Positions 1 through 64,000 of a DNA stretch of 64,000 nt are shown here, one piece after another. Both the position numbers and the translations under genes were made by a program. Origin of the DNA: Actinomadura spongiicola (GTDB lineage Bacteria; Actinomycetota; Actinomycetes; Streptosporangiales; Streptosporangiaceae); the NCBI RefSeq assembly GCF_003432485.1, contig NZ_QVNQ01000005.1:62001-126000 (forward strand). The letters run 5' to 3'. The notes beneath the pieces are model-generated. The model had not been told where the DNA came from, did no database searches, and saw only the letters and a list, made by a program, of their open reading frames with translations. Each line of letters begins with the position of its first letter. The stretch's first letter is position 1.

Positions 1-67
1 ACGAAAGTCAGGGAGCGGCGGAAGCGGGCGTGACGCCGGGAAGGGGGCGGCGCCGAATGGGACGGGC

Positions 68-1540
68 GTGAACTACGGTTGGCGCGTGACCGTGACTCCC
101 CCGACTCCACCGGCTCCCCCGGCCCGGGAGCGCCGCGGCCTTCGGCGCCGGCTCCGGGCCGTGCGCACGGCGGCGGGCCCGGCGGTGCGGGTGCCGGGGT
201 GGGGGCAGGGCGCCGACGTCGCCTTCGCAGTGGTGGCCTGCGCGTTCACGCTGGTGATAAGCGTGAACGCCGCGAAGCCCGAGGATCGGGCGCTGTGGCC
301 GGGCGGGTTCGCGGTGATCGTGGTGGCGACGCTGGCGCTGGCGGTGCGGCGCCGATACCCGGTGCCGGTCCTGGTGGTGGGGGTGGCGGCGCCGCCGCTG
401 TACTACCCGCTGGGGTATCCGGACGGGCCGATCGCGCTGGTGCTGTGGGTGGCGCTGTTCACCGCGGCGGTGGAGTGCGGGCTGGCGGTGTCGCTCGGCG
501 CGGTGATCGTCGCCAACGCCGGGTTCCTGCTGGCGGCGTGGGTGGGCGGCGACGGAGGGGGCGGCGACCCCGACGCGGTCGTGGACGGCCGGAGCGTGGC
601 GACGCTGTCGCTGGCGTTGCTGCTGGCGGTCGCGCTCGGGCAGTACGTGCGCAGCCGTCACCTGCAGGCCGCGGCGGCCGAGCGGCGCGCCGCCGAGGCC
701 GAGCGGAGCCGGGAGGAGGAGGCGCGGCGCCGCGCCATCGCCGAGCGGCTGCGGATCGCGCGGGAGCTGCACGACGTGCTGGCCCACCAGATCTCGCTGA
801 TCAACGTGCAGGCGGGGGCGGCGCTGCACCGCCGGGACGATCCGGGCCGCGCCTACGAGGCGTTGGAGGCGATCAAAGCGGCGAGCAAGGAGACGCTGCG
901 GGAACTGCGCGGGGTGCTGGGGGTGCTGCGGCAGGTCGACGGCGCCGGGGACGGTCAGGACACGGCCGGGCCGGTCGCGCCGCAACCGTCGCTGGCGCGG
1001 GTGGGTGAGCTGCTGGAGCAGACCGCGGCGGCGGGACTGACCGTGCGCCGCGCCGGAGACCTCGCCGAACCACCCGCCGAAACGCCCGGTAGCGCGTCCG
1101 GCGGGGAACGGGCGGACGGTCCCGCCGAGGCGGAACCGGGATCGGCGGGGCCGGCGGCGCTGGCGGAACTGCCCGCGCCGGTGGGGCTCGCCGGATACCG
1201 GATCGTGCAGGAGGCGCTGACCAACGCCGTCCGGCATTCGGGTGCGGCAGCGGTGACGGTGGAGGTGCGGCGGGTGCCGGGCGCGGTGATCGTGCAGGTC
1301 GACGACGACGGCTCCGGCCCCACCGACCCCGACCCCGATCCCACGGCTGGTGGCGGCCCGGGGGCCGGGGGCACCGGCGGAGCGGGCGGGAACGGGCTGC
1401 GCGGCATGCGTGAGCGCGCCGCGTCCGTCGGCGGACGGTTGACGGCGGGGCCCGGCCCGGCGGGCGGGTTCCGGGTATGGGCACGGCTGCCGTTGGGCGG
1501 CCTGGACGAGGAGCGGGAGCCGATGGAGGGGGACGCGTGA
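68..1540 (+). CDS. Sensor histidine kinase (HisKA_3, NarL-partner type)
   Basis: Membrane sensor kinase that would phosphorylate the response regulator encoded next. About five hydrophobic segments lie in residues ~52-170, with only short outside loops. An Arg/Glu/Ala-rich linker (~195-225) follows, then the H-box RIARELHDVLAHQ with His235, an N-box EALTNAVRHSG with Asn386, and the ATP-lid motif GNGLRGMRERA (441-451). Two low-complexity linkers (about 340-375 and 410-440, Pro/Gly/Glu/Asp) lengthen the catalytic part. The GTG at 68 is taken; GTG at 86 or 92 would remove only six or eight residues. The stop overlaps the regulator start by 4 bp. Nothing in the sequence shows the signal. Confidence 0.93.
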   Translation: MNYGWRVTVTPPTPPAPPARERRGLRRRLRAVRTAAGPAVRVPGWGQGADVAFAVVACAFTLVISVNAAKPEDRALWPGGFAVIVVATLALAVRRRYPVPVLVVGVAAPPLYYPLGYPDGPIALVLWVALFTAAVECGLAVSLGAVIVANAGFLLAAWVGGDGGGGDPDAVVDGRSVATLSLALLLAVALGQYVRSRHLQAAAAERRAAEAERSREEEARRRAIAERLRIARELHDVLAHQISLINVQAGAALHRRDDPGRAYEALEAIKAASKETLRELRGVLGVLRQVDGAGDGQDTAGPVAPQPSLARVGELLEQTAAAGLTVRRAGDLAEPPAETPGSASGGERADGPAEAEPGSAGPAALAELPAPVGLAGYRIVQEALTNAVRHSGAAAVTVEVRRVPGAVIVQVDDDGSGPTDPDPDPTAGGGPGAGGTGGAGGNGLRGMRERAASVGGRLTAGPGPAGGFRVWARLPLGGLDEEREPMEGDA

Positions 1541-2202
1541 TCCGGGTGACGCTGGCCGACGACCAGACGCTGGTGCGGGCCGGGTTCCGGTCGATCCTGG
1601 AGGGCGAGGACGACATCGAGATCGTCGCCGAGGCCGGGGACGGGGAACAGGCGGTCCGGCAGGCGACGGAACTGCTGCCCGACGTGGTGCTGATGGACAT
1701 CCGCATGCCCGTGCTGGACGGGTTGGAGGCCACCCGCCGCATCATGGGCGACCCGCGGCTCGGCGCCGTCCGAGTCGTGATCTTGACGACGTTCGACCTG
1801 GACGACTACGTGTACGGGGCGATCAAGGCGGGGGCCAGCGGGTTCCTGGTGAAGGACACCGAGCCGCCCGAACTGATCCATGGGGTGCGGGTGGTGGCGC
1901 GCGGCGACGCGCTGCTGGCGCCGACGGTGACGCGGCGGCTCATCGCCGACTTCGCGTCGCGGATCTCGGCGCCGCCGCCGACCGCGGAGCTGAACGTTCT
2001 CACCGACCGGGAGCGGGAGGTGCTGGAGTTGGTCGCGGCGGGCCTGTCCAACGAGGAGATCGCCGGGCGGCTGGTGTTGTCGCCCGCCACCGCCAAGACC
2101 CACGTCAGCCGGATCCTCGCCAAGCTCGGGGCGCGGGACCGGGCGCAGCTGGTGGTGCTGGCCTACGAGACGGGCATGATCCGTCCCGGATGGCTCGGCT
2201 GA
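1537..2202 (+). CDS. Response regulator, NarL/LuxR family
   Basis: A 221-residue regulator with an N-terminal receiver domain (LADDQTLVRAGF at the start; phosphoacceptor Asp54 in VVLMDIRMP; conserved Lys in FLVKD) and a C-terminal LuxR helix-turn-helix (about 158-215, LTDREREVLELVAAG and ATAKTHVSRILAKLG). GTG at 1537 overlaps the kinase stop (GTGA), so the two are translationally coupled and form one two-component system. An upstream in-frame ATG at 1477 lies inside the kinase gene and is rejected. Targets are unknown. A second pair of the same type lies at 51.0-52.8 kb. Confidence 0.95.
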   Translation: MIRVTLADDQTLVRAGFRSILEGEDDIEIVAEAGDGEQAVRQATELLPDVVLMDIRMPVLDGLEATRRIMGDPRLGAVRVVILTTFDLDDYVYGAIKAGASGFLVKDTEPPELIHGVRVVARGDALLAPTVTRRLIADFASRISAPPPTAELNVLTDREREVLELVAAGLSNEEIAGRLVLSPATAKTHVSRILAKLGARDRAQLVVLAYETGMIRPGWLG

Positions 2203-2283
2203 CCCGCCCGAACCGGCCGCCCCGCCCACCCGCCGGGTGGGCGGGGGCCGCAACCTGGCCGGTGACGGCGGTGTTGAACGGAT

Positions 2284-3027
2284 GTGACGGTTACGGACGA
2301 AGCTCTCGACCACGCCCGACCCGGAGCCGACCGGGGCACCGACCCCGCCGGCGCCCGGGTCGCCGCGGCGTTGGCGCGTGACCTGGACACCGGGTTCGAG
2401 GCCCTCTACGAGGCGTACCGGGGCGCGGTGTTCTCCACGGCGCTGCGGCTGTGCGGGCGGTGGGCCGAGGCCGAGGACCTGTCCGCCGAGGCGTTCCTGC
2501 GCGCCTACCGGGCGTTGTGCGGGTACGGGCCGGAGCGGATCGCGGAGCTGCGCCCCAGGGCGTGGCTGCTGACGATCCTGACGAACGTGTGGCGCAACAG
2601 TCTGCGGACGGCGGCGCGGCGCCCCCCACCCGGCCCGCTGGAGGACGCCCCGGACCCGCCGGACCCGGGCGAGGAGGTGGAGGACACCGCCACCCGCCAC
2701 GAGACGGGCCGGGAACTGGCCGGGCTGCTCGCCGAACTCCCCCACGCCCAGCGCGCCGCGGTGGTGCTCCGCCACGTCACCGACCTGCCCGTCGCGGAGA
2801 TCGCCACGGTGCTGAGCCTGCCCGAAGGCACCGTCAAGTCGCACATCTCCCGGGGCCTGGCACGACTACGGGCCCTGCGCACCGAACAGCGCACCGAACA
2901 ACACACCGAACAACACATTGAACAGCGCACCGAACAGCGCACCGAACGGCGCACCACACCACTCCGCCCCGACCCCGGCGCCGATCCGGGTTCGGGGCGT
3001 TTCGACCAGCGAGGGGGTACCCGATGA
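2284..3027 (+). CDS. ECF-type RNA polymerase sigma factor
   Basis: Region 2 spans about residues 38-80 (FEALYEAYRGAVFSTALRL, then a DLSAEAFLRAYRAL helix). Region 4 spans about 150-200 (LPHAQRAAVVLRHV, then EGTVKSHISRGLARLRAL). The last ~45 residues are unusual: a charged stretch built from a 12-bp DNA repeat encoding TEQRTEQHTEQ-like units, then a Pro/Asp/Gly tail. No anti-sigma gene with membrane segments follows. Instead the gene overlaps by 4 bp (ATGA) an O6-alkylguanine transferase with an Ada-type zinc domain. I infer that the partner protein senses DNA alkylation and that the pair forms a damage-response module. The GTG start has no strong ribosome-binding site. Confidence 0.9.
   Translation: MTVTDEALDHARPGADRGTDPAGARVAAALARDLDTGFEALYEAYRGAVFSTALRLCGRWAEAEDLSAEAFLRAYRALCGYGPERIAELRPRAWLLTILTNVWRNSLRTAARRPPPGPLEDAPDPPDPGEEVEDTATRHETGRELAGLLAELPHAQRAAVVLRHVTDLPVAEIATVLSLPEGTVKSHISRGLARLRALRTEQRTEQHTEQHIEQRTEQRTERRTTPLRPDPGADPGSGRFDQRGGTR
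2881..2952 (+). repeat. Six tandem 12-bp units inside the sigma gene
   Basis: Units begin at 2881, 2893, 2905, 2917, 2929 and 2941, with core ACCGAAC (ATTGAAC in the fourth). The repeat is in frame and encodes a Thr-Glu-Gln-rich tail, so copy-number change would lengthen or shorten the protein by four residues without a frameshift. Confidence 0.9.
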
Positions 3028-3863
3028 ACCGCACCGACCCCGCCCACGGGGCACCCGACCCCCTGGCCGGGGAGCCCACCGATGAGCTGACGACTGAACT
3101 GGCAGGTGAGCTGGCGGGTGAGCTGGCGGGTGAGCTGGCAGGGTTGGCGGCCGACGCTCCCCCGTCCCTGCTGGACCGCATCGCGGCGCGGCGCGTCCAC
3201 GTCGCCGGGCCGCTGGAGGGGCTGCAGGTCGCGTTCACCGACCACGGTGTCGCCTACCTGCGCGCCGGGATGGACGACGAGGAGTTCGCCGCATCGTTCC
3301 GGGCCCGGTTCGCGCGTCCGCTGCTGCCCGCGTCCCGCCCGCCCGCCGGGCTGGTGCCGGCGCTGCGCGGCGGGCGGCTCGGCGGGCTGCGGCTGGACCT
3401 GCGCGGCCTCAGCGACTTCGAGGCGGCCGTGCTGCGCGCCGCGGCCCGGATTCCGCGGGGGCAGACCCGCCCGTACGCGTGGGTGGCGCGGGCGGCGGGA
3501 CGGCCGCGGGCGGTCCGCGCGGTGGGGTCGGCGCTGGGCCGCAACCCCGTCCCGCTGCTGATCCCGTGCCACCGCGTCACCCGCTCGGACGGGACGCTCG
3601 GCGACTACGTGTTCGGCGCGGCCGCCAAGGAGCGGCTGCTGCGCGCCGAGAACGTCGACGTCGAGGAGGTCGTGGACCTGGCGCGGCGCGGGGTGCGGCT
3701 GGTGGGCAGCGACACCACCGGCGTCGTGTGCTACCCGACGTGCGGGGACGCGCGGCGGATCACCCCCGGGCACCGGCGCGGGTTCCGGGATCTGGCCGCC
3801 GCGCGTGCCGCCGGGTATCGGCCGTGCCTGCACTGCCGGCCCGGCGACGCCACCCCCACCTGA
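3024..3863 (+). CDS. O6-alkylguanine-DNA alkyltransferase fused to a C-terminal Ada zinc domain
   Basis: Suicide DNA-repair protein. The Ogt/AGT catalytic domain covers about residues 125-215, with the active-site motif PCHRV (Cys182) and a preceding PRGQTRPYAWVA segment. After it comes an Ada-type metal-binding domain (about 228-275) with Cys236-x3-Cys240 and Cys268-x2-Cys271 and the motif YRPCLHCRP. This is the ligand pattern of the E. coli Ada N-terminal methylphosphotriester domain, but here at the opposite end, and no AraC helix-turn-helix is present. The first ~45 residues contain four ELAG repeats. Translationally coupled to the ECF sigma gene. Repair activity is well supported; a sensing role toward the sigma factor is inference. 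Confidence 0.9.
   Translation: MNRTDPAHGAPDPLAGEPTDELTTELAGELAGELAGELAGLAADAPPSLLDRIAARRVHVAGPLEGLQVAFTDHGVAYLRAGMDDEEFAASFRARFARPLLPASRPPAGLVPALRGGRLGGLRLDLRGLSDFEAAVLRAAARIPRGQTRPYAWVARAAGRPRAVRAVGSALGRNPVPLLIPCHRVTRSDGTLGDYVFGAAAKERLLRAENVDVEEVVDLARRGVRLVGSDTTGVVCYPTCGDARRITPGHRRGFRDLAAARAAGYRPCLHCRPGDATPT
3084..3143 (+). repeat. Five tandem 12-bp units at the start of the alkyltransferase gene
   Basis: GAGCTGGCGGGT-type units begin at 3084, 3096, 3108, 3120 and 3132 and encode ELAG repeats in the poorly conserved N-terminus. The repeat has the same 12-bp period as the unrelated repeat near the end of the sigma gene. Confidence 0.85.
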
Positions 3864-4259
3864 CGTCCCGCCCCGATCCCGACCCGCCGTCGGGAGACGC
3901 GCTCCGGTGCACGGCGGCGAAGGCCCGGCGGGCGCGGGACGAGGAGCGGACCGCGTTCGCCGCGCCGGCCCGCTACGGCGCACCGCGTCCCAGGACATCC
4001 GGATCGGCGCGGTGTTCCGGCCCGGGAGACCCGGGATGCCCGCCCGGCCCGAGGCCTGGGCGTCCCGGCCGTTTTCGAGATGCCCGGGCCGCGATGGGCG
4101 TTCGCCTGGCGTCCGGTTCCGGTTCGGGGCCGCACATCCCGGCCTCGGCCCGGCCGGGGTCCGGGGATCGACCGGGATGTGCGGGCCGTGGTGGGCATAT
4201 ATCGGCGTGTGGGGGGAATGGGGCGGTCCCGTGGGTGGTCCGACGAAGGGGAGGGTGAC
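3864..4259. other. Intergenic region upstream of the epimerase gene
   Basis: No convincing coding region on either strand. The last part holds a relatively AT-rich stretch (GCATATATCGG near 4195-4205) that could be a -10 region, and a ribosome-binding site GGGGAGG about 8 bp before the ATG at 4260. Confidence 0.5.
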
Positions 4260-5336
4260 ATGCGCGTCGTCGTCACCGGCGCCACCGGGAACATCGGAAC
4301 CAACACGGTCCGCGCGCTCGCCGCGGACCCGTCGGTGACCGCGATCACCGGTCTGGCGCGCCGCCGACCCGACCCGGACGGCGGGTCGGAGGGCGGCGGG
4401 AAGGTCGAGTGGGTCGAGGCGGACGTCACCGACAGCGACCTGGTCCCGGTGATGCGCGGCGCGGACGTCGTGGTGCACCTGGCGTGGTTGTTCCAGCCCA
4501 CGCACCGCCCGGCGGTGACCTGGGACGCCAACGTCGTCGGCAGCTCCCGCGTGTTCGACGCCGCCGCGCGGGCGGGGGTGTCCGCGCTGGTGTACTCCTC
4601 GTCGATCGGGGCGTACTCGCCGGGCCCCAAGGACCGTCCGGTGGACGAGTCGTGGCCCACGCACGGGTGGCCGGGCGCCGCCTACAGCCGTGAGAAGGCC
4701 TATGTCGAACGGCTCCTGGACGCCTTCGAGTCGGCGAACCCGGAGTGCCGGGTCGTGCGGCTGCGTCCCGGGTTCATCTTCGAGCGGCAGTCCGCGTCGC
4801 AGCAGCGGCGCCTGTTCGCCGGGCCGTTGCTGCCCGGCCGTCTCGTCCGCCCCGGGGCGATCCCCGTGGTGCCGGACCTGCCGGGGCTGCGGTTGCAGGC
4901 CCTGCACTCGGCCGACGCGGGTGAGGCGTTCCGGCTCGCCGTCACCGGCGGTGTGTCCGGGGAGGCCCGCGGCGCGTTCAACATCGCCGCCGAGCCGGTG
5001 CTGGACGCCGCCGAGCTCGCCGACATCCTCGGCGCCCGCACCGTCCGTGTCCCGGTGCGGGGGGTGCGCGCCGCGCTGGCGGCCGCGTGGACGCTGCACC
5101 TGGTTCCCGCGTCCCCGGGCCTGTTCGACCTGGTCCTGCAGGTCCCCTTGATGGACACCGCCCGGGCCCGTGACGTGCTCGGCTGGGCGCCGCGGCACAC
5201 CGCCCGGGAGGCGATCACCGAGTTTCTGGAGGGTCTGCGGACCGGAGCCGGGCGCGGCACCCCGCCGCTGTCCCCCGGAACCGGTGGGCCGGGCCGGGTC
5301 GGCGAGTTCGCCACCGGTGTCGGCCGCCGCCCCTGA
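4260..5336 (+). CDS. NAD-dependent epimerase/dehydratase family protein (extended SDR)
   Basis: Rossmann nucleotide-binding motif TGATGNIGT at residues 7-15, an Asp in VEADVTD, and the catalytic pair Ser (YSSSIGAYS) and Tyr-x3-Lys (AYSREKAYVERL). A 358-residue protein of the atypical or extended SDR class acting on a nucleotide sugar or another NAD(P)-linked substrate. The ATG at 4260 follows a GGGGAGG ribosome-binding site. The last ~30 residues are Gly/Pro-rich and probably disordered. The substrate cannot be read from sequence. Neighbours give no pathway hint; the small gene downstream lies 48 bp away and has its own ribosome-binding site. Confidence 0.88.
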   Translation: MRVVVTGATGNIGTNTVRALAADPSVTAITGLARRRPDPDGGSEGGGKVEWVEADVTDSDLVPVMRGADVVVHLAWLFQPTHRPAVTWDANVVGSSRVFDAAARAGVSALVYSSSIGAYSPGPKDRPVDESWPTHGWPGAAYSREKAYVERLLDAFESANPECRVVRLRPGFIFERQSASQQRRLFAGPLLPGRLVRPGAIPVVPDLPGLRLQALHSADAGEAFRLAVTGGVSGEARGAFNIAAEPVLDAAELADILGARTVRVPVRGVRAALAAAWTLHLVPASPGLFDLVLQVPLMDTARARDVLGWAPRHTAREAITEFLEGLRTGAGRGTPPLSPGTGGPGRVGEFATGVGRRP

Positions 5337-5384
5337 CCGCCCCGCCACCGGCGTGCCCGGTGCGGACGAACCTGGAGGTCACCC

Positions 5385-5636
5385 ATGCCGACGATCACCG
5401 CCGAGCATCTGCACGCCCTGCTGGGCTCGGCCCACCGCGACGCCGCGCTCGTCGTGGTCGAGGGCCGCGCCACCGTGGTCCCGGCGGATCCAGGGCGCGG
5501 CGACGGCCCCGAGGACGCGTTGGTCATCACGACCCGCGACGCGGTGATCGCCGAGCTCGACACCGGCGCCAACGAGGAACAGCTGGAGAACCTCGCGCAG
5601 CGCCTGGACGTCGCGTTCGAGAACCTCGGCGGCTGA
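5385..5636 (+). CDS. Small acidic hypothetical protein
   Basis: An 83-residue protein with no signal peptide or membrane segment. ATG preceded by GGAGG. The sequence alternates beta-like stretches (AALVVVEGRATVVP, EDALVITTRDAV) with a C-terminal helix (NEEQLENLAQRLDVAFENL). I do not recognise a family. Codon pattern and ribosome-binding site support it as a real gene, probably cotranscribed with the epimerase gene. Confidence 0.75.
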   Translation: MPTITAEHLHALLGSAHRDAALVVVEGRATVVPADPGRGDGPEDALVITTRDAVIAELDTGANEEQLENLAQRLDVAFENLGG

Positions 5637-5727
5637 CCGGCACGTTTCTCCGGTACCGGCGTCGAACCCCGTCCCGGCGGGGCGCGGCGTGTCCGGCCGA
5701 GGCGCCCGATCCGCGTCGTGAGCGTGG

Positions 5728-6354
5728 TCAGGGGGTGGTGGGGACCTCGATGTGGCCGTGGGCGCCGCGGCGCACCGTCACCCGGCCAGCGGTGATCCGC
5801 GCCGCCCACGCCTCGAACTCCTCCAGGTCCGCGGCCGGGACGGCGACGTCGGCCTGCACGTCGCGTCCGTAGCGGACGTCGCCGGGCCGCACGCCCCGCC
5901 CGTGCAGGTCGCCGAGGAACCGTCCCGCCAGCTCGTGCTCCACGCCCACCGTGACCGTCACCACCGGGAGCAGCTCCACCACCCCCACCGCGTCGACGGT
6001 GTCGGCGACGGCCTGCCCGTAGGCGCGGACCAGTCCGCCCGCGCCGAGCTTCACCCCGCCGAAGTGGCGGGTGACGACCGCGACGGTGCCGGTCAGGCCG
6101 CGCCGCACCAGCACCTGCAGCATCGGGATCCCCGCCGTGCCCGCGGGCTCGCCGTCGTCGTTGCTCCGGGTGATCTCGCCCTGTTCGCCGACGACGTAGG
6201 CGGTGCAGTTGTGGGTGGCGTCGTGGTGCGCCCGCCGGTGCCGGGTCAGGAACTCGGTCGCCTCGTCCTCGTCGGCGGCGCGGGCGAGGGTGCACACGAA
6301 CCGGGAGCGCCGGACCTCCAGCTCCCGGGTACCCGCCTGTCGGATCGTGCGCAT
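5728..6354 (-). CDS. YigZ/IMPACT family protein
   Basis: Matches the UPF0029 (IMPACT) family. The N-terminal domain carries the signature segments HNCTAYVVGE, NDDGEPAGTAGIPML and HFGGVKLGAGGLVRAYG. The C-terminal domain (about residues 135-205) is the ferredoxin-like extension found in bacterial YigZ. 208 residues is the usual length. The molecular role is unsettled, with links to translation and nucleotide binding in the family. Convergent with the small gene at 5385; a weak hairpin (CCCCG/CGGGG) lies in the 90-bp gap. Confidence 0.93.
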   Translation of the reverse strand: MRTIRQAGTRELEVRRSRFVCTLARAADEDEATEFLTRHRRAHHDATHNCTAYVVGEQGEITRSNDDGEPAGTAGIPMLQVLVRRGLTGTVAVVTRHFGGVKLGAGGLVRAYGQAVADTVDAVGVVELLPVVTVTVGVEHELAGRFLGDLHGRGVRPGDVRYGRDVQADVAVPAADLEEFEAWAARITAGRVTVRRGAHGHIEVPTTP

Positions 6355-6447
6355 GGCCGCCCCGAGTGTACGGCGTCGTGCCCGGTCGAGCGCACCGGCG
6401 GGCGCCCGTCCCGGCCGAGACCGGTCCCGCCCCCGACGGGTCTCGCG

Positions 6448-7227
6448 CTACACCAGGTCGATGAGGTCGGCGATGGACGCGACGACGCGGTGCGGCCGGA
6501 ACGGGAACCGGGCGATCTCGTCCTTGCCGGTCACTCCGGTCAGAACCAGGATCGTTTCCAGGCCGGCCTCGACACCGGCGACGATGTCGGTGTCCATCCG
6601 GTCGCCGACCATCGCGGTGCGTTCGCTGTGCCCGCCGACGACGTTCAGCGCGGTCCGCATCATCAGCGGGTTCGGCTTCCCGACGAAGTAGGGTTCCACC
6701 CCCGTCGCCCGGGTGATCATCGCGGCGACGGCGCCGCACGCCGGCAGGGACCCTTCCGGGGACGGGCCGATCGGGTCGGGGTTGGTCGCCACGAACCGGG
6801 CGCCGCCCTCGATCAGCCGGATCGCCCGGGTGATCTGGGAGAAGCTGTAGGTGCGGGTCTCGCCGAGCACCACGTAGTCGGGGTCGATGTCGCTCAGCAC
6901 GAACCCCGCCTCGTGCAGCGCGGTCGTCAGCCCCGCCTCGCCGATCACGTACGCCGACCCCTCGGGTCGCTGGTCCGCCAGGAACCGTGCCGTCGCCAGC
7001 GCCGACGTCCAGATCGACTCGGCCGGGACCCGCAGCCCGGCCGCTGCCAGCCGCGCCGACAGGTCCCGGCGCGTGTAGATCGAGTTGTTGGTCAGGACGA
7101 GGAACGGTTTGCCGGACGCCGACAGCCGGCCGATGAACTCCTCCGCGCCGGGGACGGGACGCCCCTCGTGCACCAGCACCCCGTCCATGTCCGACAGCCA
7201 GTAATCGATCGGCCCACGCTCGCTCAT
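6448..7227 (-). CDS. HAD-IIA family sugar-phosphate phosphatase (NagD-like)
   Basis: HAD hydrolase with motif [13 protein letters not shown] (nucleophile Asp near residue 13), motif II LVLTNNS, and motif [16 protein letters not shown] followed by [13 protein letters not shown]. 259 residues and the C2-type cap match the NagD/AraL group that dephosphorylates small phosphorylated metabolites. The ATG at 7227 gives the usual short lead to motif I; longer in-frame starts add unrelated Arg/Pro-rich sequence. Substrate unknown. Confidence 0.93.
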
Positions 7228-7565
7228 GTCCCCAGTGTCGCAGGCGGAGATCGTCGCCCGGACGGTTCCCCGGTCACCGTGACCGGCGCGCTCACGCCCC
7301 GCCACCCGAAAGCGCCCGGGATCGGCCTCGGCCCGGCGGGACCGACCAACGCGACGACCCGCCGCATCATCGGCGCGCTGAGCCGCGACGGCCGGGCCCG
7401 CCGCGTCTTCCTCGGGCGCACACACAGTTGAACACCGACGCGTTCCGGACCCAACCCGTTCCGGACCCGCCCGACACGCGAAGGCCCGACACAGGAAAGC
7501 GGGGCGTCCCCGGGGACGGGCCCCGGGGACGCCCCGCCGCCGCGTTGACGCGGAACCGGTGACGC
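7228..7565. other. Intergenic region between the HAD and terD genes
   Basis: No supported gene. Holds a direct repeat (GTTCCGGACCC at about 7443 and 7460) and a strong terminator hairpin at 7501-7535. Confidence 0.6.
7501..7535 (-). terminator. Perfect 15-bp hairpin terminator after terD
   Basis: GGGGCGTCCCCGGGG pairs without mismatch with 7521-7535 across a 5-nt loop. It lies 31 bp beyond the terD stop on the minus strand. There is no U-tract, as is usual in high-GC actinobacteria. Confidence 0.85.
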
Positions 7566-8141
7566 TCAGACGTTGACGCCGAAGTCGGACGCGATGCCGG
7601 ACAGGCCGGAGGCGTACCCCTGGCCGACGGCGCGGAACTTCCACTCCGCGCCGCTGCGGTACAGCTCGCCGAACACCATCGCGGTCTCGGTCGAGGCGTC
7701 CTCCGACAGGTCGTAGCGCGCGATCTCGCTGTTGTCGGCCTGGTTCACCACGCGGATGAAGGCGTTGCGGACCTGACCGAAGTTCTGCTGGCGGCCGTCG
7801 GCGTCGTAGATGGACACCGGGAACACGATCTTGGAGACCTCGGCCGGGACGGTGGCCAGGTTCACCTTGATCTGCTCGTCGTCGCCCTCGCCCTCACCGG
7901 TGAGGTTGTCGCCGGTGTGCTCCACCGAGCCGTCGGGGCTCTTGAGGTTGTTGAAGAACACGAAGTGCTGGTCCGACAAGACCTTGTTCTCCGTCGAGCA
8001 CAGCAGCGCGCTCGCGTCGAGGTCGAAGTCGGTCCCGGTCGTGGTCCGCACATCCCAGCCCAGACCGACCACGACAGCGGTCAGTCCTGGAGCCTCCTTG
8101 GTCAGCGAGACGTTGCCGCCCTTGCTCAGACTGACTCCCAC
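7566..8141 (-). CDS. terD: TerD family tellurium-resistance/stress protein
   Basis: A 191-residue protein with the family start [18 protein letters not shown] and the calcium-binding TerD motifs [16 protein letters not shown] and [21 protein letters not shown] at 8141 is chosen because GGAGG sits 7 bp upstream on the minus strand and the family begins here; the in-frame ATG at 8156 overlaps that ribosome-binding site. A single-gene unit with its own terminator, not part of a ter operon in this window. Cytoplasmic; the family is linked to tellurite and general stress tolerance. Confidence 0.95.
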
Positions 8142-8297
8142 TGTGTCTACCTCCATATGGCCCGTGCGGGCTGGTTACCACCCGCTCGTGTTCGTCTGTC
8201 TAACGAGAACGGTAGCCATCTTGCGCTGGTTCCCCCGCCTCCTTGGCAAAGTCCACAGCGTGGCGTGCGTTTTTTCTTCCGTCGCGGGCGCCGATGA

Positions 8298-8637
8298 TCA
8301 GTGTCGACGGGCGCGTGTCAGGGACCGCGTCGCCGACCGCAGCACCCGGCGGGACTCGGCGCGGCGGTCCCAGGCGACCGCGGCGAACACGACGGCAACA
8401 CGACGGGCAGCGGGCTCCACAGCGGCTCCGGCGCCAGCGCAGCGGGCGGGTGAGGACGGCGCCGCCCACCAGGCCGATCGCCCCGGCCGCCTCGACCGTG
8501 CCGGGCACGTACCGCAGCCACTGGCCCCAGCCGAACTCGGTGAAGGTCGTGACGGCGTCGGTCCGCCCGGCGAACTTCGGCAGCGCCGAGGCGAAGAACA
8601 GGAACGCCGCCAGGAGGATCCGCGCGGCTCACAGCAC
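8298..8637 (-). pseudogene. DoxX family membrane protein, decayed
   Basis: The minus-strand frame reads VL*AARILLAAFLFFASALPKF and continues through EFGWGQWLRYVPGTVEAAG and IGLVGGAVLTRPL, a typical DoxX N-terminal half. The stop (TGA, 8629-8631) stands where the family usually has Trp (TGG). After VLTRPL the similarity moves to another frame (RRVAVVFAAVAWDRRAESRR, then a stop at 8298-8300), and the expected middle helix is missing. The gene thus carries a nonsense change and at least one indel or deletion. No start codon with a ribosome-binding site remains. Confidence 0.75.
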
Positions 8638-8914
8638 CTTCCGCAGCGGTCGCCGCCCGCTTCCCTCGGCAGCGGCCGGCGGTAGTGGAAGCGGCCTGGG
8701 AGGAAGCGGCCTTGGAGGCCGGGGTGGGGGTGCCGATGGTGGGGTCTGCGCGGCGGTCGTGACGGGGGCCTTCCGTGCGGGTCTCATCGGCCTTTCACTG
8801 ACGCGTCGCTGACGCCCCTCACCGGTTCGGCATGCCGCCGACTATCTCCTCGAAATTCATCTTCGAAGAGGCTGTCGGCGCAGGTGAGGGGCGGTGAACG
8901 CCCCACGGGGGCGG

Positions 8915-10348
8915 TCACCAGGGGGACAGCACCAGCGCCTGGACGGTCACCGCGGTCGCGGCCTGCGCCGCCAGCCACGCCCTGGCCGGGGGACGGTGCA
9001 GGGCCGCGGCGGTCATCAGCCACGCGGCGTACGGCACCCAGATCCGTTCCACCTCTCCCCTGGTCACGCCGGAGACGTCCAAGGCCAGCGCCCCCACCAG
9101 CCCGGCCGCGGCGAGCGCCGCGACGGCGGCGGGCGGGGTGCGGGCCCGGTTCCGGGCCGCGTCGCGCAGCGCGGCCGCCGCCCGGGGCAGCGCGTGCGCG
9201 ACCGCCGGGCCGGTCAGCAGGCCCAGCACGGCCAGGTTCGCGGCCGAGAAGTACACGTAGGAGCGTTGCGCGGACCCGCGGCTGACCAGGTAGGTGTCCA
9301 GGGTGGCGCGGACACCGTCCGGCCACCAGAACCCCAGCGCCGTGAACACCGCCGGCACCACCGCCAGGCCCCCGGCCGCCGCGACCACCAGCGCCGCGCG
9401 TGCCCGGCGCGGCGCCCGCGCCGCCCGCACCCCCGCCAGGACCGCGGCCGTCAGGGGAACCGCCGCGAGCGGCAGCAGCCCGTAGCTCAGGTAGGGCAGG
9501 CAGCCCAGCAGCAGCCCGCCGCCCGCGGCGGCGGTGACCGCGCCGGGCCCGCCGCCGCGGCGGGCCGCGACCGTGAGGAGCGCCGTGCCCCAGGCGCCCA
9601 CGGCCATGAACAACGCGTCCATCGCGGTCGCGACCCACAGCGCCAGCGGCGCCAGGACCAGGAACGGCACCGCCGCCCGCGCCACGCGTTCCCCGGCCGC
9701 GCACCGCACCGTCAACGCGACCGCGGCGACCGTGGAGGTGCCCGCGGCGATGACGATCGCCGCCGCCCAGCCGGTGCCGCCGAGCCCGGCGCGTTCCAGC
9801 GCCCACAGCGCCAGGGTCGGCAGCGGCGGATGCCCCCGCACGTGGGTGGTGTAGCCGCCGAGGCGTTCGGTGAACGTTTCCACCCACAGCAGCGGGTCCG
9901 GTCGCAGCTGCGGCAGGCCCGCCGGGTATTCGGTCGGCGCGTCCAGGGGCCGGGCGAGCGCGTCCCACCCGTCGGTGGTGGCCAGCGCCACCGTCCACAC
10001 CGCGGCGGCCGCCCACGCGACCGGTGGCAGGGCCCGCCACGGCAGCCGCGCCGCCAGCACCGGCAGGAACGCCACGGCGGCGGCCGCGGCCGCGGCGGCG
10101 GGGAGCAGCCGCCAGGTCAGCGGCCGTTCCCGCGCCCGCGCGTGCAGGGGCGGCAGGTCGTCTTCGGTGGCCAGGCCGGCGCGGCGCAGATACCAGCCGA
10201 CCGTGAACGCCGCGATGATCCCGGCCGCCCACACCGCCACGGCGACCCACCCGGCCCTCCTCCCTCCCTTCCCCCGCCCCCATGGCGCACTTCGGGCCCG
10301 GGTTCTGATCCGGTCGCGGGTCTGGTCGCGGGTCTGGGTGGGCGTCAC
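8915..10348 (-). CDS. Polytopic membrane protein, probable GT-C-type glycosyltransferase
   Basis: A 477-residue protein with about ten to eleven hydrophobic segments. After the first one (AVWAAGIIAAFTVGWYL), a large extracytoplasmic loop holds GYTTHVRGHPPLPTL; HPPL-type loop motifs occur in GT-C mannosyl- and arabinosyltransferases that use polyprenyl-phosphate sugars. The GTG at 10348 follows GGGGAGG and overlaps the upstream stop by 4 bp (GTGA). Last gene of the seven-gene minus operon. GT-C identity is inferred from topology and this motif, not from a full match. Confidence 0.75.
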   Translation of the reverse strand: MTPTQTRDQTRDRIRTRARSAPWGRGKGGRRAGWVAVAVWAAGIIAAFTVGWYLRRAGLATEDDLPPLHARARERPLTWRLLPAAAAAAAAVAFLPVLAARLPWRALPPVAWAAAAVWTVALATTDGWDALARPLDAPTEYPAGLPQLRPDPLLWVETFTERLGGYTTHVRGHPPLPTLALWALERAGLGGTGWAAAIVIAAGTSTVAAVALTVRCAAGERVARAAVPFLVLAPLALWVATAMDALFMAVGAWGTALLTVAARRGGGPGAVTAAAGGGLLLGCLPYLSYGLLPLAAVPLTAAVLAGVRAARAPRRARAALVVAAAGGLAVVPAVFTALGFWWPDGVRATLDTYLVSRGSAQRSYVYFSAANLAVLGLLTGPAVAHALPRAAAALRDAARNRARTPPAAVAALAAAGLVGALALDVSGVTRGEVERIWVPYAAWLMTAAALHRPPARAWLAAQAATAVTVQALVLSPW

Positions 10349-10782
10349 CGACGCCTCCCCCGCCGCGCGGCGTCCCGGCGGGCCACGACCTTCCCCGCGA
10401 ACCCCGTCACGGACCCGGCCACGGGCCCGGCCGCGCAGAGCAGCACCACGACCGCCAGCACCACCGCCAGGTTGCGGTCGTAGGGCAGCGGCAGGCGGGA
10501 CGGCTCGTCGGCGCGGCGCCCGTACCCGAGGACGAGCGGCGCCGCCACCACGGTCACCGCTCCCCCGACGACCAACGCGGTCCGCGTGGCGCGCCGCCAC
10601 GGCCCGGGCAGCCGCCCGGTCGCCGCGCCCACCACCAGCACCACCGGGACCAGGACGGCGTCGTGCAGGACCGCGGCGCCGGCGAACCACACCGCCCACG
10701 CGGCGGCGTCGACGTGCGCGGCGATCCCGCGGGCGCCCCAGGCGATCAGCGCCAGTCCAGCCACGGCCACCACGACCCTCAT
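10345..10782 (-). CDS. Small membrane protein, four predicted helices
   Basis: 145 residues with hydrophobic segments at about 3-20, 30-58 (including AVWFAGAAVLHDAVLVPVV), 76-95 and 108-130. The short Arg-rich C-terminus should be cytoplasmic. I do not recognise the family. Overlaps both neighbours by 4 bp and therefore belongs to the operon, between the oxidoreductase and the GT-C-like protein; it may anchor or assist one of them. Confidence 0.8.
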   Translation of the reverse strand: MRVVVAVAGLALIAWGARGIAAHVDAAAWAVWFAGAAVLHDAVLVPVVLVVGAATGRLPGPWRRATRTALVVGGAVTVVAAPLVLGYGRRADEPSRLPLPYDRNLAVVLAVVVLLCAAGPVAGSVTGFAGKVVARRDAARRGRRR

Positions 10783-12008
10783 GTGATCACCAGCCGGTGC
10801 ACCCATTTGGTCTGCATGACCCCGGGCCGGTTGGGCGCGATCAGGCGGCACGGACGGCCGTGGTCGAGGTCGAGGGGCGCGCCGCCCAGGTCCAGGGCCA
10901 GCAGGGTCAGCGGGTCGTGCCAGTGCCGGGCGCTGACCAGCGAGGTGCGGTAGATCCCGGCGGCCTGCAGCGACTCCACCCGCACCCGCGCGTCGGCGGG
11001 GGCGCCGGCCAGGGCCAGCAGGTCCCGCAGCCGCACGCCGCGCCAGTCGCCGTCGACGCTCCAGCCCTCCACGCACGCGATCGGCAGCCGCGCCGAGTGC
11101 TGCGGGAGGGCGCGCAGCTCCGCCAGCGACAGGACGAGTTCGCGGCGGACGCGTCCGGTGACCGTCAGCCGCCATTCGGGGTCGCGGGCCGCCGCGGTCA
11201 CCCCCGCCGCGGCGGCGGACTTGTTGACCGGCAGGTCCCGCGGCCCGGCCGGGGTTCCGTGGCCGGGGCGGCGCGGCGCCAGCACCGCCAGCCGCGCCAG
11301 CGGCGCGAACGTCTCCCCGACCGTGGTCGCGGCGATGACCCCGCTCGCGGCGGCGACGGTGAGCAGGAACCCGCGGCGGCCCACCGCGTCCTGCGGGCGG
11401 GTCATCACCGCGCGCCGCGTGGCGGGCCACCGGTCGGCGGCGTGGATCAGCAGCGCGCCGACGACGATGTAGGCGGTCCAGTAGTGCGCGGTGGTGAACG
11501 GGAACGGGAACGCGTACCAGTACCCGATGTTCAGCACGCCGGTGACGGTCTGGAACAGCGCCCCGCCGACCAGCACGAAGATCGCCAGCCGGCGCAGCGC
11601 GTGCGTCAGCGACCGGGCGGGCGGCCACTGCCACAGCTTCGGGTAGACCGTCCACAGCTTGGCCAGCAGCAGCGGCACCGTCGCCAACCCGCCGATCACG
11701 TGGACGCCCTGGGTGACCCGGTACAGGTTCACCGGACGCGACGGCCACTGCGCCCAGCCGGGCGGGTGCTGCATGTAGTGGGAGATCAGCCCGGTCACGA
11801 ACGCCGACACGATGCTCACGCCCAGCGCCATGCCCAGCCACGCCGCGACCCGCTCGTCGTGCAGGCGGCTGGTGAACCGCCTCGACACCCCGTCCGGCCC
11901 AACCCGCAGCAGCCGTTCCGGTATCGCCCGCAGTCCCGTCCACGGTCGGCGGGTCGCCAGGCGGGCCAAGGCCGCGGGGACGGTCAGCGGTGGAGGGCGA
12001 CGAACCAT
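10779..12008 (-). CDS. Molybdopterin-dependent oxidoreductase with N-terminal cytochrome-b-like membrane domain
   Basis: Residues ~55-195 form a four-helix membrane domain with histidines placed to bind heme b (SHYMQH, GVHVIGG, TTAHYW, LLIHAAD), as in cytochrome b561 or YedZ-like proteins. A further hydrophobic segment with an RRGFLL start (~210-230) leads to an external sulfite-oxidase-fold domain (~275-409) whose molybdenum ligand should be Cys312 in LPIACVEGWSVDG; WVHRLV closes the fold. A membrane-bound heme/Moco enzyme that oxidises or reduces an unknown substrate outside the membrane. The ATG at 12008 overlaps the methyltransferase gene by 25 bp. Confidence 0.88.
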   Translation of the reverse strand: MVRRPPPLTVPAALARLATRRPWTGLRAIPERLLRVGPDGVSRRFTSRLHDERVAAWLGMALGVSIVSAFVTGLISHYMQHPPGWAQWPSRPVNLYRVTQGVHVIGGLATVPLLLAKLWTVYPKLWQWPPARSLTHALRRLAIFVLVGGALFQTVTGVLNIGYWYAFPFPFTTAHYWTAYIVVGALLIHAADRWPATRRAVMTRPQDAVGRRGFLLTVAAASGVIAATTVGETFAPLARLAVLAPRRPGHGTPAGPRDLPVNKSAAAAGVTAAARDPEWRLTVTGRVRRELVLSLAELRALPQHSARLPIACVEGWSVDGDWRGVRLRDLLALAGAPADARVRVESLQAAGIYRTSLVSARHWHDPLTLLALDLGGAPLDLDHGRPCRLIAPNRPGVMQTKWVHRLVIT

Positions 12009-12601
12009 CGGCCCGCCTCCTCCCAGGTGTCGGTGACGGTCGCGGCGCACGCGGCGGCGAGCCCGGCGGCGGCGTCGGCCGCCACGTGCGCCCAGGGGAA
12101 CCACGCGCCGACCGCGTGGCCCGACCGCAACCGCAGCGGCTCCACGTGGGACGCGGCGCCGGGCGGGTCGACCTCGACCAACGCCCGGCCGCTCGGGGCG
12201 AGCAGGGTCAGGACGCGGCGCAGCAGCGCGGCCGGGTCGCCGCCGATGCCGATGTTGCCGTCGGCGAGCAGCACGGTCCGCCACCGTCCGGTGCCGGGGA
12301 CACGGCCGAACACGTCCCGGCACAGGGCGGGGCCGCCCGCGGCGACCGTCAACGCGACCGCGGCGGGCGCGATGTCGATGCCCAGCACCGGGACGCCGCG
12401 TTGTGCCAGCGCCACGGTGAGACGGCCCGGCCCGGACCCGACGTCCAAGGTCGCGCCGTGACAGCGGTCCAGCAGCCCGCCGTCGCCGGGGCGGGCCGCG
12501 AGCCATTCCCGCACCGGCAGGGGCCTGCGGCGCCCGTCGGCGTGTTCGATCTCGACGGGGCCGCCGCCGCGCAACGCGTCCTCGTACAGTTCGCCGATCA
12601 T
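11984..12601 (-). CDS. Class I SAM-dependent methyltransferase
   Basis: 205 residues starting MIGELYEDALRGG. Motif I TLDVGSGPGRLTVALAQRG and motif II VLGIDIAPAAVAL mark the SAM site. The middle has LLADGNIGIGGDPAALL and the end EEAGRWFVALHR. It starts with ATGA overlapping the upstream DUF2064 gene. The acceptor is unknown. Its fixed place between a transferase and a Moco enzyme suggests it modifies the product of this operon. Confidence 0.88.
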   Translation of the reverse strand: MIGELYEDALRGGGPVEIEHADGRRRPLPVREWLAARPGDGGLLDRCHGATLDVGSGPGRLTVALAQRGVPVLGIDIAPAAVALTVAAGGPALCRDVFGRVPGTGRWRTVLLADGNIGIGGDPAALLRRVLTLLAPSGRALVEVDPPGAASHVEPLRLRSGHAVGAWFPWAHVAADAAAGLAAACAATVTDTWEEAGRWFVALHR

Positions 12602-13314
12602 GCCGAGAAGGCCCGGTCGGCGCGGGTGGCGGGATCGGGGCGGAGTGCGTGGACGGCCGCGGCGAACCGGCTCCACGGGCGGCCGCCGCGGGTGAGGGCG
12701 GCGGCCACGGACGCGGCGTCGGCGGGGGTGTCGACGTCGGTGAGGGCGGGCAGCTCGCCGACGTCCAGCCCGGCGGCGCGCAGCCGCGCCAGCAGCGCGC
12801 CGCCGGTGTCGGGGCGTGACATCGGGACGCCGCGCAGCAGCCGCGCGTCGGGGCGCCGCAGCCCCAGCAGCCAGAACCCGCCGTCGGTCGCCGGGCCGAA
12901 CACCGCGTCATGGCGGCGCAGGGCCCGGTGGGCCCGTGTGAGCAGCGCGGGCGTGACCTGCGGGGTGTCCATCCCGATGAGGACCAGGGGGCGGCCCGCC
13001 CAGGCGTCGGTGAACGCGTGGGCCAGCCGTTCGTCCAGGCCGCCGCCGCGCTGGGCGGTGACGGCGAACCCCGCGGGCAGCCACGGCCCGGGCGCGCCGT
13101 CCAGCGCGAGGGTGCGGCGCCCGGCCGGGGTGGCGGCGACGGCGGCGAGGGTGTCGCGCAGCGCCGCCTCGGCCAGCGCGGCGGCCTCGGCGGGCGTGTA
13201 GGCGGGCGTCAGCCGTGTCTTGACCCGCCCCGGCACGGGCTCCTTGGCGATCACGATCAGGTCCGCCGGGCCCCCGCCCGGGAACTCGGCGGCCGGGTCG
13301 GCGGCGGCGCTCAT
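12598..13314 (-). CDS. DUF2064/TIGR04282-type glycosyltransferase-like protein
   Basis: 238 residues of the nucleotidyl/glycosyl transferase A-like fold: the start LIVIAKEPVPGRVKTRL, a GGGLDERLAHAF motif, the metal-site region LIGMDTPQVT, and FGPATDGGFWLLGL. The family is often annotated as arsenosugar biosynthesis or rSAM-associated transferase, but that label comes from a few clusters and is not proof here. 4-bp overlaps on both sides couple it to the GT2 and methyltransferase genes. Confidence 0.88.
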   Translation of the reverse strand: MSAAADPAAEFPGGGPADLIVIAKEPVPGRVKTRLTPAYTPAEAAALAEAALRDTLAAVAATPAGRRTLALDGAPGPWLPAGFAVTAQRGGGLDERLAHAFTDAWAGRPLVLIGMDTPQVTPALLTRAHRALRRHDAVFGPATDGGFWLLGLRRPDARLLRGVPMSRPDTGGALLARLRAAGLDVGELPALTDVDTPADAASVAAALTRGGRPWSRFAAAVHALRPDPATRADRAFSA

Positions 13315-13979
13315 GGTGTCACCTCGGTCAGGACGCGGCGCATGTCGCGGACGGCGCGGACCGTCCCGCCGACGGTCCCGGTCACCTTGGACGACCCGGT
13401 GCGGGGACGGTACGCGACGTCGATCTCCCCGATCGGCCATCCGGCGCGGGCGGCGCGCAGCACCATCTCCAGCGGGTAGCCGAACCGGCGGTCGGCCAGG
13501 TCGAGCGCGAGGAGCGCGTCGCGGGGGGCGGCGCGCATCGGGCCGAGGTCGCGCAGGCGGGTGCCGGCGCGCCGGTTCAGGGACCGGGCCAGGACGGCGT
13601 TGCCGAGCCGGGCGTGCGGCGGCCACGCGCCGCGCCCGGTCGGGCGGCGCCGCCCGAGCACCAGCCCCGGCGCGCCGCCCTCGCGCAGGGCGTCGAGCGC
13701 GGCGGTGAGGCGGGGCAGATCGGCGGGGTCCAGGGACGCGTCGGCGTCCATGACGCACACCACGTCGCCGCGGGCGGCCAGCAGCCCCTGGTGGCAGGCG
13801 GCGCCGAAACCACGGTCGGGTGCCGCGACGACGCGGGCGCCGTGCCCGGCGGCGACGCGGGCCGAATCGTCGGTGGAGGCGTTGTCGACGACCAGCGGCC
13901 GGAACCCGGCGGGCATCCGGGTCAGCACCCACGGCAGCGCCTCGGCTTCGTTGAGGCACGGAAGAATCACATCGATCAC
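13311..13979 (-). CDS. Family 2 glycosyltransferase
   Basis: 222 residues with the GT2 N-terminus VILPCLNEAEALPWVL, a nucleotide site VVDNASTDDSA and the metal motif VMDADASLDP. The C-terminal half has YPLEMVLRAARAGW and IGEIDVAYRPRTG. No membrane segment, so it resembles dolichol-phosphate-sugar synthase-like cytoplasmic GT2 enzymes. The GTG at 13979 is taken although the ribosome-binding site is weak; it lies 37 bp after the epimerase stop. Confidence 0.88.
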   Translation of the reverse strand: MIDVILPCLNEAEALPWVLTRMPAGFRPLVVDNASTDDSARVAAGHGARVVAAPDRGFGAACHQGLLAARGDVVCVMDADASLDPADLPRLTAALDALREGGAPGLVLGRRRPTGRGAWPPHARLGNAVLARSLNRRAGTRLRDLGPMRAAPRDALLALDLADRRFGYPLEMVLRAARAGWPIGEIDVAYRPRTGSSKVTGTVGGTVRAVRDMRRVLTEVTP

Positions 13980-14016
13980 GGATCTGACGTTACTGTCGGT
14001 GACGGTCGCGCGACCC

Positions 14017-15132
14017 TTACGAACTGGTGACGGGCCGACGCGCGAACTCGGCGATGCCGTCCTCGAACGTGACCGTCGCGGTGAACCCGAGCTCGTGGCG
14101 GGCCCGGTCGGGGCGGGCGACGATGTGGCGGACGTCCCCCAGCCGGTAGTCGCCGGTGACGCGCGGCGCGGGCCCGTCGACCGCGGCCGCCAGCGCGGCG
14201 GCCAGGTCCCCGACCGTGCGGGGCCGGCCACTGGCGATGTTGTAGGCGCGCAACGCCCCCGGTCCGAGCGCCCCCGGTCCGAGCGCCCCCGGTCCGGTCG
14301 TGGTTGGGCTGGTCGTGGTTGGGCTGGTCGTGGCGGCGTGTTCCAGGGCCAGGACGTTGGCGCGGGCGACGTCACGGACGTGGACGAAGTCGCGGCGCTG
14401 TCCGCCGTCCTCGAACACCAGCGGTTCCCGGCCGTTCGCCAGCCGCGACCGGAAGATCGCCGCGACGCCCGCGTAGGGGGTGTCGCGGGGCATCCGCGGC
14501 CCGTACACGTTGTGGTACCGCAGCGCCGCGACGGTCCCGCCGGTGGCCCGCGCCCACGACGCGGCCAGGTGCTCCTGGGCGAGTTTGGTGTCGGCGTAGG
14601 CGTTGCGGGGGTCGGGTGGGGTGTCCTCCCCCACGGCGGCGGGGTCGAGGGGACGCCCGCAGGCCGGGCAGCCGGGTTCGAACCGTCCGGCGCGCAGCGC
14701 CTCCTCCGGGCGGGGCCCGGGGCGGACGGCGCCGTGCCGGTCGCAGGTGTAGGCGCCCTCCCCGTAGACCACCATCGAGGACGCCAGGACCAGGACGCCG
14801 ACTCCGGCGCGGGCCATCTGCGCCAGCAGCACGGCGGTGCCCTGCACGTTCACGGAGGCGTAGTCGGGCAGGTCGGACACGTCCACGCCGAGACCGACCT
14901 TGGCGGCCTGGTGGCAGACGGCGTCGACGCCCTCCAGCCGCCGCGCCACCGCGTCGGCGTCCCTGACGTCACCGACCGCCGGGCCGTCCGCCGGGCCGCC
15001 CGGAACGCCGGTGGAGGTGCCGTGGGGGCCGGGCCGGGTGTCGAGGCCGCGGACGTGGTGGCCGGCGGCGGTCAGGGCCTCGGCGATGTGCGAGCCGATG
15101 AACCCGGCCGACCCGGTGAGCAGTACGTTCAT
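14017..15132 (-). CDS. NAD-dependent epimerase with a four-cysteine insertion
   Basis: Extended SDR: TGSAGFIGSHIAEAL at the start, catalytic Ser in ASSMVVYGE and Tyr-x3-Lys in YADTKLAQEHL, sugar-site motif RYHNVYGPRMPR and DFVHVRDVA. Between the Ser and the Tyr sits an insertion (about residues 126-165) with a Cys before DRHG and a CPACG pair, a possible metal-binding knuckle. Residues ~278-304 are a 15-bp-period repeat tract (SPTTT and GPGAL units). First gene of the seven-gene operon; probably makes the sugar nucleotide used by its two or three transferases. Confidence 0.9.
   Translation of the reverse strand: MNVLLTGSAGFIGSHIAEALTAAGHHVRGLDTRPGPHGTSTGVPGGPADGPAVGDVRDADAVARRLEGVDAVCHQAAKVGLGVDVSDLPDYASVNVQGTAVLLAQMARAGVGVLVLASSMVVYGEGAYTCDRHGAVRPGPRPEEALRAGRFEPGCPACGRPLDPAAVGEDTPPDPRNAYADTKLAQEHLAASWARATGGTVAALRYHNVYGPRMPRDTPYAGVAAIFRSRLANGREPLVFEDGGQRRDFVHVRDVARANVLALEHAATTSPTTTSPTTTGPGALGPGALGPGALRAYNIASGRPRTVGDLAAALAAAVDGPAPRVTGDYRLGDVRHIVARPDRARHELGFTATVTFEDGIAEFARRPVTSS
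14253..14333 (-). repeat. 15-bp tandem repeats inside the epimerase gene
   Basis: Three copies of GCGCCCCCGGTCCGA-type units (14253-14297) are followed by two and a half copies of TCGTGGTTGGGCTGG (14298-14333). Both are in frame and encode GPGAL and TTSPT repeats in a loop of the enzyme. Confidence 0.85.
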
Positions 15133-15235
15133 GCCGACGAACGTAGAACGCCGCGGGCGCCGCCACGGCCGGACCGGGCCGGCCCTGCGCGGGCCGTTCG
15201 CACCTTGTAAGGACTTGCCGCCCACCCGCCGGGGG

Positions 15236-16303
15236 TCAGGCGGCGGTGAGCAGGGGCGCGAGGAGCGCGGCGGCCCTGTCGACGTCGGCGTCGGTGGTGC
15301 TGAGGTGGAACGCGCAGCGCAGCCGTCCCGCCCGCATCGACGCGATCACCCCGTCCGCGCGCAGCCGGTCGGCCGTGCCGTCGGGGACGGCCACCGACAC
15401 GATCGCCGACCCGCCCGCCGACCCGCCGGACGGTAGGCCGAGCGCCGCGCGGAAACGCCGCGCCAGCCGCACGTTGTGGTCGTGGACGGCGTCCACGCCG
15501 ACGCGTTCCAGCAGTTCCAGGGCGGGGGCGTGCCCGGCCCAGCACTGCCACGCCGGGGACAGGTCCAGGCGCCGCGCGTCCCGCGCCAGGCGCAGCGGCA
15601 GCCCGTACACCGAGTCCCAGATGTCGGCGCCGGCGTACCATCCGGCGGCGAGGGCGGGCAGGGCGTCCAGGGCCTCGGCGGTGCCGGTGAGGAAGCAGGT
15701 GCCGCGGGGGCCGAGGAGCCATTTGTAGCCGCCGCACACCAGCCAGTCGACGCGGTCGGCGGGCAGCGGCAGCCACCCGGCGGCCTGGGTGGCGTCCAGC
15801 AGGATCCGGGCGTGGTGCGCGCGGGCGGCGCCGATGACCGCGTCGAGGGGGGCGACGCGGCCGTCGGCGGACTGCACGGCCGACACCGCGACCAGGTCGG
15901 TGGTGTCGTCGACGTGGTCGGCGATCCGGTCCAGCGGGGCCGACCGGACGGTGAGGTCGGCGCGGGCGGCGAACGGCCACAGCAGCGAGGTGAAGTCGCC
16001 GTCGGCGACCAGGACGGTGGCGCCGGGCGGCAGCGACGCGGCGACCAGCCCGACGAAGTAGGACACCTGCGGCCCGCACGCGACCCGGGCGGCGGGGACG
16101 CCGAGCAGCCGCGCGAACGCCTCCCGGGACCGGGTGACCGCCTCGTCCAGCAGGGTGGGCGTCATCAGGCCGGCGGCCCGGTCCCGTTCGGCGGCGAGCA
16201 TCGCCTGGTGCGCGGCGCGGGGCGGCAGGCCGTAGGTGGCGGTGTTGAGGTAGGCGACGTCGGCGCCGAACCGGCGTTGCGCGTCCTGCACGGAGAGGGT
16301 CAT
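15236..16303 (-). CDS. PLP-dependent aminotransferase, class V fold
   Basis: 355 residues with [13 protein letters not shown] at the N-terminus, the cofactor Asp-x2-Gln in [13 protein letters not shown] and the Schiff-base lysine in [12 protein letters not shown]. This matches cysteine-desulfurase-like or kynureninase-like class V enzymes; no catalytic cysteine loop of desulfurases is evident, and the reaction cannot be fixed. ATG at 16303; the 84-bp gap to the divergent LysR gene should hold both promoters, so control by that regulator is likely. Confidence 0.88.
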
Positions 16304-16386
16304 GCACTGATCGTCGACCACCCCCCGCCATAGCACAAAGTACGGTTCCCTGGGTGACCCATAAACGGCGTTGATAGTTTGTGGGG

Positions 16387-17406
16387 ATGTTGGACCTGCA
16401 TCGGGGCCGGATCCTGCGGGAGGTGGCGCGGCTGGGGTCGATGACCGCGGCGGCGCGGGCGCTGGCCTACACCCAGCCGGCGGTGTCGCATCACATCGCG
16501 CGGTTGGAGGCCGAGGTCGGGACGCCGCTGGTGGTGCGGCACGGCCGTGGCGTGCGGTTGACCGAGGCGGGCCGGATCCTGGTCGAGCACGTCGAGGACG
16601 TCCTGGCCCGGATGGACGACGCCGAGGAGCGGATCGCGGCGATCGCCGGGCTGCGGGCCGGGCGGGTGCGGGTGGCGGTGTTCCAGACCGCGGCGGGCGG
16701 GCTGCTGCCGGACGCGTTGGCGGGGCTGCGGGCCCGCGCGCCGGGTGTGTCGGTGACGCTGGTGGACGCCGACCCGACCGAGGCGCTGGGACTGCTGCGG
16801 GCCGGGGAGACCGACATCGCGGTGGTGTTCCGCTACGAGCACATGCGTCCCGACACCGACGGGCGTTTCCGGGAGGTGGTGCTGGGCGACGACCCGCTGC
16901 GCCTGGTCGTCCCCGCCGGGCATCCGGTCGCCGCCGCGGACCGGCCGGGGCTGGGCGACCTGGCCGCCGAGACGTGGGCGTCGGGATGCGCGCGGTGCCG
17001 CGACCACCTGCGGTGGACGTGCGCGCGGGCCGGGTTCGTGCCCGACATCGCCTACGCCACCGAGGACCACGTCGCGATCCAGCGGCTGGTCGCGCGGGGG
17101 CTGGCCGTCACCACGCTCCCGGCGTTGGCGCTGGGCCTGCACACCGAGCCGGGCGTCGCGGCGCTCGACGTGCCCGGGGTCGGCCGCCGCCGCATCACCG
17201 CGCTGGTCCCGGCGGGCCCGCGTCCCCCGGCGGTGCGGGCGCTGTTGGAGGAACTGGTCGCGCGGCGGGTGGGCGGCGATGAGTTCGGGCGCCGGGCGTG
17301 GTCGACATCGGGTGAGACCCGACCCGACGAGGGCACCTTCGACGGGAACGGTTCCGCGGGAAACGGTTCCGATGAGGAAGGCGGGGACGACGATGACCGA
17401 CCGTGA
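16387..17406 (+). CDS. LysR family transcriptional regulator
   Basis: 339 residues. N-terminal winged HTH (about 1-60: [47 protein letters not shown]) and a periplasmic-binding-like effector domain (~90-300). ATG at 16387 gives the usual LysR start; a GTG two codons upstream is also possible. The C-terminal tail holds a GNGS repeat. Divergent from the aminotransferase gene, the usual LysR arrangement with its target. The 3' end overlaps the next gene by 14 bp. Confidence 0.93.
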
Positions 17407-17914
17407 GCCCGGCGAGGCCCGTGACCTCGACATCTACGGCGGTGGGGAGCTGGCGTGGGACGCGGTGCGTGAGGCGCTGATCGAGGCGTTGCCGAAGATG
17501 GAGACGCCGGTGTTCCTGGGGACGGTCCGGCCCGACGGCCGTCCGCACGCGGCGGGCGTCGGCGCGCTGTGGTACGAGGGCGACCTGTACTTCACCAGCG
17601 GCCCCGGCACCCGCAAGTCCCGTGACCTGGCGGCGAACCCGGCGTGCACGCTGTCGATCCGCACGCCGATCGCGGACGTGGTGCTGGAGGGCGACGCGCG
17701 GCGCGTCACCGACCCGGCGGTGCTGGAGCCGGTCGCCGCCGGTTACCGGGAGGGCGGCTGGCCGGCGCGGGTGGACGGTGACGCGGTCACCGCGCCGTTC
17801 AGCGCGCAGAGCGCGGGCCCGCCGCCCTGGCACGTGTACCGGTTCACCTTCCACACCGTCGTCGCGGTCGGTATCCGCGAGCCGTTCGGCGCGACCCGGT
17901 GGCGTTTCTCCTGA
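17393..17914 (+). CDS. Pyridoxamine 5'-phosphate oxidase family (flavin split-barrel) protein
   Basis: 173 residues with the split-barrel pattern VFLGTVRPDGRPHAAGVG, LWYEGDLYFTSGPGTRKSR and ANPACTLSI. WHVYRFTFHTVVAV closes the domain. Binding of FMN, F420 or heme is typical for the family; which one applies is not visible. ATG at 17393 has an AGGAAGGCGGGG stretch upstream; an ATG at 17372 is the alternative. Start overlaps the LysR gene, so the two are probably cotranscribed. Confidence 0.88.
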   Translation: MTDREPGEARDLDIYGGGELAWDAVREALIEALPKMETPVFLGTVRPDGRPHAAGVGALWYEGDLYFTSGPGTRKSRDLAANPACTLSIRTPIADVVLEGDARRVTDPAVLEPVAAGYREGGWPARVDGDAVTAPFSAQSAGPPPWHVYRFTFHTVVAVGIREPFGATRWRFS

Positions 17915-18049
17915 CACCGGTCCGCGCGGTGACCCCGCCGTGCGGGTCGTGGGTTCGCGGCCGTGGGTCCGCGGTCGTGTCGACTTTGGTCTACCGGGCG
18001 TGGCCGTTCGGGCGATGCCCGCACCGTCGGTGCCGCCGAGGATGGCGGT

Positions 18050-18970
18050 ATGACTGGGGGCATCTCACCGAGCGGCGCGCCCGCGGGCCGTTGGACGCTC
18101 GTCCACGACGGCCGCCTCTTGCAGGTGGAGACCGAGCGCGTCGGGTGGAACCGGGTCGTGCGGCTGTTCGTGGACGGCGACCTCGCCGGTGAGACCACGA
18201 CCGATTGGCTGACGGCGACCGTCCCGTACGGGGACGGGCTGAGTGTGGTCGTCGGGTTCGACGCGGTCGGATACGGCGACGGGCAGGCGGCACGCTGCGA
18301 CCTGGTCCCGTCCTCCCCCGGCGAGGACGAGGCGGGGCCCGACCCCGCCGGCGAGAGCCCGACGGTAAGCCTGGAAAAGGGCCCTCACAAGGGCGGTGAC
18401 CGGGGCGGTGACAGGGGCGGTGACCAGGACGCCGAGGCGGACCGGGTGGCGTTCGAGCCCCCCGAGGGGACGCGGGCGGCGCGGCGGGAGGCGCTGGCGC
18501 GGGCGCATCCGACCCTGTACGCCTCACGGCATGTGGCGGTGGCGGTCGGCCGGGTCCTGTTCCCGCTGCTGGGGGTGGGTCTGCTGGTGAGGGCGCTGGT
18601 GAAGGCGCTGCCGTCACCGGACGTGTCGTTGCCGGACATCGACCTGCCGTCGGTTCCGCGGCCGGACATTCCCTGGCCGGACGTGCCGTGGCCCGATCCG
18701 CCGGATGTGTCGGCTCCGCCGTGGGTGACCGTGATTCTGGCGACCGCGAAGTTCTGGGGGCCGATTCTGGTCGCGGTCGGTGTCGCGGCGCGGGAGGCGC
18801 GGAGCCGCAAGCGCCGGGCCGGGCGGTCCGACGCCCCGCCCACCACCCGGCCCCCGCAACGGGCTCCCGACGCAACGTCCTCCGAAGCGTCCTCCGAAGC
18901 GTCCTCTTCGTCGTCCGCCGGGCGGCCTGTCGCGGGGACCGCCGATCGGGAGCGCCCCTCGGGCACCTGA
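18050..18970 (+). CDS. Hypothetical membrane protein with Pro-Asp repeat loop
   Basis: 306 residues. A beta-rich N-terminal domain (RWTLVHDGRLLQVETERVG to about residue 95) is followed by an acidic GGDRGGDRGGD linker and a first hydrophobic segment near residue 165. Next comes a run of PD-x-PD units (SLPDIDLPSVPRPDIPWPD and onward), a second hydrophobic segment (VTVILATAKFWGPILVAVG) and a Ser/Arg-rich tail. The Pro-Asp run would lie between the two helices. Family not recognised. The ATG at 18050 has GAGGATGG upstream. Confidence 0.78.
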   Translation: MTGGISPSGAPAGRWTLVHDGRLLQVETERVGWNRVVRLFVDGDLAGETTTDWLTATVPYGDGLSVVVGFDAVGYGDGQAARCDLVPSSPGEDEAGPDPAGESPTVSLEKGPHKGGDRGGDRGGDQDAEADRVAFEPPEGTRAARREALARAHPTLYASRHVAVAVGRVLFPLLGVGLLVRALVKALPSPDVSLPDIDLPSVPRPDIPWPDVPWPDPPDVSAPPWVTVILATAKFWGPILVAVGVAAREARSRKRRAGRSDAPPTTRPPQRAPDATSSEASSEASSSSSAGRPVAGTADRERPSGT

Positions 18971-19023
18971 CGGCGAGGCCGGGGCCGCGTTCGTCCGCCG
19001 TCGCCGCGCGACCGAAACCGCTC

Positions 19024-19115
19024 GCGACGATCACGTGGACCGCCTGGCCGGCGTCGGGGCACACCGCCTGCCCCCGCCTGGACCATGGGAGGCGGTCGTG
19101 CGGCGACGACCGGTC
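19024..19115. repeat. Dispersed repeat, copy 1 (left of the SDR gene)
   Basis: Block one (19024-19070) matches 20067-20113 at 40 of 47 bases, including the run GTCGGGGCACACCGC. Block two (about 19077-19115) matches about 20148-20186 and includes TGGGAGGCGGTCG. The blocks are 6 bp apart here and 34 bp apart in the other copy. Confidence 0.8.
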
Positions 19116-19159
19116 GGTGATCCGTGAGGGCACCTGCGACGCCCGTACACTGGTCGGTC

Positions 19160-19951
19160 ATGGGCGATCACCGGTCACCGGTCCCGTATCTGTCGGAGTT
19201 GTTCTCGCTGGAGGGCCGGGTCGCGGTGGTGACGGGCGGCAGCTCGGGCATCGGCCGCGCGATCGCCGAGGCGCTGGGACGGGCGGGCGCGTCCGTCGTG
19301 GTGGTGGCGCGGCGGGAGACGGAGCTGACCGCGACCGTCCGGGACCTGGAGGGGCACGGCTGCCGGGCGGCGTGGGTCAGCGCCGACCTCGGTTCGCGGG
19401 ACGGGGTCGCGCGGGCCGCCGAGGCCGCGGCGGCGGCGTTCGGGGAGCCCGACATCCTGGTGAACGCTGCCGCGGTGAACCTGCGGCCGCCGATGGACGA
19501 GCTCGGTGAGGACGTCTGGGACACCACGATGGCGGTGAACCTGGACGCGCCGTTCCTGCTCGGGCAGCGGTTCGGTCCGGCGATGGCCGCGCGGGGGTTC
19601 GGGAGGCTGATCCACATCGCGTCCCAGCAGGCGTTCCGGGCGTCGGTGACCAGCGGCGCCTACGGGGTGTCGAAGGCGGGGCTGGTGGCGTTGGCCCGGT
19701 CGCAGGCCGAGGCGTGGTCGAGCCGCGGTGTCACCGCCAACACGCTGGTGCCGGGGTTCGTGATGACGCCGCTGAACGCGCGGCTGGCGTCGGACCCGGA
19801 GATGACGCGGGCCCTGGCCGCCCGGACGATGACCGGCCGCAACGGCCTGGCCGTGGACTTCGCGGGCGCGGCGGTGTTCCTGGCGTCGGCGTCGGCGTCC
19901 TATGTCACCGGACAGTCGATCTTCGTGGACGGCGGCTACTCCGCCCACTAG
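19160..19951 (+). CDS. SDR family oxidoreductase
   Basis: 263-residue classical SDR: VVTGGSSGIGRAIAEAL (cofactor site), NAAAV, catalytic Ser in IHIASQQAF and Tyr-x3-Lys in GAYGVSKAGLVAL, and the C-terminal YVTGQSIFVDGGYSAH usual for FabG/gluconate dehydrogenase-like members. The gene looks leaderless: TACACT (19146-19151) lies 8 bp before the ATG and no ribosome-binding site is present. Flanked on both sides by copies of a dispersed repeat. Substrate unknown. Confidence 0.92.
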   Translation: MGDHRSPVPYLSELFSLEGRVAVVTGGSSGIGRAIAEALGRAGASVVVVARRETELTATVRDLEGHGCRAAWVSADLGSRDGVARAAEAAAAAFGEPDILVNAAAVNLRPPMDELGEDVWDTTMAVNLDAPFLLGQRFGPAMAARGFGRLIHIASQQAFRASVTSGAYGVSKAGLVALARSQAEAWSSRGVTANTLVPGFVMTPLNARLASDPEMTRALAARTMTGRNGLAVDFAGAAVFLASASASYVTGQSIFVDGGYSAH

Positions 19952-20308
19952 GTGGCTGCCGGCCCTGCCGTTCCGAGACCGACCGCCGCCGAGCACTCCC
20001 GCACCGGCCACACCCCGACGATCAGGCCGCGTTCCGTTCACCGTTGCGGCTGGACCGGACCGAAGCGCGACGATCGCGTGGATCGACTGCCTGTCGTCGG
20101 GGCACACCGCGTGATCCCTTAGCGGGCGTCAGCTCATCCAGTCCACCTGGGCCCTGGGAGGCGGTCGGGTGGCGGCGAGCGGTCGGCGCCCTACGATCAC
20201 CACCGCGGTCGCACCGCGCCCGGCGGCCTCCCACCCGCCGGCCGCGTTCACAGCCTCCCGGGACAGAGCAACCGGCGGGTGGCTCGTCCCGGCTCTGGGA
20301 GGGCGGGG
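19952..20308. other. Intergenic region holding repeat copy 2
   Basis: No gene supported on either strand. The middle part is the second copy of the repeat seen left of the SDR gene. The genes on each side point toward each other, and no clear terminator hairpin was found. Confidence 0.5.
20067..20186. repeat. Dispersed repeat, copy 2 (right of the SDR gene)
   Basis: Direct-orientation copy of the repeat at 19024-19115: two conserved blocks separated by 34 bp (6 bp in the first copy). Conservation of DNA without an open frame common to both copies suggests a structural or mobile origin. Confidence 0.8.
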
Positions 20309-20821
20309 TCAGGGGTCGAACAGGCCGGTGGCGTGGACGGCGGCGGCCGGGTCGGTGGCGTGGACGATTCCGCCGACGGGGTGGCCGTCCTCGTCGTGGA
20401 TCCGCCATCCGCCGAGTTGGACGACGGGGACGGTGCCGCGGCGCATCGCCAGTGCCAGTTCCGCGAGCGTCCCCCAGGATCCGCCGACGACGATGACGGC
20501 GTCGGCGGCGTTGACGATGACGGCGCCGCGGCCCTGGCCGAGGCCGGTGGGCAGCGCGATGGTCAGGTCGGGTCCGGCGGCGGCGCGGTCGGCGGCGGGC
20601 AGCATCCCGACCGTGACGCCTCCGGCGGCGCGGGCGCCGGCCGCCGCGGCGGCCATGACGCCGCCGAGCCCGCCGCAGAGCACGACGGCGCCGTGCCCGG
20701 CCAGCAGCCGCCCGGTCTGGTAGGCGTGGTCCCACTGCCGTTCCGTGCAGTCGGCGGGCCCGCACACCGCCACCTGCACGGCCCCGGGTTCGGCCCTCCG
20801 CTCCGCTCCGTGTTCGGACAT
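20309..20821 (-). CDS. LOG-like Rossmann-fold protein (TIGR00725 type)
   Basis: 170 residues of the SLOG superfamily: VAVCGPADC at the start, the glycine-rich CGGLGGVMAAAAAGA, then GGSWGTLAELALAM in place of the PGGxGTxxE phosphoribohydrolase motif. TIGR00725-type members are uncharacterised; a nucleotide-binding or nucleotide-cleaving role is likely from the fold. Eight bases separate it from the pterin dehydratase gene upstream, so they form an operon. Confidence 0.85.
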   Translation of the reverse strand: MSEHGAERRAEPGAVQVAVCGPADCTERQWDHAYQTGRLLAGHGAVVLCGGLGGVMAAAAAGARAAGGVTVGMLPAADRAAAGPDLTIALPTGLGQGRGAVIVNAADAVIVVGGSWGTLAELALAMRRGTVPVVQLGGWRIHDEDGHPVGGIVHATDPAAAVHATGLFDP

Positions 20822-20829
20822 GGCGAGCG

Positions 20830-21129
20830 TTACCGGGCGCCGTGCCGGGCGGCGATCCGGTCGATCTCGGCGGCGAGGTCGAAGTCCCGGGCGGTGAGGC
20901 CGCCGGCGCTGTGGGTGGTCAGCGTGAAGGTCAGGGTGCGCCAGCGGATGTCGATGTCGGGGTGGTGGTCGGCGTCCTCGGCGGCGCGGGCGACGTCGGT
21001 GACCACGTCGATGCCGGTGAGGAACGAGGGTGCTTTCACCTGCCGGTGGATCCGGTCGCCGTCGCGGTTCCAGGCGGGCAGGTCGCGTAGGCGGTCGGTG
21101 ACGGCGGTGTCGTCGAGGGTGTCGCCCAT
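20830..21129 (-). CDS. Pterin-4a-carbinolamine dehydratase
   Basis: 99 residues, the usual size of PCD/DCoH. Carries the active-site segment ADHHPDIDIRW and FTLTTHSAGGLTARDFDLA. It dehydrates 4a-hydroxytetrahydropterin during recycling after aromatic amino acid hydroxylation. No hydroxylase gene is in the window. First gene of a two-gene minus operon with the LOG-like gene. Confidence 0.93.
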   Translation of the reverse strand: MGDTLDDTAVTDRLRDLPAWNRDGDRIHRQVKAPSFLTGIDVVTDVARAAEDADHHPDIDIRWRTLTFTLTTHSAGGLTARDFDLAAEIDRIAARHGAR

Positions 21130-21452
21130 GAGGTGTGCCTCCGTTTCGTCGGCCCGTGCTCGTCCGGGAACGTCCGGTCCCCGTTTTCGAGTACATCACG
21201 CGTCGTCGTCCCGGCCGGGCCCAGGTCAGCGGCCCGGGGTGCCGGGTCTCGTGGGACGGCGCGGCGAACGCCCGCGACCCGAGCGGACTCCCCTACTCGA
21301 CGGCCGGACCACACGCCGCGTCCGGGTCCCGCGCGGACGACTCGGCGTCGTAGTCGTCGGTGAGAAGCCGCACGTCGGTGACCGTGAGGTCCGGCGGGCC
21401 GGCGCACGGGCCCGGCGCCTCGGCTGGACCGGCCGTGTGGTCGGGGGCCGGG
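21130..21452. other. Intergenic region left of the inverted-repeat element
   Basis: No supported gene; contains the promoter side of the pterin dehydratase gene. A stretch on the minus strand can be read as LTVTDVRLLTDDYDAES but lacks a start with ribosome-binding site and is not called. Confidence 0.5.
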
Positions 21453-21639
21453 CTAGATCGTTGTTGGGGGTTTGCTGAGCAGGTCGCGGGCATGGTGAGG
21501 GGGCGCCCATGATCAGTGTGTGAAGACCGGCCCCGCGGACGCGGTCCCGGCCGGGTGCTCAACGACGCCCCGACCAAGCGATCACTGATCGCCTACGACC
21601 ACTGACCAGAGCACTCGGGATCCCCCAGTAACGATCTAG
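21453..21639. mobile_element. 187-bp element with terminal inverted repeats (MITE-like or IS remnant)
   Basis: Left end CTAGATCGTTGTTGGGGGT and right end, read inward on the other strand, CTAGATCGTTACTGGGGGA: 18 positions with two mismatches before they diverge. CTAG at both borders fits a YTAR-type target as used by IS5-group elements, though as a palindrome it may simply belong to the repeat. The interior has no transposase, only a short open piece (LNDAPTKRSLIAYDH, then stop). The right end provides the TAG stop of the neighbouring Ala-rich gene. Confidence 0.75.
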
Positions 21640-22916
21640 GGGCGTGGTGTGGTGTCGTCGGGTGGGGTCGGCGCGGTGATCTCCACGTGGACCTCGACGG
21701 AGTCGAGGGGGTCGGCGGTGGCGTCGGCCCACGGGTCGGTGGCCGGTTCCACGGTCGCCTCGACGACGACGGCCCCCGCGGGCGCTCCGGGCGCGGCGGG
21801 TGCCGGGGTGGAGCGGGTGGCGGTGGTCCAGGTGGTCTTGGCGACGTCGACGACGACGTCTCGGGAGACCTCGACGATGAGGCCGCGCAGGGCGTCCTTC
21901 ATGGCGAGTTTGAGGGCGTCGCGGATCAGTTCGCGCAGGACGGCCTCGATCGCGGCGGACGCGGCGCGGGCGGCGGTCCGCAGCGCCAGGTCCCGGGCGG
22001 TGCGGGCCAGGTCGCTGCCCGCGGCGGCGGTGAGCAGATCCCCGGCGGCGCGGGCGGCGCCGGTGAGGGGCGCGAGTTCGGCCGGGACGCCGCCGGGGGG
22101 CGCGGCGGCCTGGGCGGCGGCGTGTGTGGCGGCGCGGGCGCGGTCGCGCAGTGTGCCGGCCAGGTCGCGGGCGGTCTGCTCGGCGGTCTCGCGGACGACG
22201 CGGGCGATGACGTCCCGGCCGACGATCATGGCGGCGTCGACGGCGGCGTCGGTGACGGCGTCGACCGCGGCGTCCACGACGGCCTTGGTCGCGGCCTGCA
22301 CGATGGGTGTCGACACCGTCGCGGACACGGTCGCGGTGACGGTGCGTCCGGCGACGTCGCGGGCGGTGGCGGTGGCGGCGCGGGCGAGGGGGTGGCCGGT
22401 GGCCAGGCGGCGCGCGGCGGCGGTGAGGGGGTGCCGGGCGGCCTGCTGCGCGGCCTGTTCGGCGAGGGTCATGGCGGTGGCGGCGGCCTCGAACGCGGTC
22501 GCGGTGGCGGGGTTGGCCGCGGCGGCGTCGCGGGCCTCGGTGACGGCGCGTTCGGCGACGGCGGTCGCGGTCCGGACGGCGGCGTCGCGGGCGGCCTGTT
22601 CGATCGCCCTCATCACCGGTGTTCCCGCCATCTGGTCCAGGACGCGGGTCGCGGCGACCGCGGCGGCGTCGCGGGCCGCCGCGGCGACGGGCTCACCGGC
22701 GGTGGCGGCGATCCGCGCGGCGGCGGGGGCCAGGGCGTCCCAGATCTCTTCCAGCCGCGCCGCGGCGGCCCGATCGGCGCGTTCGGCGAGGCCGGTGCCG
22801 GGACGGCCGGTGCCGTCGGTTCGCTCAGCGCGCGAGTCGGCGGATTCCACGGTGCCGCGCAGGGTGCCGTGCAAGGTGTCGTCCGGGGCGTCGTCCCGGG
22901 TGTCGTTGTCGTCCAC
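21636..22916 (-). CDS. Ala-rich helical hypothetical protein, 3' end set by the inverted-repeat element
   Basis: 426 residues, almost all Ala/Thr/Arg/Val-rich amphipathic helix with repeated TAxAxRAV-type units (for example AIEQAARDAAVRTATAVAER) and no membrane segment. The N-terminus is acidic (VDDNDTRDDAPDD) and the C-terminus Pro/Thr-rich (VEITAPTPPDDTTPRP). GTG at 22916 has AAGGGGAG upstream. The TAG stop (21636-21638) lies within the terminal repeat of the element beside it, so the original C-terminus may have been altered by the insertion. Function unknown. Confidence 0.7.
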   Translation of the reverse strand: MDDNDTRDDAPDDTLHGTLRGTVESADSRAERTDGTGRPGTGLAERADRAAAARLEEIWDALAPAAARIAATAGEPVAAAARDAAAVAATRVLDQMAGTPVMRAIEQAARDAAVRTATAVAERAVTEARDAAAANPATATAFEAAATAMTLAEQAAQQAARHPLTAAARRLATGHPLARAATATARDVAGRTVTATVSATVSTPIVQAATKAVVDAAVDAVTDAAVDAAMIVGRDVIARVVRETAEQTARDLAGTLRDRARAATHAAAQAAAPPGGVPAELAPLTGAARAAGDLLTAAAGSDLARTARDLALRTAARAASAAIEAVLRELIRDALKLAMKDALRGLIVEVSRDVVVDVAKTTWTTATRSTPAPAAPGAPAGAVVVEATVEPATDPWADATADPLDSVEVHVEITAPTPPDDTTPRP

Positions 22917-23005
22917 GGCCACTCCCCTTGTCGTGATCCGCCCCCAATTCACCATAACTTCCGAAGTCGGTCGCCGGTTCCGGTCACTGTCCGCCCAGTG
23001 TCCGC

Positions 23006-24121
23006 TCAGTGTCCGCAGGACGGGCAGGGGACGCGGGTGCGGCGGGCGTAGGCGTGGGCGGCGACGGCCATTCCGGCGCCCCACAGCAGGTAGGCGGGGA
23101 CGGCGACCCAGAAGAAGGACTCGGGCAGGTCCAGGCCGCCCTCGGCGGGGAACGGGTTGCGTCCGTGGAGCCGCTCCCAGATCATCTGCAGCAGCATCAG
23201 CCCGAAGTAGACGGTGAGGCCGCCGGAGATCGCGGTGCCGGGCCACAGGACCAGCGGTCGGGGGACGCGGCGTCCGCGCAGGGCGGGCACGAACCGTGGC
23301 CAGGTACGTCCGAAGGAGTGCACCAGCGCCGGCGGCAGGAGGCAGCCGCCGAGCAGGAACCCGGCCTCGAACAGGACCGCCGAGGGCCCGCCGGACAGCG
23401 GGGACCGGTCGAACCCGACGACGGCCTGCGCGGCGACGCGGGTGAGGCATCCGGCGACGGCGAGGTAGGCGGCCCAGAACGCCCACGCGGGGGTGCGCGC
23501 GAGCGGCCCCGCCGCGCCGCGGCGGCGCCCGCAGCGGATGCATCCGGGGCGGGTGCGGCGGGTGTGGGCGCGGGCGGACAGGCCGGTGAGGATCCCGCCG
23601 GTGACGCAGGCGGCGCGGCTGAGCGCGCCGAGCGGGTAGAACCGGACGCCGAGGCCGGGCAGGACCGCGCCGATGACGTCGAGCAGCAGCAGCGCGCCGG
23701 ACGCGACCAGGCACACCGCGGCCGTCCACGCCGCCGCCGACAGGGCCCGGCGGGGCAGCGGCCCGAGCGTGTCGGCGCGCGGGACGGCGAGCGCGGCCAG
23801 GATCACCGCGGCGGCCCCGCACAGCGCGGCGGCGGCCCAGCCGGTGAAGGCGACCAGGTCGGTGCCGACGGGCGACAGGTCGTCGGGCTGGTGCCCGGAC
23901 GCCCAGTGGACGCGCAGGGCGCCGTAGGCGGCGACCCAGGCGAGTGCGACGAGCGGCAGACGCCCCCGCGCGGCCCGGCCCGCGGCGAAGCGCCGGCCGT
24001 GGTCGTGGTCGTGGTCGGGGGTGGGGTCGGGGGTGGGGGTGCCGGCGCGGTCACCACGGTCATTGAGGTCCGGACGGTCACTGAAGTCCGGACGGGGGTG
24101 CTTGCCGAGGATGGGGGCCAT
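23006..24121 (-). CDS. Polytopic membrane protein with Cys-pair motifs
   Basis: 371 residues. The hydrophilic N-terminus (about 1-60) is rich in Asp, Arg and His (DHDHDHGRRF). About seven to eight helices follow. A cytoplasmic loop has RPGCIRCGRRRG and the last residues are PCPSCGH, so two Cys-x2-Cys pairs could bind one metal. ATG at 24121 is tentative because its ribosome-binding site is weak. Family not recognised. Confidence 0.75.
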   Translation of the reverse strand: MAPILGKHPRPDFSDRPDLNDRGDRAGTPTPDPTPDHDHDHGRRFAAGRAARGRLPLVALAWVAAYGALRVHWASGHQPDDLSPVGTDLVAFTGWAAAALCGAAAVILAALAVPRADTLGPLPRRALSAAAWTAAVCLVASGALLLLDVIGAVLPGLGVRFYPLGALSRAACVTGGILTGLSARAHTRRTRPGCIRCGRRRGAAGPLARTPAWAFWAAYLAVAGCLTRVAAQAVVGFDRSPLSGGPSAVLFEAGFLLGGCLLPPALVHSFGRTWPRFVPALRGRRVPRPLVLWPGTAISGGLTVYFGLMLLQMIWERLHGRNPFPAEGGLDLPESFFWVAVPAYLLWGAGMAVAAHAYARRTRVPCPSCGH

Positions 24122-24269
24122 GGCCCGATCATGTGCGCCGGCCGCGGGCCGGTGCCTCCCCGCCGCGGCCGATCCTCGTCCCCCGTGCGGTGGACCGAGA
24201 AAAAGGGGTTGGCGGTGCCCTCCGCCGGAGGGTAGTGTCGCCTGCGGACCCGTGAGGAGGTGAGGACGA
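24122..24269. other. Divergent intergenic region
   Basis: Lies between the minus-strand membrane protein gene and the short ORF before rsgA. It ends with a very strong ribosome-binding site (GAGGAGGTGAGG, 24254-24265). No further feature seen. Confidence 0.45.
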
Positions 24270-24341
24270 ATGGCCGTCACTGCGGTGACCGCTGCCCGCG
24301 GCAGCGTTCAGCCCGTCCTCATGTTCCGGGCCGCCGGCTGA
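24270..24341 (+). CDS. Candidate 23-residue leader peptide upstream of rsgA
   Basis: ATG preceded by GAGGAGGTGAGGACGA, the strongest ribosome-binding site in this area, and read to TGA at 24339-24341 (MAVTAVTAARG, then SVQPVLMFRAAG). It ends 96 bp before the chosen rsgA start. It could be a regulatory upstream ORF or a small protein. No family is recognised, and it may be a chance frame behind a ribosome-binding-like sequence. Confidence 0.4.
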   Translation: MAVTAVTAARGSVQPVLMFRAAG

Positions 24342-24437
24342 CCCGTTCCCCGCAATCACCGATTCGGCGTCGATCCGACGTCGTCGTCGTTGCGGCGTGT
24401 CCGCGCCGGGGCCCTCTCACACGAAGGTTCCAAAGCA

Positions 24438-25553
24438 TTGTCTTCCCCATCAGCGGGGTCGTCCCTGGCCGCATACGGCTGGGGTACGGCCCTGGAGAAC
24501 GAGTTCACTTCCTACCGCGCCGCGGGGCTGGTCCCCGGGCGTGTGGCCGCGGTCGACCGCGGCCTGTGCGACGTGGTCACCGAGTCCGGCCCGCAGCGGG
24601 CCACCTTCGGGCCCGTCACCGGTTCCGTCACCGGGTCCACCGCCGGGTCTGATGATCCGGTTGCGGCGCCGTGCACGGGCGACTGGGCGGCGTTGCGTCC
24701 GGACGGCCCGGACGGTCGTCCCGCGGTGGCGGCGCTGCTGCCGCGCCGGACCGCGATCGTGCGTTCGTCGGCGTCGCGGGACTCGCACGGCCAGGTGCTG
24801 GCCGCCAACGTCGACACCGTCGCGATCGCGGTGTCGCTGGAGACCCGCCTGGATCTGGGGCGGGTGGAGCGGCTGCTGGCGTTGGCGTGGGAGAGCGGGG
24901 CACGGCCGGTGGTCGTGCTCACCAAGTCCGACCGCGACGACGACACGGCGTCGGCGTTGGAGCGGGTCGCCGCCGTCGCGCCGGGCGTGGACGTGGTGGC
25001 GTGCTCCGCCTCGACCGGCGACGGCGTCGACGTGGTCCGCGCCGTCTTGACCGGGACGGTGGTGCTGCTCGGCCCGTCAGGCGCGGGCAAGTCGACGCTG
25101 GGCAACGCGCTGCTGGGCGCGGAGGCCCTGGCGACGGACGCCGTCCGGGACCGGGACGGCAAGGGCCGCCACACCACGGTGCGGCGGGAGTTGCTGCCGT
25201 TGCCGGGCGGCGGTGTCCTGATCGACACGCCGGGGCTGCGGGGCGTGGGTCTGGTCGAGGCGTCCGCGGGTCTGGAGCGGACGTTCGCCGACATCGAGGA
25301 CCTGGCGGCCGGGTGCCGGTTCGGTGACTGCGCGCACCGGGCCGAGCCGGGCTGCGCGGTCCTGGCTGCCGTGGAGGACGGGGTGCTGCCGCGCCGCCGC
25401 CTCGACAGCTACCACAAGCTGTTGCGCGAGAACGAGTGGGCGGCGGCGCGGACCGACGCGCGGCTGCGCGCCGAGCGCAACAACCGGTGGAAGGTCGTCA
25501 TGCGCGAGCAGCGACGCAGATACCAGGAGCGCGATCGGGGGCGGGGCCGGTGA
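24438..25553 (+). CDS. rsgA: Ribosome small-subunit-dependent GTPase RsgA
   Basis: Circularly permuted GTPase that assists 30S maturation. OB-fold N-terminal part (RVAAVDRGLCDVVTESG), then G4 VLTKSDRDD, G1 LLGPSGAGKSTLGNAL and G3 DTPGLRGVG. The C-terminal zinc domain has CRFGDCAHRAEPGC and the helix HKLLRENEW. TTG at 24438 is chosen because GAAGG stands 10 bp upstream and the family sequence starts soon after; GTG at 24399 or TTG at 24390 are alternatives. The OB domain contains an insertion of SVTGSTAGSDD type. Overlaps the next gene by 4 bp. Confidence 0.93.
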   Translation: MSSPSAGSSLAAYGWGTALENEFTSYRAAGLVPGRVAAVDRGLCDVVTESGPQRATFGPVTGSVTGSTAGSDDPVAAPCTGDWAALRPDGPDGRPAVAALLPRRTAIVRSSASRDSHGQVLAANVDTVAIAVSLETRLDLGRVERLLALAWESGARPVVVLTKSDRDDDTASALERVAAVAPGVDVVACSASTGDGVDVVRAVLTGTVVLLGPSGAGKSTLGNALLGAEALATDAVRDRDGKGRHTTVRRELLPLPGGGVLIDTPGLRGVGLVEASAGLERTFADIEDLAAGCRFGDCAHRAEPGCAVLAAVEDGVLPRRRLDSYHKLLRENEWAAARTDARLRAERNNRWKVVMREQRRRYQERDRGRGR

Positions 25554-26134
25554 CGGGGCCGATGACGTGGACGGTCAGGCCGGAGACGCCCCAGGACCGG
25601 GCGGCGGTGCGCGCGGTGGTCGCGGCGGCGTTCCCCACTCCCGCGGAGGCGGACCTGGTGGAGGCGTTGCGCGGTGACGCGGCGTGGGTGCCGGGCCTGT
25701 CGATGGTAACCGAGCCGCAGGTCGCCGAGCCGCAGGTCGCCGGGGCGCCGGACGGCGGTCCCGCCGAGATCACCGGTGTCGCCGGGTACGCGTTGGCGAC
25801 GCGGTGCCGGGTCGGCGGGGTGGACGCGCTGGCGTTGGGGCCGGTGGCGGTGGCGCCCGAGGCGCAGAGCCGGGGCTGTGGCGGCGCGGTCGTCCGGGGC
25901 GTCCTGGACGCGGCGGCGGCGCGTGCGGCCGGAGGCGGGGAGCGGCTGGTGGTCGTGCTCGGTCATCCGGAGTACTACCCGCGGTTCGGGTTCGTGCGGG
26001 CGTCGACGCTCGGGGTGTCGGTGGCGTTTGAGGTGCCGGACGAGGCGTTGATGGTGATGGTGCTGGACGGGCCGGGCCCGGTCCCGTCCGGCCCTGTCGC
26101 CTATCCGGCGCCGTTCGGGGTGCCGAACCCGTAG
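25550..26134 (+). CDS. GNAT family N-acetyltransferase
   Basis: 194 residues. WTVRPETPQDRAAVRAVVAAAF at the N-terminus, acetyl-CoA site near LALGPVAVAPEAQSRGCGGAVV (Q/R-x2-G-x-G/A pattern), and LVVVLGHPEYYPRFGF, which matches the YjhQ/YhbS-type group. A short TEPQVAEPQVAG repeat lies in a surface loop. GTG at 25550 overlaps the rsgA stop (GTGA). Substrate unknown. Confidence 0.9.
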   Translation: MTGPMTWTVRPETPQDRAAVRAVVAAAFPTPAEADLVEALRGDAAWVPGLSMVTEPQVAEPQVAGAPDGGPAEITGVAGYALATRCRVGGVDALALGPVAVAPEAQSRGCGGAVVRGVLDAAAARAAGGGERLVVVLGHPEYYPRFGFVRASTLGVSVAFEVPDEALMVMVLDGPGPVPSGPVAYPAPFGVPNP

Positions 26135-26194
26135 GGCGCGGGTGAGGCCGGGGGGCAGCGTCCGGCGGTGACCGGGCGCGGCCCCTGAACCGGT

Positions 26195-26239
26195 GACCGG
26201 CCGGTCGACCCGAGATCGTCGATCCCGGGTCGGCCGGTC
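26195..26239. terminator. Bidirectional hairpin between the GNAT and ABC permease genes
   Basis: Left arm GACCGGCCGGTCGACCCG pairs with CGGGTCGGCCGGTC (26226-26239) with a 2-base bulge. It sits between two convergent genes, 3 bp before the permease stop. Confidence 0.75.
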
Positions 26240-26241
26240 GG

Positions 26242-27111
26242 TCAGCGGCCGCGGCGGCGGTAGGTCCGCACCGACAGCGGAACGAAGATCACCAGGAGGA
26301 GCGCCGTCCAGCCGAGGGTGGCTGCGACGGGGTGCGCCAGCGGCCACGCCGGATCGCCCGCGGGGCCGGCCGCCGGGTCGACGGTGGGGCCCGCGGTGGG
26401 CGCGCCGGGGTTGCCGAACAGGTCGCGGCAGGCGGCGGTGAGGGCGCTGACGGGGTTCCATTCGGCGATGACCCGCAGCACGGTGGGCATCTCGCCGGTC
26501 GGGACGAACGCGTTGGACAGCATGGTGATCGGGAACACCAGGGGAAGGAGCTGGTCGGCGGTGTGCTCGTTCTTCACCACCAGGCCGAGGTAGCAGCCGA
26601 CCCAGCTCAGCGCGTACCGGGCCAGGAGCAGCAGCAGGAACGCCTGGGCGGTCGGTACGAGGCCGCCGTGGGCGCGCCATCCGACGACGAGCCCGGTGGC
26701 GGCCATGATGGTCAGGCCGAGGACGCCGTTGAGGGCCTCGGCTCCGGTGTGCCCGAACGGGACGGCGGAGCGGGCCATGGGCAGGGCCCGGAACCGGTCC
26801 ATGACGCCGCGGGAGGCGTCGGTGGCCACGCGGAGGGTGACGGCCATGGTGGAGGTGAAGGTGACCATCGCGAACAGGCCGGGCATCAGGTATTCGCGGT
26901 AGTTCCCGCCGCCGGGCACGTCGATGGCGCTGCCGAACACGTACCCGAACAGCACCACCATGATCGCGGGGAAGATCAGCGCGGTGATGAGTTGGCCGGG
27001 TTCCTGGCGCAGGCGGCCGAGTTCGCGTTCGACGAGGGTGAGACCGTCGGTGAGGGCCCAGCGCGCCCGCGCCGCCCGGGACGGGCAGGCGGTGGCGGGG
27101 GCGGCGGTCAT
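26242..27111 (-). CDS. ABC-2 type transporter permease (DrrB-like)
   Basis: 289 residues with six helices: ALIFPAIMVVLFGYVFGSA first, then the GNYREYLMPGLFAMVTFTS segment and TADQLLPLVFPITMLSNAFVP, both typical of ABC-2 drug exporters. A Gly/Pro/Ala loop (about 237-258) precedes the last helix. ATG at 27111 overlaps the ATPase stop by 4 bp. With the ATPase it would form an exporter, controlled by the divergent TetR gene. Confidence 0.92.
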   Translation of the reverse strand: MTAAPATACPSRAARARWALTDGLTLVERELGRLRQEPGQLITALIFPAIMVVLFGYVFGSAIDVPGGGNYREYLMPGLFAMVTFTSTMAVTLRVATDASRGVMDRFRALPMARSAVPFGHTGAEALNGVLGLTIMAATGLVVGWRAHGGLVPTAQAFLLLLLARYALSWVGCYLGLVVKNEHTADQLLPLVFPITMLSNAFVPTGEMPTVLRVIAEWNPVSALTAACRDLFGNPGAPTAGPTVDPAAGPAGDPAWPLAHPVAATLGWTALLLVIFVPLSVRTYRRRGR

Positions 27112-28097
27112 CGGGTGCCGCCGTTCACCGGCGCGGGACCCGTGACGGCGGTGTCGGTGTCGGGGCGGGGGGTGTCGGTGAGGCGGAGGAACACCTCGTC
27201 GAGGGTGGGGCGGCGGAGCGCGACGTCGGCGGCGGTGACGCCGGCGCCGTCGAGTTCGCGGACGACGTCGGCGAGCCGGACGGTGCCGGGGGCCAGGGGG
27301 ACGGTGAGGCGGTCGCCGTCCAGGGCCGGGTGGTTTCCGGTGAGGGTGTGCAGGAGGGCGGCGGCCGTGCCGGCCGTGGCGGGGTCGTCCAGGACGACGT
27401 CGAGGCGGTCGCCGATGGAGGCCTTGAGCCGGTCGGGTGGGCCGGTGGCGATGACGCGGCCGTGGTCGACGACGGCGATGTCGTCGGCGAGCCGGTCGGC
27501 CTCGTCCAGATACTGGGTGGTGAGGACGACGGTGGTGCCGTCGGCGGCGAGTTCGCGGACGTTGTCCCAGATGTCGCCGCGGCTGCGGGGGTCCAGGCCG
27601 GTGGTGGGTTCGTCCAGGAACAGCACCTGGGGCCGCAGGATGAGGCTGGCGATCAGGTCGAGGCGGCGGCGCATCCCGCCGGAGTAGCCGGCGACGCGCC
27701 GGTCGGCGGCGGCGGTGAGGCCGAAGCGTTCGAGCAGTTCGTCGGCGCGGCGGCGGGCGGCGGGGCGCGACAGGTGGTGCAGGCGGCCGAACATCCGCAG
27801 GTTGCCGCGGCCGGTGAGTTTCTCGTCGACGGCGGCGCGCTGCCCGGCCAGGCCGATCCGGGCCCGCACCTGGTCGGGATGCCGGGCGACGTCGTATCCG
27901 GCGACGCGGGCGCGGCCGGAGTCGGCGTCGGCGAGGGTGGCCAGGATCCGCACGGCGGTGGTCTTTCCGGCGCCGTTGGGGCCGAGGACCCCGCAGACCG
28001 TTCCGGCGGGGACGGTGAGGTCGAGCCCGTCCAGGGCCTGGACGTCGCCGTGGCGTTTGCGGAGCGCCTCGGCGACCACGGCCGGTTCGTCGGTCAC
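27108..28097 (-). CDS. ABC transporter ATP-binding protein (DrrA-like)
   Basis: 329 residues: Walker A LGPNGAGKTTAV, Q-loop in GLAGQRAAVDEKLTG, signature YSGGMRRRLDL, Walker B VLFLDEPTTGLDPRS and the H-loop region with Gln in TTQYLDEAD. The C-terminal DrrA-type extension ends in RPTLDEVFLRLTD. GTG at 28097 has GGAGG 5 bp upstream. Daunorubicin-type exporters of this family confer drug self-resistance; the substrate here is unknown. Confidence 0.95.
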   Translation of the reverse strand: MTDEPAVVAEALRKRHGDVQALDGLDLTVPAGTVCGVLGPNGAGKTTAVRILATLADADSGRARVAGYDVARHPDQVRARIGLAGQRAAVDEKLTGRGNLRMFGRLHHLSRPAARRRADELLERFGLTAAADRRVAGYSGGMRRRLDLIASLILRPQVLFLDEPTTGLDPRSRGDIWDNVRELAADGTTVVLTTQYLDEADRLADDIAVVDHGRVIATGPPDRLKASIGDRLDVVLDDPATAGTAAALLHTLTGNHPALDGDRLTVPLAPGTVRLADVVRELDGAGVTAADVALRRPTLDEVFLRLTDTPRPDTDTAVTGPAPVNGGTR

Positions 28098-28109
28098 GGG
28101 AACCTCCTC

Positions 28110-28171
28110 TGGGTACGGCGTACGCAACGGGTGTGCCGCCAGGGTAGACATCTGGGTACGACGTACGCAAC
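28110..28171. promoter_or_regulatory. Two TetR-type operators between the DrrAB-like operon and its regulator
   Basis: GTACGGCGTAC (28113-28123) and GTACGACGTAC (28156-28166) lie in identical surroundings, TGGGTACGnCGTACGCAAC, 43 bp apart (about four helical turns). The second covers the -35/spacer of a minus promoter (TTGCGT, 18 bp, TACCCT at 28141-28146) and precedes a plus -10 TAGACT (28172-28177). The first lies between that minus promoter and the ATPase ribosome-binding site. Confidence 0.85.
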
Positions 28172-28203
28172 TAGACTGCTCAGATCGACGAGGAGGAGGT
28201 TCG

Positions 28204-28920
28204 TTGACCGGCGACCATGTCAGCATCTGGTCGGTCCCCGAGTGGCGGGGCCGCGGCCCCCGCCCCGCCTACAGCCGCGGGCGGATCACCGAGGCGGCGA
28301 TCCGCGTCGCCGACGCCGACGGGCTGGACGCCGCGTCCATGCGCCGCATCGCCGCCGAGCTCGGCACCGGCGCGATGTCGCTGTACCGGTACGTCCCCTC
28401 CCGCGGCGACCTGCTCGACCTGATGGCCGACCACGTCCTGGCCGAGATGGACATCCCGGACCGCCCCTCGGGCGACTGGCGCGCCGACCTCACCCTGATC
28501 GCCGACCGGACCCGCGCGCTGTGGCTGCGCCACCCCTGGTTGGCGGCCCTGCGCCGGCCGGGCCCCGCGCTCGGCCCCAACCGGCTGCGGCTGACGGAGT
28601 TCGCGTTCGGCGCCCTGGACCTCGGCATCCCCATCGACGACATGTTCGCGCTGCTGGAGATGCTGAACGGCTATGTCGAGCGGGCGGTGCGCGGCGAGCT
28701 GGACTGGACCCGCGAGACCGAGAAAAGCGGCCTGACGCCCGAACGCCAGATGATGCTCAGCGCCCCCTACGTCCGCGAACTGCTGGCGTCCGGCGCGTAC
28801 CCGATGTTCGAACGGCTCATCAGGGAGGCGCGCCTGCCGCACATGACCCCCGACGAGCATTTCCGCTACGGGCTGGACCGCGTCCTGGACTGCATCGCCG
28901 CCACCCTCCCGTCCCGCTGA
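28204..28920 (+). CDS. TetR/AcrR family regulator of the adjacent exporter
   Basis: 238 residues. HTH at about 22-65 (RITEAAIRVADADGL, AASMRRIAAELGTGAMSLYRYVPSRGDLLDL). The C-terminal part (about 85-225) resembles the TetR_C tetracycline-repressor ligand domain. TTG at 28204 is the only in-frame start with a ribosome-binding site (AGGAGGAGG, 5 bp upstream). Two palindromes in the divergent promoter region are its likely operators, so it should repress both itself and the exporter until ligand binds. Confidence 0.92.
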   Translation: MTGDHVSIWSVPEWRGRGPRPAYSRGRITEAAIRVADADGLDAASMRRIAAELGTGAMSLYRYVPSRGDLLDLMADHVLAEMDIPDRPSGDWRADLTLIADRTRALWLRHPWLAALRRPGPALGPNRLRLTEFAFGALDLGIPIDDMFALLEMLNGYVERAVRGELDWTRETEKSGLTPERQMMLSAPYVRELLASGAYPMFERLIREARLPHMTPDEHFRYGLDRVLDCIAATLPSR

Positions 28921-28970
28921 CCGTCCCGCGACGTTCCCCGGGCCGGGTCATCCCCGTTCCCGGGGCCGGG

Positions 28971-29372
28971 TCATCCGCCGAGCGGCACCCCCCGGGGCAC
29001 GACGGCGCGGCGGCGGATCCGCCAGCCGTCGGCGCCGCGCACCAGCGTGTCCTCGTAGGTGACGCTCGCGCAGGTGCCGTCGGCGCCGACGCCGATGCCC
29101 TTGGAGCGGGCGCCGACCAGGCCGTCGCCGAGCGCCGTGAGCACCACGTTGGTGACGTGGTGTCCGACCGGGTTGCCGGCGCCGAGTTCCCGCGCCGCCC
29201 GCGCGCAGGCCGCGACGCCGCGCAGCGGCGGCCGTCCGAGGCCCGACAGGTCGTGGACGACGTCGGGGGTGAACACCTCGTCCAGCCGGTCGAGCTCCCC
29301 GGCGTCGCACAGGTGTCCGTGCAGGTGGAGCACCTCGGTGATGGCGGCCCGGTCCTCGTGCGTCACGTCCAT
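28971..29372 (-). CDS. NTF2/SnoaL-like protein
   Basis: 133 residues of the cystatin-like NTF2 fold: an N-terminal helix pair (DRAAITEVLHLHGHLCDAGELDRLDEVFTPD), then strands ending in GWRIRRRAVVPR. SnoaL_4-type members act as isomerases, cyclases or dehydratases, or have no known activity. ATG at 29372 follows a GAGGGAG stretch. Divergent from a TetR gene with a shared symmetrical control region. Confidence 0.85.
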   Translation of the reverse strand: MDVTHEDRAAITEVLHLHGHLCDAGELDRLDEVFTPDVVHDLSGLGRPPLRGVAACARAARELGAGNPVGHHVTNVVLTALGDGLVGARSKGIGVGADGTCASVTYEDTLVRGADGWRIRRRAVVPRGVPLGG

Positions 29373-29393
29373 GCGAACTCCCTCGCCGCGCCG

Positions 29394-29447
29394 AAACGGG
29401 GATATCCCCGTTTTCATTCGTGTCCTAGCATAGGTGGGGAGTTCCCC
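29394..29447. promoter_or_regulatory. Palindromic operators and symmetrical -10 for the NTF2/TetR divergent pair
   Basis: AAACGGGGATATCCCCGTTT (29394-29413) is a perfect 20-bp palindrome. GGGGAGTTCCCC (29436-29447) repeats its core 38 bp away. Between them CCTAGCATAGG (29424-29434) reads as a -10 in both directions (TAGCAT on plus, TATGCT on minus). One regulator dimer on each palindrome would block both promoters. Confidence 0.85.
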
Positions 29448-29472
29448 GTTTCGCTGCCGATGGAGCCGTGTG

Positions 29473-30183
29473 ATGGCGCGCAGGGCCGACGCCGCCCGCA
29501 ACGCCGGGTTGTTGCTCGCCGCGGCCCGGGAGTTGTTCGACGAGCACGGTCCCGAGGTCGCGTTGGACGAGGTCGCGCGGCGCGCGGGGGTCGGCAACGC
29601 GACCCTCTACCGGCATTTCCCCACGCGCGGCGACCTGCTGGTCGCCGTGTACGCCGACGAGGTGGACGCCCTGTGCGCACGCGGCGCCGCCCTGCTCGAC
29701 GCCCCGGTTGCGGTGGAGGCGCTGTTCGGGTGGCTGGACGGCTTCGTCGTCCATGTCGCGACGAAACGGGACCTGGCGTTGGCGGGCACCGCGGGCGCGG
29801 CGGGGCGGCGGACCGCGCTGTTCGGCCGCTGGCACGAGGCGATGCGCGTGACCGCCGGTCGGCTGCTGGAACGGGCCCGGGGCGAGGGCGGCGTGCGCGC
29901 CGAGGTGTCGGTCGAGGACCTGTTGGCGCTGGCGTCGGCCGTGGCGGTGGCCGGTCACGGCCCCGACCACGCCCGCGACCTGCTGGCGCTCATGCGCCAC
30001 GGCCTGACCGACCCCTGCGAGCCCCATCACGGCGGGTCCCATCACGGCGGGCCGAATCATGCCGTGTCGGGTCATGCCGTGTCGGGTCACGACGGGGCAG
30101 ATCGGGGCACGTCCGCTTCAGGTCGGGATGGGTCGAGTCAGAGCGGGTCGGCTCAGGGTGGGTCAGGTGGGGGCGGGGCGTAG
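29473..30183 (+). CDS. TetR family regulator with His/Gly/Ser-rich tail
   Basis: 236 residues. HTH at about 9-50 (NAGLLLAAARELFDEHG, ALDEVARRAGVGNATLYRHF). The ligand domain ends near residue 178 (DLLALMRHGLTDP). The rest is a low-complexity tail of HHGG, HAVSG and GSGGG units encoded by short DNA repeats (about 30020-30180). The tail overlaps the last 21 bp of the convergent secreted-protein gene. ATG at 29473 has GGAG 7 bp upstream. Likely autoregulated, and represses the divergent NTF2-like gene. Confidence 0.9.
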   Translation: MARRADAARNAGLLLAAARELFDEHGPEVALDEVARRAGVGNATLYRHFPTRGDLLVAVYADEVDALCARGAALLDAPVAVEALFGWLDGFVVHVATKRDLALAGTAGAAGRRTALFGRWHEAMRVTAGRLLERARGEGGVRAEVSVEDLLALASAVAVAGHGPDHARDLLALMRHGLTDPCEPHHGGSHHGGPNHAVSGHAVSGHDGADRGTSASGRDGSSQSGSAQGGSGGGGA

Positions 30184-30876
30184 GGACGCGTCGCGGAGGG
30201 TGGTGTAGAGGGGGGTGTCGGTGAACCCGGGGCCGGTCTCCTCGCCGATGTAGAGGTCGATGTGGCGGGTGCCGCCGAGGCCGGGGGTGAACTCGTCGAC
30301 GATGGTCCATCGGGTGGTGCGGAACCGGGCGCAGACGGCGTCGTCGATGGCGGCGCCGTCGTCGTCGTGGCCGCAGCGGGTGATGGTGAAGTGGTGGCCG
30401 GGCGGCAGCACCGAGCGGTCGGCGGCGGCCGACCGCCAGGGGCGCAGGGGGCGGCCCGCGGTGTCGCGGGGCGCGGTGTCCAGCCAGTAGCCGACGTCGT
30501 AGGACCAGTTGAGGTAGCGGCCGCGGTGGGGGCCGCTGGTGATGCGTCCGGTGCCCTCGTCGTGGACGGCCTGGACGAAGTCGGCCGGGTAGGCGCCGAG
30601 GGCGTCGCGTCCGCGGTGGCATTCCAGTCGGGGGCATCCCCGCACGGCGCGCCGGGGGCCGTGGTGGAACGACTCCACGGCCGTGTAGTAGACGGTGGCC
30701 GTCCAGCCGGGAGACTCGGCGGGCGGTGGCCGGGCGTCGCCGTGCTCTTGCGCCGCGGCGCAGGCCGTACCGGCCGCCAGGACCAGCGCGGCGGCGCCCA
30801 GCAGTGCCGGTCCGCTCGCACGGCCGTGTCCGCGGCGGTGTCCGTGGGGTGCCGTGTGGGGGGATGTCCGTAACAT
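30163..30876 (-). CDS. Secreted protein, possible double-psi beta-barrel (3D-like) domain
   Basis: 237 residues with an Arg/His-rich lead and a signal peptide (ALLGAAALVLAAGTACAAA, cleavage near residue 44). The C-terminal region has RPWRSAAADRSVLPPGHHF, WTIVDEFTPGLGGTRH and IDLYIGEE, which resembles the 3D/MltA-type barrel of cell-wall enzymes (Pro-Gly turn, then an Asp-containing strand pair). Four cysteines in the mature part could form disulfides. That assignment is inference. Convergent overlap of 21 bp with the TetR gene. Confidence 0.75.
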   Translation of the reverse strand: MLRTSPHTAPHGHRRGHGRASGPALLGAAALVLAAGTACAAAQEHGDARPPPAESPGWTATVYYTAVESFHHGPRRAVRGCPRLECHRGRDALGAYPADFVQAVHDEGTGRITSGPHRGRYLNWSYDVGYWLDTAPRDTAGRPLRPWRSAAADRSVLPPGHHFTITRCGHDDDGAAIDDAVCARFRTTRWTIVDEFTPGLGGTRHIDLYIGEETGPGFTDTPLYTTLRDASLRPAPT

Positions 30877-31460
30877 GGGTCGGGCCGTGGCTCTTTCCGC
30901 TCGGTGCCGCACATCCGGGTCGCCGGTGCGATCCTACGGCGTCCCGCTTCGGGACGCCCCGCGCCCCGACACGGTGTGTCGCCGGCGATCTCGCCGGCGT
31001 CGTGGCGGCCCTGCCGCGCGCCGCCCCACCGCGTCGAGGGACGCCGGTCGTTCTCCTTCATCGCGTCCCGGAGCTGCTCGGCTTCCCCGCGCTCGGCCGA
31101 GCACCCGCCGACCGCTTTGTGGCGGCACGACCTTGTCCCACCTCGCGTCGGCATTCCGCTGCGGAAGCCGGCGCGGCCGCGCGACGTGGCCGCGCCACGT
31201 GGCCGAGGCGGTCGCATGTCGGCACGGTCGACCCTCGTCCGCGCCAGGGCGTCGCGGCCGTTCTCCGCCGCGACGAGTGCCGGTGTCGGCGGGCGACGCC
31301 GTGGACGATCTCGCGTTGGGTGCGTCCTCGCCGGTGGTGTGGACCCGGGCCGCTTCTTCGAGGGCCGCGCGTCGTGAACGCCGTCCTGGAGCCCGCCGTG
31401 TTCGGTATCGCGGCCGCTCGCCGGGACGCGACGTGCCGCGACGTGCCGGGGCGTGGGGTC
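30877..31460. other. 584-bp region without a supported gene
   Basis: Frames on both strands lack ribosome-binding sites and have shadow-type composition. Several short inverted or direct repeats are visible (GACGTGCCGCGACGTGCCG near 31430; CGTGGCCGCGCCACGTGGCC near 31187). It may be the remains of a lost gene; nothing could be identified. Confidence 0.4.
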
Positions 31461-31922
31461 TCATTCTTCGGTGAGGGCGACCTCTCCGACGAGGCCGCGG
31501 AGGCGGTCGTTGGCGTTTTCGAGGGCGGTGAGGGTGATCTCGCGCTCGTGGGCGGTGGCCGGGCCGAGGGTCTGGTCGGCGAGCCGGGCCCAGGCGTGTT
31601 CGATGGCGGGGACGAGGCGGTGTCCGGCGTCGGTGACCACGATGCGGACCCGGCGGCGGTCGGTGGGGACGCTCTCGCGCCGGAACCAGCCGCCCGTCTC
31701 CAGCCGGGCCAGGCTGCGGGTCACGGTCGGCGGCTCGATGCCGAGCCGTGCCGCCAGTTGCGAGACCGTCATCCCCTCGGGCTCCTGCGCCAGGATCCAC
31801 AGCAGGACGTCCTGTCCCGGGTGCAGTCCGAGCGCGGCGAGCTCGCGGGCCTTCGCGGCACGGTAGAGCTTGCTCATCTTGTTCAGCGCCCGGTTGACGC
31901 GGATCGCCTCGCTGACATCCAC
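31461..31922 (-). CDS. MarR family regulator
   Basis: 153 residues. Winged HTH at about 50-105 (MTVSQLAARLGIEPPTVTRSLARLE, then RRESVPTDRRRVRIVVTDAG). GTG at 31922; the -10 TATGAT on the minus strand ends 6 bp before it and no ribosome-binding site is present, so the mRNA is probably leaderless. Two TAGTCGGCTAA boxes in the 60-bp gap to the divergent SDR gene are the likely binding sites. Confidence 0.92.
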   Translation of the reverse strand: MDVSEAIRVNRALNKMSKLYRAAKARELAALGLHPGQDVLLWILAQEPEGMTVSQLAARLGIEPPTVTRSLARLETGGWFRRESVPTDRRRVRIVVTDAGHRLVPAIEHAWARLADQTLGPATAHEREITLTALENANDRLRGLVGEVALTEE

Positions 31923-31940
31923 GCACCGATCATACGGGTG

Positions 31941-31968
31941 TATAGTCGGCTAATAATTAGTCGGCTAA
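31941..31968. promoter_or_regulatory. MarR-type operator region, two TAGTCGGCTAA boxes
   Basis: TAGTCGGCTAA occurs at 31943-31953 and 31958-31968 (15 bp apart). The sequence between and around them forms a perfect inverted repeat CTAAT-A-ATTAG (31950-31960). TATAGT (31941-31946) is a plausible plus -10. This is the most AT-rich spot of the area. Confidence 0.75.
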
Positions 31969-31982
31969 CCATTGGAGGGATC

Positions 31983-32741
31983 GTGGATCTCGGAGTGAAG
32001 GGGCGGGTCGTCCTGGTGACGGGTGCGTCCGGCGCCATCGGCGGCGCGGTCGTGCGGGCGTTCGCGCGGGAGGGCGCCGTGGTGGCCGCGGGCTGGCACC
32101 GTGGCGAGGACCGCGCCCGGGCCCTCATCGACGCGGTCACCCGGGAGGGCGGGACGGGCACGACGGTCCGGATCGACCAGCGGGACGAGGGGACGATCCA
32201 CGCTGCGGTGCGTCAGGTCGAGCGTGAACTCGGGAACGTCGAGGTCCTGGTCGCCAACGCCGTCTCCTGGCCGGCGGGGCCCGCGGAGACGTGGGACACC
32301 CTGACCGACGGCCTCACCGCGAACGCGGTCGGGCCGCTGGCGGTGGTCGACGCGGTCCTGGCCGGGATGAGGAGCGCGGGCTGGGGGCGGCTGGTGCTGG
32401 TCTCCTCCGACGTGGTCGACCAGCCGGTGCCCGTCGCCGTCGCCTACCCCGCGGCCAAGGCCGCGTTGGAGACGGCGGCGAAGGTGCTCGCCGTCCGTGA
32501 GGCCCGGCACGGCGTCCTCACCAACGTCGTCCGCCCCGGCTTCACCTTGACCGAGCGGGCGTTGACCACGCCCTGGCTCGGGCAGAAGGCGGTGGACGCC
32601 GAGGCCGCCAAGACGCCGACCGGCCGCATCGGCACCCCCGAGGACGTCGCGTCCACCGTCGCCTACCTCGGCTCGGCCGCGAACGGGCACGTCAACGGTG
32701 AGGTTCTGGCCGTGACGGGCGGCCGTCACCTGACCCGCTGA
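31983..32741 (+). CDS. SDR family oxidoreductase controlled by MarR
   Basis: 252 residues. Cofactor motif VLVTGASGAIGGAVVRAFA, ANAVSW in place of NNAG, catalytic Ser in VLVSSDVVDQP and Tyr-x3-Lys in YPAAKAALETAAKV, and a closing GEVLAVTGGRHLTR. GTG at 31983 has GGAGG upstream. Divergent from the MarR gene, with shared boxes between. The substrate is unknown; the regulator type suggests a phenolic or electrophilic compound (inference). Confidence 0.92.
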   Translation: MDLGVKGRVVLVTGASGAIGGAVVRAFAREGAVVAAGWHRGEDRARALIDAVTREGGTGTTVRIDQRDEGTIHAAVRQVERELGNVEVLVANAVSWPAGPAETWDTLTDGLTANAVGPLAVVDAVLAGMRSAGWGRLVLVSSDVVDQPVPVAVAYPAAKAALETAAKVLAVREARHGVLTNVVRPGFTLTERALTTPWLGQKAVDAEAAKTPTGRIGTPEDVASTVAYLGSAANGHVNGEVLAVTGGRHLTR

Positions 32742-32825
32742 CCGGCGCGCGGACGGCGGTGGGCGCAGTGGTGGGCCCGGCGAGCGGGGTCGCGGGGTCC
32801 GGGGTGCCGGACGTGGCGTGCGGGG

Positions 32826-32897
32826 TCTCCCCGGCAGGGATCGAACCTGCGCTCCCGGCTCCGGAGGCCGGTGCTCTGTCCGCTGAGCTACGGGGAG
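32826..32897 (-). tRNA. tRNA-Arg, anticodon CCG
   Basis: Minus strand folds as acceptor CTCCCCG/CGGGGAG with discriminator A, D-arm GCTC/GAGC, anticodon stem CCGGC/GCCGG with loop CTCCGGA (anticodon CCG, reads CGG), and T-arm GCAGG-TTCGATC-CCTGC. No CCA is encoded. Confidence 0.96.
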
Positions 32898-33053
32898 GCG
32901 GACCCCGCCCCCAGGGTGACAGCGGGGACGGGGCTGCCCGAAAGCCCCGGATACGGTCCAACCGGACCGCCCGGAGTACCCTCAGGGTGCCCCGCCCGCA
33001 CCGCCGCCCGCAACGCAATATCGCCCGCGACGCGGTATCGCCGGTGGCGAACT

Positions 33054-33068
33054 TTCCACTGAGTGGAA
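33054..33068. promoter_or_regulatory. Perfect palindrome upstream of the aldehyde dehydrogenase gene
   Basis: TTCCACTGAGTGGAA is a 15-bp perfect dyad followed by a second half-site (GAGTGGTTCC), about 95 bp before the gene. The form is like IclR-family operators of aromatic-compound genes in actinobacteria. No IclR gene is in the window. Confidence 0.6.
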
Positions 33069-33162
33069 CGGAGTGGTTCCGGCGCGCCGGCCGGCCCGGC
33101 GAGGCTGGACCCGGGGATCCGCGGGCCACGCGCGGGCCCGTGCCCGGCACCGAGGAGGAACG

Positions 33163-34620
33163 ATGGCGTTGCTCGACCCCGGCGTGTGGACCGGCAAGGT
33201 CTTCGACGGCGGCTGGGCCGCCGCCGCCGGCGGCGTCTACGACGTCACCGAGCCCGCGACCGGCGCGACGCTCGGCGCCCTCGGCCGCGCCGACGCCGCC
33301 GACGTGGAGCACGCCGCCGAGACCGCGGCGTCCGCGCAACGGGACTGGGCCGCCCGCTCCTACGAGGAACGCGCGTCCGTGCTCCGCCGCGCCGGGCGGC
33401 TGTTCGAGACCCACACCTCCGACATCCAGGACTGGATCGTCCGCGAGGCCGGGTCGATCCCGGCGAAGGGGGACGTGGAGGCGCACTTCGCCGCGAGCCT
33501 GTGCCACGAGGCGGCGGCCCTGGCCTCCCACCCCCAGGGCCTGGTCTTGCCGTCGACACAACCCCGGTGGAGCCTGGCGCGACGCCGCCCCGCCGGCGTC
33601 GTCGGCGTGATCTCCCCGTTCAACTTCCCGCTCATCCTGGCGATGCGGTCGGTGGCGCCCGCGCTCGCGCTCGGCAACGCGGTCCTGCTGAAACCCGACG
33701 CGCGCACCGCGGTGAGCGGCGGCGTGATCATCGCGCGGATCTTCCAGGAGGCCGGGCTGCCCGAGGGGCTGCTGCACCTGCTGCCCGGCGGCCGCGAGAC
33801 CGGGGAGGCGGTCGTGGCCGCGCCCGAGGTGCGGGTGGTGTCGTTCACCGGCTCCACCACCACCGGACGCGCCATCGGCGAGAGCTGTGGCCGGCTCCTC
33901 AAACGCGCGCACCTGGAACTCGGCGGCAACAACGCCCTGATCGTCCTGCCCGGCGCGGACGTCACCGACGCGGTGTCGGCCGGAGCCTGGGGCTCCTACC
34001 TGCACCAGGGGCAGATCTGCGTCACCGCCGGACGGCACCTGGTGCACCAGAGCCTGCACGAGGAGTACGTCGCCGCCCTCGCCGACAAGGCCGACAAACT
34101 CCCCGTCGGGAACCCCGCCACCTCCCCCGTCGCGCTCGGCCCGCTCATCGACCACACCCAGCTCGACCGCGTCCACGACCTGGTCCGCCGCACCGTCGCC
34201 GCCGGGGCCCGGCTCGCGGCCGGCGGCACCCACGAGGACCTGTTCTACCGCCCGACCGTCCTGGCCGAGGTCACCCCCGGCATGCCCGCCTACGCGCAGG
34301 AGGTGTTCGGGCCGGTCGCGCCGGTCGTGCCGTTCACCACGACCGAGGAGGCGATCGCGCTGGCCTCGGCCAGCGAGTACGGCCTGTCCCTCGGCATCCT
34401 CGGCGACGTCGGGCAGGCGATGCGGATCGCCGACGCGGTCCCGACCGGCATGGTCCACATCAACGACCAGACCGTCAGCGACGAACCCATCGTCCCGTTC
34501 GGCGGCGTCGCCGCGTCCGGGAACGGAGCCCGGTTCGGCGGCGCCGACGCCAACATCGAGGCGTTCACCGAGACCCAGTGGGTCACGGTCCGCGACAAGA
34601 TCCCCACCTACCCGTTCTGA
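33163..34620 (+). CDS. Aldehyde dehydrogenase (benzaldehyde dehydrogenase-like)
   Basis: 485 residues, full length for the NAD(P)-dependent ALDH superfamily. GVVGVISPFNFPLILAMRS (cofactor channel), FTGSTTTGRAIGE (Rossmann Gly motif), catalytic Glu in HLELGGNNALIVL and catalytic Cys in HQGQICVTAGRHLV; EVFGPVAPV near the end. The LELGGNN and GQIC forms resemble XylC/VdH-type enzymes for aromatic aldehydes. ATG at 33163 has GAGGAGG upstream. Single gene; an IclR-like palindrome precedes it. Confidence 0.92.
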   Translation: MALLDPGVWTGKVFDGGWAAAAGGVYDVTEPATGATLGALGRADAADVEHAAETAASAQRDWAARSYEERASVLRRAGRLFETHTSDIQDWIVREAGSIPAKGDVEAHFAASLCHEAAALASHPQGLVLPSTQPRWSLARRRPAGVVGVISPFNFPLILAMRSVAPALALGNAVLLKPDARTAVSGGVIIARIFQEAGLPEGLLHLLPGGRETGEAVVAAPEVRVVSFTGSTTTGRAIGESCGRLLKRAHLELGGNNALIVLPGADVTDAVSAGAWGSYLHQGQICVTAGRHLVHQSLHEEYVAALADKADKLPVGNPATSPVALGPLIDHTQLDRVHDLVRRTVAAGARLAAGGTHEDLFYRPTVLAEVTPGMPAYAQEVFGPVAPVVPFTTTEEAIALASASEYGLSLGILGDVGQAMRIADAVPTGMVHINDQTVSDEPIVPFGGVAASGNGARFGGADANIEAFTETQWVTVRDKIPTYPF

Positions 34621-34726
34621 CCCCACCTTCCCGCCGCGTCCTTCCGCCCGCGCCGAGGTCGCTGGGGGATGTGCGCGTGACCTGGACGCAGACCGGCCGC
34701 AGCCGCCGCGACCGGGCGCCGCGTAA

Positions 34727-34770
34727 CTGGTCACGCGCCGGGACGCGGCGTGACGAGCGGCGTGACGAGC
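34727..34770. repeat. 44-bp near-copy of an ABC permease gene junction
   Basis: Starts CTGGTCACGCGCCGGGACGC. Matches 55289-55332 at 40 of 44 bases. In the other copy this DNA is the end of one permease gene and the start of the next. Here it lies in a 256-bp gap with no open frame; the codon just before it is a stop. Confidence 0.7.
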
Positions 34771-34876
34771 GAGCGGGCCGCGGGCCGGCTCGCCGATGGC
34801 TCGCTGCGCGAGGCAACGCCGAGATCCACCTCGAAGGCCCCGGACCCGGACACGCGTTGTCCTGACCCGGCACGTT

Positions 34877-35764
34877 TCACGGGGCGTGCCCGTGCAGGAC
34901 GCGTGCCACCGCGACCCACTGGTCGGGGTGAACGTGCGCGACGACCGCGCCGCGCGGCACCCCCGCCACGGCGAACGCCGCGTCCACCCTCGCCCGCGGA
35001 TACGCCCGCCGCAGCGACGCGTGCAGGGTGCCGCCCACACCGGTGAACCCCACCTCCACGCACCGGACGTAGGCGTCCATCGCCGTCGGCGGCAGCAGCG
35101 GCCGGTCCCGGCGGTCCAACCGCAGCACCGCCGAGTCCACCCGCGGGACCGGACGGAACCGGTCACGGGGCACGCGCATGCCCATCCGCCAGGAGAACAC
35201 CGGCCACGTCCGCACCGTCACCAGGCTCCACCGCCCATAGTCCCCGGCGCGTTTACGGGCGTACTCCACCTGCGTGACCAGCGTCGCCGACTCAAGACCG
35301 GGCGCGTCCAGCGCCCACGCCACGATCCGGGACGTGGCCGCGTACGGGATGTTGCCCGCCAGGTGAAACGGGCCGCGCGGGGGCCGGGCGCGCAGGAAGT
35401 CACCGGTCACGTACCGGACGTTCGGCAGGTCCCGGCACCGCTCGGCCAGCCGCCGCGCCAGGACCGGGTCGATCTCGTAGGCGATGACGCGCCCGGCCCG
35501 GGCCGCCAACGCGGCGGTGATCCGGCCGTCGCCGGCACCGGCCTCCACGACCAGGTCGCCCGGCCCGTCACCGACGGCGCGGGCGTAGCGGGCGATGACG
35601 GCGGGGTCGGCGAGGAAGTTCTGCGACAGCTCACGGCGCGCACGACCACGCGCGGTGCCGTTCCGGGCGCCGCGGGCCGCGCCCGGGGTGTTGGAAGTGC
35701 CCGAAGTGCTGGGCGTGGCGCGGGCACTGCGGGTGTTGCGGGTGTTGCGGGTGCGTGGGTTCAC
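34877..35764 (-). CDS. 23S rRNA (adenine-N6)-dimethyltransferase, Erm family
   Basis: 295 residues. SAM motif LVVEAGAGDGRITAAL, catalytic motif GNIPYAATSRIVAWAL, ARKRAGDYGRWSLVTV and RPVPRVDSAVLRL. The C-terminal GFTGVGGTLHASLRRAYP and VAHVHPDQWVAVARVL closely follow ErmE-type enzymes. The first ~45 residues (ELSQNFLADP begins the fold) are Arg/Thr/Ser-rich, encoded partly by short repeats. It would methylate A2058 and give macrolide-lincosamide-streptogramin B resistance. A 305-bp leader separates it from a small upstream ORF, so induction by attenuation is plausible. Confidence 0.93.
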   Translation of the reverse strand: MNPRTRNTRNTRSARATPSTSGTSNTPGAARGARNGTARGRARRELSQNFLADPAVIARYARAVGDGPGDLVVEAGAGDGRITAALAARAGRVIAYEIDPVLARRLAERCRDLPNVRYVTGDFLRARPPRGPFHLAGNIPYAATSRIVAWALDAPGLESATLVTQVEYARKRAGDYGRWSLVTVRTWPVFSWRMGMRVPRDRFRPVPRVDSAVLRLDRRDRPLLPPTAMDAYVRCVEVGFTGVGGTLHASLRRAYPRARVDAAFAVAGVPRGAVVAHVHPDQWVAVARVLHGHAP

Positions 35765-36069
35765 GGTGGGTGTCCTCGGATTCCGGCCGTGGACGGCCGG
35801 GCGGGACGGGCCTCACCCGAGGCTCACCGGACAGGCGCGCGGCGTGACCCGGGACCGGGCGGCCCGTCCGAAACGGTCGGGGGACGCTCGGAAGCCCTGG
35901 ACACACCGCGAGTGAAACCGACACCCACGCGGGACACACCGCACGGGGAAGCACCCTGAAACGGGCCACGCCGCGACGCGGCGGCGTCGCCCACGGGCAC
36001 GACACGCGTGCCCGTCGACATCGGCGGACGGCCACGACGACCGTGCACCGCCGGAAAGGGTCAGAAGAG
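35765..36069 (-). promoter_or_regulatory. Leader region between the erm upstream ORF and erm
   Basis: 305 bp with no supported protein gene on either strand. It separates the small upstream ORF from the erm start. Its length and position fit a transcribed leader able to form alternative structures; I could not fold it here. Confidence 0.4.
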
Positions 36070-36180
36070 TCAGGCGCCGAGGCGCACCGGGCGGTCCAGG
36101 ACGGGACGACCCTCACGCAGCCGTACGTACGCGGCCACGAAGACGGTCACCCGGACCGCGCTCTTGGTAAAAGCTGACAT
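36070..36180 (-). CDS. Candidate Erm leader peptide (36 residues)
   Basis: Reads MSAFTKSAVRVTVFVAAYVR, then LREGRPVLDRPVRLGA and TGA. The ATG stands 7 bp after a TACCCT -10, so translation would be leaderless. It contains Arg-Leu-Arg (YVRLREG), the +X+ pattern at which macrolide-bound ribosomes stall in the ErmD leader and other peptides. It could couple macrolide sensing to erm expression. Evidence is sequence only. Confidence 0.5.
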   Translation of the reverse strand: MSAFTKSAVRVTVFVAAYVRLREGRPVLDRPVRLGA

Positions 36181-36187
36181 GACCGAC

Positions 36188-36226
36188 AGGGTAGACGACC
36201 CGCACCGCCGCCCCCACCGGATTTTT
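36188..36226 (-). promoter_or_regulatory. Probable promoter of the erm leader transcript
   Basis: Minus-strand -10 TACCCT (36188-36193). An A-rich hexamer AAAAAT lies at 36221-36226, just upstream of a poor -35 region. AT-tract plus -35 arrangements like this mark WhiB7/WblC-dependent antibiotic-stress promoters; the match here is approximate. Confidence 0.45.
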
Positions 36227-36332
36227 CGTAGTTAAAGCCCGCCCGACTCCCCGTTTAACCCTCTTGACGTGGGCAATCACAAAACCACAACCCCCGGTGA
36301 CCGGAACCCGCCGAGGTCAAGGAGGACCCGTC

Positions 36333-36722
36333 GTGTACCGAACACACGAGATGCGGAAAATCCGGACCGAACAGTCCGGGCGCGAGGAATGGGCCTGTCC
36401 CACCTGCGGCCGACGGATACTCCTGCGCTGGCCTCCGCACTACGAGAAACAGGTCATGGAAACCGGCGACGAACGGGCCTGCCACGTCGGCCGCGCCGCC
36501 GACGACCCGGCCACCGTCCCCCCGGTGACGACCGGGCAACGGCAGGAGACCGGTCGACGGCAGTGGCGCGACGCGCGCCGCTGGCTCCGCGAGACCGGCG
36601 TCTACGACATGCCCGCCCCGCCGCACGGTCCCGCGGCGGCGGCGTCACCGGCCCCGGCGTCGGCCCCAACGTCGACGCCGCCGCCCGCACGGACCCACCT
36701 CGGCCCCACGAAGCCCCTCTGA
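36333..36722 (+). CDS. Small zinc-ribbon-like hypothetical protein
   Basis: 129 residues. After VYRTHEMRKIRTEQSGREEW comes ACPTCGRRILLRWPPHYEK and, 30 residues on, ERACHVG; two Cys of the first pair plus Cys/His of the second could bind zinc. The C-terminal third is Ala/Pro/Ser-rich. GTG at 36333 has AAGGAGG 7 bp upstream. Function unknown. Confidence 0.8.
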   Translation: MYRTHEMRKIRTEQSGREEWACPTCGRRILLRWPPHYEKQVMETGDERACHVGRAADDPATVPPVTTGQRQETGRRQWRDARRWLRETGVYDMPAPPHGPAAAASPAPASAPTSTPPPARTHLGPTKPL

Positions 36723-36821
36723 CAGAACCCCTCCGGCAGAACCCCTCTGGTAACCCTCTGACGGGCGACCGCGCGGCACGTGCCCCCCGGGCCCGGGCAC
36801 CGGCGGACGTCCCGGCCTCTG

Positions 36822-38465
36822 TCAGGAATGAGCCAGTTCGGCGCGCAGCGCGTCCAAACCCATCGGACCCAGATCCAGGGCCCGACGATGGAACCCCTTC
36901 AGATCGAACGCCGCCCCGTCCCGCCGCCGCGCCGCCTCCCGCGCCTCCAACCAGACCTTCTCCCCCAGCTTGTACGCGATCGCCTGCGCCGGACGCCCCA
37001 GATACCGGTCGATCTCGAACGCCGCCTCCGCGTCCGTCCCCGGCCGATGCGCCCGCAGGAACTCCAGCCCCAACTCCGGCGTCCACCGCTCCCCCTCATG
37101 GAAACCGGTCCCCGCCGGGATCTCCAACTCCAGATGCATCCCGATGTCCAGGATCACCCGGGCGGCGCGGAACTGCTGACCACCCGCCAACATCCCCAGC
37201 CGATGCGCCGGATCCCTGTACAGCCCCAACTCGTCCATCAACCGCTCCGCGTACAGGCCCCACCCCTCGCAATGTCCCGGATGCAGCTCACTCGCCACCC
37301 GCTGGTACCGGTTCAACCCCGGGTTCAACGCCGTCACACCCAACTGCAGATGATGACCCGGCGCCCCCTCGTGGAACATCGTCGACGGCACACTCCACGT
37401 CACGATCTCCCCGAACGGGTCGTCCACCGTCCACCACACCGTCCCCGGACGCGACAGGTCCTCCGCCGGCGCCAGATAGTAGATCCCCGACTCCACCGGC
37501 GGGATCCGGCAGTCGATCCGCCGCAACGGCTCCGGAATGTCGAAATGCACCCCGTCCAGGTCCGCGATCGCCCGGTCCGCCAACTCCTGGATCCACCCAC
37601 GGAACGCGTCCGCGCCCTTGAGCCGATGCGCCGGGTCGGCGTCCAACGCCGCCACCACCGCCGGCAGCGGCTCACCCGGCATCACCCGCCCGGCCGCCTC
37701 CGCCATCTCCGCCTTGACCCGCGCCAGCTCCTCCCACCCCCACACGTACGTCTCCCGCAGATCAAGCTCCATGCCCAGAAAATCCCGCACCCCCAGCGTG
37801 TACCGGTCCTCGCCCAGCGCGTCCCGCTCCGGCGCCCGCCACGCCAGCTCACCGGTCAGGAACGCCGCGAACTCCCCCAACGCCGCCGACGCCGACCGCA
37901 CCGCCGCGTCCAAACCGTCCCGCAACGGCCCGTCCCCATACCGGCCCGCCAACTCCACCAGATACGCCGGAGTGTCCAAGCATTCACGAGCGTTCCGCAC
38001 CACCTGCCGCCGCCCCGCCACCCGCCCCCGCTCACACGCCCGCCGCAACGACACCCGCAACCCGCCCAACGCCCCCGGCAACGCCGCCACCCGCGCCCGA
38101 ACCGACTCCCAGTCCGTCGCCGGCCCCTGATCCAACAACTCCACCGCCGTACGAAGCCGCTGAACCGGACCGTCGGTGGTGTCCAGAAAACCCTCCGACA
38201 CCCCCGACTCCGCCACCTCCACCTCGACCTCAAGACGCTCCCGCAACACCGCGGCCGCGACCCGCCCCGCGTCACCCTCCACCGGCGTCCGCGCCAACTC
38301 CCCCAACGTCCGCCGCGCCAGCTCCACCCGCGCCGCCGACCCCTCCGGCCCGTAATCGGTCAACCGCCCGTCCTGACCGGCGATCCCCATGATCGCCGCC
38401 AGGCACGGGTCCACCGCGGCGAACTCGTCCACATACCGGTCTGCGAGGTCATCCAGTGCGTTCAC
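36822..38465 (-). CDS. DUF885 family (putative zinc metallopeptidase)
   Basis: 547 residues. The family signature is present: FHEGAPGHHLQ (HExxxGHH-type metal site), RVASELHPGHCEGWGLYAE and QAIAYKLGEKVWLEARE. The N-terminal half is helical (RYVDEFAAVDPCLAAIMG). No signal peptide, so cytoplasmic. Members are thought to be M32-like carboxypeptidases, but substrates are not known. ATG start; single gene. Confidence 0.9.
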   Translation of the reverse strand: MNALDDLADRYVDEFAAVDPCLAAIMGIAGQDGRLTDYGPEGSAARVELARRTLGELARTPVEGDAGRVAAAVLRERLEVEVEVAESGVSEGFLDTTDGPVQRLRTAVELLDQGPATDWESVRARVAALPGALGGLRVSLRRACERGRVAGRRQVVRNARECLDTPAYLVELAGRYGDGPLRDGLDAAVRSASAALGEFAAFLTGELAWRAPERDALGEDRYTLGVRDFLGMELDLRETYVWGWEELARVKAEMAEAAGRVMPGEPLPAVVAALDADPAHRLKGADAFRGWIQELADRAIADLDGVHFDIPEPLRRIDCRIPPVESGIYYLAPAEDLSRPGTVWWTVDDPFGEIVTWSVPSTMFHEGAPGHHLQLGVTALNPGLNRYQRVASELHPGHCEGWGLYAERLMDELGLYRDPAHRLGMLAGGQQFRAARVILDIGMHLELEIPAGTGFHEGERWTPELGLEFLRAHRPGTDAEAAFEIDRYLGRPAQAIAYKLGEKVWLEAREAARRRDGAAFDLKGFHRRALDLGPMGLDALRAELAHS

Positions 38466-38620
38466 CGCCCCAGGCTAAGGCTCACCCACCCAAAGATCGA
38501 TCATGAAAATGTGCCAAAGCGGCGGACCCCACGACGTGCCTTTCCACGTGCCCTTTCCCGTCCCCGCACACGCCGCCCGCGCACGTGTCCGCGCACATGT
38601 CCTCCGGCAGCGGCGGCTCC

Positions 38621-39280
38621 CTACCGTGTCTCGGCCGCCAACCGCACACCCAGAGCCACCAGGACCACCCCCGACAACTGATCCAACCGCCGCCGCACCC
38701 CCGGACGGCCCAGCACCCGCCGAGCCGCACCCACCACCCACACCACCACCGCGTACCAGACCAGATCGATCAACGCCCACAGCACCGACAACCCCACCAG
38801 CGCCACCGGAACCGACCACCCCTCCGGCACGAACTGCGGAAGGAACGACACCGCGAACACCCCCGCCTTCGGATTGGCGAAATTCGTCACCAGCCCCAAC
38901 CGGTAAGACCCCCACCACGACCGTCCACCACCCCGCCGCCCAGCATCCGACGGGACACCGCTCCCGTCCCCGATGTCCGCCGAAGCAGCGCCGCCGCGGC
39001 GCGCATGCCACAACGCCCGCACCCCGAACCACACCAGCACAACCGCACCCACCACCCGCAACCCGTCATACGCCACCCGCGACGCCGCCAGCAACGCCGA
39101 CAACCCCACCGCCGCCGCCACACCCCACGCCAGAACCCCGGTCTCGTTCCCCAGCACCGCCGCCACACCCCCGCGCCGCCCCGACCGCATCGACTCCCGC
39201 ATGATCACGACCGTGCTCGGCCCCGGCGCCATCGCGATCAACACCGCCGCACCCACAAAAGCGACCAAAGTCTCCAGCAT
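38621..39280 (-). CDS. LysE/RhtB family amino-acid exporter
   Basis: 219 residues with about six helices and the family start LETLVAFVGAAVLIAMAPGPSTVVIMRES; GNETGVLAWGVAAA and LVTNFANPKAGVFAVSFLPQF are diagnostic. A Gly/Ser/Arg-rich loop lies mid-protein. ATG at 39280 is used; a GTG directly before it is also possible. Substrate not predictable. Confidence 0.92.
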   Translation of the reverse strand: MLETLVAFVGAAVLIAMAPGPSTVVIMRESMRSGRRGGVAAVLGNETGVLAWGVAAAVGLSALLAASRVAYDGLRVVGAVVLVWFGVRALWHARRGGAASADIGDGSGVPSDAGRRGGGRSWWGSYRLGLVTNFANPKAGVFAVSFLPQFVPEGWSVPVALVGLSVLWALIDLVWYAVVVWVVGAARRVLGRPGVRRRLDQLSGVVLVALGVRLAAETR

Positions 39281-39353
39281 CACCCCATGCTGGCCGCTTC
39301 ACCACCGCCCCGGCAAACCCCTTTCCCCCCGCACGAAACGTCTCAGACAACCG

Positions 39354-40133
39354 TCACAGCGGCCCGCCGTCACCCGGCGGGACACTCGGCGGCGTCGACG
39401 GCGGCCGCGACGGAGACGGGGACGGCAACGGACGCGGCGACCCCGGCGGCCGCGACGGAGACGGAAACGACGGCGTCGGCTCCGGCGGCGGAGGCGGCGG
39501 CGCCTTCACCTCAGGCTGACACGCGAACAACACCCCCATCAGCAACGCCACCACCACCAACAACGCCACCAACGTCAACACAACGCTCACCGCACTCCGC
39601 CGCGGCGCCACCTCCGACACCGGCCCCGCACCCACCGGAGGCCCCGGCCGCGGAACCGGACCCTCCAACGCCGGCTCCGCCGACCCCGACCAATACGGCT
39701 GGAACTGCGGCCCACGCCTCCGCCCCAACCACCGACCACCCCAACCCGAACCCCCCGGCCCCTGGAACTCCACCGGCTCCAAGAACCGCTCCGCCCCCAC
39801 CCGATCCGCCTCGTACGACGTCGCCACCCACGGCGCCGACCCCTCCGGCTGCGCCGCCACCACCGGCGCCACACCACCCGACCCCCCACCGGCCGAACCC
39901 CCCTCACCAGACCGCCCACCAGGACCCGGCACCGCCGCGTTGATCGCCGCACGAAAACGATCCCGCGCCGCCGCGTCCTCAGCCGCACCACGGTTCAACA
40001 CCGCCACACTCGCCCGACGCCCCTCGTCGTCCACCCCCAGGAACACGATCCCAGCCGCGGACTCCGACAAACGCGCCGACAAACGAAACGGCCCCAGCCG
40101 AACAGGATCACCCGGGGGCAACGGCCTCGACAT
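39354..40133 (-). CDS. Membrane protein with a protein-kinase N-lobe-like domain and Pro-rich outer tail
   Basis: 259 residues. The start (PLPPGDPVRLGPFRLSARLS, then ESAAGIVFLGVDDEGRRASVAVLN) follows the order of an actinobacterial Ser/Thr kinase N-lobe (glycine-loop and beta-3 strand), but the beta-3 lysine is missing and no C-lobe is present. A disordered Gly/Arg/Pro stretch follows, then one helix (AVSVVLTLVALLVVVALLMGV) and an outside tail of PPPPPPEPTP and SPSRPP repeats. Divergent from the MoxR operon across 218 bp. Not a functional kinase; an interaction domain is likely. Confidence 0.75.
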   Translation of the reverse strand: MSRPLPPGDPVRLGPFRLSARLSESAAGIVFLGVDDEGRRASVAVLNRGAAEDAAARDRFRAAINAAVPGPGGRSGEGGSAGGGSGGVAPVVAAQPEGSAPWVATSYEADRVGAERFLEPVEFQGPGGSGWGGRWLGRRRGPQFQPYWSGSAEPALEGPVPRPGPPVGAGPVSEVAPRRSAVSVVLTLVALLVVVALLMGVLFACQPEVKAPPPPPPEPTPSFPSPSRPPGSPRPLPSPSPSRPPSTPPSVPPGDGGPL

Positions 40134-40351
40134 GGCCGCAACCCTAACAACCCCCCACCCCCACCGACTCCCCCACCGGCGACCCCGCCGACCCCCACCC
40201 CCCACCCCCACCTGCACCGAACCGCACCAACCCCCACCTCCCCCAACCACCCCGAACCGATCACCACCACCACGCACGTATCCCCAGCGAACGGGTACAA
40301 GCGATCGCGTAGGGTCAAAAGGCGCCCGAGCCCGGCACCCAAGGGACGACA

Positions 40352-41383
40352 ATGATAGCACCCCATATGACCATCGCCGCCACCGACGTCGACGAAGCCG
40401 CGGCCCTCCTGCAAACCACCCTCGCCGAAGTCAAAAAAGTCATCGTCGGCCAGGACCACATGGTCGAACGCATGATCGTCGCACTTCTCGCCCGCGGACA
40501 CTGCCTCGTCGAAGGCGTCCCCGGCGTCGCCAAGACCCTCGCCGTCGACACCCTCGCCCACGTCGTCGGCGGCACCTTCGCCCGCCTCCAGTTCACCCCC
40601 GACCTCGTCCCCTCCGACATCGTCGGCACCCGCATCTACCACCCCTCCACCGAACAGTTCGACGTCGAACTCGGCCCCGTCTTCGTCAACTTCGTCCTCG
40701 CCGACGAAATCAACCGCGCCCCCGCCAAAGTCCAATCCGCACTACTGGAAGTCATGGCCGAACGCCAGGTCTCCCTCGGCGGCAACACCTACCCCCTCCC
40801 CACCCCCTTCATCGTCCTCGCCACCCAGAACCCCATCGAATCCGAAGGCGTCTACCCCCTCCCCGAAGCGCAACGCGACCGCTTCCTCATGAAAATCGAC
40901 GTCCACCACCCCGCCGCCCACGAAGAACTCCAAATCCTCCAACGCATGAGCGTCGACCCACCCGAAGCCACCCAGATCCTCGACACCCACCGCCTCGCCG
41001 GACTCCAACGCGCCGCCGAAGAAGTCGCCGTCCACGAACTCATCGCCGACTACATCGTCCGCCTCGTCATGGCCACCCGCGAACCCGACCAGTACCGCCT
41101 CCCCGACCTCCGCGGCGTCATCGAGATCGGCGCCAGCCCCCGCGCCACCCTCGGCCTCGCCGCCACCGCCCGCGCCCTCGCCCTCCTGTCCGGACGCGAC
41201 TACGTCCTCCCCGACGACGTCCGCGCCGTCGCCCGCGACGTCATCGCCCACCGCCTCGTCCTCACCTTCGACGCCCTCGCCGACGGCATCGACGCCACCG
41301 ACGTCACCAACCAGATCCTCGCCGCCGTCCCCCCACCCCGCGTCGTGTGGAACCACGGAGCGGCGGCGGTGACCACCGCATGA
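40352..41383 (+). CDS. MoxR-type AAA+ ATPase
   Basis: 343 residues. Walker A is the MoxR form EGVPGVAKTLAVDTLA, Walker B FVLADEINRAPAKVQSALLE, sensor 1 FIVLATQNPIESEGVYPLPEAQRDRFLMKI, and the C-terminal lid carries a GASPRATLGL motif. ATG at 40352 has AAGGGA upstream; a second ATG at 40367 is possible. Starts an operon with DUF58 and VWA genes through 4-bp overlaps. This trio is usual for MoxR chaperone systems that mature or remodel partner proteins at the membrane. Confidence 0.96.
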   Translation: MIAPHMTIAATDVDEAAALLQTTLAEVKKVIVGQDHMVERMIVALLARGHCLVEGVPGVAKTLAVDTLAHVVGGTFARLQFTPDLVPSDIVGTRIYHPSTEQFDVELGPVFVNFVLADEINRAPAKVQSALLEVMAERQVSLGGNTYPLPTPFIVLATQNPIESEGVYPLPEAQRDRFLMKIDVHHPAAHEELQILQRMSVDPPEATQILDTHRLAGLQRAAEEVAVHELIADYIVRLVMATREPDQYRLPDLRGVIEIGASPRATLGLAATARALALLSGRDYVLPDDVRAVARDVIAHRLVLTFDALADGIDATDVTNQILAAVPPPRVVWNHGAAAVTTA

Positions 41384-42441
41384 CCACCCGACGGCACGGC
41401 ACCGGACGGCACAGCACCGGACGGCACGGCGGCAAACTCGCCCACCTCGCCCCCGAACGCACCCTGCGCCGCCTCGAACTCCAGGTCACCCGCCGCCTCG
41501 ACGGCCTCCTCGGCGGCGAACACCTCGGCCTGCTCCCCGGCCCCGGCACCGAACTCGCCGAAGCCCGCCTCTACCAACCCGGCGAGGACGACGTCCGCCA
41601 CATGGACTGGGCCGTCACCGCCCGCACCACCACCCCCCACGTCCGCGACCTCATCGCCGACCACGAACTCGAAGCCTGGGCCCTCCTCGACCTCACCCCC
41701 AGCATGGACTTCGGCACCGCCACCATGACCAAACGCGACCTCGCCGTCGCCGCCCTCGCCGCCGTCGGATTCCTCACCGTCCGCCTCGGCGACCGCGCCG
41801 GCGCCTACCTCCTCCACACCGACGGCACGCGCCGCTGGCCCGCCCGCACCGGCAAAGCCGCCCTCTACGCCCTCCTCCACGCCGCCCTGGACTCCCAATC
41901 CGCCGACGACGGCACCCCCCGCACCCCCACCCGCCGCCCCGCACCGTCCCCCGACCTCGCCACCGCCATCAGCTCCCTCGACCGCGGCCAGACCCGACGC
42001 GGCCTCCGCGTCGTCATCTCCGACTTCCTCGCCCCCGACGGCACCGGCCCCATCCCCACCGGAACCCCCACCGGCCACGACCACCCCGCCCGACCCGACT
42101 GGGAACGCCCCCTCCGCCGCCTCACCGCCCGCCACCAGGTCCTCGCCATCGAGATCGTCGACCCCCGCGAACTCGACCTCCCCGACGTCGGACTCGTCGA
42201 GATGACCGACCCCGAAACCGGAACCGTCCACGAGATCGTCCTCAACCGCCGCGTCCGCGAACGGTACGCCGCCGCCGCCACCGCGCAACGCGACCACATC
42301 CGCGCCGCCCTACGCCGCGCCGGCACCCACCACCTCGTCCTGCGCACCGACCGCGACTGGATCGCCGACATCGCACGCTTCGCCCTCCGCCAACGCCGCG
42401 CCGCGGGCCGGCACGCCACCACCGCGGGAGCGCGCCCATGA
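41380..42441 (+). CDS. DUF58 domain protein
   Basis: 353 residues. YQPGEDDVRHMDWAVTARTTTPHVRDL is the DUF58 signature, followed by a VWA-like half (EAWALLDLTPSMDFGTATMTKRD with a DxTxSM MIDAS-type motif, later VVISDFLAPDGTG). The His/Arg-rich N-terminal 18 residues are encoded by a short repeat. No membrane helix. Translationally coupled to moxR (ATGA) and to the VWA gene. Confidence 0.92.
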   Translation: MTTRRHGTGRHSTGRHGGKLAHLAPERTLRRLELQVTRRLDGLLGGEHLGLLPGPGTELAEARLYQPGEDDVRHMDWAVTARTTTPHVRDLIADHELEAWALLDLTPSMDFGTATMTKRDLAVAALAAVGFLTVRLGDRAGAYLLHTDGTRRWPARTGKAALYALLHAALDSQSADDGTPRTPTRRPAPSPDLATAISSLDRGQTRRGLRVVISDFLAPDGTGPIPTGTPTGHDHPARPDWERPLRRLTARHQVLAIEIVDPRELDLPDVGLVEMTDPETGTVHEIVLNRRVRERYAAAATAQRDHIRAALRRAGTHHLVLRTDRDWIADIARFALRQRRAAGRHATTAGARP

Positions 42442-43385
42442 CCTTCCTGTCACCCGAACGCCTCTGGCTCCTCGGCGTACTGCCCCTCCTCGCCGCCCTC
42501 TACGTCCTGCTCCAACTACGCCGCGGCCGGCACGCCGTCCGCTTCACCAACCTCGCCCTGCTCTCCCAGGTCGCCCCCCGCCGCCCCGGCTGGCGCCGCC
42601 ACCTCGCCGCCGCCCTCTTCCTCGTCATGATGACCCTCATGATGATCGGATTCGCGCGCCCCGCCGACTCCGTCAAGGTCCCCCGCGACCGCGCCACCAT
42701 CCTCGTCGCCATCGACGTCTCCCTGTCGATGATGGCCAGAGACGTCCCACCCAGCCGCTTCGACGCCGCCAAGGCCGCCGCCAAGAAGTTCATCGACGAC
42801 CTTCCCGCCCGCTTCAACGTCGGCGTCGTCGCCTTCGCCGGCAGCGCCAACCTCATCGCCGCGCCCTCCACCGACCGCGCCACCGCCATCGCCTCCATCG
42901 ACCAGCTCGTCATGGCCAAACGCACCGCCATCGGCGAAGCCGTCTTCACCGGCCTCCAAGCCGTCCGATCCTTCGACGCCGAAGCCTCCCAGGACCCGCC
43001 ACCCGCCCACATCGTCCTGCTGTCCGACGGCGACAACACCACCGGACGCTCCGTCCAGGAGGCCATCGACGCCAGCCGCGCCGCCCACGTCCCGGTCTCC
43101 ACCATCGCGTTCGGCACCCCCTACGGCACCGTCGACATCGAAGGCGAGACCACCAGCGTCTCGGTCAACAAGGAGACCCTGCGCAGCCTCGCCGAGAGCA
43201 CCGAGGGCAAGGCCTACGAGGCCGCCGACTCCGACGAGCTCCGCGACGTCTACGGCAACATCGGCACCAGCCTCGGCTTCAAGATCGAGCACCGCGACGT
43301 CGCCGCCCGCTACACCGGCGTCGCGCTGCTGTTCGCGCTCGCCGCCGCCGGCGCCTCCCTGGCCTGGTTCTCCCGCCTGCCCTGA
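42438..43385 (+). CDS. VWA domain membrane protein
   Basis: 315 residues. Two N-terminal helices (LWLLGVLPLLAALYVLLQL and HLAAALFLVMMTLMMIGFA), a von Willebrand A domain (about 85-285) with MIDAS motif VAIDVSLSMMARDV, Thr in the AIGEAVFTGL loop and LLSDGDNTTG, and a C-terminal helix. BatA-like. Third gene of the MoxR operon; the VWA domain is the likely client or scaffold outside or at the membrane. Confidence 0.93.
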   Translation: MTFLSPERLWLLGVLPLLAALYVLLQLRRGRHAVRFTNLALLSQVAPRRPGWRRHLAAALFLVMMTLMMIGFARPADSVKVPRDRATILVAIDVSLSMMARDVPPSRFDAAKAAAKKFIDDLPARFNVGVVAFAGSANLIAAPSTDRATAIASIDQLVMAKRTAIGEAVFTGLQAVRSFDAEASQDPPPAHIVLLSDGDNTTGRSVQEAIDASRAAHVPVSTIAFGTPYGTVDIEGETTSVSVNKETLRSLAESTEGKAYEAADSDELRDVYGNIGTSLGFKIEHRDVAARYTGVALLFALAAAGASLAWFSRLP

Positions 43386-43425
43386 CGGCCCCGCGACCCG
43401 CCGAACGCTGATACGGTCGACCGAC

Positions 43426-44040
43426 GTGGGGGAACACTACTTCGCCGCACGGCCGGACGCGGCGTCCAACCGCCGCACCGTCGACCTCGTCCTGCCCGAC
43501 CTGCACCTGCGGCTCGACACCGACAGCGGCGTGTTCTCCCCCGACCGCATCGACCCCGGCACCCGCATCCTGCTGGAAACCGTCCCCGCGCCGCCCCAGC
43601 ACGGCGACCTCCTCGACCTCGGCTGCGGATACGGCCCCATCGCCCTCACTCTCGGGAAGCGTTCCCCTCAGGCGAGTATTTGGGGTGTGGATGTTAATCA
43701 GCGAGCCTTGGAACTCGCTGAGGATAATGCTCACGCCGCCGGCCTTGACAATGTAAGGTTCAGCTTGATCGACGACCTCGACCCCGACCTGCGCTTCGCC
43801 GCGATCTGGTCCAACCCGCCGATCCGCATCGGCAAGAACGCCCTCCACGAGCTCCTGCTCACCTGGCTCGGCCGCCTCACCCCCACGGGCCTCGCCCACC
43901 TCGTCGTCCAGAAGCACCTCGGCTCCGACTCCCTGCAACGCTGGCTGAACGACCAGGGCCACCCCACCGAGCGGATCGCGTCCCGATCCGCCTACCGCGT
44001 CCTGCGCGTCGCGCCCCGCGTCGAAGGCGGCACCCGATGA
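43426..44040 (+). CDS. Class I SAM methyltransferase (RsmC-like), with an internal low-GC patch
   Basis: 204 residues. EHYFAARPDAASNRRTVDL, motif I LLDLGCGYGPIALTLG, VWGVD-type motif II (IWGVDVNQRALELA) and the catalytic NPP in IWSNPPIRIGK match RsmC/RlmG-like N2-guanine rRNA methyltransferases. GTG at 43426 stands 8 bp after TACGGT and lacks a ribosome-binding site, so leaderless translation is likely. Bases ~43648-43770 have codons (GTT, AAT, GCT, TTG, ATT) unlike the rest of the gene. Overlaps trmH by 4 bp. Confidence 0.88.
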   Translation: MGEHYFAARPDAASNRRTVDLVLPDLHLRLDTDSGVFSPDRIDPGTRILLETVPAPPQHGDLLDLGCGYGPIALTLGKRSPQASIWGVDVNQRALELAEDNAHAAGLDNVRFSLIDDLDPDLRFAAIWSNPPIRIGKNALHELLLTWLGRLTPTGLAHLVVQKHLGSDSLQRWLNDQGHPTERIASRSAYRVLRVAPRVEGGTR

Positions 44041-44600
44041 GCGACCCGCACCGCCCGCACCCTCCCGCGCAGGGACGCAGGCAACTGCGCGGCACCGACG
44101 TCAAGCGCCTCAACCGCGACTGGCGGCGCCGCACCGACGCCCGCCTCCACCTGCTGGTGGAATCGGTCACCCAGCCGTTCAACATCGGCTCCATCATCCG
44201 CAGCGCCGCCGCGTTCGGCGTCGAACGCCTCTGGCTCGCCGGAAACGCCACACCCCCCACCCACAAGAGCGTCGACAAGACCGCGCTCGGCACGACCCGC
44301 CTCGTCCCCTGGGAACACGCCGGCGGGGCCGCGGACGCCGCCGCGGCCGTCCGCAAGGAAGGCCTGCGGCTGGTCGCCGTCGAACTCACCGCCGACGCCG
44401 TCCCCCTCCACGAGGCGCCCCTGGACGGCGACGTCTGCCTCGCCGTCGGCGGCGAGGACCACGGCTGCTCCCCCGCCCTGCTCGCCGCCGCCGACGCCGT
44501 CGCCTACATCCCCCAGATCGGACGCGTCGGCTCCCTCAACGTCGCCGTCGCCGCCGCCATCGCCCTCGCCGAGGCCCGCCGGCGCGACTGGACCACCTGA
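44037..44600 (+). CDS. TrmH family RNA 2'-O-methyltransferase (SpoU)
   Basis: 187 residues of the SPOUT knot family: LLVESVTQPFNIGSIIRSAAAFG (motif 1), LAVGGEDHGCSP (motif 2) and YIPQIGRVGSLNVAVAAAIAL (motif 3). The first ~35 residues are basic and may bind RNA. ATG overlaps the methyltransferase stop, so both RNA-modification genes are coexpressed. The exact RNA target is not visible. Confidence 0.93.
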   Translation: MSDPHRPHPPAQGRRQLRGTDVKRLNRDWRRRTDARLHLLVESVTQPFNIGSIIRSAAAFGVERLWLAGNATPPTHKSVDKTALGTTRLVPWEHAGGAADAAAAVRKEGLRLVAVELTADAVPLHEAPLDGDVCLAVGGEDHGCSPALLAAADAVAYIPQIGRVGSLNVAVAAAIALAEARRRDWTT

Positions 44601-44638
44601 CCGTCCCGACACCCTGTGCGGGAAATCAGACGGGACGG
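44601..44638. terminator. Possible short hairpin between convergent genes
   Basis: CCGTCCCG (44601-44608) and CGGGACGG (44631-44638) could pair across 22 bp. The right arm lies within the last codons of the minus-strand regulator gene. Weak evidence. Confidence 0.3.
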
Positions 44639-45210
44639 AAACGAGCCTTGATGTGAACGCGTTCACCCTGCGGCCCCAGGATGCTCAAGAACTCCACCGG
44701 CTCCGCGTCGGCATTGCCGAACCAGTGCGGGAGGTGAGTGTCGAACTCGGCGACCTCACCGGCGCTGAGGACGAAGTCCTGGTCACCGAGCACCAGGCGC
44801 AATCGCCCATTGAGGACGTACAGCCAGTGATACCCCTCATGTGACCGGGGATCGGGCTCACGATCGATCGGGCCCGCCGGAAGGATCTGCTTGTACGCCT
44901 GCAACCCGCCGGGCTTGCGGGTCAACGGAATGACGGTCATGCCCTCGTGGGTGAACGGCCGGAGAAACACCCGGGGATCGACGCGGGCGGGCGCGCCGAC
45001 GAGTTCGTCGAGCGGCATCCCGTACGCCTTCGCCAGGGGCAACAGCAGATCCAGGCCCGGCTTGCGCTGCCCGGACTCCAGCCGGGAGAGGGTGCTGATC
45101 GGAATACCGGTGGTCTCCGACAGGGCGGTCAGGGTGGCTCCGCGGCGGCGACGCAACGCACGCAACCGGGGTCCGACCGCGGCCACCACGGCATCGAACT
45201 CCTCGCTCAT
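44626..45210 (-). CDS. XRE-cupin transcriptional regulator
   Basis: 194 residues. HTH_3 domain at about 12-66 (RLRALRRRRGATLTALSETT, GIPISTLSRLESGQRKPGLD), then a cupin barrel (~105-185: EGYHWLYVLNGRLRLVLGD, AGEVAEFDTHLPHWFGN). Members sense small molecules through the cupin. ATG at 45210. Divergent from the methyltransferase gene at 45305; a CTTTGC/GCAAAG dyad in the gap is its likely site. Confidence 0.93.
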   Translation of the reverse strand: MSEEFDAVVAAVGPRLRALRRRRGATLTALSETTGIPISTLSRLESGQRKPGLDLLLPLAKAYGMPLDELVGAPARVDPRVFLRPFTHEGMTVIPLTRKPGGLQAYKQILPAGPIDREPDPRSHEGYHWLYVLNGRLRLVLGDQDFVLSAGEVAEFDTHLPHWFGNADAEPVEFLSILGPQGERVHIKARFRPV

Positions 45211-45229
45211 ACAGGCCACTGTGCCCACG

Positions 45230-45257
45230 CTTTGCACTTCTCGCAAAGAACTTTGCC
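45230..45257. promoter_or_regulatory. CTTTGC/GCAAAG operator in the XRE-cupin/methyltransferase gap
   Basis: CTTTGC-N7-GCAAAG (45230-45248) is a perfect interrupted palindrome, followed by another CTTTGC half-site at 45251-45256. It lies between two divergent starts. Confidence 0.65.
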
Positions 45258-45304
45258 AACCCGTCGAGGAAGGAGCAGGGTCGCCGGCGGAGGTGGTCAC
45301 CACC

Positions 45305-45952
45305 ATGGACCGGAAAGTGGACGGGCAAATGGACAGACAAAAGGTCGCTCGGTTCTGGGAAGAGCGGTATTCCGGCCGCGCCCGAGTCTTCAGCGGCGCG
45401 CCCAACGCGGTGCTCGTCACCGAGATCACCGACCTGCCGCCGGGTCAGGCCCTCGACGTGGGATGCGGTGAGGGCGCCGACGCGCTCTGGCTGGCCCGCC
45501 ACGGCTGGCAGGTCACCGCCGTCGACATCTCCCTGACCGCCCTGCGACGCGCCGCCGCCACGGCCGGGGACGTCGCCGGCCGGGTGGCCTGGGCGCGGGC
45601 CGACCTGACCGTCACGCCACCCCCTTCCGCCGCGTTCGACCTGGTGTCCGTCCAGTACTTCCCCCTGGCCCACCAGCCCGGCCACACCGCGCTGCGCGGC
45701 CTGCTGGGCGCCGTCGCACCCGGCGGCACCCTCCTCGTCGTCGGCCACGACCTCGCCGGCCTCCCCCCGCGCGACGACAACGGCGTCGATTACGGCGACT
45801 ACTACCAGCCCGGCGACATCGCCGAACTCCTCGACCAGAACTGGACCGTCCTGATCAACGAAACCCGCCGACGGACCACCCCCGCCCCCGCGGGCACACA
45901 CCACACCCACGACACGATCTTGCGAGCCCGACGGCCGCCGACCGGACGGTGA
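45305..45952 (+). CDS. Class I SAM methyltransferase, TehB/thiopurine-like
   Basis: 215 residues. FWEERYSGRARVFSGAPNAVLV, motif I ALDVGCGEGADALWLARHGW, VTAVDISLTALRRA and LVSVQYFPLAHQPGH. Same subfamily as the gene at 46903, which shares AVLV-x9-PG-x-ALD and GEGADA-x-WLARHGW. ATG at 45305 or 45329 could start it. Probably the target of the divergent XRE-cupin regulator. Small-molecule methylation (tellurite, thiol or similar) is likely for the group. Confidence 0.88.
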   Translation: MDRKVDGQMDRQKVARFWEERYSGRARVFSGAPNAVLVTEITDLPPGQALDVGCGEGADALWLARHGWQVTAVDISLTALRRAAATAGDVAGRVAWARADLTVTPPPSAAFDLVSVQYFPLAHQPGHTALRGLLGAVAPGGTLLVVGHDLAGLPPRDDNGVDYGDYYQPGDIAELLDQNWTVLINETRRRTTPAPAGTHHTHDTILRARRPPTGR

Positions 45953-46036
45953 ACGCCGAACCCAGGCGAACAACGACTCCACCTGCCCCGATATCGTCCA
46001 CATGGCCTCGCCATCAACAGAATCGGAGCCCAGACC

Positions 46037-46246
46037 ATGACCGCATCGGCCAAAGGCAACCCCGCCAGCTACTTCCCCGCGATCGAGGCCAAGTACGGCC
46101 GCCCCGTCCAGGAATGGATCGACCTCATCAACGCCTCACCCTTGACCAAGCACATGGAGATCGTCGGCTGGCTCAAGACCGAGCACGGCCTCGGGCACGG
46201 CCACGCCAACGCTCTGGTCGCCCACACGCTCGCCGGCAGGAAGTAG
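46037..46246 (+). CDS. DUF4287 domain protein
   Basis: 69 residues: NPASYFPAIEAKYGRPVQEW then LTKHMEIVGWLKTEHGLGHG and HANALVAHTL, the complete DUF4287 domain. Small soluble helical protein of unknown role; common next to regulators and DUF5655 genes. ATG preceded by CGGAG. Confidence 0.9.
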   Translation: MTASAKGNPASYFPAIEAKYGRPVQEWIDLINASPLTKHMEIVGWLKTEHGLGHGHANALVAHTLAGRK

Positions 46247-46269
46247 ACCGCCGGTCCCCGCGAGGCCGC

Positions 46270-46516
46270 CGCCCTGGAACAGGCGCCATGCGCGGTAGTG
46301 GTCGAGGAACATCGCCACGCCCCCGGTGATGAGGCGATCGGCGGTCTCCTCGTCGATGGGCGTGCCGTAGGTGGCGCGGATGAGGTGGGGATAAAGGGCC
46401 AGCGAGGAGAACTGAATGATCGCCAGGTCGATGCCCGGGACAGCCAGGACGCCCCGGTCGATCTGGCGTCGCAGTACTTCCGACACCGAAAAGAGCACCC
46501 CATGCTTGGAGATCAT
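46270..46516 (-). pseudogene. C-terminal fragment of a TetR family regulator
   Basis: The minus strand reads SEVLRRQIDRGVLAVPGIDL, AIIQFSSLALYPHLIRATYG and TADRLITGGVAMFLDHYRAW, the last two helices of a TetR ligand domain. The HTH and the first half are absent; upstream DNA is the start of the divergent SnoaL-like remnant. A deletion has removed the 5' part. Confidence 0.7.
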
Positions 46517-46806
46517 CCAGACGTGCACACGCATGGCCTGGCGCGCCGACCAGCGCGAGTGGGACCGGCTCGAGGCCGTGTTCGCCGACAAGGTCACACT
46601 CGACTCACACCAGCCTGAACGGCGGTGAGCCCGCCGTGCTGACCCCACGCCAGATCATCGAAGCGTGGTCGGCCACCCTCGGCGGCACCTACCGCTTTGA
46701 CCTCGCCCATACCACCGCCGGATGGCGGATCACCAGCGTCGTCATGACCGCCACCTGGGCCGACGGAAACCAGAACCTTCCCGCCCTCGCCGCGGCCCGT
46801 AGCTGA
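46505..46806 (+). pseudogene. SnoaL/NTF2-like gene, frameshifted and internally deleted
   Basis: Frame one gives EIIQTCTRMAWRADQREWDR and LEAVFADKVTLD, then runs to a stop at 46626-46628. Dropping one C in GACTCACACC restores the family sequence YTSLNGGEPAVLTPRQIIEA and WSATLGG, which is joined directly to TYRFDLAHTTAGWRITSVVM; about 40 residues usual in the family are missing at GGCGGCACC. Ends at TGA 46804-46806. Confidence 0.75.
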
Positions 46807-46902
46807 GACAGGGCCGCCGCTCGGCGAAGGCGCCGTCGCCCTGATTGCGGAAACGGCAACAGGGTTCGCGGGCCGTCCCGGTGCGGGTCCACCATCGGGG
46901 GC

Positions 46903-47538
46903 ATGGACGACACCACCACCGGCCAGGAGTACTGGGACGCCCGCTACGGCGAGCACGACCACCTCTGGAGCGGCGAACCCAACGCCGTCCTCGTCCGGGA
47001 GGTCACCGGGCTGGAACCCGGCAACGCCCTGGACCTCGGCTGCGGCGAGGGCGCCGACGCGATCTGGCTCGCGCGGCACGGCTGGCGCGTCACCGCCGCC
47101 GACATCTCACGCGTGGCCCTCGACCGCGCCGCCCACCACGCCGCCACCGCGGGCGTCGCCGACCGCGTCGACTTCCAGCGCCACGACCTCGCCGCGTCCT
47201 TCCCCGAAGGCACCTACGACCTGGTCTGCACCGCGTTCCTGCACTCCCCGGGGGAGGACATGCCCCGCGCGGCCATCCTGCGCGCCGCCGCCGACGCCGT
47301 CGCACCCGGCGGCATCCTGCTCATCGCCGGCCACGCCGGTCCCCCACCCTGGGACCCGGACGCCCACCCGCACGCGCACCTACCCACCGCCGATGAGGTC
47401 CTGGCCTCGCTACGGCTGCCGGACGGCGCCTGGGACGTGCTGCTCAGCGGCGAGCACGAACGCCTCCAGACCGCCCCCGACGGACGCGCCATGACCCGCA
47501 CCGACAACCTCCTCAAGATCCGGCGACGCCGGACCTGA
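46903..47538 (+). CDS. Class I SAM methyltransferase, paralogue of 45305
   Basis: 211 residues. EYWDARYGEHDHLWSGEPNAVLV, motif I ALDLGCGEGADAIWLARHGW, VTAADISRVALDRA and FLHSPGEDMPRAAIL. Diverged paralogue of the gene at 45305-45952: similar N-terminal 85 residues, different C-terminal lid. ATG at 46903. A single gene; the substrate is probably a small molecule. Confidence 0.88.
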   Translation: MDDTTTGQEYWDARYGEHDHLWSGEPNAVLVREVTGLEPGNALDLGCGEGADAIWLARHGWRVTAADISRVALDRAAHHAATAGVADRVDFQRHDLAASFPEGTYDLVCTAFLHSPGEDMPRAAILRAAADAVAPGGILLIAGHAGPPPWDPDAHPHAHLPTADEVLASLRLPDGAWDVLLSGEHERLQTAPDGRAMTRTDNLLKIRRRRT

Positions 47539-47556
47539 CGGCGGCACCGGACGACG

Positions 47557-47778
47557 TCAACGGCGGGCGGTCCGCTCCATCAGCGCGGCGAACTCCGGCA
47601 AGGAGATCTTGCCGTCCCCGTTGGCGTCGGCGGCCACGACCACCTCCACGGCACGAGTGTCGGTGATGTCCTGCCCGAGCCTGCTCATCAGGTTCTTCAA
47701 CTCGGCCGTCGAGATGTACCCGTCGCCGTCCACGTCCACCAACTCGAACGTCGCCCGGTACTCGTCCACATTCGCCAT
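47557..47778 (-). CDS. EF-hand calcium-binding protein (calsymin/calerythrin-like)
   Basis: 73 residues with two complete EF-hands: loop DVDGDGYISTAE (residues ~13-24) and loop DANGDGKISLPE (~51-62), each with Asp at 1, 3 and 5 and Glu at 12. Cytoplasmic calcium buffer or sensor. ATG at 47778 has GGGAAG upstream; a longer in-frame start at 47826 adds unrelated residues. Divergent from the GDPD gene with a palindrome between them. Confidence 0.93.
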   Translation of the reverse strand: MANVDEYRATFELVDVDGDGYISTAELKNLMSRLGQDITDTRAVEVVVAADANGDGKISLPEFAALMERTARR

Positions 47779-47840
47779 CGGCTCGCTTCCCTCGTTGATC
47801 GATTGCCGCGCCGACCGTAGCAGCAAGCCTTCACCAGCCC

Positions 47841-47865
47841 CATGCCTTTACATAGTAAGGTCATG
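47841..47865. promoter_or_regulatory. Imperfect palindrome in the EF-hand/GDPD divergent gap
   Basis: CATGCCTTTAC and GTAAGGTCATG form two arms matching at 9 of 11 positions around a 3-bp centre. It is an AT-rich spot between divergent genes. A CATAAT -10 lies at 47896-47901, 7 bp before the GDPD start. Confidence 0.6.
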
Positions 47866-47908
47866 CTTGGTCGAGAGGCCCGACCCGAGGTCCGTCATAA
47901 TCGGACGG

Positions 47909-48715
47909 GTGCGCGGCTCGTACGAATTCCTCGACCACCCCGGCCCGATCCCCTTCGCCCACCGCGGGGGCGCCGGCGGGGCGCCCGAGAACTCCATGGC
48001 CGCGTTCCAGCGGGCCGTCGACCTCGGCTACCGCTACCTGGAGACCGACGCCCACGCCACGGCCGACGGCGTCGTCGTGGCCTTCCACGACCGCACCCTG
48101 GACCGCGTCACCGACCGCGCCGGGACCATCGCCCGGATGCCCTACGCGCAGGTCGCCAAGGCCCGCATCGGCGGGACCGAGCCCATCCCCCGGCTGGAGG
48201 AGCTGCTCACGTCCTTCCCGGACGCCCGCGTCAACATCGACCTCAAGGACGCGCCGGTCATCGGCCCCCTCGCCGCCGCGCTGCACCGCGCCAAGGCCTG
48301 GAACCGGGTGTGCATCACCTCGTTCTCCACGCGCCGGCTGGCCCAGATGCGCGCCCGGCTCCCCCTGTTCACCGGCCACGACGTGTGCACCGCGCTCGGC
48401 CCCCGCGGCGTGATGGCCCTGCGCGCCAAGTCCTACGGCGGCCCCACCGCCAAGCTCATCCGGCTGGCCGCCACCGGCGTCGCCTGCGCCCAGGTCCCCT
48501 ACGGCCTCGGGCCCCTCCCGTTCGTCACCGACGCGTTCATCGCCCGCGCCCACGAACTGGGCCTGCGGGTCCACGCCTGGACGGTCAACGACCGCGCCGC
48601 CATGGAACGCCTCCTCGACCTCGGCGTGGACGGCATCATGACCGACGACCTCCTCACCCTCCGCGACGTCATGGACGCACGCGGCCTGTGGGACCACCCC
48701 ACCGCCACCACCTGA
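47909..48715 (+). CDS. Glycerophosphodiester phosphodiesterase
   Basis: 268 residues. FAHRGGAGGAPENSMAAFQRA and YLETDAHATADGVVVAFHD carry the catalytic His pair and metal-binding Glu/Asp of GDPD; GLRVHAWTVND and DGIMTDDL close the TIM barrel. No signal peptide, so an intracellular UgpQ-type enzyme releasing glycerol 3-phosphate from deacylated phospholipid. GTG at 47909 is probably leaderless (CATAAT 7 bp upstream). Confidence 0.93.
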   Translation: MRGSYEFLDHPGPIPFAHRGGAGGAPENSMAAFQRAVDLGYRYLETDAHATADGVVVAFHDRTLDRVTDRAGTIARMPYAQVAKARIGGTEPIPRLEELLTSFPDARVNIDLKDAPVIGPLAAALHRAKAWNRVCITSFSTRRLAQMRARLPLFTGHDVCTALGPRGVMALRAKSYGGPTAKLIRLAATGVACAQVPYGLGPLPFVTDAFIARAHELGLRVHAWTVNDRAAMERLLDLGVDGIMTDDLLTLRDVMDARGLWDHPTATT

Positions 48716-48773
48716 CCTGGCCGCCTGACCTGGCCGCCTGACCGACTCGCCGACGCGGCCCGGTCCGCGGGAC

Positions 48774-49055
48774 TCAGCGGGTGAAACCGGGCGGGCGGTA
48801 CTCGGCCGCGACGCGCATCGGCGACGGCGCGGGCCGCGGGTGCTCCACGGGCGCGGCCGGCTGCGCGGGCTGCGTCAGCTCGACGCGCTGCGACCGGATC
48901 GTCTCCAGGAGCTCCAGATCCTCCGGGCTGACCAGCGCGGCCATCACCCGGCCCCGCCGCGTCAGCTTGACGGGCTCGCCGGTGTAGGCGACCCGGTTCA
49001 CCAGGTCGGCGAACTGGGCGCGTGCTTCGGTTACCGGAACATCCACGTGATTCAT
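48774..49055 (-). CDS. Phd/YefM family antitoxin, orphan
   Basis: 93 residues. The N-terminal DNA-binding part is VDVPVTEARAQFADLVNRVA, then YTGEPVKLTRRGRVMAALVS, typical of Phd/YefM. The C-terminal toxin-binding region is Pro-rich and longer than usual (ELTQPAQPAAPVEHPRPAPS). No RelE, Doc or other toxin gene is adjacent on either side, so it is either orphan or a stand-alone regulator. Tandem TGTAC boxes upstream are likely its binding sites. Confidence 0.88.
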   Translation of the reverse strand: MNHVDVPVTEARAQFADLVNRVAYTGEPVKLTRRGRVMAALVSPEDLELLETIRSQRVELTQPAQPAAPVEHPRPAPSPMRVAAEYRPPGFTR

Positions 49056-49115
49056 CGTATAGCGAAACCCTCCGTCCTCCTCTGGCCTCGATCCGCCACC
49101 ACCACTACGGTCCAA

Positions 49116-49138
49116 TGTACGTAATGTACATTCTGTAC
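49116..49138. promoter_or_regulatory. Three TGTAC boxes with 9-bp spacing between phd and clpP
   Basis: TGTAC starts at 49116, 49125 and 49134, giving AATGTACGT-AATGTACAT-TCTGTACAG. AATGTACATT and CTGTACAG are themselves palindromic. The boxes lie in the only AT-rich part of the divergent gap and overlap candidate -10 elements of both genes. Confidence 0.7.
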
Positions 49139-49154
49139 AGAAAAGGCGGTCGGT

Positions 49155-49799
49155 ATGCGCGGTGAACAGCGGCACTGGGACGGCGGGCGACCGGTGGAGA
49201 CGTTCGTGGGCCGGGCGAGGGTCAGCGTGACCGAGGCGCCGCAACTGGCGCAGGCGCAGCTGTTCGAGCGGCTCCTCGCCCAGCGGATCGTGTTCCTCGG
49301 AACCGAGATCGACGACCAGGTCGCCAACCGGATCAACGGGCAGTTGCTGCTCCTGGCGGCGCAGGACGCGCGGCGCGACATCACGATCTACATCAACTCG
49401 CCCGGCGGCGTCGTGGACGCAGGGATGGCGATCTACGACATGATGCAGTTCGTCCCCAACGACATATCCACCGTCGTGATGGGCATGGCGGCGTCCATGG
49501 GACAGACGCTGCTGTGCGCCGGGACGCGGGGCAAACGGTACGCGCTCCGGCACGCCCGGGTGATGATGCACCAGCCGCACGGCGGGATCGGCGGCACCGC
49601 GTCCGACATCAAGATCCAGGCGGAGCAGTCGCTCTATCTCAAGCGGACCCTGGCGGAGCGGACCGCGTTCCACACCGGGCAGCCGCTGGAACAGATCGAG
49701 GCCGACGGGGACCGGGACGCGTGGTTCACCGCCGAACAGGCCCGCGACTACGGTTTCGTCGACCACGTCGTCGACAGCACCGACCGGGTGGGAACATGA
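49155..49799 (+). CDS. clpP: ATP-dependent Clp protease proteolytic subunit (active type)
   Basis: 214 residues. Catalytic Ser114 in [15 protein letters not shown], His139 in [11 protein letters not shown] and Asp in [31 protein letters not shown] and [15 protein letters not shown] are family hallmarks. The N-terminus is ~25 residues longer than usual and may be processed. ATG at 49155 with GGCGGTCGG upstream. Coupled by ATGA overlap to a second clpP-like gene whose product lacks catalytic residues. Confidence 0.95.
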
Positions 49800-50401
49800 C
49801 ACGGACGGAACGGCGCCATCTCGTCCCCGAGTTCGAGGAGCGGACCGCCTACGGGCGCAAGGACTCCGACCCCTACGACAAGCTGTTCGAGGACCGCATC
49901 GTGTTCCTCGGGACGCCGGTGGACGACACCAGCGCCAACGACGTCACCGCGCAACTGCTGGCGCTGGAGGGCATCGACGCCGACCGGCCCATCGCCCTGT
50001 ACATCAACTCCCCCGGCGGGTCCCTGACGGCGATGCTGGCGATCTGCGACACGATGCGCTACGTCCGGCCCCCGATCGAGACGACCTGCGTCGGGCAGGC
50101 CGGCGCCGCCGCGGCGATCCTGCTGGCGGCGGGCGCGCCGGGCCGGCGGGCGGCGCTCAGCGGGGCGCGGATCGTGCTGGGGGAACCGGCGATCGAGGTG
50201 GCCCGCGGCCATGCCGCCGACCTGGACATCCAGGCCCGGGAGGTGCTGCGGCTGCGCGAGCAGACCGAGGCGATCCTGGCGGAGAGCACCGGGCGGGACC
50301 CGGCGACCGTGCGCCGTGATCTTGATCGCACGCGCTTCTTCACGGCCGCGCAGGCCAAGGAATACGGCCTGATCGACGAGGTCATCACGTCCCGCCGGTG
50401 A
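49796..50401 (+). CDS. ClpP-like subunit without catalytic Ser and His
   Basis: 201 residues. The fold is kept: [52 protein letters not shown]. The catalytic Ser position is Ala104 ([16 protein letters not shown]) and the catalytic His position is Gly129 (ARIVLGEPA); only the Asp region ([10 protein letters not shown]) remains. It should assemble with the active subunit encoded just upstream into a mixed 14-mer, as ClpR does with ClpP in cyanobacteria and plastids. That partnership is inference. Confidence 0.93.
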
Positions 50402-50475
50402 CGCCCCGACCGGGCGCCGCGACCGGCCCGGCCCGCGGCCGTCCGCAAACGACAGGATTGGATCATGCCGCCCCG

Positions 50476-50502
50476 GGGAATCTTGTCACGGGATTCAGCG
50501 TT
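50476..50502 (+). promoter_or_regulatory. Sigma-R-type promoter of rbpA
   Basis: GGGAAT (50476-50481), 18 bp, GTT (50500-50502): the GGAAT-N18-GTT form of actinobacterial sigma-R/SigH promoters, 41 bp before the rbpA start. rbpA is a known sigma-R target in Streptomyces coelicolor. Confidence 0.75.
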
Positions 50503-50543
50503 GGTCAGGGCAAGACCGCAAGCCGTCTGGGAGGCACGTGACG

Positions 50544-50888
50544 ATGGCCGAGCGCGCACTTCGCGGCACCCGACTCGGAGCGACGAGCTACGAGAACGAT
50601 CGCAACACCGATCTGGCCCCTCGGCAAGAGGTGGACTACACCTGTACCAAGGGCCACCGGTTCACCGTGACGCTCGCAGCCGAGGCCGAGGTGCCGATGA
50701 CCTGGGAATGCCGCAACTGCGGCGCCACGGCCCTGCGGGTCGACGGGGAGTTGCCCCAGGCGAAAAAGGGTAAACCACCGCGCACGCACTGGGACATGCT
50801 CATGGAACGCCGGACCGTCGAGGACCTCGAGGAGGTTCTCGCGGAACGACTGGAGATCCTGCGGGCGGGACGCAGGAAGTCCGCGTGA
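50544..50888 (+). CDS. rbpA: RNA polymerase-binding protein RbpA
   Basis: 114 residues. ERALRGTRLGATSYENDRN, the zinc core CTKGHRF and CRNCGATALRVDG, basic linker AKKGKPPRTHWDMLMERRT and the sigma-interacting helix VEDLEEVLAERLEILR. It stabilises the open complex of housekeeping sigma factors and lowers rifampicin sensitivity in related organisms. ATG at 50544 is chosen because GGAGG ends 9 bp upstream; GTG at 50538 is too close to it. Confidence 0.96.
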   Translation: MAERALRGTRLGATSYENDRNTDLAPRQEVDYTCTKGHRFTVTLAAEAEVPMTWECRNCGATALRVDGELPQAKKGKPPRTHWDMLMERRTVEDLEEVLAERLEILRAGRRKSA

Positions 50889-50937
50889 GCGGCACCTGAA
50901 CGACCGAGGGGAACAGCAAAGGGGCACAGGAGTTTCT

Positions 50938-50973
50938 GGGCGGGCCCGTACCGATGACGGTACGGGCCCGCCC
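50938..50973. terminator. Strong bidirectional hairpin after rbpA
   Basis: GGGCGGGCCCGTACC pairs perfectly with 50959-50973 across a GATGAC loop. It lies between the convergent rbpA and response-regulator genes. Confidence 0.88.
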
Positions 50974-51022
50974 CATGTCCGCACCTGGTCAGGGGGCACC
51001 GCCTGGCCCTGAGGTCCGTCGG

Positions 51023-51703
51023 TCACCGGCCTGAGCGGGGCAGGATCAGGCCGCTCTCGTAGGCGGCGACGACCGCCTGGACCCGGTCACGCAACCCCAG
51101 CTTGCGCAGGACGCGACTCACGTGCGTCTTGACCGTCTCCTCCCCCACCGTGAGGCGGGCGGCGATCTCGGCGTTGTTGAGGCCCTCGGCGACCAGGCGC
51201 AGGACGTCGGTCTCCCGCGCCGTCAACGTCTCCAGCGCGGTCTCCAGCGCGCCGGACGGACGCGACGGCGCCCGCGGGCGGAGCCGGACGAACTCCCCGA
51301 TGAGACGGCGGGTGACCGCGGGCGCCAGCAGCGCCTCCCCCGCCGCGACGACCCGGACGGCGTCGAACAGCCGCTCGGCCGTGACGTCCTTGAGCAGGAA
51401 CCCGCTGGCCCCGGCGACCAGCGCGTCGTACACGTGCTCGTCGAGGTCGAACGTGGTCAGCATCAGGATCCGCGGCGCGTCGGGGGCGGCGGCGACGCGG
51501 CGGGTGGCCTCGATGCCGTCCATGACGGGCATCCGCACGTCCATCAGCACGACGTCGGGTCGCCGGTCGCGGCACACGCGGACCGCGGCGGCGCCGTCGG
51601 CGGCGGTGCCGACGACGGCCAGGTCGGGTTGCGTGCCGAGCAGCGCGCCGAACCCGGCGCGGACGACCTCCTGGTCGTCGGCCACGACGACACGGACCGT
51701 CAC
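51023..51703 (-). CDS. Response regulator, NarL/LuxR family
   Basis: 226 residues. Receiver domain VRVVVADDQEVVRAGFGALL with phosphoacceptor Asp in VVLMDVRMPVMDG and Lys in FLLKDVTAE; LuxR HTH at ~160-220 (LTARETDVLRLVAEG, VGEETVKTHVSRVLRKLG). GTG at 51703 overlaps the kinase stop. The adjacent divergent ABC exporter operon is the obvious candidate target, an arrangement common for DesKR/LiaRS-like systems. Confidence 0.95.
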   Translation of the reverse strand: MTVRVVVADDQEVVRAGFGALLGTQPDLAVVGTAADGAAAVRVCRDRRPDVVLMDVRMPVMDGIEATRRVAAAPDAPRILMLTTFDLDEHVYDALVAGASGFLLKDVTAERLFDAVRVVAAGEALLAPAVTRRLIGEFVRLRPRAPSRPSGALETALETLTARETDVLRLVAEGLNNAEIAARLTVGEETVKTHVSRVLRKLGLRDRVQAVVAAYESGLILPRSGR

Positions 51704-52809
51704 GACCGGTCGCCTTCCGGTGCCGGCAGCGTCGCCTCCACCAGGAACCCGCCGACCGGCCCGGGACCGGTGCGCAGGGCACCGCCGACCGCGGCGGCGC
51801 GTTCCCGCATCCCGAGCAGGCCATGCCCCGCGACCCCGGCCTCGCCCCCGTGCCCCGTGCCGGTTTCAGCGTCGTCGCCGGGTCCGGGACCGTTGTCGCG
51901 GACGCTGACGCGCAGGGCCTCCGGGGCGTAGTCGAGTTCCACGTCGACGGCGGCGCCGGGCGCGTGCCGCCGCGCGTTGGTGAGGGCCTCCTGCACGATC
52001 CGGTAGGCGGCGAGTTCCACCCCCGGTTCCAGGGCCGCGACGGCGCCGCGGACGCGCAGCCGGACACTCGCTGGACCGGACGCCCGGGTCTCGTCGAGCA
52101 GGTCCAGGAGTTGTTGCAGGCCCGGCTGGGGGCGGCGGGTCGGTTCGGCGCCCGCGTCCTCGCGCAGCACGCCGAGCAGCCGCCGCATCTCGGTCAGCGC
52201 GGTCCGGGCGGTGTCGCCGATGGCCAGCAGCCGTTCGGCGCCCTCGTCCGGCATGCCGGGCACGGCGAGCCGCGCGGTCTCCGCCTGCACGGAGATCATC
52301 GAGATGTGGTGGGCGACGACGTCGTGGAGTTCACGGGCGATGCGGGCGCGTTCGCCCCGCGCGGTGTGCTCCAGCAGCGTGTTCTCGAACGCCCGGCGGG
52401 AGGCGTCCCGCGCCGCTGCGGCGGCGCGGCGCCGCCGCGTCCGGCGCCGGACGTACACCGACCAGACGGCGACGAACGCGACGACCGCCGTCACGGCCAC
52501 CCCGCGGTGCATGACGCACGCCGCGGCGCCGGCCGCGGTGACGGTCACGGCGGCGGCGGTGACACGGTCGCGGACACGGTCACGGAGCAGGACGAGCGGG
52601 AGCGCCGCGCACACGTCCACCACGATGGCCAGGGACAGCGCCGCGCCGGACCCCCCGGTCCTGAGGGCCGCCTCGGCCGTCCCGGCCAGGGCCAGGCAGA
52701 CCCCGGCGGCGGGCCACGGACCCGGCCACCGCGCGCCGCGTTCCGCTCCCCTCCCCCTGCGACCCATCCCGCTACGACCCACGATCCCGCTACGACCCAC
52801 GCCGATCAT
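51700..52809 (-). CDS. Sensor histidine kinase (HisKA_3)
   Basis: 369 residues. Four to five short helices in ~30-130, H-box RARIARELHDVVAHHISMIS, N-box EALTNARRHAPG and ATP-lid AGHGLLGMRERAAAVGG. Small membrane sensor without an external domain. The ATG at 52809 has no clear ribosome-binding site, and the first 15 codons contain a direct repeat (GTGGGTCGTAGCGGGAT twice), so the ATG at residue 15 could be the true start. Pairs with the regulator at 51023. Confidence 0.92.
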   Translation of the reverse strand: MIGVGRSGIVGRSGMGRRGRGAERGARWPGPWPAAGVCLALAGTAEAALRTGGSGAALSLAIVVDVCAALPLVLLRDRVRDRVTAAAVTVTAAGAAACVMHRGVAVTAVVAFVAVWSVYVRRRTRRRRAAAAARDASRRAFENTLLEHTARGERARIARELHDVVAHHISMISVQAETARLAVPGMPDEGAERLLAIGDTARTALTEMRRLLGVLREDAGAEPTRRPQPGLQQLLDLLDETRASGPASVRLRVRGAVAALEPGVELAAYRIVQEALTNARRHAPGAAVDVELDYAPEALRVSVRDNGPGPGDDAETGTGHGGEAGVAGHGLLGMRERAAAVGGALRTGPGPVGGFLVEATLPAPEGDRS

Positions 52810-52934
52810 TGTGGCGTGAACGCGGCGCGGCGGCGTCCCCCGGCGGAGGGACGCGGCGTCCCTCCGCCCCCGCCGCCCGGAACCGGTCCACGGCGGGATG
52901 CCCCCGGCCGCGGCGGTCCGTAGCCTCCCAGGCC

Positions 52935-53864
52935 ATGGACGCAACCATCGAAGTGCGTGGCCTGAGCAAACGGTACGGGCCGACCACCGCCGTGGACGGC
53001 CTGACCTTCACCGTCGCCCCGGGGCGGGTCACTGGGTTCGTCGGCCCGAACGGCGCCGGCAAGTCCACCACCATGCGGATGATCATGGGGTTGGACCGGC
53101 CCGACGCGGGCACGGCCCTGGTCGGCGGGCGGTCGTACCGGTCGCTGCGGACGCCGCTGTGCCGGCTCGGGGCGTTGCTGGACGCGTCGGCGGTGCATCC
53201 GGCGCGGCGGGCCCGCGACCATCTGCGGTGGCTCGCGCACGCCAACGGGTTGCCCGTCCGCCGTGTCGACGAGGTGATCGAACTGGCCGGGCTGACCGGC
53301 GCGGCCGGACGCCGCGCGGGCGGGTTCTCGCTCGGTATGCGGCAGCGGCTCGGGATCGCGGCGGCGCTGCTCGGCGACCCGCCCGTGCTGATGTTCGACG
53401 AGCCGGTGAACGGGCTCGACCCCGACGGCATCGCCTGGATGCGGGGGTTGCTGCGGTCACTGGCCGGGGAGGGCCGCGCGGTCCTGGTGTCCAGCCATCT
53501 GATGAGCGAGCTGGAGGGCGGCGCCGACCACCTCGTCATGATCGGCCGGGGCCGCCTGATCGCCGACATCGGTGTCGGGGAGTTGCTGGACGCCGCGTCC
53601 GGCGGCCGGGTGGAGCTGCGCACCGCCCGGCGGCAGGAGGCGATGACCGTGCTGGCGCACGCGGGCGCGACGGTCACGGCCCACGGCACGGACGCGGTGA
53701 CCGTCGCGGGCCTGGACTCCGAGCGGATCATCGCCCTGCTGACGGGGGCCGGGGTGACGTTCAGCGGGGTCGCCGCGTACCGGGCGTCGCTGGAAGAGGC
53801 CTACATGGAGCTGACCCGGGACGCGGTGGAGTTCCAGGCCGTGACCGGGCGGGTGGCGCCGTGA
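52935..53864 (+). CDS. ABC transporter ATP-binding protein
   Basis: 309 residues: Walker A FVGPNGAGKSTTMRMI, Q-loop region CRLGALLDASAVHPARRARDHL, signature FSLGMRQRLGIA, Walker B VLMFDEPVNGLDPDG and H-loop VSSHLMSELE. Bacitracin/lantibiotic-exporter type (BcrA-like). First of three genes joined by 4-bp overlaps; divergent from the second two-component system, which probably controls it. Confidence 0.95.
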   Translation: MDATIEVRGLSKRYGPTTAVDGLTFTVAPGRVTGFVGPNGAGKSTTMRMIMGLDRPDAGTALVGGRSYRSLRTPLCRLGALLDASAVHPARRARDHLRWLAHANGLPVRRVDEVIELAGLTGAAGRRAGGFSLGMRQRLGIAAALLGDPPVLMFDEPVNGLDPDGIAWMRGLLRSLAGEGRAVLVSSHLMSELEGGADHLVMIGRGRLIADIGVGELLDAASGGRVELRTARRQEAMTVLAHAGATVTAHGTDAVTVAGLDSERIIALLTGAGVTFSGVAAYRASLEEAYMELTRDAVEFQAVTGRVAP

Positions 53865-55315
53865 CCGCCCCGGGGCCGACCGCCGTGACGCCGTACCGCA
53901 GCACCGTCCAGGACGAGGCCCGCGACGGGTTCGGGCGGCTGCTGCTGGCCGAATGGACCAAGCTGCGGACCGTCCCCCGGTGGACGCTGACCCTCCTGGC
54001 GTCGGTCGCGCTGACCGTGCTGGTGGCGTTGCTGACGGCCGCCGGCGCGCAGGCGTCCGGGACGGGCAAGGGGATCTCCGACCCCGACCGGGTGCAGATC
54101 CACGACCTGGGGCACTTCACCTACCAGCCGCTGGCCGGGGACGGCGCCGTCGTCGCCCGCGTCACGTCCCAGGGGGGCGGCGGCGCGTGGGCGAAGGCGG
54201 GGCTGATGGTCCGCGGCAGCGCGGACCGCGCCACACCGTACGCGGCGCTGATGGTGACCCCAGGGCACGGCGTCCGGCTCCAGACCGGCTACAAGGGCGA
54301 CGGGCAGGGCGGTGGGACGGGCACCGCGCCGCGCTGGCTGCGGCTGGTCCGATCGGGCACGACCGTGACGGGGTTCGAGTCCGCGGACGGGCGCGACTGG
54401 CGGCGCGTCGGGTCGGTGACGCTGGACGGGCTGCCCCGCACGGCCCTGGCGGGCCTGTTCGTCGCCGCGCCGAACACCGCGAAGGTCCAACGCCGGTTCG
54501 GCGGTGAGACCGTCGACTCGGCGCCCTCCGACACCCGCGCCACGTTCGACCACGTGTCGGTGTCGCCCGCGTGGCCCGGCGCGCGGTGGCGGGACCGCGG
54601 CGCCCCGGGCGGGCCCGCCGACCAGGGCACGGGCGGTAGCACGCAGGAGGGCGGGACGTTCACGCTGGCCGGGTCCGGTGACATCGGCCATGACGCGTTC
54701 GCCGACGACGTCACCCGCGTCACCCTCACCGGCGCGCTGATCGGGCAGGCCGCGATCGTCGCCGTGGCGGTGCTGTTCATGACGGCCGAGCACCGGCGCG
54801 GCATGGTGCGCACGACGTTCGCGGCGAGCCCGCGGCGCGGCCGGGTGCTGGCCGCCAAGGCGGTCGTGGTGGGCGTGGCGTCGCTCGCGGCGGGGCTGGT
54901 CGCCGCGTTCGGCGCGATGTTGCTGGCCGCGCCGCTACTGCGCGCGGGCGGGCTCGCGCCGCCGCCGCTGTCGGACCCGGCGGTGCTGCGGGCCGTGCTG
55001 GGCACGGCGGCGCTGATGGGCGTCGTCGCGGTGCTCGGTCTGGCGGTCGCGGCGATCGTGCGGCGCAGCGCGCCCGCGATCACGATCGTGCTGCTGCTCC
55101 TGCTGCTCCCGCAGATCGTGGCGACCGGGCTGCCGTTGTCGGCCGCGCGGTGGCTGGAACGGGTCACGCCCGCCGCCGGGTTCGCGGTGCAGCACACCGT
55201 CGACCGGTTCGACCGGGCGATCGGCCCGTGGGCCGGGTTCGGGGTGCTGTGCGCGTACGCGGCGGTGGCGATGCTCGTCGCGACGTGGCTGGTCAGGCGC
55301 CGGGACGCGGCGTGA
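53861..55315 (+). CDS. ABC permease with a large extracytoplasmic beta-rich insertion
   Basis: 484 residues. Helix 1 (WTLTLLASVALTVLVALLTAA) is followed by about 200 residues outside the membrane. These contain KAGLMVRGSADRATPYAALM, HGVRLQTGYKGDG, WLRLVRSGTTVTGFESADGR and DWRRVGSVTLDGLP, the pattern of a DUF1349/concanavalin-like sandwich (strand-turn repeats, exposed aromatic and Asp residues). Five helices follow (from ~285). GTG at 53861 overlaps the ATPase stop. The insertion may bind glycan or the drug at the cell surface; that is inference. Confidence 0.88.
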   Translation: MTAPGPTAVTPYRSTVQDEARDGFGRLLLAEWTKLRTVPRWTLTLLASVALTVLVALLTAAGAQASGTGKGISDPDRVQIHDLGHFTYQPLAGDGAVVARVTSQGGGGAWAKAGLMVRGSADRATPYAALMVTPGHGVRLQTGYKGDGQGGGTGTAPRWLRLVRSGTTVTGFESADGRDWRRVGSVTLDGLPRTALAGLFVAAPNTAKVQRRFGGETVDSAPSDTRATFDHVSVSPAWPGARWRDRGAPGGPADQGTGGSTQEGGTFTLAGSGDIGHDAFADDVTRVTLTGALIGQAAIVAVAVLFMTAEHRRGMVRTTFAASPRRGRVLAAKAVVVGVASLAAGLVAAFGAMLLAAPLLRAGGLAPPPLSDPAVLRAVLGTAALMGVVAVLGLAVAAIVRRSAPAITIVLLLLLLPQIVATGLPLSAARWLERVTPAAGFAVQHTVDRFDRAIGPWAGFGVLCAYAAVAMLVATWLVRRRDAA

Positions 55316-55332
55316 CGGGCAGCGTGATGAGC
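55289..55332 (+). repeat. Permease junction copy of the 44-bp repeat
   Basis: Contains the last codons of the first permease gene and the GTG start of the second. Matches 34727-34770 at 40 of 44 bases. Confidence 0.7.
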
Positions 55333-56139
55333 AGCGTGAGGGGCGGAGGGGCCGGCAGGGCGGTCCGGGCGGAGTGGACCAAGCTGCGGACGCTGCCGAG
55401 CACCGGGTGGCTGTTGTTCGCGCTGGCCGGGATCACCGTCGCGGTCGGCGCGGCGGTCACCGGGAGCGTCGACACCGCCGACTGCGTGACCCCGGCCGCC
55501 TGCGAGGAGGACACGCCGAGGCTGGCGCTGTCGGGGGTGCGGCTCGGTCAGATCGCCGCGATCGTCCTCGGCGTCCTCGCGGTCGGCGGCGAGTACGCCA
55601 CCGGGACGATCACCGCGACGCTGGCGGCGGTGCCGCGCCGCGGCACGGTCCTGGCCGCCAAGGCGGCCGTGGTCGCCGGCGCCGTCGCCGCCGCGGGCGC
55701 GGTCGGGGTGCTGGCGGCGCTCGCGGTGGGCCGGGGGATCCTGCCCCGCAACGGGTTCACCGCCGCGCACGGGTATCCGCCGCTGTCGCCGCTGGACGGC
55801 GCCACGGCGCGGGCCGCGGCCGGGACCGTCCTGTACCTGGTGCTGGTGGCGTTGCTGTCCCTCGGCGTCGCGACGGCCCTGCGGGACACGGCGGCGGCGA
55901 CCACGGCGGTGCTGGCGCTGCTGTGGATCGTCCCGATCGTCACGCGGCTCGTCGGGGACGCGGCATGGCGGGAACGGCTGGAGAAGGTCGCGCCGATGTC
56001 GGCGGGACTGGCCGTCCAGTCCACGCGGGACCTGGAGCGGCTTCCGATCGGGCCGTGGCCGGGCCTGGGCGTGCTCGCCGGGTACGCGGCGGCGGCGATG
56101 CTGGTCGGCGGGGTGCTGTTCGCCGTCCGGGACGCCTGA
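55312..56139 (+). CDS. ABC permease
   Basis: 275 residues with six helices. AVRAEWTKLRTLPSTGWLLF at the start is the motif also seen in the first permease (LLLAEWTKLRTVPRWTLTLL), so the two are paralogues, but this one lacks the external insertion; a short Cys-containing loop (TADCVTPAACEED) takes its place. GTG at 55312 overlaps the upstream stop; ATG at 55327 is an alternative. Confidence 0.92.
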   Translation: MTGSVMSSVRGGGAGRAVRAEWTKLRTLPSTGWLLFALAGITVAVGAAVTGSVDTADCVTPAACEEDTPRLALSGVRLGQIAAIVLGVLAVGGEYATGTITATLAAVPRRGTVLAAKAAVVAGAVAAAGAVGVLAALAVGRGILPRNGFTAAHGYPPLSPLDGATARAAAGTVLYLVLVALLSLGVATALRDTAAATTAVLALLWIVPIVTRLVGDAAWRERLEKVAPMSAGLAVQSTRDLERLPIGPWPGLGVLAGYAAAAMLVGGVLFAVRDA

Positions 56140-56143
56140 GCGG

Positions 56144-56653
56144 TCAGGCGCGGGACGGGGAGTCGTCGCCCTCGGTGACGTCGTCGACGACCTCGCCGCG
56201 GACCACCGGTCCCGGCGGGGTCTGCGCCCGTCCGAAGCCGGGCGGGAACACCACGCGGGTCCGGATCCCGTCGTGGTGCGCGGAGGCCCGGACCCGCCGC
56301 GACGCGTACCGGGACAGGGCGCGGCGCACGAGCGGACGCGTGACCGGCAGGACGAACGCGAACCCGAACACGTCGGTGACGAACCCGGGCGTCAGCAGCA
56401 GCACACCGCCGGCCAGGATCAGGGCGGCGTCGGCGATCTCCCGGTCGGGCATGACGCCGCGGCGCAGCGTGGCCTCCAGGGTCCGCCACGCGCGGCGGCC
56501 CTCGCGCCGCACGATCCAGCCGCCGAGCAGGCTCTCGGCGACCAGCAGCGCGACCGTGGGCCAGGCGCCGATCACCCCGCCCACCTGGATGATCACGAAG
56601 ATCTCCAGGACGGGCATCACCAGGAATGCCAGGACCAGTAGCAGCGGCAGCAT
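56144..56653 (-). CDS. fxsA: FxsA family membrane protein
   Basis: 169 residues with FxsA hallmarks: PVLEIFVIIQVGGVIGAWPT, LGGWIVRREGRRAWR, and ILAGGVLLLTPGFVTDVFGF. Three to four helices, then an acidic C-terminal tail. E. coli FxsA affects phage T7 exclusion by the F plasmid; the role in actinobacteria is unknown. Ends 5 bp after the convergent permease stop. Confidence 0.92.
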   Translation of the reverse strand: MLPLLLVLAFLVMPVLEIFVIIQVGGVIGAWPTVALLVAESLLGGWIVRREGRRAWRTLEATLRRGVMPDREIADAALILAGGVLLLTPGFVTDVFGFAFVLPVTRPLVRRALSRYASRRVRASAHHDGIRTRVVFPPGFGRAQTPPGPVVRGEVVDDVTEGDDSPSRA

Positions 56654-56742
56654 GACTCCATCTTCGGGTCGCGGGGAGAAGAATCCCTCTCTCCCCTGAC
56701 AACGCCGGAACACCCCCCAACGTTTCCCGGCGGGTGCCGGGC

Positions 56743-57507
56743 TCAGCGGCGGGCGCGTTCGAGCCTGCGGGCGCGGGCCCGGCGGACGCGGGCGGCCATG
56801 CCCCACTGGGTGATGCGCACCGCCGCCTCCATCATCACGTCGCGGCTCATCTTGCTGGTGCCGTGGACGCGTTCGACGAAGGTGATGGGGACCTCCACGA
56901 CGAGCAGTCCCCGCCGCAACGCCCGCAGCGCCAGGTCGATCTGGAAGCAGTAGCCGCGCGAGTCGACACCGTCCAACCCGATCTTGTCGAGCGTCGCGGC
57001 GCGGAACGCGCGGTAGCCGCCGGTGGAGTCGTGCAGGGGGATGCCGAGCATCAGCCGGGCGTAGGTGTTGGCGCCGCGCGACAGCGCCTCACGCCGCTTG
57101 GGCCAGTTGCGGACCTTGCCGCCGGGGACCCAGCGGGCGCCGATGACCAGGTCGGCGTCCTGCAGCGCGGTCAGCAGGCGCGGCAGTTCCTCCGGCTGGT
57201 GCGAACCGTCGGCGTCCATCTCGACCATCACGTCGTAGCCCCGTTCGGCCGCCCACCGGAAACCGGCGATGTAGGCGGGGCCGAGGCCGTCCTTGCCCGC
57301 CCGGTGCAGGACCTTGATCTGCTCGTCGTCCGCGGCCATGGCGTCGGCGACCTCGCCGGTGCCGTCCGGGCTGGCGTCGTCGACGACCAGCAGGTCCACC
57401 GACGGAACCGCCTCGCGCACCCGGGCGGCGATGCGTTCGATGTTGTCCCGCTCGTTGTACGTCGGGATGATCACGAGCACCCGGCCGAGGTCGGCTGGGA
57501 TCTCCAT
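56743..57507 (-). CDS. ppm1: Polyprenol monophosphomannose synthase
   Basis: 254 residues of GT2: VLVIIPTYNERDNIERIA, LLVVDDASPDGTG and metal motif VEMDADGSHQPEEL; DSTGGYRAFR and FVERVHGTSKMSRDVM are typical of dolichol/polyprenol-phosphate mannose synthases. No C-terminal helices. It lies 5 bp after lnt, so the two are cotranscribed. In mycobacteria the same two activities are fused as Ppm1; here they are separate proteins. Supplies mannose for lipoglycan and protein O-mannosylation. Confidence 0.93.
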   Translation of the reverse strand: MEIPADLGRVLVIIPTYNERDNIERIAARVREAVPSVDLLVVDDASPDGTGEVADAMAADDEQIKVLHRAGKDGLGPAYIAGFRWAAERGYDVMVEMDADGSHQPEELPRLLTALQDADLVIGARWVPGGKVRNWPKRREALSRGANTYARLMLGIPLHDSTGGYRAFRAATLDKIGLDGVDSRGYCFQIDLALRALRRGLLVVEVPITFVERVHGTSKMSRDVMMEAAVRITQWGMAARVRRARARRLERARR

Positions 57508-57512
57508 CGGTG

Positions 57513-59267
57513 TCAGTTCCCCTCGTCCTTCCTGACCGCCGTCCACGCCGCCGCGCAGACCGCGCCGAGCCCGAGCACCGCGAGCACCCGTTCGGGCGCC
57601 GCGCCGACCCGGTCGGCGAGCGTCCGCGACGTCCGCGCCTGGACGGTGGCGACCTGCAGGTCCGGGACGAACTCCCCGGACCTGTCGATCATCCGGCCGT
57701 CCGGGGCGACGATCGCGCTGATGCCGCTGGTCGCGGCAACCAAGATCGTACGGCCATGTTCGACCGCGCGCAGCCGGGACATCGCGACCTGCTGCGGCGG
57801 CAGACTGGTGCGGCCGTAGGTGGCGTTGTTGGTCTGCACGACCAGCAGACTGCCGCGCGCCACGTCGCGGACCTCCCGATCGTAGGCGACCTCGAAGCAG
57901 ATCACGTCGCCGACGGTCACCGGGCCGAGCCGCATGACGCCGGAGCGGGTGCCCTTGGCGAAGTCGCGGGGGATCTGCTCGAACCGTGTGATCAGCTTGG
58001 TGAGGACGTCGCGGAACGGCAGGTACTCCCCGAACGGGACGGGGTGCCGCTTGACGTAGTAGTCGCCGGGCCCGGTGCTCGGGTCCCAGACGATGCCGCG
58101 GTTCTCGACCTTCTCGCCGTCGGGGGTGTCGGTGAGGGCGCCGACCAGGACGGGGACGCCGACGGCCCGCACCGCGCCGTCGATGGCCTGGTACGCCTCG
58201 GGTTCGCTGTAGGGGTCCAGGTCACTGGCGTTCTCGGGCCACACGACCAGTTCGGGCCGGGGCAGGGTGCCGGCGCGGACCTTCGCGGCCAGTTCGTGGG
58301 TGGCCCGGACGTGGTTGTTCAGGACGGCCTTGCGCTGGCCGAGCGCGTCCAGGCCGAGGCGGGGCACGTTGCCCTGGACGACGGCGACGGTGACGGGACG
58401 CCCCGCGGTGGGGGTGGGGATCAGCGCCCCGAGCCCGGCGAGCGCCGCGACGGCGCCGAGCGCGGCGCCCACGGGCACCAAGGCGGCCAGGAGACCGGGC
58501 CGCTTCTCACCGGGCGTCTCACCGCTCGGTTCGTCGCTCCCCTCACCGCCTGCCCGATCGTCCGCGCGGCGCTGGTCTCGGTGGGCGGTGCGGGCAGGGT
58601 GGGCGGTGCGGGCGCGGTGGGCGGCGACGGCGGCGTAGGCGAGCAGCCCGCCGATCAGAGCGGTCAGGAACGTGACCAGGGGCGCGCCGCCGTAGGAGGC
58701 GTAGGGCGTCAGGACCGTGGCCGTCTGGCTGAACGCGAGCCGCGCCCACGGGAACCCGCCGAACGGGACGTGCCCGCGCACCAGTTCCTCGCCGACCCAC
58801 AGCGCGGCCGTCCACAGCGGCCAGAGCGGCAGCCGTGTGACCAGGCAGATCCCGGCGCCGAGCGGCACGAAGTACAGGGCCTGGACGAGGCTGAGCACGA
58901 TCCACCCGTCCGGCCCGATCGCGGCGATCCCCTCCAGGACGGGCAGGAAGAACGCGGCGCCGCCGACGAAGCCGAGCCAGGCGCCGGTTCGGGCGGGCAG
59001 ACCGCGCAGCACGAAGATGAACAGCGCGACCCCGACGGGCGCCAGGAACGTGAGGTCGTACGGCGGGAACGCGGGCCACATGACCAGCCCGGCGGTGGCG
59101 GCGCTGAGGGTGCGGGGCCAGCCGGCGCGGCCGCCGACGCGCAGCCAGTGCCGCAGCCTCTCGGCCCGCCCGTCCGGCCGGGTCGCGGGTGCCGGGCCCG
59201 CGGGGCCATGGGGATCCCGGCCGGGGTCGCCGGTCGGCGACCGGTCAGGAAGGGTCTCCTGGGCCAC
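57513..59267 (-). CDS. lnt: Apolipoprotein N-acyltransferase
   Basis: 584 residues. About seven to eight helices (from ~50: LSAATAGLVMWPAFPPYDLTF) and a nitrilase-like external domain (~270-530) with catalytic Glu in VVWPENASDLDP, Lys in YVKRHPVPFGEYLPF and Cys in GDVICFEVAYD. Between them a long charged linker (RTAHRDQRRADDRAGGEGSD). GTG at 59267 has GAGGTGGG upstream. Adds the third acyl chain to lipoproteins at the outer face of the membrane. Operon with the mannose synthase gene. Confidence 0.94.
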   Translation of the reverse strand: MAQETLPDRSPTGDPGRDPHGPAGPAPATRPDGRAERLRHWLRVGGRAGWPRTLSAATAGLVMWPAFPPYDLTFLAPVGVALFIFVLRGLPARTGAWLGFVGGAAFFLPVLEGIAAIGPDGWIVLSLVQALYFVPLGAGICLVTRLPLWPLWTAALWVGEELVRGHVPFGGFPWARLAFSQTATVLTPYASYGGAPLVTFLTALIGGLLAYAAVAAHRARTAHPARTAHRDQRRADDRAGGEGSDEPSGETPGEKRPGLLAALVPVGAALGAVAALAGLGALIPTPTAGRPVTVAVVQGNVPRLGLDALGQRKAVLNNHVRATHELAAKVRAGTLPRPELVVWPENASDLDPYSEPEAYQAIDGAVRAVGVPVLVGALTDTPDGEKVENRGIVWDPSTGPGDYYVKRHPVPFGEYLPFRDVLTKLITRFEQIPRDFAKGTRSGVMRLGPVTVGDVICFEVAYDREVRDVARGSLLVVQTNNATYGRTSLPPQQVAMSRLRAVEHGRTILVAATSGISAIVAPDGRMIDRSGEFVPDLQVATVQARTSRTLADRVGAAPERVLAVLGLGAVCAAAWTAVRKDEGN

Positions 59268-59777
59268 GTCCCACCTCGTTCCTCGGTCCGTTGGCAGGAA
59301 CGCTACCGGGCCGTGGCCACCACGGCGACCGGGCCGGCCACGGCGGACGGGTCCCGTCCCGCGCCCACAGCGGACGAAACAGCGGACGAAACGGCGGGCG
59401 GACGGCGGGCGGACGGCGGGCACACGGAAGAGGGCCCGCGACATCCGTCGGGCCGGAGTTCGTCCCACAGGCGGTGAGAACGAGGCTCCGTTTTCTACTG
59501 GATGTCCGGGCCCTTCCCGGGTCCAACCCCCCGCCCGATCGGGCGGCTCCGCCGGGGCACGGCCTCGGACCACCGCGCTGGCTCGGGCGGGCACGGCTGC
59601 CGACCACTCGCGTGATCCCCGTCCCGTCGTGGCGCGGTGCCCGGCGGCGCCTCGGGCGGCCGATCGGTGAGTCCCGTGCTGGACTGCAGCAAAACTACCG
59701 GCTTCCGCCACCTTGTCAACCGCCTCATGTTCTGCGGCGACTCCATGTTCTCCCAGCTCAACACCATGATCGCGAGG
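59268..59777. other. 510-bp region upstream of lnt
   Basis: No supported gene. Holds a good minus-strand promoter at 59692-59719, a hairpin-like CCGGG-CCCTT-CCCGG near 59506-59520 and short CCGTCCGCCCG and TTTCGTCCGCTG repeats near 59370-59410. A relatively low-GC stretch lies at 59685-59775. Confidence 0.5.
59692..59719 (-). promoter_or_regulatory. Housekeeping-type promoter upstream of lnt
   Basis: On the minus strand TTGACA (59714-59719), 16 bp, TAGTTT (59692-59697). It would give a 5' leader of about 415 nt before the lnt start, unless another promoter nearer the gene is used. Confidence 0.55.
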
Positions 59778-60176
59778 TCAGGGGTTTTGGCGGGCCGGAA
59801 CGACGACGGTCCCCGTCGCGGTGACCGCGACGATCGGCTCGGGGAGGGCCTCGGCGGCGGACTCCCCCGCCTCGGGACGGCCCCGGCACACCACGCGGGC
59901 CTCGAAGTCCAGGACGCGGCTGCGGGTGCCGACGCGGACGAGCACGGCGGAGGTCTCCAGGACGTCCCCGGCCCGGACGGGGGCGCGGAACTGCACGTCG
60001 GAGTAGGAGGCGAACAGTCCCTCGTCGCCGTCGGCGCGGACGCACATCTCGGTGGCCACGTCCCCGAACAGCCCGAGGACGTAGGCGCCGTCGACGAGGT
60101 CACCGGCGTAGTGGGCGTGGGAGTAGGGGATGTACCGGCGGTGCGTGACGGTCATCCCCTCACGCGCGCCGCTCAT
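59778..60176 (-). CDS. kal: 3-Aminobutyryl-CoA ammonia-lyase-like hotdog protein
   Basis: 132 residues. AHYAGDLVDGAYVLGLFGDVATEM followed by RADGDEGLFASYSDVQFRAP and RAGDVLETSAVLVRVG match the hotdog-fold Kal enzyme of lysine fermentation, which removes ammonia from 3-aminobutyryl-CoA. Starts inside the KamE stop (ATGA), so the three genes kamD-kamE-kal are one transcript. An ATG seven codons in is an alternative start. Confidence 0.88.
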   Translation of the reverse strand: MSGAREGMTVTHRRYIPYSHAHYAGDLVDGAYVLGLFGDVATEMCVRADGDEGLFASYSDVQFRAPVRAGDVLETSAVLVRVGTRSRVLDFEARVVCRGRPEAGESAAEALPEPIVAVTATGTVVVPARQNP

Positions 60177-61072
60177 CGCCCCTCCCCCGTCTCACCGGTC
60201 TCCTCCGTGTCTGCCGTGTCGTCCGTTGGCTCGTCGGTCGGCTCGTCCGTCCGGGCGGCCTCGGCGGGGCGGTCCTCGGCGGGCAGCAGGGCGTGGACGA
60301 GGTAGCTGGCTACCTCGGCGGGCGTGGTGCCCCGGCCGAAGATCCGGTCGACGCCGAGATCGGTCTCGGTGACGGTGTCGAACCGGGGGCCGCCGACGAC
60401 CAGCAGCGGCCGTCCCATCCCCCCGGCGACGGCGGTCGGGTACTCGGCGTGGAACGCGGCGGCCATCTGCTTGGTGTTGTGCAGGTGCGCGTTGCGCTGC
60501 GTGACGACCTGCGACACCAGGACGGCGTCGGCGTTCTCGGCCTTGGCGCGCCGCACCAGCTCCGCCACGGTCACCTGCGCGCCCATGTTCACCACCTGGA
60601 TCTCCCGGTAGTACTCCAGGCCCTTCTCCCCGGCGAACCCCTTGACGTTGAGGATCGCGTCGATGCCGACGGTGTGCGCGTCGGTGCCGATGCAGGCGCC
60701 GACGACGACCAGCCGCCGGTTCAGCGTCCGGCGGATCGCCAGGTTGACCTCCTGTGACGTCAGCAGCGGGTAGGCGCGCTCCTCCGGGACGGGGATGGAC
60801 GCGTAGTCGACAAGGTGCCGGGCCTTCCCGTACACGATGAAGAACGTGAAGTCGGGGCCCATCGGCTTGGCGTGGACGACGCTGGCGGGGTCCAGGCCCA
60901 TCTTCCCGGCGAGTTGCAGGGCGGCGGCGTCGGCGCGTTTCCCCGCCGGGACGGGCAGGGTGAAGGACATCTGCACCATGCCGTCGCCGGTGGTGTCGCC
61001 GTAGGGGCGGATCACCTGCCGGGTGTCGGCGGGGTCGGCGGGGGCGTGCGCTCCCGGGACCTGGACCGTCAT
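60173..61072 (-). CDS. kamE: Lysine/beta-lysine 5,6-aminomutase, beta subunit
   Basis: 299 residues. B12-binding motif with cobalt-ligand His in VGACIGTDAHTVGIDAILN, plus MGLDPASVVHAKPMGPDFTF and VTQRNAHLHNTKQM, the latter typical of KamE. The C-terminus is an added acidic Thr/Glu repeat (DEPTDEPTDDTADTEETG). Adenosylcobalamin- and PLP-dependent migration of the terminal amino group. Overlaps kamD and kal by 4 bp each. Confidence 0.94.
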   Translation of the reverse strand: MTVQVPGAHAPADPADTRQVIRPYGDTTGDGMVQMSFTLPVPAGKRADAAALQLAGKMGLDPASVVHAKPMGPDFTFFIVYGKARHLVDYASIPVPEERAYPLLTSQEVNLAIRRTLNRRLVVVGACIGTDAHTVGIDAILNVKGFAGEKGLEYYREIQVVNMGAQVTVAELVRRAKAENADAVLVSQVVTQRNAHLHNTKQMAAAFHAEYPTAVAGGMGRPLLVVGGPRFDTVTETDLGVDRIFGRGTTPAEVASYLVHALLPAEDRPAEAARTDEPTDEPTDDTADTEETGETGEGR

Positions 61073-62694
61073 GCGGGCACCTCCTGTTCGGCCGGGCCGG
61101 CGGTGACGCCGGCGGCCGGGTGCGGGTTCTCGGCGTCGAGGATCTCGATCGCGGGGTTGACGTACCCGTCGGCGCGGGGGACGACGCCGTCCAGGCCCTT
61201 GCCGCCGTCCGGGGGGCGGCGGGTGACGCCGAAGGTGCCCTCGGCGATCGCGTCGAGGAGGCCGTCGTCGGCGATGCGGGCGAGCAGGTCCACCGACTCC
61301 GACAGCACCCGTTTCGCGCGCTGGACGAGCATGCCGTCCGGGCGGGGCCGGAAGTCCTCGGCGATGTTCCCGCACGCGTCGCGGACGTACCGGACGTTCT
61401 CCAGCGCGAGGTCGCGGTCCGACAGCCAGGGGGTGTGGATGCCCTCGGTCATCATCCCGATCAGGATGATGGACTGCCCGGTCATCACCCCGGCGAGGTT
61501 GAAGAACGCGTCCAGTAGGTACCCGGCGAAGATGTTGCCGGTCATGTGCTTGGTCGGCGGCATGTACTTCAGCGGCGCGGCGGGGAACAGTTCCCGGACC
61601 AGCTGGGCGTGCGCGAGCTCAAGCCGGAACGACTCGGGGACCGTCGGGTCGATCTCGAACGCGTGACCGAGGCCGAGCTGCGCGTCGGTCAGACCCGCCT
61701 CGTGCCCGAATCGCTCGTTCAGCAGCTGGCTGACGATCACGGTGTGGGCGGCGTCGACGGCGTCGGCGGTGGTGAGGTAGTTGTCCTCGCCGGTGTTGAT
61801 GACGATCCCGGCGCGGGCGTGGATCTGCCGGGAGAACCGCTGGTCGATGAACGTCCGGCGGGGGTTGATGTCGCGGAAGATGATGCCGTACATGCAGTCG
61901 TTGAGCATCATGTCCAGGCGTTCCAGCCCGGCGAGCGCGGCGATCTCCGGCATGCACAGCCCCGACGCGTAGTTCGTCAGACGCACGTACCGGCCCAGCT
62001 CGCGGGAGACGTCGTCCAGCGCGGCCCGCATGAGCCGGAAGTTCTCGCGGGTCGCGTACGTGCCGGCGTACCCCTCGCGGGTGGCGCCCTCGGGGACGAA
62101 GTCCAGCAGCGACTGTCCGGTGGAGCGGATCACCGCGACGACGTCGGCGCCCTCCCGCGCGGCGGCCTGCGCCTGCGGGATGTCCTCGTAGATGTCGCCG
62201 GTCGCCACGATGAGGTAGACCAGCGGCCGGGGCGGGTCGGCGGTGTCGGGGGCGGGCAGTTCGCGCAGCAGGGCGTCGCGTTCGGCGCGGCGGCGGTCGA
62301 TGCGGGCGATGCCCGCGCGGGCGGCGTCCGAGGCGGCCGCGCGGGCGGCGTCCGTGTCGGCGGGCAGGCGGAAGGAGACGCGGCCCCGCGCGGCGGCGCG
62401 GGCGAGGTCACCGAGCGACCGGTGCGGGCCGTCCAGCAGCGCGTCCCAGACCGGCAGGGCCACGCCGTGCTCCAGGCCGACCTGGTCGCGGACGGCGTCG
62501 GTGAGGTGGTTGACCCACGGACGGCCCTCGTCGTCGGCGCCGGTGAGCCCGCACAGGCGCAGCAGGGCCCGCTCGACGGAGACGGTGGTGTGAGATCGGG
62601 CCATTCGAATGATCGGCTCGGCGGCCTGGGCGGCCAGCCGCCGGGCGGTTCGCACCACCTCCGGGTCGAGGTCCAGCTTCCCCTGCGGCGCCAT
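61069..62694 (-). CDS. kamD: Lysine/beta-lysine 5,6-aminomutase, alpha subunit
   Basis: 541 residues, full length. KLDLDPEVVRTARRLAAQA, LTNYASGLCMPEIAALAGLE, MLNDCMYGIIFRDINPRRTF and KYMPPTKHMTGNIFAGYLLD are characteristic of KamD. ATG at 62694 has GGGGAG upstream; a GTG/ATG further up would remove that ribosome-binding site. Works with KamE on D-lysine or L-beta-lysine. The other lysine-fermentation genes (kamA, kdd, kce) are not on this side of the window; none lies upstream within 1.3 kb. Confidence 0.95.
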   Translation of the reverse strand: MAPQGKLDLDPEVVRTARRLAAQAAEPIIRMARSHTTVSVERALLRLCGLTGADDEGRPWVNHLTDAVRDQVGLEHGVALPVWDALLDGPHRSLGDLARAAARGRVSFRLPADTDAARAAASDAARAGIARIDRRRAERDALLRELPAPDTADPPRPLVYLIVATGDIYEDIPQAQAAAREGADVVAVIRSTGQSLLDFVPEGATREGYAGTYATRENFRLMRAALDDVSRELGRYVRLTNYASGLCMPEIAALAGLERLDMMLNDCMYGIIFRDINPRRTFIDQRFSRQIHARAGIVINTGEDNYLTTADAVDAAHTVIVSQLLNERFGHEAGLTDAQLGLGHAFEIDPTVPESFRLELAHAQLVRELFPAAPLKYMPPTKHMTGNIFAGYLLDAFFNLAGVMTGQSIILIGMMTEGIHTPWLSDRDLALENVRYVRDACGNIAEDFRPRPDGMLVQRAKRVLSESVDLLARIADDGLLDAIAEGTFGVTRRPPDGGKGLDGVVPRADGYVNPAIEILDAENPHPAAGVTAGPAEQEVPA

Positions 62695-62966
62695 CGCCGT
62701 CTCCCCTCGTGCGGCCACCCTCTCGGGACCCGTGAATCATCCTCCATATCGGGCCATCTACAGAAGATCTTCCGGCATAAGGCCCATCTTCCGCAAGAAC
62801 CGCCGCGAGATCGCCCATGCCCTGTCATCAGAGGACATCCTCATCTTTCCCCCGCCGGGCAGTCACCTCACCCCCAGGTGAGATCACACGAAACCCCCGC
62901 CACAAACACCAACCGTGAACCTACAATCACGTGAAGTGATGGCGGATCCATCCCCCGGGGAGTGCC
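62695..62966. promoter_or_regulatory. Divergent control region of kamDE-kal and the DUF4239 gene
   Basis: Two direct repeats ATCTTCCG (62767-62774 and 62786-62793, 19 bp apart); the first is part of a GAAGATCTTC palindrome (62763-62772). They may bind a regulator of the kam operon. No cobalamin riboswitch signature could be found. Confidence 0.5.
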
Positions 62967-63734
62967 ATGATCGTCTACTTTGCGGCCGCGGCCTGCGCCG
63001 TCGGCGTCGTGCTCGTGGCGAGCGTGCTGGTGCGGCGGACACGCGGCGGCGTCGACGACGACGCCCCCGACGGCCCCACCACCGGCCACACCGGCGCGAT
63101 GCTGTCGGCGCTGTTCCTGCTCGCCTTCGCCATCGCCATCATCGTGCCGTGGACGACGTCGGACGCGGCGCGCTCCAACACCTACACCGAGAGCCAGGCC
63201 GTCGCCGAGGCGTACTGGGCCGCCGCGCGGCTGCGCCCGCCCGACGCGCAACACGTCCGGCAGGGCCTGCGCGACTACGCCGAACTGGTAGAGGGCCCCG
63301 AGTGGCGCCTCATGGAGGACGGACGGCTCAGTTCCCGGGGGTGGACGCTGCTGGACGCCCTGCGCCGCGACGTCATCGCCGTCGAGGCCGACACCGACGA
63401 GATCAAGGACGCCCGCAACGCCGTCCTGGACCACCTCGGCGAGATCTCCGCGGCCCGGCGCCAACGCGCCATGGACGCCGACAGCGCACCCCCCACCGGG
63501 CTGCTCGTCATCACCGTCCTCACCGGGATCACGGTCACGCTGCTGCCCTTCTTCGCCGGTGCCCGGCCGCGCGGGGCGTCCCTGATCCCCCTGGCCCTGA
63601 TGGCCGCGCTGCTGGCCGCGGGAACGTACCTGACCATCGACATCTCCCACGCGTTCGACGGACCCCTGGCCGTCGAACCCGACGCGTTCACTGAACTACA
63701 GGCCGACCTGCGACGCATCGCCGGAGGTGGCTGA
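62967..63734 (+). CDS. DUF4239 (bestrophin-like) membrane protein
   Basis: 255 residues. Two N-terminal helices (VYFAAAACAVGVVLVASVLV and AMLSALFLLAFAIAIIVPW), a helical cytoplasmic region (YTESQAVAEAYWAAARLRPP and after), and two C-terminal helices (LLVITVLTGITVTLLPFFAG and IPLALMAALLAAGTYLTI), with the HAFDGPLAVEPDAF end usual for DUF4239. ATG at 62967 with GGGGAG upstream. Channel-like function is inferred from the bestrophin relation only. Confidence 0.88.
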   Translation: MIVYFAAAACAVGVVLVASVLVRRTRGGVDDDAPDGPTTGHTGAMLSALFLLAFAIAIIVPWTTSDAARSNTYTESQAVAEAYWAAARLRPPDAQHVRQGLRDYAELVEGPEWRLMEDGRLSSRGWTLLDALRRDVIAVEADTDEIKDARNAVLDHLGEISAARRQRAMDADSAPPTGLLVITVLTGITVTLLPFFAGARPRGASLIPLALMAALLAAGTYLTIDISHAFDGPLAVEPDAFTELQADLRRIAGGG

Positions 63735-63736
63735 GC

Positions 63737-64000
63737 GTGCGCCGCGACCCCGTCCCGTCCACCGCGACGCTGGCCGTCCCTCCCGCACTGGCGCTGGCCC
63801 TAACGCTGGCCGCCTCCGCAGCCGGACCAGTGCCCGCATCCGCCGAACCACTCCCGAAGCCGCGAATCAGTCTGTGCATCGACATCGAGATCACCCTCGG
63901 CGCCAACACCGCCCGCGGTCACCACAAATGCCCCCCACCCCCACCCACACCGCCACCCACTCCACCCACTCCACCCCCGCCATCACCGCCCCCTCCCCCG
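63737..64000 (+). CDS. Secreted Pro-rich protein, N-terminal part (cut by window end)
   Basis: GTG at 63737, 2 bp after the DUF4239 stop, opens a frame that runs to the window end (88 codons). Signal peptide VPPALALALTLAASAAGPVPASA with likely cleavage after ASA, then PRISLCIDIEITLGANTARG and a Pro/Thr run (CPPPPPTPPPTPPTPP). Two cysteines flank the short mature domain. Cotranscribed with the DUF4239 gene. Family not recognised. Confidence 0.65.
   Translation, partial: MRRDPVPSTATLAVPPALALALTLAASAAGPVPASAEPLPKPRISLCIDIEITLGANTARGHHKCPPPPPTPPPTPPTPPPPSPPPPP

Follow-up and report, generated by a model that had tools for sequence, protein, structure and literature searches.

What might a DNA alkyltransferase, whose two alkyl-accepting domains stand in the reverse of the order found in E. 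coli Ada, be doing when it is translated together with an ECF sigma factor? This question is raised by a gene pair of Actinomadura spongiicola, located near the start of the 64,000-nucleotide stretch of DNA that was analysed (the window; contig NZ_QVNQ01000005.1, positions 62,001 to 126,000, forward strand). The alkyltransferase, here called Ogt-Zn, carries an Ogt domain followed by an Ada-type zinc domain, and the features of the pair are as follows.

2250–2275, + strand: predicted sigma-specific promoter, matched in the scan of its own genome; same motif in 66/76 sigma-Ogt locus entries
2284–3027, + strand: ECF sigma factor gene (247 aa, GTG start; Pfam Sigma70_r2 and Sigma70_r4_2), with a homologous sigma upstream in 46/47 reversed Ogt-Zn loci
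3024–3863, + strand: Ogt-Zn alkyltransferase gene (279 aa), in ATGA overlap with the sigma gene
3081–3179, + strand: N-terminal extension of Ogt-Zn, residues 20–52 (AlphaFold helices, residue conservation), the proposed sigma contact
3180–3659, + strand: O6-alkylguanine-DNA alkyltransferase fold, residues 53–212 (Z 16.7 to 1sfe), with the nucleophile Cys182 at 3567–3569
3663–3848, + strand: Ada-type zinc/methylphosphotriester domain, residues 214–275 (Pfam Ada_Zn_binding; Z 7.9 to 1u8b)
3729–3731, 3741–3743, 3825–3827 and 3834–3836, + strand: zinc-site cysteines Cys236 (predicted methyl acceptor), Cys240, Cys268 and Cys271

The 4-bp overlap of the two genes, which had been pointed out in an earlier note on this DNA, is confirmed in the window, and the same overlap of sigma stop and ogt start is exact in 58 of 76 pairs. 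According to Pfam, the sigma protein contains Sigma70_r2 at 41–113 (E 3e-15) and Sigma70_r4_2 at 144–195 (E 5e-15) and has no region 3, that is to say, it consists of sigma2 and sigma4 only, as an ECF sigma factor does. Short tandem repeats occur in both proteins, as TEQ/TEQR units at the sigma C-terminus (window 2880–2955) and as ELAG units at the Ogt-Zn N-terminus (window 3099–3140), and neither is conserved in relatives. Upstream of the pair, a histidine kinase and a LuxR-type response regulator are encoded at 68–2202; the LuxR-type regulator is retained upstream in several Actinomadura loci, not beyond the genus, and a GC-rich inverted repeat (about 2223–2248) lies between the response regulator and the sigma promoter.

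In Ogt-Zn, Pfam places DNA_binding_1 at 131–211 (E 1e-28) and Ada_Zn_binding at 225–273 (E 6e-10, profile positions 17–64 of 65). The AlphaFold model has a mean pLDDT of 92.5; since its residues 53–212 resemble the C-domain of E. coli Ada and residues 214–275 resemble methylated N-Ada, the order is Ogt and then Zn, and the reversal of the Ada domain order proposed in the earlier note is borne out by Pfam positions and structure alike. The complete Ogt active site with PCHRV and Cys182 is present as described, in the form known from Ogt/MGMT proteins with its Asn, Arg-finger, Tyr and Glu partners, and C182, H183, R184, N174, R165, Y151 and E209 are invariant in 45/45 proteins. The zinc site likewise has the Ada-type arrangement Cys-x3-Cys...Cys-x2-Cys, with the spacing x3/x27/x2 that had been read from the sequence; all four cysteines are found in 42/45 proteins, two of the others being without the domain and one having Tyr at 268. 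These domain features are well above chance and conserved. In a by-eye alignment, Phe197 apparently stands where E. coli Ada has the bulky Trp that confines it to small alkyl groups (PMC10779285). The statement that no HTH exists is correct for the AraC type, no HTH_18 or AraC match being given by Pfam up to E 1; the Ogt domain retains its own DNA-binding fold. No HTH family is matched by Pfam, and the B-box HTH plus RLHD combination of Cada2 is thus not found; a Class I anti-sigma domain (ASDI/zf-HC2) is absent from the Pfam results, and HxxxCxxC is absent from the sequence.

Rarity of the pair would have spoken against the idea of a functional unit, and the opposite is observed. In a family survey of 201 genomes, all full-length relatives adjoin a homologous sigma gene; L027 is a degenerate locus and L029 a lone zinc domain. 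The latter, at G090:C427, carries the linker of the pair protein and appears to be what is left of such a protein, both Ogt and sigma being absent. A wider scan for Ogt-then-Zn proteins in 84,980 species genomes found them in the actinobacterial genera Actinomadura, Nonomuraea, Streptosporangium, Thermobifida, Pseudonocardia, Actinokineospora and Actinomycetospora, and furthermore in Acidimicrobiia, Chloroflexota/Thermomicrobiota, Dormiibacterota, Acidobacteriota, Vulcanimicrobiota (WPS-2) and Methylomirabilota. Among reversed loci with upstream sequence, the sigma gene is immediately upstream in 46 of 47, including one (L082) whose sigma is partial at a contig end, so that gene pair and domain order are conserved over several phyla. 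The single exception is L080 of Methylomirabilota, where the reversed-order Ogt-Zn (3968–4675) has no sigma nearby and is without the conserved N-terminal extension. A sigma partner was found in none of about 19 classical Zn-then-Ogt loci, mostly from sphingomonads.

In the tree, nearly all sigma-paired Ogts belong to one supported clade (97/86, 68 rows), and outside it are two gp22 Acidobacteria rows and the L028/L030 type. The zinc domain is missing from the sigma-paired Ogts of L023–L026, L068, L081 and L086; two Zn-less members are located at the base of the clade, and in L023–L026 and L068 the absence looks like a later loss. L028 and L030 represent a second, distant Zn-less sigma-Ogt pairing with ATGA overlap, belonging to another Ogt clade and having another sigma and different upstream sequence, and sigma-Ogt coupling may have had two independent origins. 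In G052 (L006/L143), the sigma gene is without sigma2, and its start and sigma4 remnant are in frame with Ogt-Zn, owing to an apparent in-frame deletion or an assembly artefact; this arrangement was considered as a Rosetta-stone fusion and rejected, as it resembles a deletion of sigma2.

Which promoters the sigma factor might use is suggested by the sequence before its own gene. In the window, a −35 element GCAAC (2250–2254) and a −10 element GTGTT (2271–2275) are separated by a 16-nt spacer, and the GTG start of the sigma gene follows only 8 nt after GTGTT, so the mRNA may be leaderless. The class GCAAC-N16-G(T/G)GTT (accepted variants: −35 GCAAC or TGTAAC, −10 G(T/G)GTT or ACGTT) is present upstream of sigma in 66 of 76 locus entries, a few of which are one locus from two collections, compared with 41 of 15000 Markov shuffles. 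Among the motif-bearing loci the spacer is 16 in 61 and 15 in 5, while spacer sequences are unrelated between loci. This layout is that of actinobacterial ECF promoters, and the sigma operon is therefore probably autoregulated. An interpretation of the −35 GCAA as an Ada/Cada2 B-box was set aside, the fixed 16-nt spacing and the starts 8–10 nt after GTGTT fitting a promoter.

The same motif was searched in genomes as GCAACSN13YGGKGTT, with the reversed pattern as control. In 25 pair genomes there are about 70 motif sites versus 5 controls, and in 25 pair-less genomes 29 versus 6, with 9 of the 29 belonging to the G184 repeat family. The G184 repeat, GCAACG(C/G)(T/C)TGG...CGGGGTT, mimics the promoter at nine sites (C4, C5, C7, C11, C38, C42, C46) in a pair-less genome. 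A second, stand-alone ogt is directly downstream of the motif in G000, G199, G132, G175, G025 and G123; Oxygenase-NA follows it in G186, G167 (twice) and G025, an SDR starting MDL-L-GRVA-VTGASKGIGLAV in G000, G199, G132, G175, G101, G170, G123 and G056, and EamA permeases in G000, G175, G086 and G132. MFS permeases, SnoaL proteins and FAD monooxygenases are also found downstream, and the Ogt, Oxygenase-NA, SDR, EamA and SnoaL assignments were confirmed by Pfam. In Pseudonocardia, sigma and Ogt-Zn are followed by alkB and a motif-preceded ogt at L053, and a divergent ogt bears the motif at L048; in an acidimicrobial MAG (L056) alkB starts 7 nt past Ogt-Zn, that is, alkB is found just 3′ of the pair in two distant lineages. 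The motif sites at L113, L117, L154, L180, L181, L190, L194 and L195, like that before nuoK in L192/L193, lack a plausible target gene and probably arose by chance.

Co-occurrence was examined in 25 genomes of the genus, in which ogt2 (the second ogt) and the pair were searched independently. The motif lies at most 330 nt upstream of ogt2 in 15/17 pair genomes (G202 included) versus 1/5 pair-less ones (Fisher p 0.009), or in 16/17 versus 1/5 (Fisher p 0.003) with inclusion of the G132 site, which lies 405 nt upstream, and the SDR gene is present in 14/17 versus 1/8 (Fisher p 0.002), these p-values being optimistic since loci and same-genus genomes are related and not independent. In 13 of the 14 pair genomes having the SDR gene, the motif is 49–72 nt before its start. 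G208 is the single pair-less genome to retain the motif before ogt2 together with the SDR gene; its assembly is in 420 contigs, and the pair may have been lost or may be missing from the assembly. On the whole, the predicted targets point to alkylation repair, and an alkylation response controlled by the ECF sigma can be inferred from the sequences. The proposal of the earlier note that a dedicated sigma serves alkylation damage is well supported in this respect, by the conserved pair, by the putative promoter of its own and by the occurrence of this motif before other alkylation-repair genes. With SDR, permeases and SnoaL proteins in the predicted regulon, the response may in nature be triggered by a broader class of electrophiles.

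As for the link between Ogt-Zn and sigma, the N-terminus of Ogt-Zn is modelled by AlphaFold as a helix at 20–40 and a short helix at 47–53, and sigma-paired Ogts have 32 or more residues ahead of the Ogt fold. The motif L-x2-L...AP-x2-L is found in 66/76 sigma-paired Ogts versus 1/28 unpaired ones (2.7 percent of shuffles), and L38, L41 and P46 are each present in at least 42/45 sequences. This motif tracks sigma pairing, whereas the zinc domain does not, and in the sole reversed Ogt-Zn without sigma (L080, where the sigma was lost or never present) the motif is also missing. As sigma-paired members can do without the zinc domain but not without the extension, it is the extension that would contact sigma; and because some sigma-paired Ogts lack the zinc domain, sensing could rest with the cysteine of the Ogt domain, with that of the zinc domain or with both. 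Class I anti-sigma factors bind sigma2 through a fourth helix, which is attached by a flexible linker (PMC7406223), and by this analogy a contact through the Ogt-Zn extension is plausible. No third conserved gene stands beside the pair, no Pfam family exceeding 5 of the 89 flanking genes, and none of the 25 families listed for the neighbours is an anti-sigma family.

The best explanation, which we consider fairly probable, is an alkylation-damage response run by the ECF sigma, with the co-translated Ogt-Zn as its most likely sensor. The sigma would guide RNA polymerase to the GCAAC-N16-G(T/G)GTT promoters of its own operon (sigma and Ogt-Zn), a separate ogt, AlkB-type or Oxygenase-NA dioxygenases, the SDR reductase, permeases and SnoaL-type proteins. 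Unmodified Ogt-Zn would hold sigma, probably via the sigma-linked N-terminal helix, and would let it go on irreversibly accepting a methyl group at Cys236 (from phosphotriesters), at Cys182 (from O6-alkylguanine) or at both; once the lesions vanish, newly made unmethylated Ogt-Zn would turn the response off. More tentatively, and with our judgement close to balanced, Ogt-Zn may be a methyl-counting anti-sigma, which sets the dedicated sigma free by methylating itself irreversibly at a suicide cysteine. Holding and release of sigma are suggested by the gene coupling, by the sigma-linked helix and by the lack of other conserved neighbours, and the methylated PCHR cysteine that turns on Caulobacter Cada2 is a precedent for an Ogt-cysteine switch (PMC10957082); another precedent is methylated Ada, which acts with the sigma subunit of RNA polymerase (PMC4437013). 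The interpretation given in the earlier note is, as a whole, partly supported.

A different view can be taken of Ogt-Zn, namely that the sigma runs an alkylation or electrophile regulon in which Ogt-Zn is just one of the repair effectors, sigma activity being controlled otherwise, through transcriptional input, through proteolysis or by a regulator at a distance. It agrees with the fact that the other ogt genes of the predicted regulon are not regulators and that no anti-sigma domain is recognised in Ogt-Zn. However, translational coupling to sigma across phyla is unique to this Ogt, the sigma-linked extension is confined to it, no alternative conserved neighbour is present, and a conserved self-promoter of the sigma would run away with no negative partner; we regard this view as rather unlikely. 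Alternatively, Ogt-Zn could be a positive partner, whose Cys236-methylated form binds DNA or the holoenzyme like methylated Ada and aids sigma at its promoters. Methylated Ada and Cada2 are both activators (PMC4437013, PMC10957082), and the zinc domain resembles that of the methylated N-Ada/DNA complex; but the AraC, B-box and RLHD DNA-reading domains are all absent, some sigma-paired members have no Zn, and no obvious second conserved site was seen by eye besides the two promoter elements, which makes such a role improbable.

It would be harder still to believe that sigma and ogt are adjacent with no functional link and that the motif represents a promoter of general actinobacterial type, even though ECF sigma genes are common in these genomes, as are ogt genes. 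The pair is kept across phyla, the motif spacing is fixed, motif sites are few per pair genome with near-zero controls, and alkylation-repair targets recur; conservation strongly disfavours this reading, to which we give almost no credence.

Compared with E. coli Ada and its adaptive response (ada, alkA, alkB, aidB), Ogt-Zn has both alkyl-acceptor domains and their cysteines in common, and both systems involve an autoregulated alkylation regulon, here a predicted one, with alkyltransferase and AlkB-type genes; the differences are the swapped domain order, the lack of an AraC HTH, the additional stretch at the N-terminus, and the use of an ECF sigma instead of a DNA-binding activator. In Bacillus subtilis, zinc and Ogt functions also serve the adaptive response, but AdaA and AdaB are separate proteins, and AdaA has an AraC HTH. 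Cada2 shares with Ogt-Zn a PCHR-type Ogt cysteine as a possible methylation-response switch (PMC10957082), whereas it binds DNA through HTH and RLHD domains and is without a zinc site; Ogt-Zn has neither DNA-binding domain, and its output would be the sigma. In RsrA/SigR and ChrR/sigmaE, cytoplasmic zinc anti-sigma factors with their ECF sigmas, as in the proposal here, a soluble sensor gene with cysteines and zinc lies beside an autoregulated ECF sigma gene, but Ogt-Zn has no ASD fold or HxxxCxxC, and its zinc site is of the Ada type, predicted to accept methyl groups and not to be a redox site. The same genome also contains a conventional Ada_Zn-AraC HTH protein of 495 aa (L031, G000 contig C1, 241–1728, − strand), so two adaptive systems may coexist; its C-terminal part appears AlkA-like on reading of the sequence, and the pattern scan found no sigma promoter motif at this locus.

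The pairing of a sigma with a methyltransferase is not new. It has been reported in the ECF122 passages of a review that ECF122 is among the sigmas without an anti-sigma and that the 6-O-methylguanine DNA methyltransferases in its conserved neighbourhood could regulate it (PMC8999054); the likeness to the window sigma is one of described neighbourhood, and those passages do not mention a zinc domain, promoter or regulon. A literature search for an ECF sigma alkylation regulon found nothing, and no account of the zinc domain, promoter or regulon was found, the primary ECF classification paper, which may cover the zinc domain or the promoter, lying outside the search. With a predicted promoter and predicted target genes now named, ECF122-type sigmas, which are catalogued as having an unknown mode of regulation, can be put to a direct test. 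The known alkylation adaptive responses (Ada, AdaA, Cada2) are built on DNA-binding activators, and a sigma coupled to a suicide alkyltransferase would be a different design with the same logic, in actinobacteria and other phyla; if true, the methyl-counting anti-sigma would add to Ada/AdaA and Cada2 a further adaptive-response design, one that extends across several phyla.

Follow-up and report, generated by a model that had tools for sequence, protein, structure and literature searches.

A leaderless Arg-x-Arg upstream ORF before ErmE-like genes of Actinomycetota and a proposed two-input attenuation of erm

The erm gene of Actinomadura spongiicola described here, which lies in a window of 64,000 nt (positions 62001-126000 of its contig), is preceded by a short upstream ORF (uORF) that encodes an Arg-Leu-Arg motif, and leaderless uORFs with an Arg-x-Arg (R-x-R) motif recur before related erm genes in other genera. 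The best reading of these comparisons is that erm is probably controlled by WblC-driven, macrolide-stalled attenuation that takes two inputs. An inducible circuit with two inputs had been the original prediction for this locus, and both of its arms are backed by comparison with homologous loci, although the folding calculations gave no confirmation that the erm start site is released.

The erm locus and its upstream ORF

The erm gene occupies 34877-35764 on the minus strand and encodes a product of 295 aa from a GTG start. The product scored 349.9 bits against NCBIfam NF000337 (curated cut-off 320), which places it in the ErmE/H/O/R group of 23S rRNA A2058 methyltransferases. It was also matched by Pfam PF00398, and the closest named Erm in the search of named loci, from Actinomadura pelletieri, is 89% identical. 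A Shine-Dalgarno-like GAGGA lies at 35773-35777 (minus strand), and the gap between the uORF and erm spans 35765-36069, so the 305-nt leader and the ErmE-like methylase of the original prediction are both in place. The predicted 36-codon ORF with YVRLREG was likewise found, on the minus strand at 36180-36070; it reads MSAFTKSAVRVTVFVAAYVRLREGRPVLDRPVRLGA from an ATG that lies 7 nt after the -10 hexamer TACCCT (36188-36193, minus strand), a distance that suggests a leaderless start. Arg20, Leu21 and Arg22 are encoded at 36115-36123 (minus strand), which by sequence criterion makes the uORF an RLR (+X+) erm leader peptide, and these codons are the presumed macrolide stall site in view of the parallel with ErmDL (excerpts of PMC8298421).

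Self-resistance within a macrolide cluster was rejected as an explanation of the gene, since no ketosynthase lies within the window and the nearest one on the contig starts at 509061. A divergent ORF of at most 152 aa (36264-36722, plus strand) with a zinc-ribbon-like CPTC...CH stretch begins near the erm promoter on the opposite strand, and had no match in the Pfam or NCBIfam searches. A tRNA gene at 32826-32897 (minus strand; Rfam RF00005, 65.2 bits) adjoins an aldehyde dehydrogenase gene. Cumulative GC skew peaks near 32-33 kb of the window, and GC skew is strongly negative at 37000-43000 (about -0.31 to -0.40 per kb).

Conservation of the uORF was assessed in 150 loci, made up of 70 (L002-L071) from 150 genomes of the same family and 80 named loci. 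The pattern used was a TANNNT -10 element, a gap of 5-10 nt, [AG]TG and an ORF of 6-60 codons containing R[LIPMVF]R, at most 600 nt upstream of an ErmE-like gene. It was present in 131 of the 150 loci compared to one of the 150 reverse complements, and 20 rounds of dinucleotide shuffling gave a mean of 1.6 per 150 (range 0-5). When loci sharing a 60-mer were removed, with named loci preferred, 105 non-redundant loci were left; the window locus (L002) was lost at this step as a near-copy of a retained locus and was restored for the RNA tests. A leaderless uORF with Arg-[LIPMVF]-Arg was present in 91 of these 105. Any Arg-x-Arg in such a uORF was found in 98 compared to 1/105 in the opposite-strand control, so these uORFs precede erm more often than chance would allow; the scan pattern found no R-x-R uORF in seven of the 105.

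Among the 91 uORFs, the chosen motif was RPR in 37, RLR in 24, RIR in 17, RVR in 6, RMR in 4 and RFR in 3, with a hydrophobic or Pro middle residue. The codon of the first Arg was CGC (32), CGT (27), CGG (26), AGG (4) or CGA (2), and this variation indicates that the amino acid is conserved and not the DNA alone. The start codon was ATG in 85 cases and GTG in 6. Named genera with ErmE-like loci include Actinomadura, Thermomonospora, Nonomuraea, Herbidospora, Streptosporangium, Planobispora, Nocardiopsis, Streptomonospora, Micromonospora, Salinispora, Nocardia and Streptomyces, which we take to span several families. The uORF peptides of different genera can be aligned by eye; examples are MSCMFSCQVFIRIRHSRALAR (L108), MSVTCPAPLFFVRLRRGPVLGR (L099) and the stretches LLVSRPRVRRPALV (L114) and SVRVRRGPGALTG (L142). 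A RALAR-type uORF pattern had five matches in 61 genomes, all five just upstream of an Erm gene, and by these sequence scans the uORF motif is erm-specific. In two Phytohabitans loci the uORF has decayed (RPW in place of RPR in L122, an 11-codon remnant in L126) and erm is kept.

A wider sample of 296 genomes drawn across the phylum contained 12 with an Erm above the NF000499 cut-off, and 9 of these 12 loci, the window included, had a uORF with leaderless spacing (5-10 nt) and [RK]x[RK]. Such a uORF was found in none of five weaker Erm-like matches (L164-L168) and in one (L172) of 13 lower-scoring RsmA-like matches (L169-L181); the upstream sequence was short for several of these 18.

Promoter sequence and the WblC/WhiB7 regulon

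The WblC promoter consensus is GAAAWY-N3-TKGMNN-N16-19-TANNNT, with start sites 7-8 nt beyond it (excerpts of PMC7157823). Upstream of the window uORF, on the minus strand, an AT tract GAAAAATC at 36227-36220 includes a WblC/WhiB7-like box AAAATC (36220-36225; 5/6 against GAAAWY of that consensus), followed after 3 nt by a -35-like TGGGGG (36211-36216; 3/4 against TKGM) that lies 17 nt before the -10 element. With 8 of 10 consensus positions, a spacer of 17 and 7 nt to the ATG, the window promoter is an imperfect match and is among the poorer ones of the set. At the 91 chosen uORF promoters, at least 8 of 10 positions agreed in 78 and at least 9 of 10 in 62, whereas for 47 TANNNT sites elsewhere in these regions the numbers were 1 and 0. 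The suggestion that the AT tract recalls WhiB7/WblC control is therefore upheld for the homologous loci as a group, the window itself reaching only 8/10. The distance from the -10 element to the start codon was exactly 7 nt in 65 of the 91 uORFs, which agrees with the WblC start-site distance (excerpts of PMC7157823) and points to leaderless initiation. By consensus, the erm uORF promoter is putatively of the WblC/WhiB7-regulon type.

When the 7.7-Mb host genome was searched with AAAWY-N3-TKG-N18-21-TANNNT-N6-8-RTG, four sites were found, the promoter of the erm uORF included, and the reversed pattern gave none. The other three leaderless WblC-like promoters directly start a GNAT-like protein (L190, contig C5:146563-146610), an ABC ATPase and a membrane protein, as named by eye. 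The host genome has seven WhiB-domain matches, and one protein (L189) combines a Whib domain with an RPRGRPRK tail, which we take to mark WhiB7, and is WhiB7-like.

Leader RNA helices and the erm start site

Reading of the leaders suggested that the codons right after R-x-R are complementary to a segment of the leader. In the window (coordinates of this section are on the minus strand), element 1 (GTCCTGGAC, 36094-36102) in the uORF tail can form nine pairs, one of them G-U, with element 2 (GTCCAGGGC, 35894-35902). A conserved hairpin TTCCGAG...TTTCGGACGGGCC (35861-35893) follows element 2 and offers an alternative 2:3 pairing; element 3 (GGACGGGCC) is at 35861-35869, and element 4 (GGCCCGTCC, 35804-35812) is its perfect 9-bp complement. 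With Leu21 placed in the P site as in ErmDL (excerpts of PMC8298421) and the footprint assumed to run from -14 to +16, a stalled ribosome would reach as far as transcript nt 76 (0-based), and the first position of element 1 is nt 78, 1 nt past the assumed 3' edge of the ribosome.

In a swap test of the 1:2 pairing, the own leader beat the mean of the leaders of different-tail loci in 62 of 81 loci (Wilcoxon p 1.6e-9, uncorrected for relatedness); it beat at least 90% of the others in 24 and all of them in 10, the loci not being independent. In a permutation test, element 2 was anchored only via the neighbouring conserved hairpin, so that 56 of 88 loci were usable and the 32 without an anchor were omitted. 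The 34 distinct combinations averaged 8.74 of 11 pairs, which none of 5000 permutations reached (permuted mean 8.39, maximum 8.71); conservation of both sides keeps the absolute difference small. RNAalifold recovered the 1:2 helix unguided in 28 short leaders. Compensatory forms of the helix include GGGCUCUGG:CCAGGGCCC, GCCCUGACCGG:CCGGUCAGGGC in Streptomyces, CCUCAGGCCCGC:GCGGGCCUGAGG in L006 and GCCGGACCGG:CCGGUCCGGC in L057. The window form is GUCCUGGAC:GUCCAGGGC, while the top window helix of the swap test was a different one, longer and mismatched. Some clades have mismatches (a central C:C or U:C in the Planobispora/Planomonospora type). In 28 of 36 longer leaders the 3:4 helix is perfectly Watson-Crick for a minimum of 7 bp, with the compensatory forms GGACGGGC:GCCCGUCC, GGACAGGC:GCCUGUCC and GGCGGGCC:GGCCCGCC. 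Alternative leader helices 1:2 and 3:4 are thus backed by covariation across the sequences compared.

Two other signals were set aside. Segment 0 (GCGGTCCGGG, 36150-36159) within the uORF complements the tail at 36100-36091 (CCTGGACCGC), and in the window the 0:1 pairing GCGGUCCGGG:CCUGGACCGC would give a hairpin with the stalled ribosome in its loop. As a general feature this helix was rejected, with 14 of 74 loci at a shuffle p of 0.05 or below, mainly from the Actinomadura clade, and a swap test p of 0.13. A search for long gapped duplexes was uninformative in such GC-rich sequence (median z -1.4; 20 of 84 loci unmatched by 40 shuffles; 37 of 40 shuffles equal or better for the window), and ungapped and anchored tests were used instead. 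No Rfam family scored above its gathering score in the window leader or in 15 loci. Four loci with an ambiguous choice of uORF (L033, L037, L045 and L024) were excluded from the hairpin, swap, permutation, footprint-folding and 0:1 tests. The gapped duplex search also omitted L106 and L124, and leaders that were too short were omitted there and in the 1:2 swap test.

The mechanism that we propose for erm runs as follows. Ribosome stress would raise WblC/WhiB7, which would activate a sigma-A-type promoter, and the transcript would start on the uORF ATG or directly beside it, placing the leaderless sensing ORF first on every erm mRNA. A ribosome bound by a macrolide or ketolide would then stall on R-L-R, its P site holding Leu21 and its A site Arg22, and halt just before element 1, and the covariation-backed 1:2 helix could form. 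This would free element 3 for element 4, and element 4 and its neighbours would be kept from sequestering the erm start site. When the drug is absent, ribosomes would traverse element 1 (or element 1 would fold onto segment 0), 2:3 would form and the start site would be closed. In Streptosporangium-type genera, whose leaders are short, the start region seems to be sequestered by element 2 itself. The sensor would then be turned off by methylation of A2058. Stalling, induction, the order of these events and control at translation as opposed to transcription are what we infer from sequence comparison.

One caveat is that opening of the erm start site is the least certain step, and folding stands against the simple version of it, though the models ignore co-transcriptional folding. 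Folding of the leader had been put forward as a check on the original prediction; equilibrium folding with ribosome footprints showed no significant opening of the start site. In partition-function folding with the ribosome footprint at RxR compared to the stop codon, accessibility of the start site went up in 26 and down in 21 of 67 loci (p = 0.14); six loci where no start was found were omitted, as were others with a weak Shine-Dalgarno sequence or unsuitable length. In the window, forcing both 1:2 and 3:4 lowered accessibility of the Shine-Dalgarno sequence (0.01 compared to 0.25), and forcing 3:4 alone raised it to 0.40 but kept the start codon closed; element 1 stays uncovered when a ribosome is at the uORF stop. 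Of 32 loci with element 4, 12 had no assignable ribosome-binding site; in 10 of the remaining 20, element 4 pairs with that site over at least 6 bp. The pairing changes from CCGUCC:GGACGG to CCUGUC:GACAGG together with element 3, but it is suggestive only, because the mean shuffle p over the 20 loci was 0.32. In the window it comes to just 4 bp (shuffle p 0.29). In an alignment of the 28 short leaders (A2), columns 16-22, which hold the R-x-R codons, are predicted to pair with columns 161-167, which hold the erm start GUGGCG. If this pairing is true, a ribosome on R-x-R could directly unmask the erm start codon, though the columns hardly vary and for that reason it does not count as evidence.

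These null results bear on the main rival explanation, transcriptional attenuation, which we consider unlikely but well ahead of the other alternatives. The sensor would be the same, and stalling at R-x-R would prevent a terminator or Rho-dependent termination within the 305-nt leader, in the style of whiB7/wblC, whose leaders have a uORF plus a terminator (excerpts of PMC10727445). The leader is long and structured (z -2.92), the 3:4 helix could serve as an antiterminator, and the release of the binding site that translational control calls for is unsupported by equilibrium folding. However, no hairpin with a T run was found between the uORF and erm by a consensus scan, which is blind to Rho-dependent or T-poor termination. 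The sole terminator-like site in 35600-36400 lies upstream of the uORF, at 36306-36292, and shuffles average 0.7 such sites. In addition, the conserved hairpins of the short leaders reach the erm GTG, and half of the testable long leaders have an element 4 that matches the binding site. Translational control is preferred here because the scan of the leader turned up no intrinsic terminator.

In a further alternative, ribosomes would translate the uORF and WblC would drive the promoter, but no switching would take place in the leader RNA, so that the drug response would be transcriptional only and the tail would be kept for, e.g., mRNA stability. The promoter evidence does exceed the evidence for a switch, and the folding tests of start-site release were null, yet on this account one would expect neither that 1:2 and 3:4 vary in compensatory fashion between genera nor that R-x-R persists despite changing codons, and we regard it as quite improbable. 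A chance origin of the uORF in GC-rich DNA, where Arg is common, can hardly be credited: Arg makes up 12% of uORF residues outside the motif and single R-x-R matches are cheap, but the reverse complements and shuffles fell far below the 131 of 150 loci and the peptides of different genera align. Two-input attenuation with a translational switch remains the preferred reading.

Comparison with known systems

The component parts of the proposed system are known, and what looks new is the conserved leaderless combination with an RNA switch. Work on the ermSF, ermSV and pikR leaders, and that of Ramu 2009 on leader classes, could hold part of this combination. Full-text searches of literature that includes few subscription journals brought up no description of leaderless R-x-R uORFs conserved before ErmE-type genes of actinobacteria, or of the RNA switch that goes with them. 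Upstream ORFs of the +X+ class before macrolide-resistance genes are known (excerpts of PMC8298421 and PMC6238534), and the uORFs that attenuate ARE5 ABCF genes in Streptomyces respond to other drugs but fail to respond to erythromycin (excerpts of PMC12421871).

If the proposed mechanism is true, a two-input leaderless sensor would explain why chromosomal erm genes are silent until a macrolide arrives, and dozens of natural Arg-x-Arg arrest peptides, Arg-Pro-Arg included, would be at hand for stalling studies. Inducible macrolide resistance in Actinomycetota may also be under-annotated, as gene callers miss uORFs of such small size. Clinical erm genes presumably come from Actinobacteria, and the descent of mobile erm leaders from chromosomal ones would become directly testable. 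A broader proposal, which is possible but which we hold as tentative, is that a single ancestral sensor serves erm across Actinomycetota. It would be a leaderless Arg-x-Arg uORF (often Arg-Pro-Arg) with leaderless initiation as part of the mechanism, because every transcript then begins with a sensing ribosome. In many genera it would be joined to WblC as an AND gate and followed by a cascading, undescribed 1:2/3:4 switch, and plasmid erm(X), erm(36) and erm(51), having lost the WblC box, would still carry traces of the same geometry.

The plasmid genes erm(X), erm(36) and erm(51) of Corynebacterium and Micrococcus resemble the window in having an RxR uORF (MLISGTAFLRLRSNR, MGSPSIAVTRFRRF and MGVMNAIFTTFGRLRSSGAAGGCVR, respectively) 7 nt after a -10-like hexamer. 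They differ in that the WblC promoter arm is missing or different (WblC-box scores of 4-6 of 10), and their Erm proteins are 34-39% identical to that of the window over only half of the protein. The three loci (L195, L194 and L197, respectively) look as if the sensor was retained and the promoter arm lost. A scan of the region upstream of Erm(46) found no comparable uORF. For erm(X), a leader peptide with suspected translational attenuation has been published (excerpts of PMC3350403).

Among other systems, ErmDL-ermD of Bacillus likewise has a short Arg-Leu-Arg uORF before erm, with RLR at codons 6-8 as opposed to 20-22 in the window (excerpts of PMC8298421). The same excerpts place Leu in the P site of the drug-bound, stalled ribosome and report that erythromycin stalling depends little on RLR, which counts against the proposed mechanism. 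The window system, unlike ErmDL-ermD, has a leaderless start, a WblC-type promoter and a long GC-rich leader, and belongs to Actinomycetota. In the ermC attenuator, leader RNA likewise masks the erm start or makes it accessible once a ribosome has stalled on a uORF (excerpts of PMC10219788), but the peptide class is another one, the RNA is unrelated, and in the window element 1 is located past the ribosome that would stall. Two further erm genes, SCO6089 (Erm(O) type) and erm41, are activated by WblC/WhiB7, and excerpts of PMC7157823 and PMC10727445 mention no sensing uORF for them. The whiB7/wblC leader, also in Actinomycetota, has a uORF that is read under antibiotic stress and controls a resistance regulator; it differs from the window system in using transcription attenuation with a terminator, in having the regulator and not erm as its target, and in its broad drug response (excerpts of PMC10727445).
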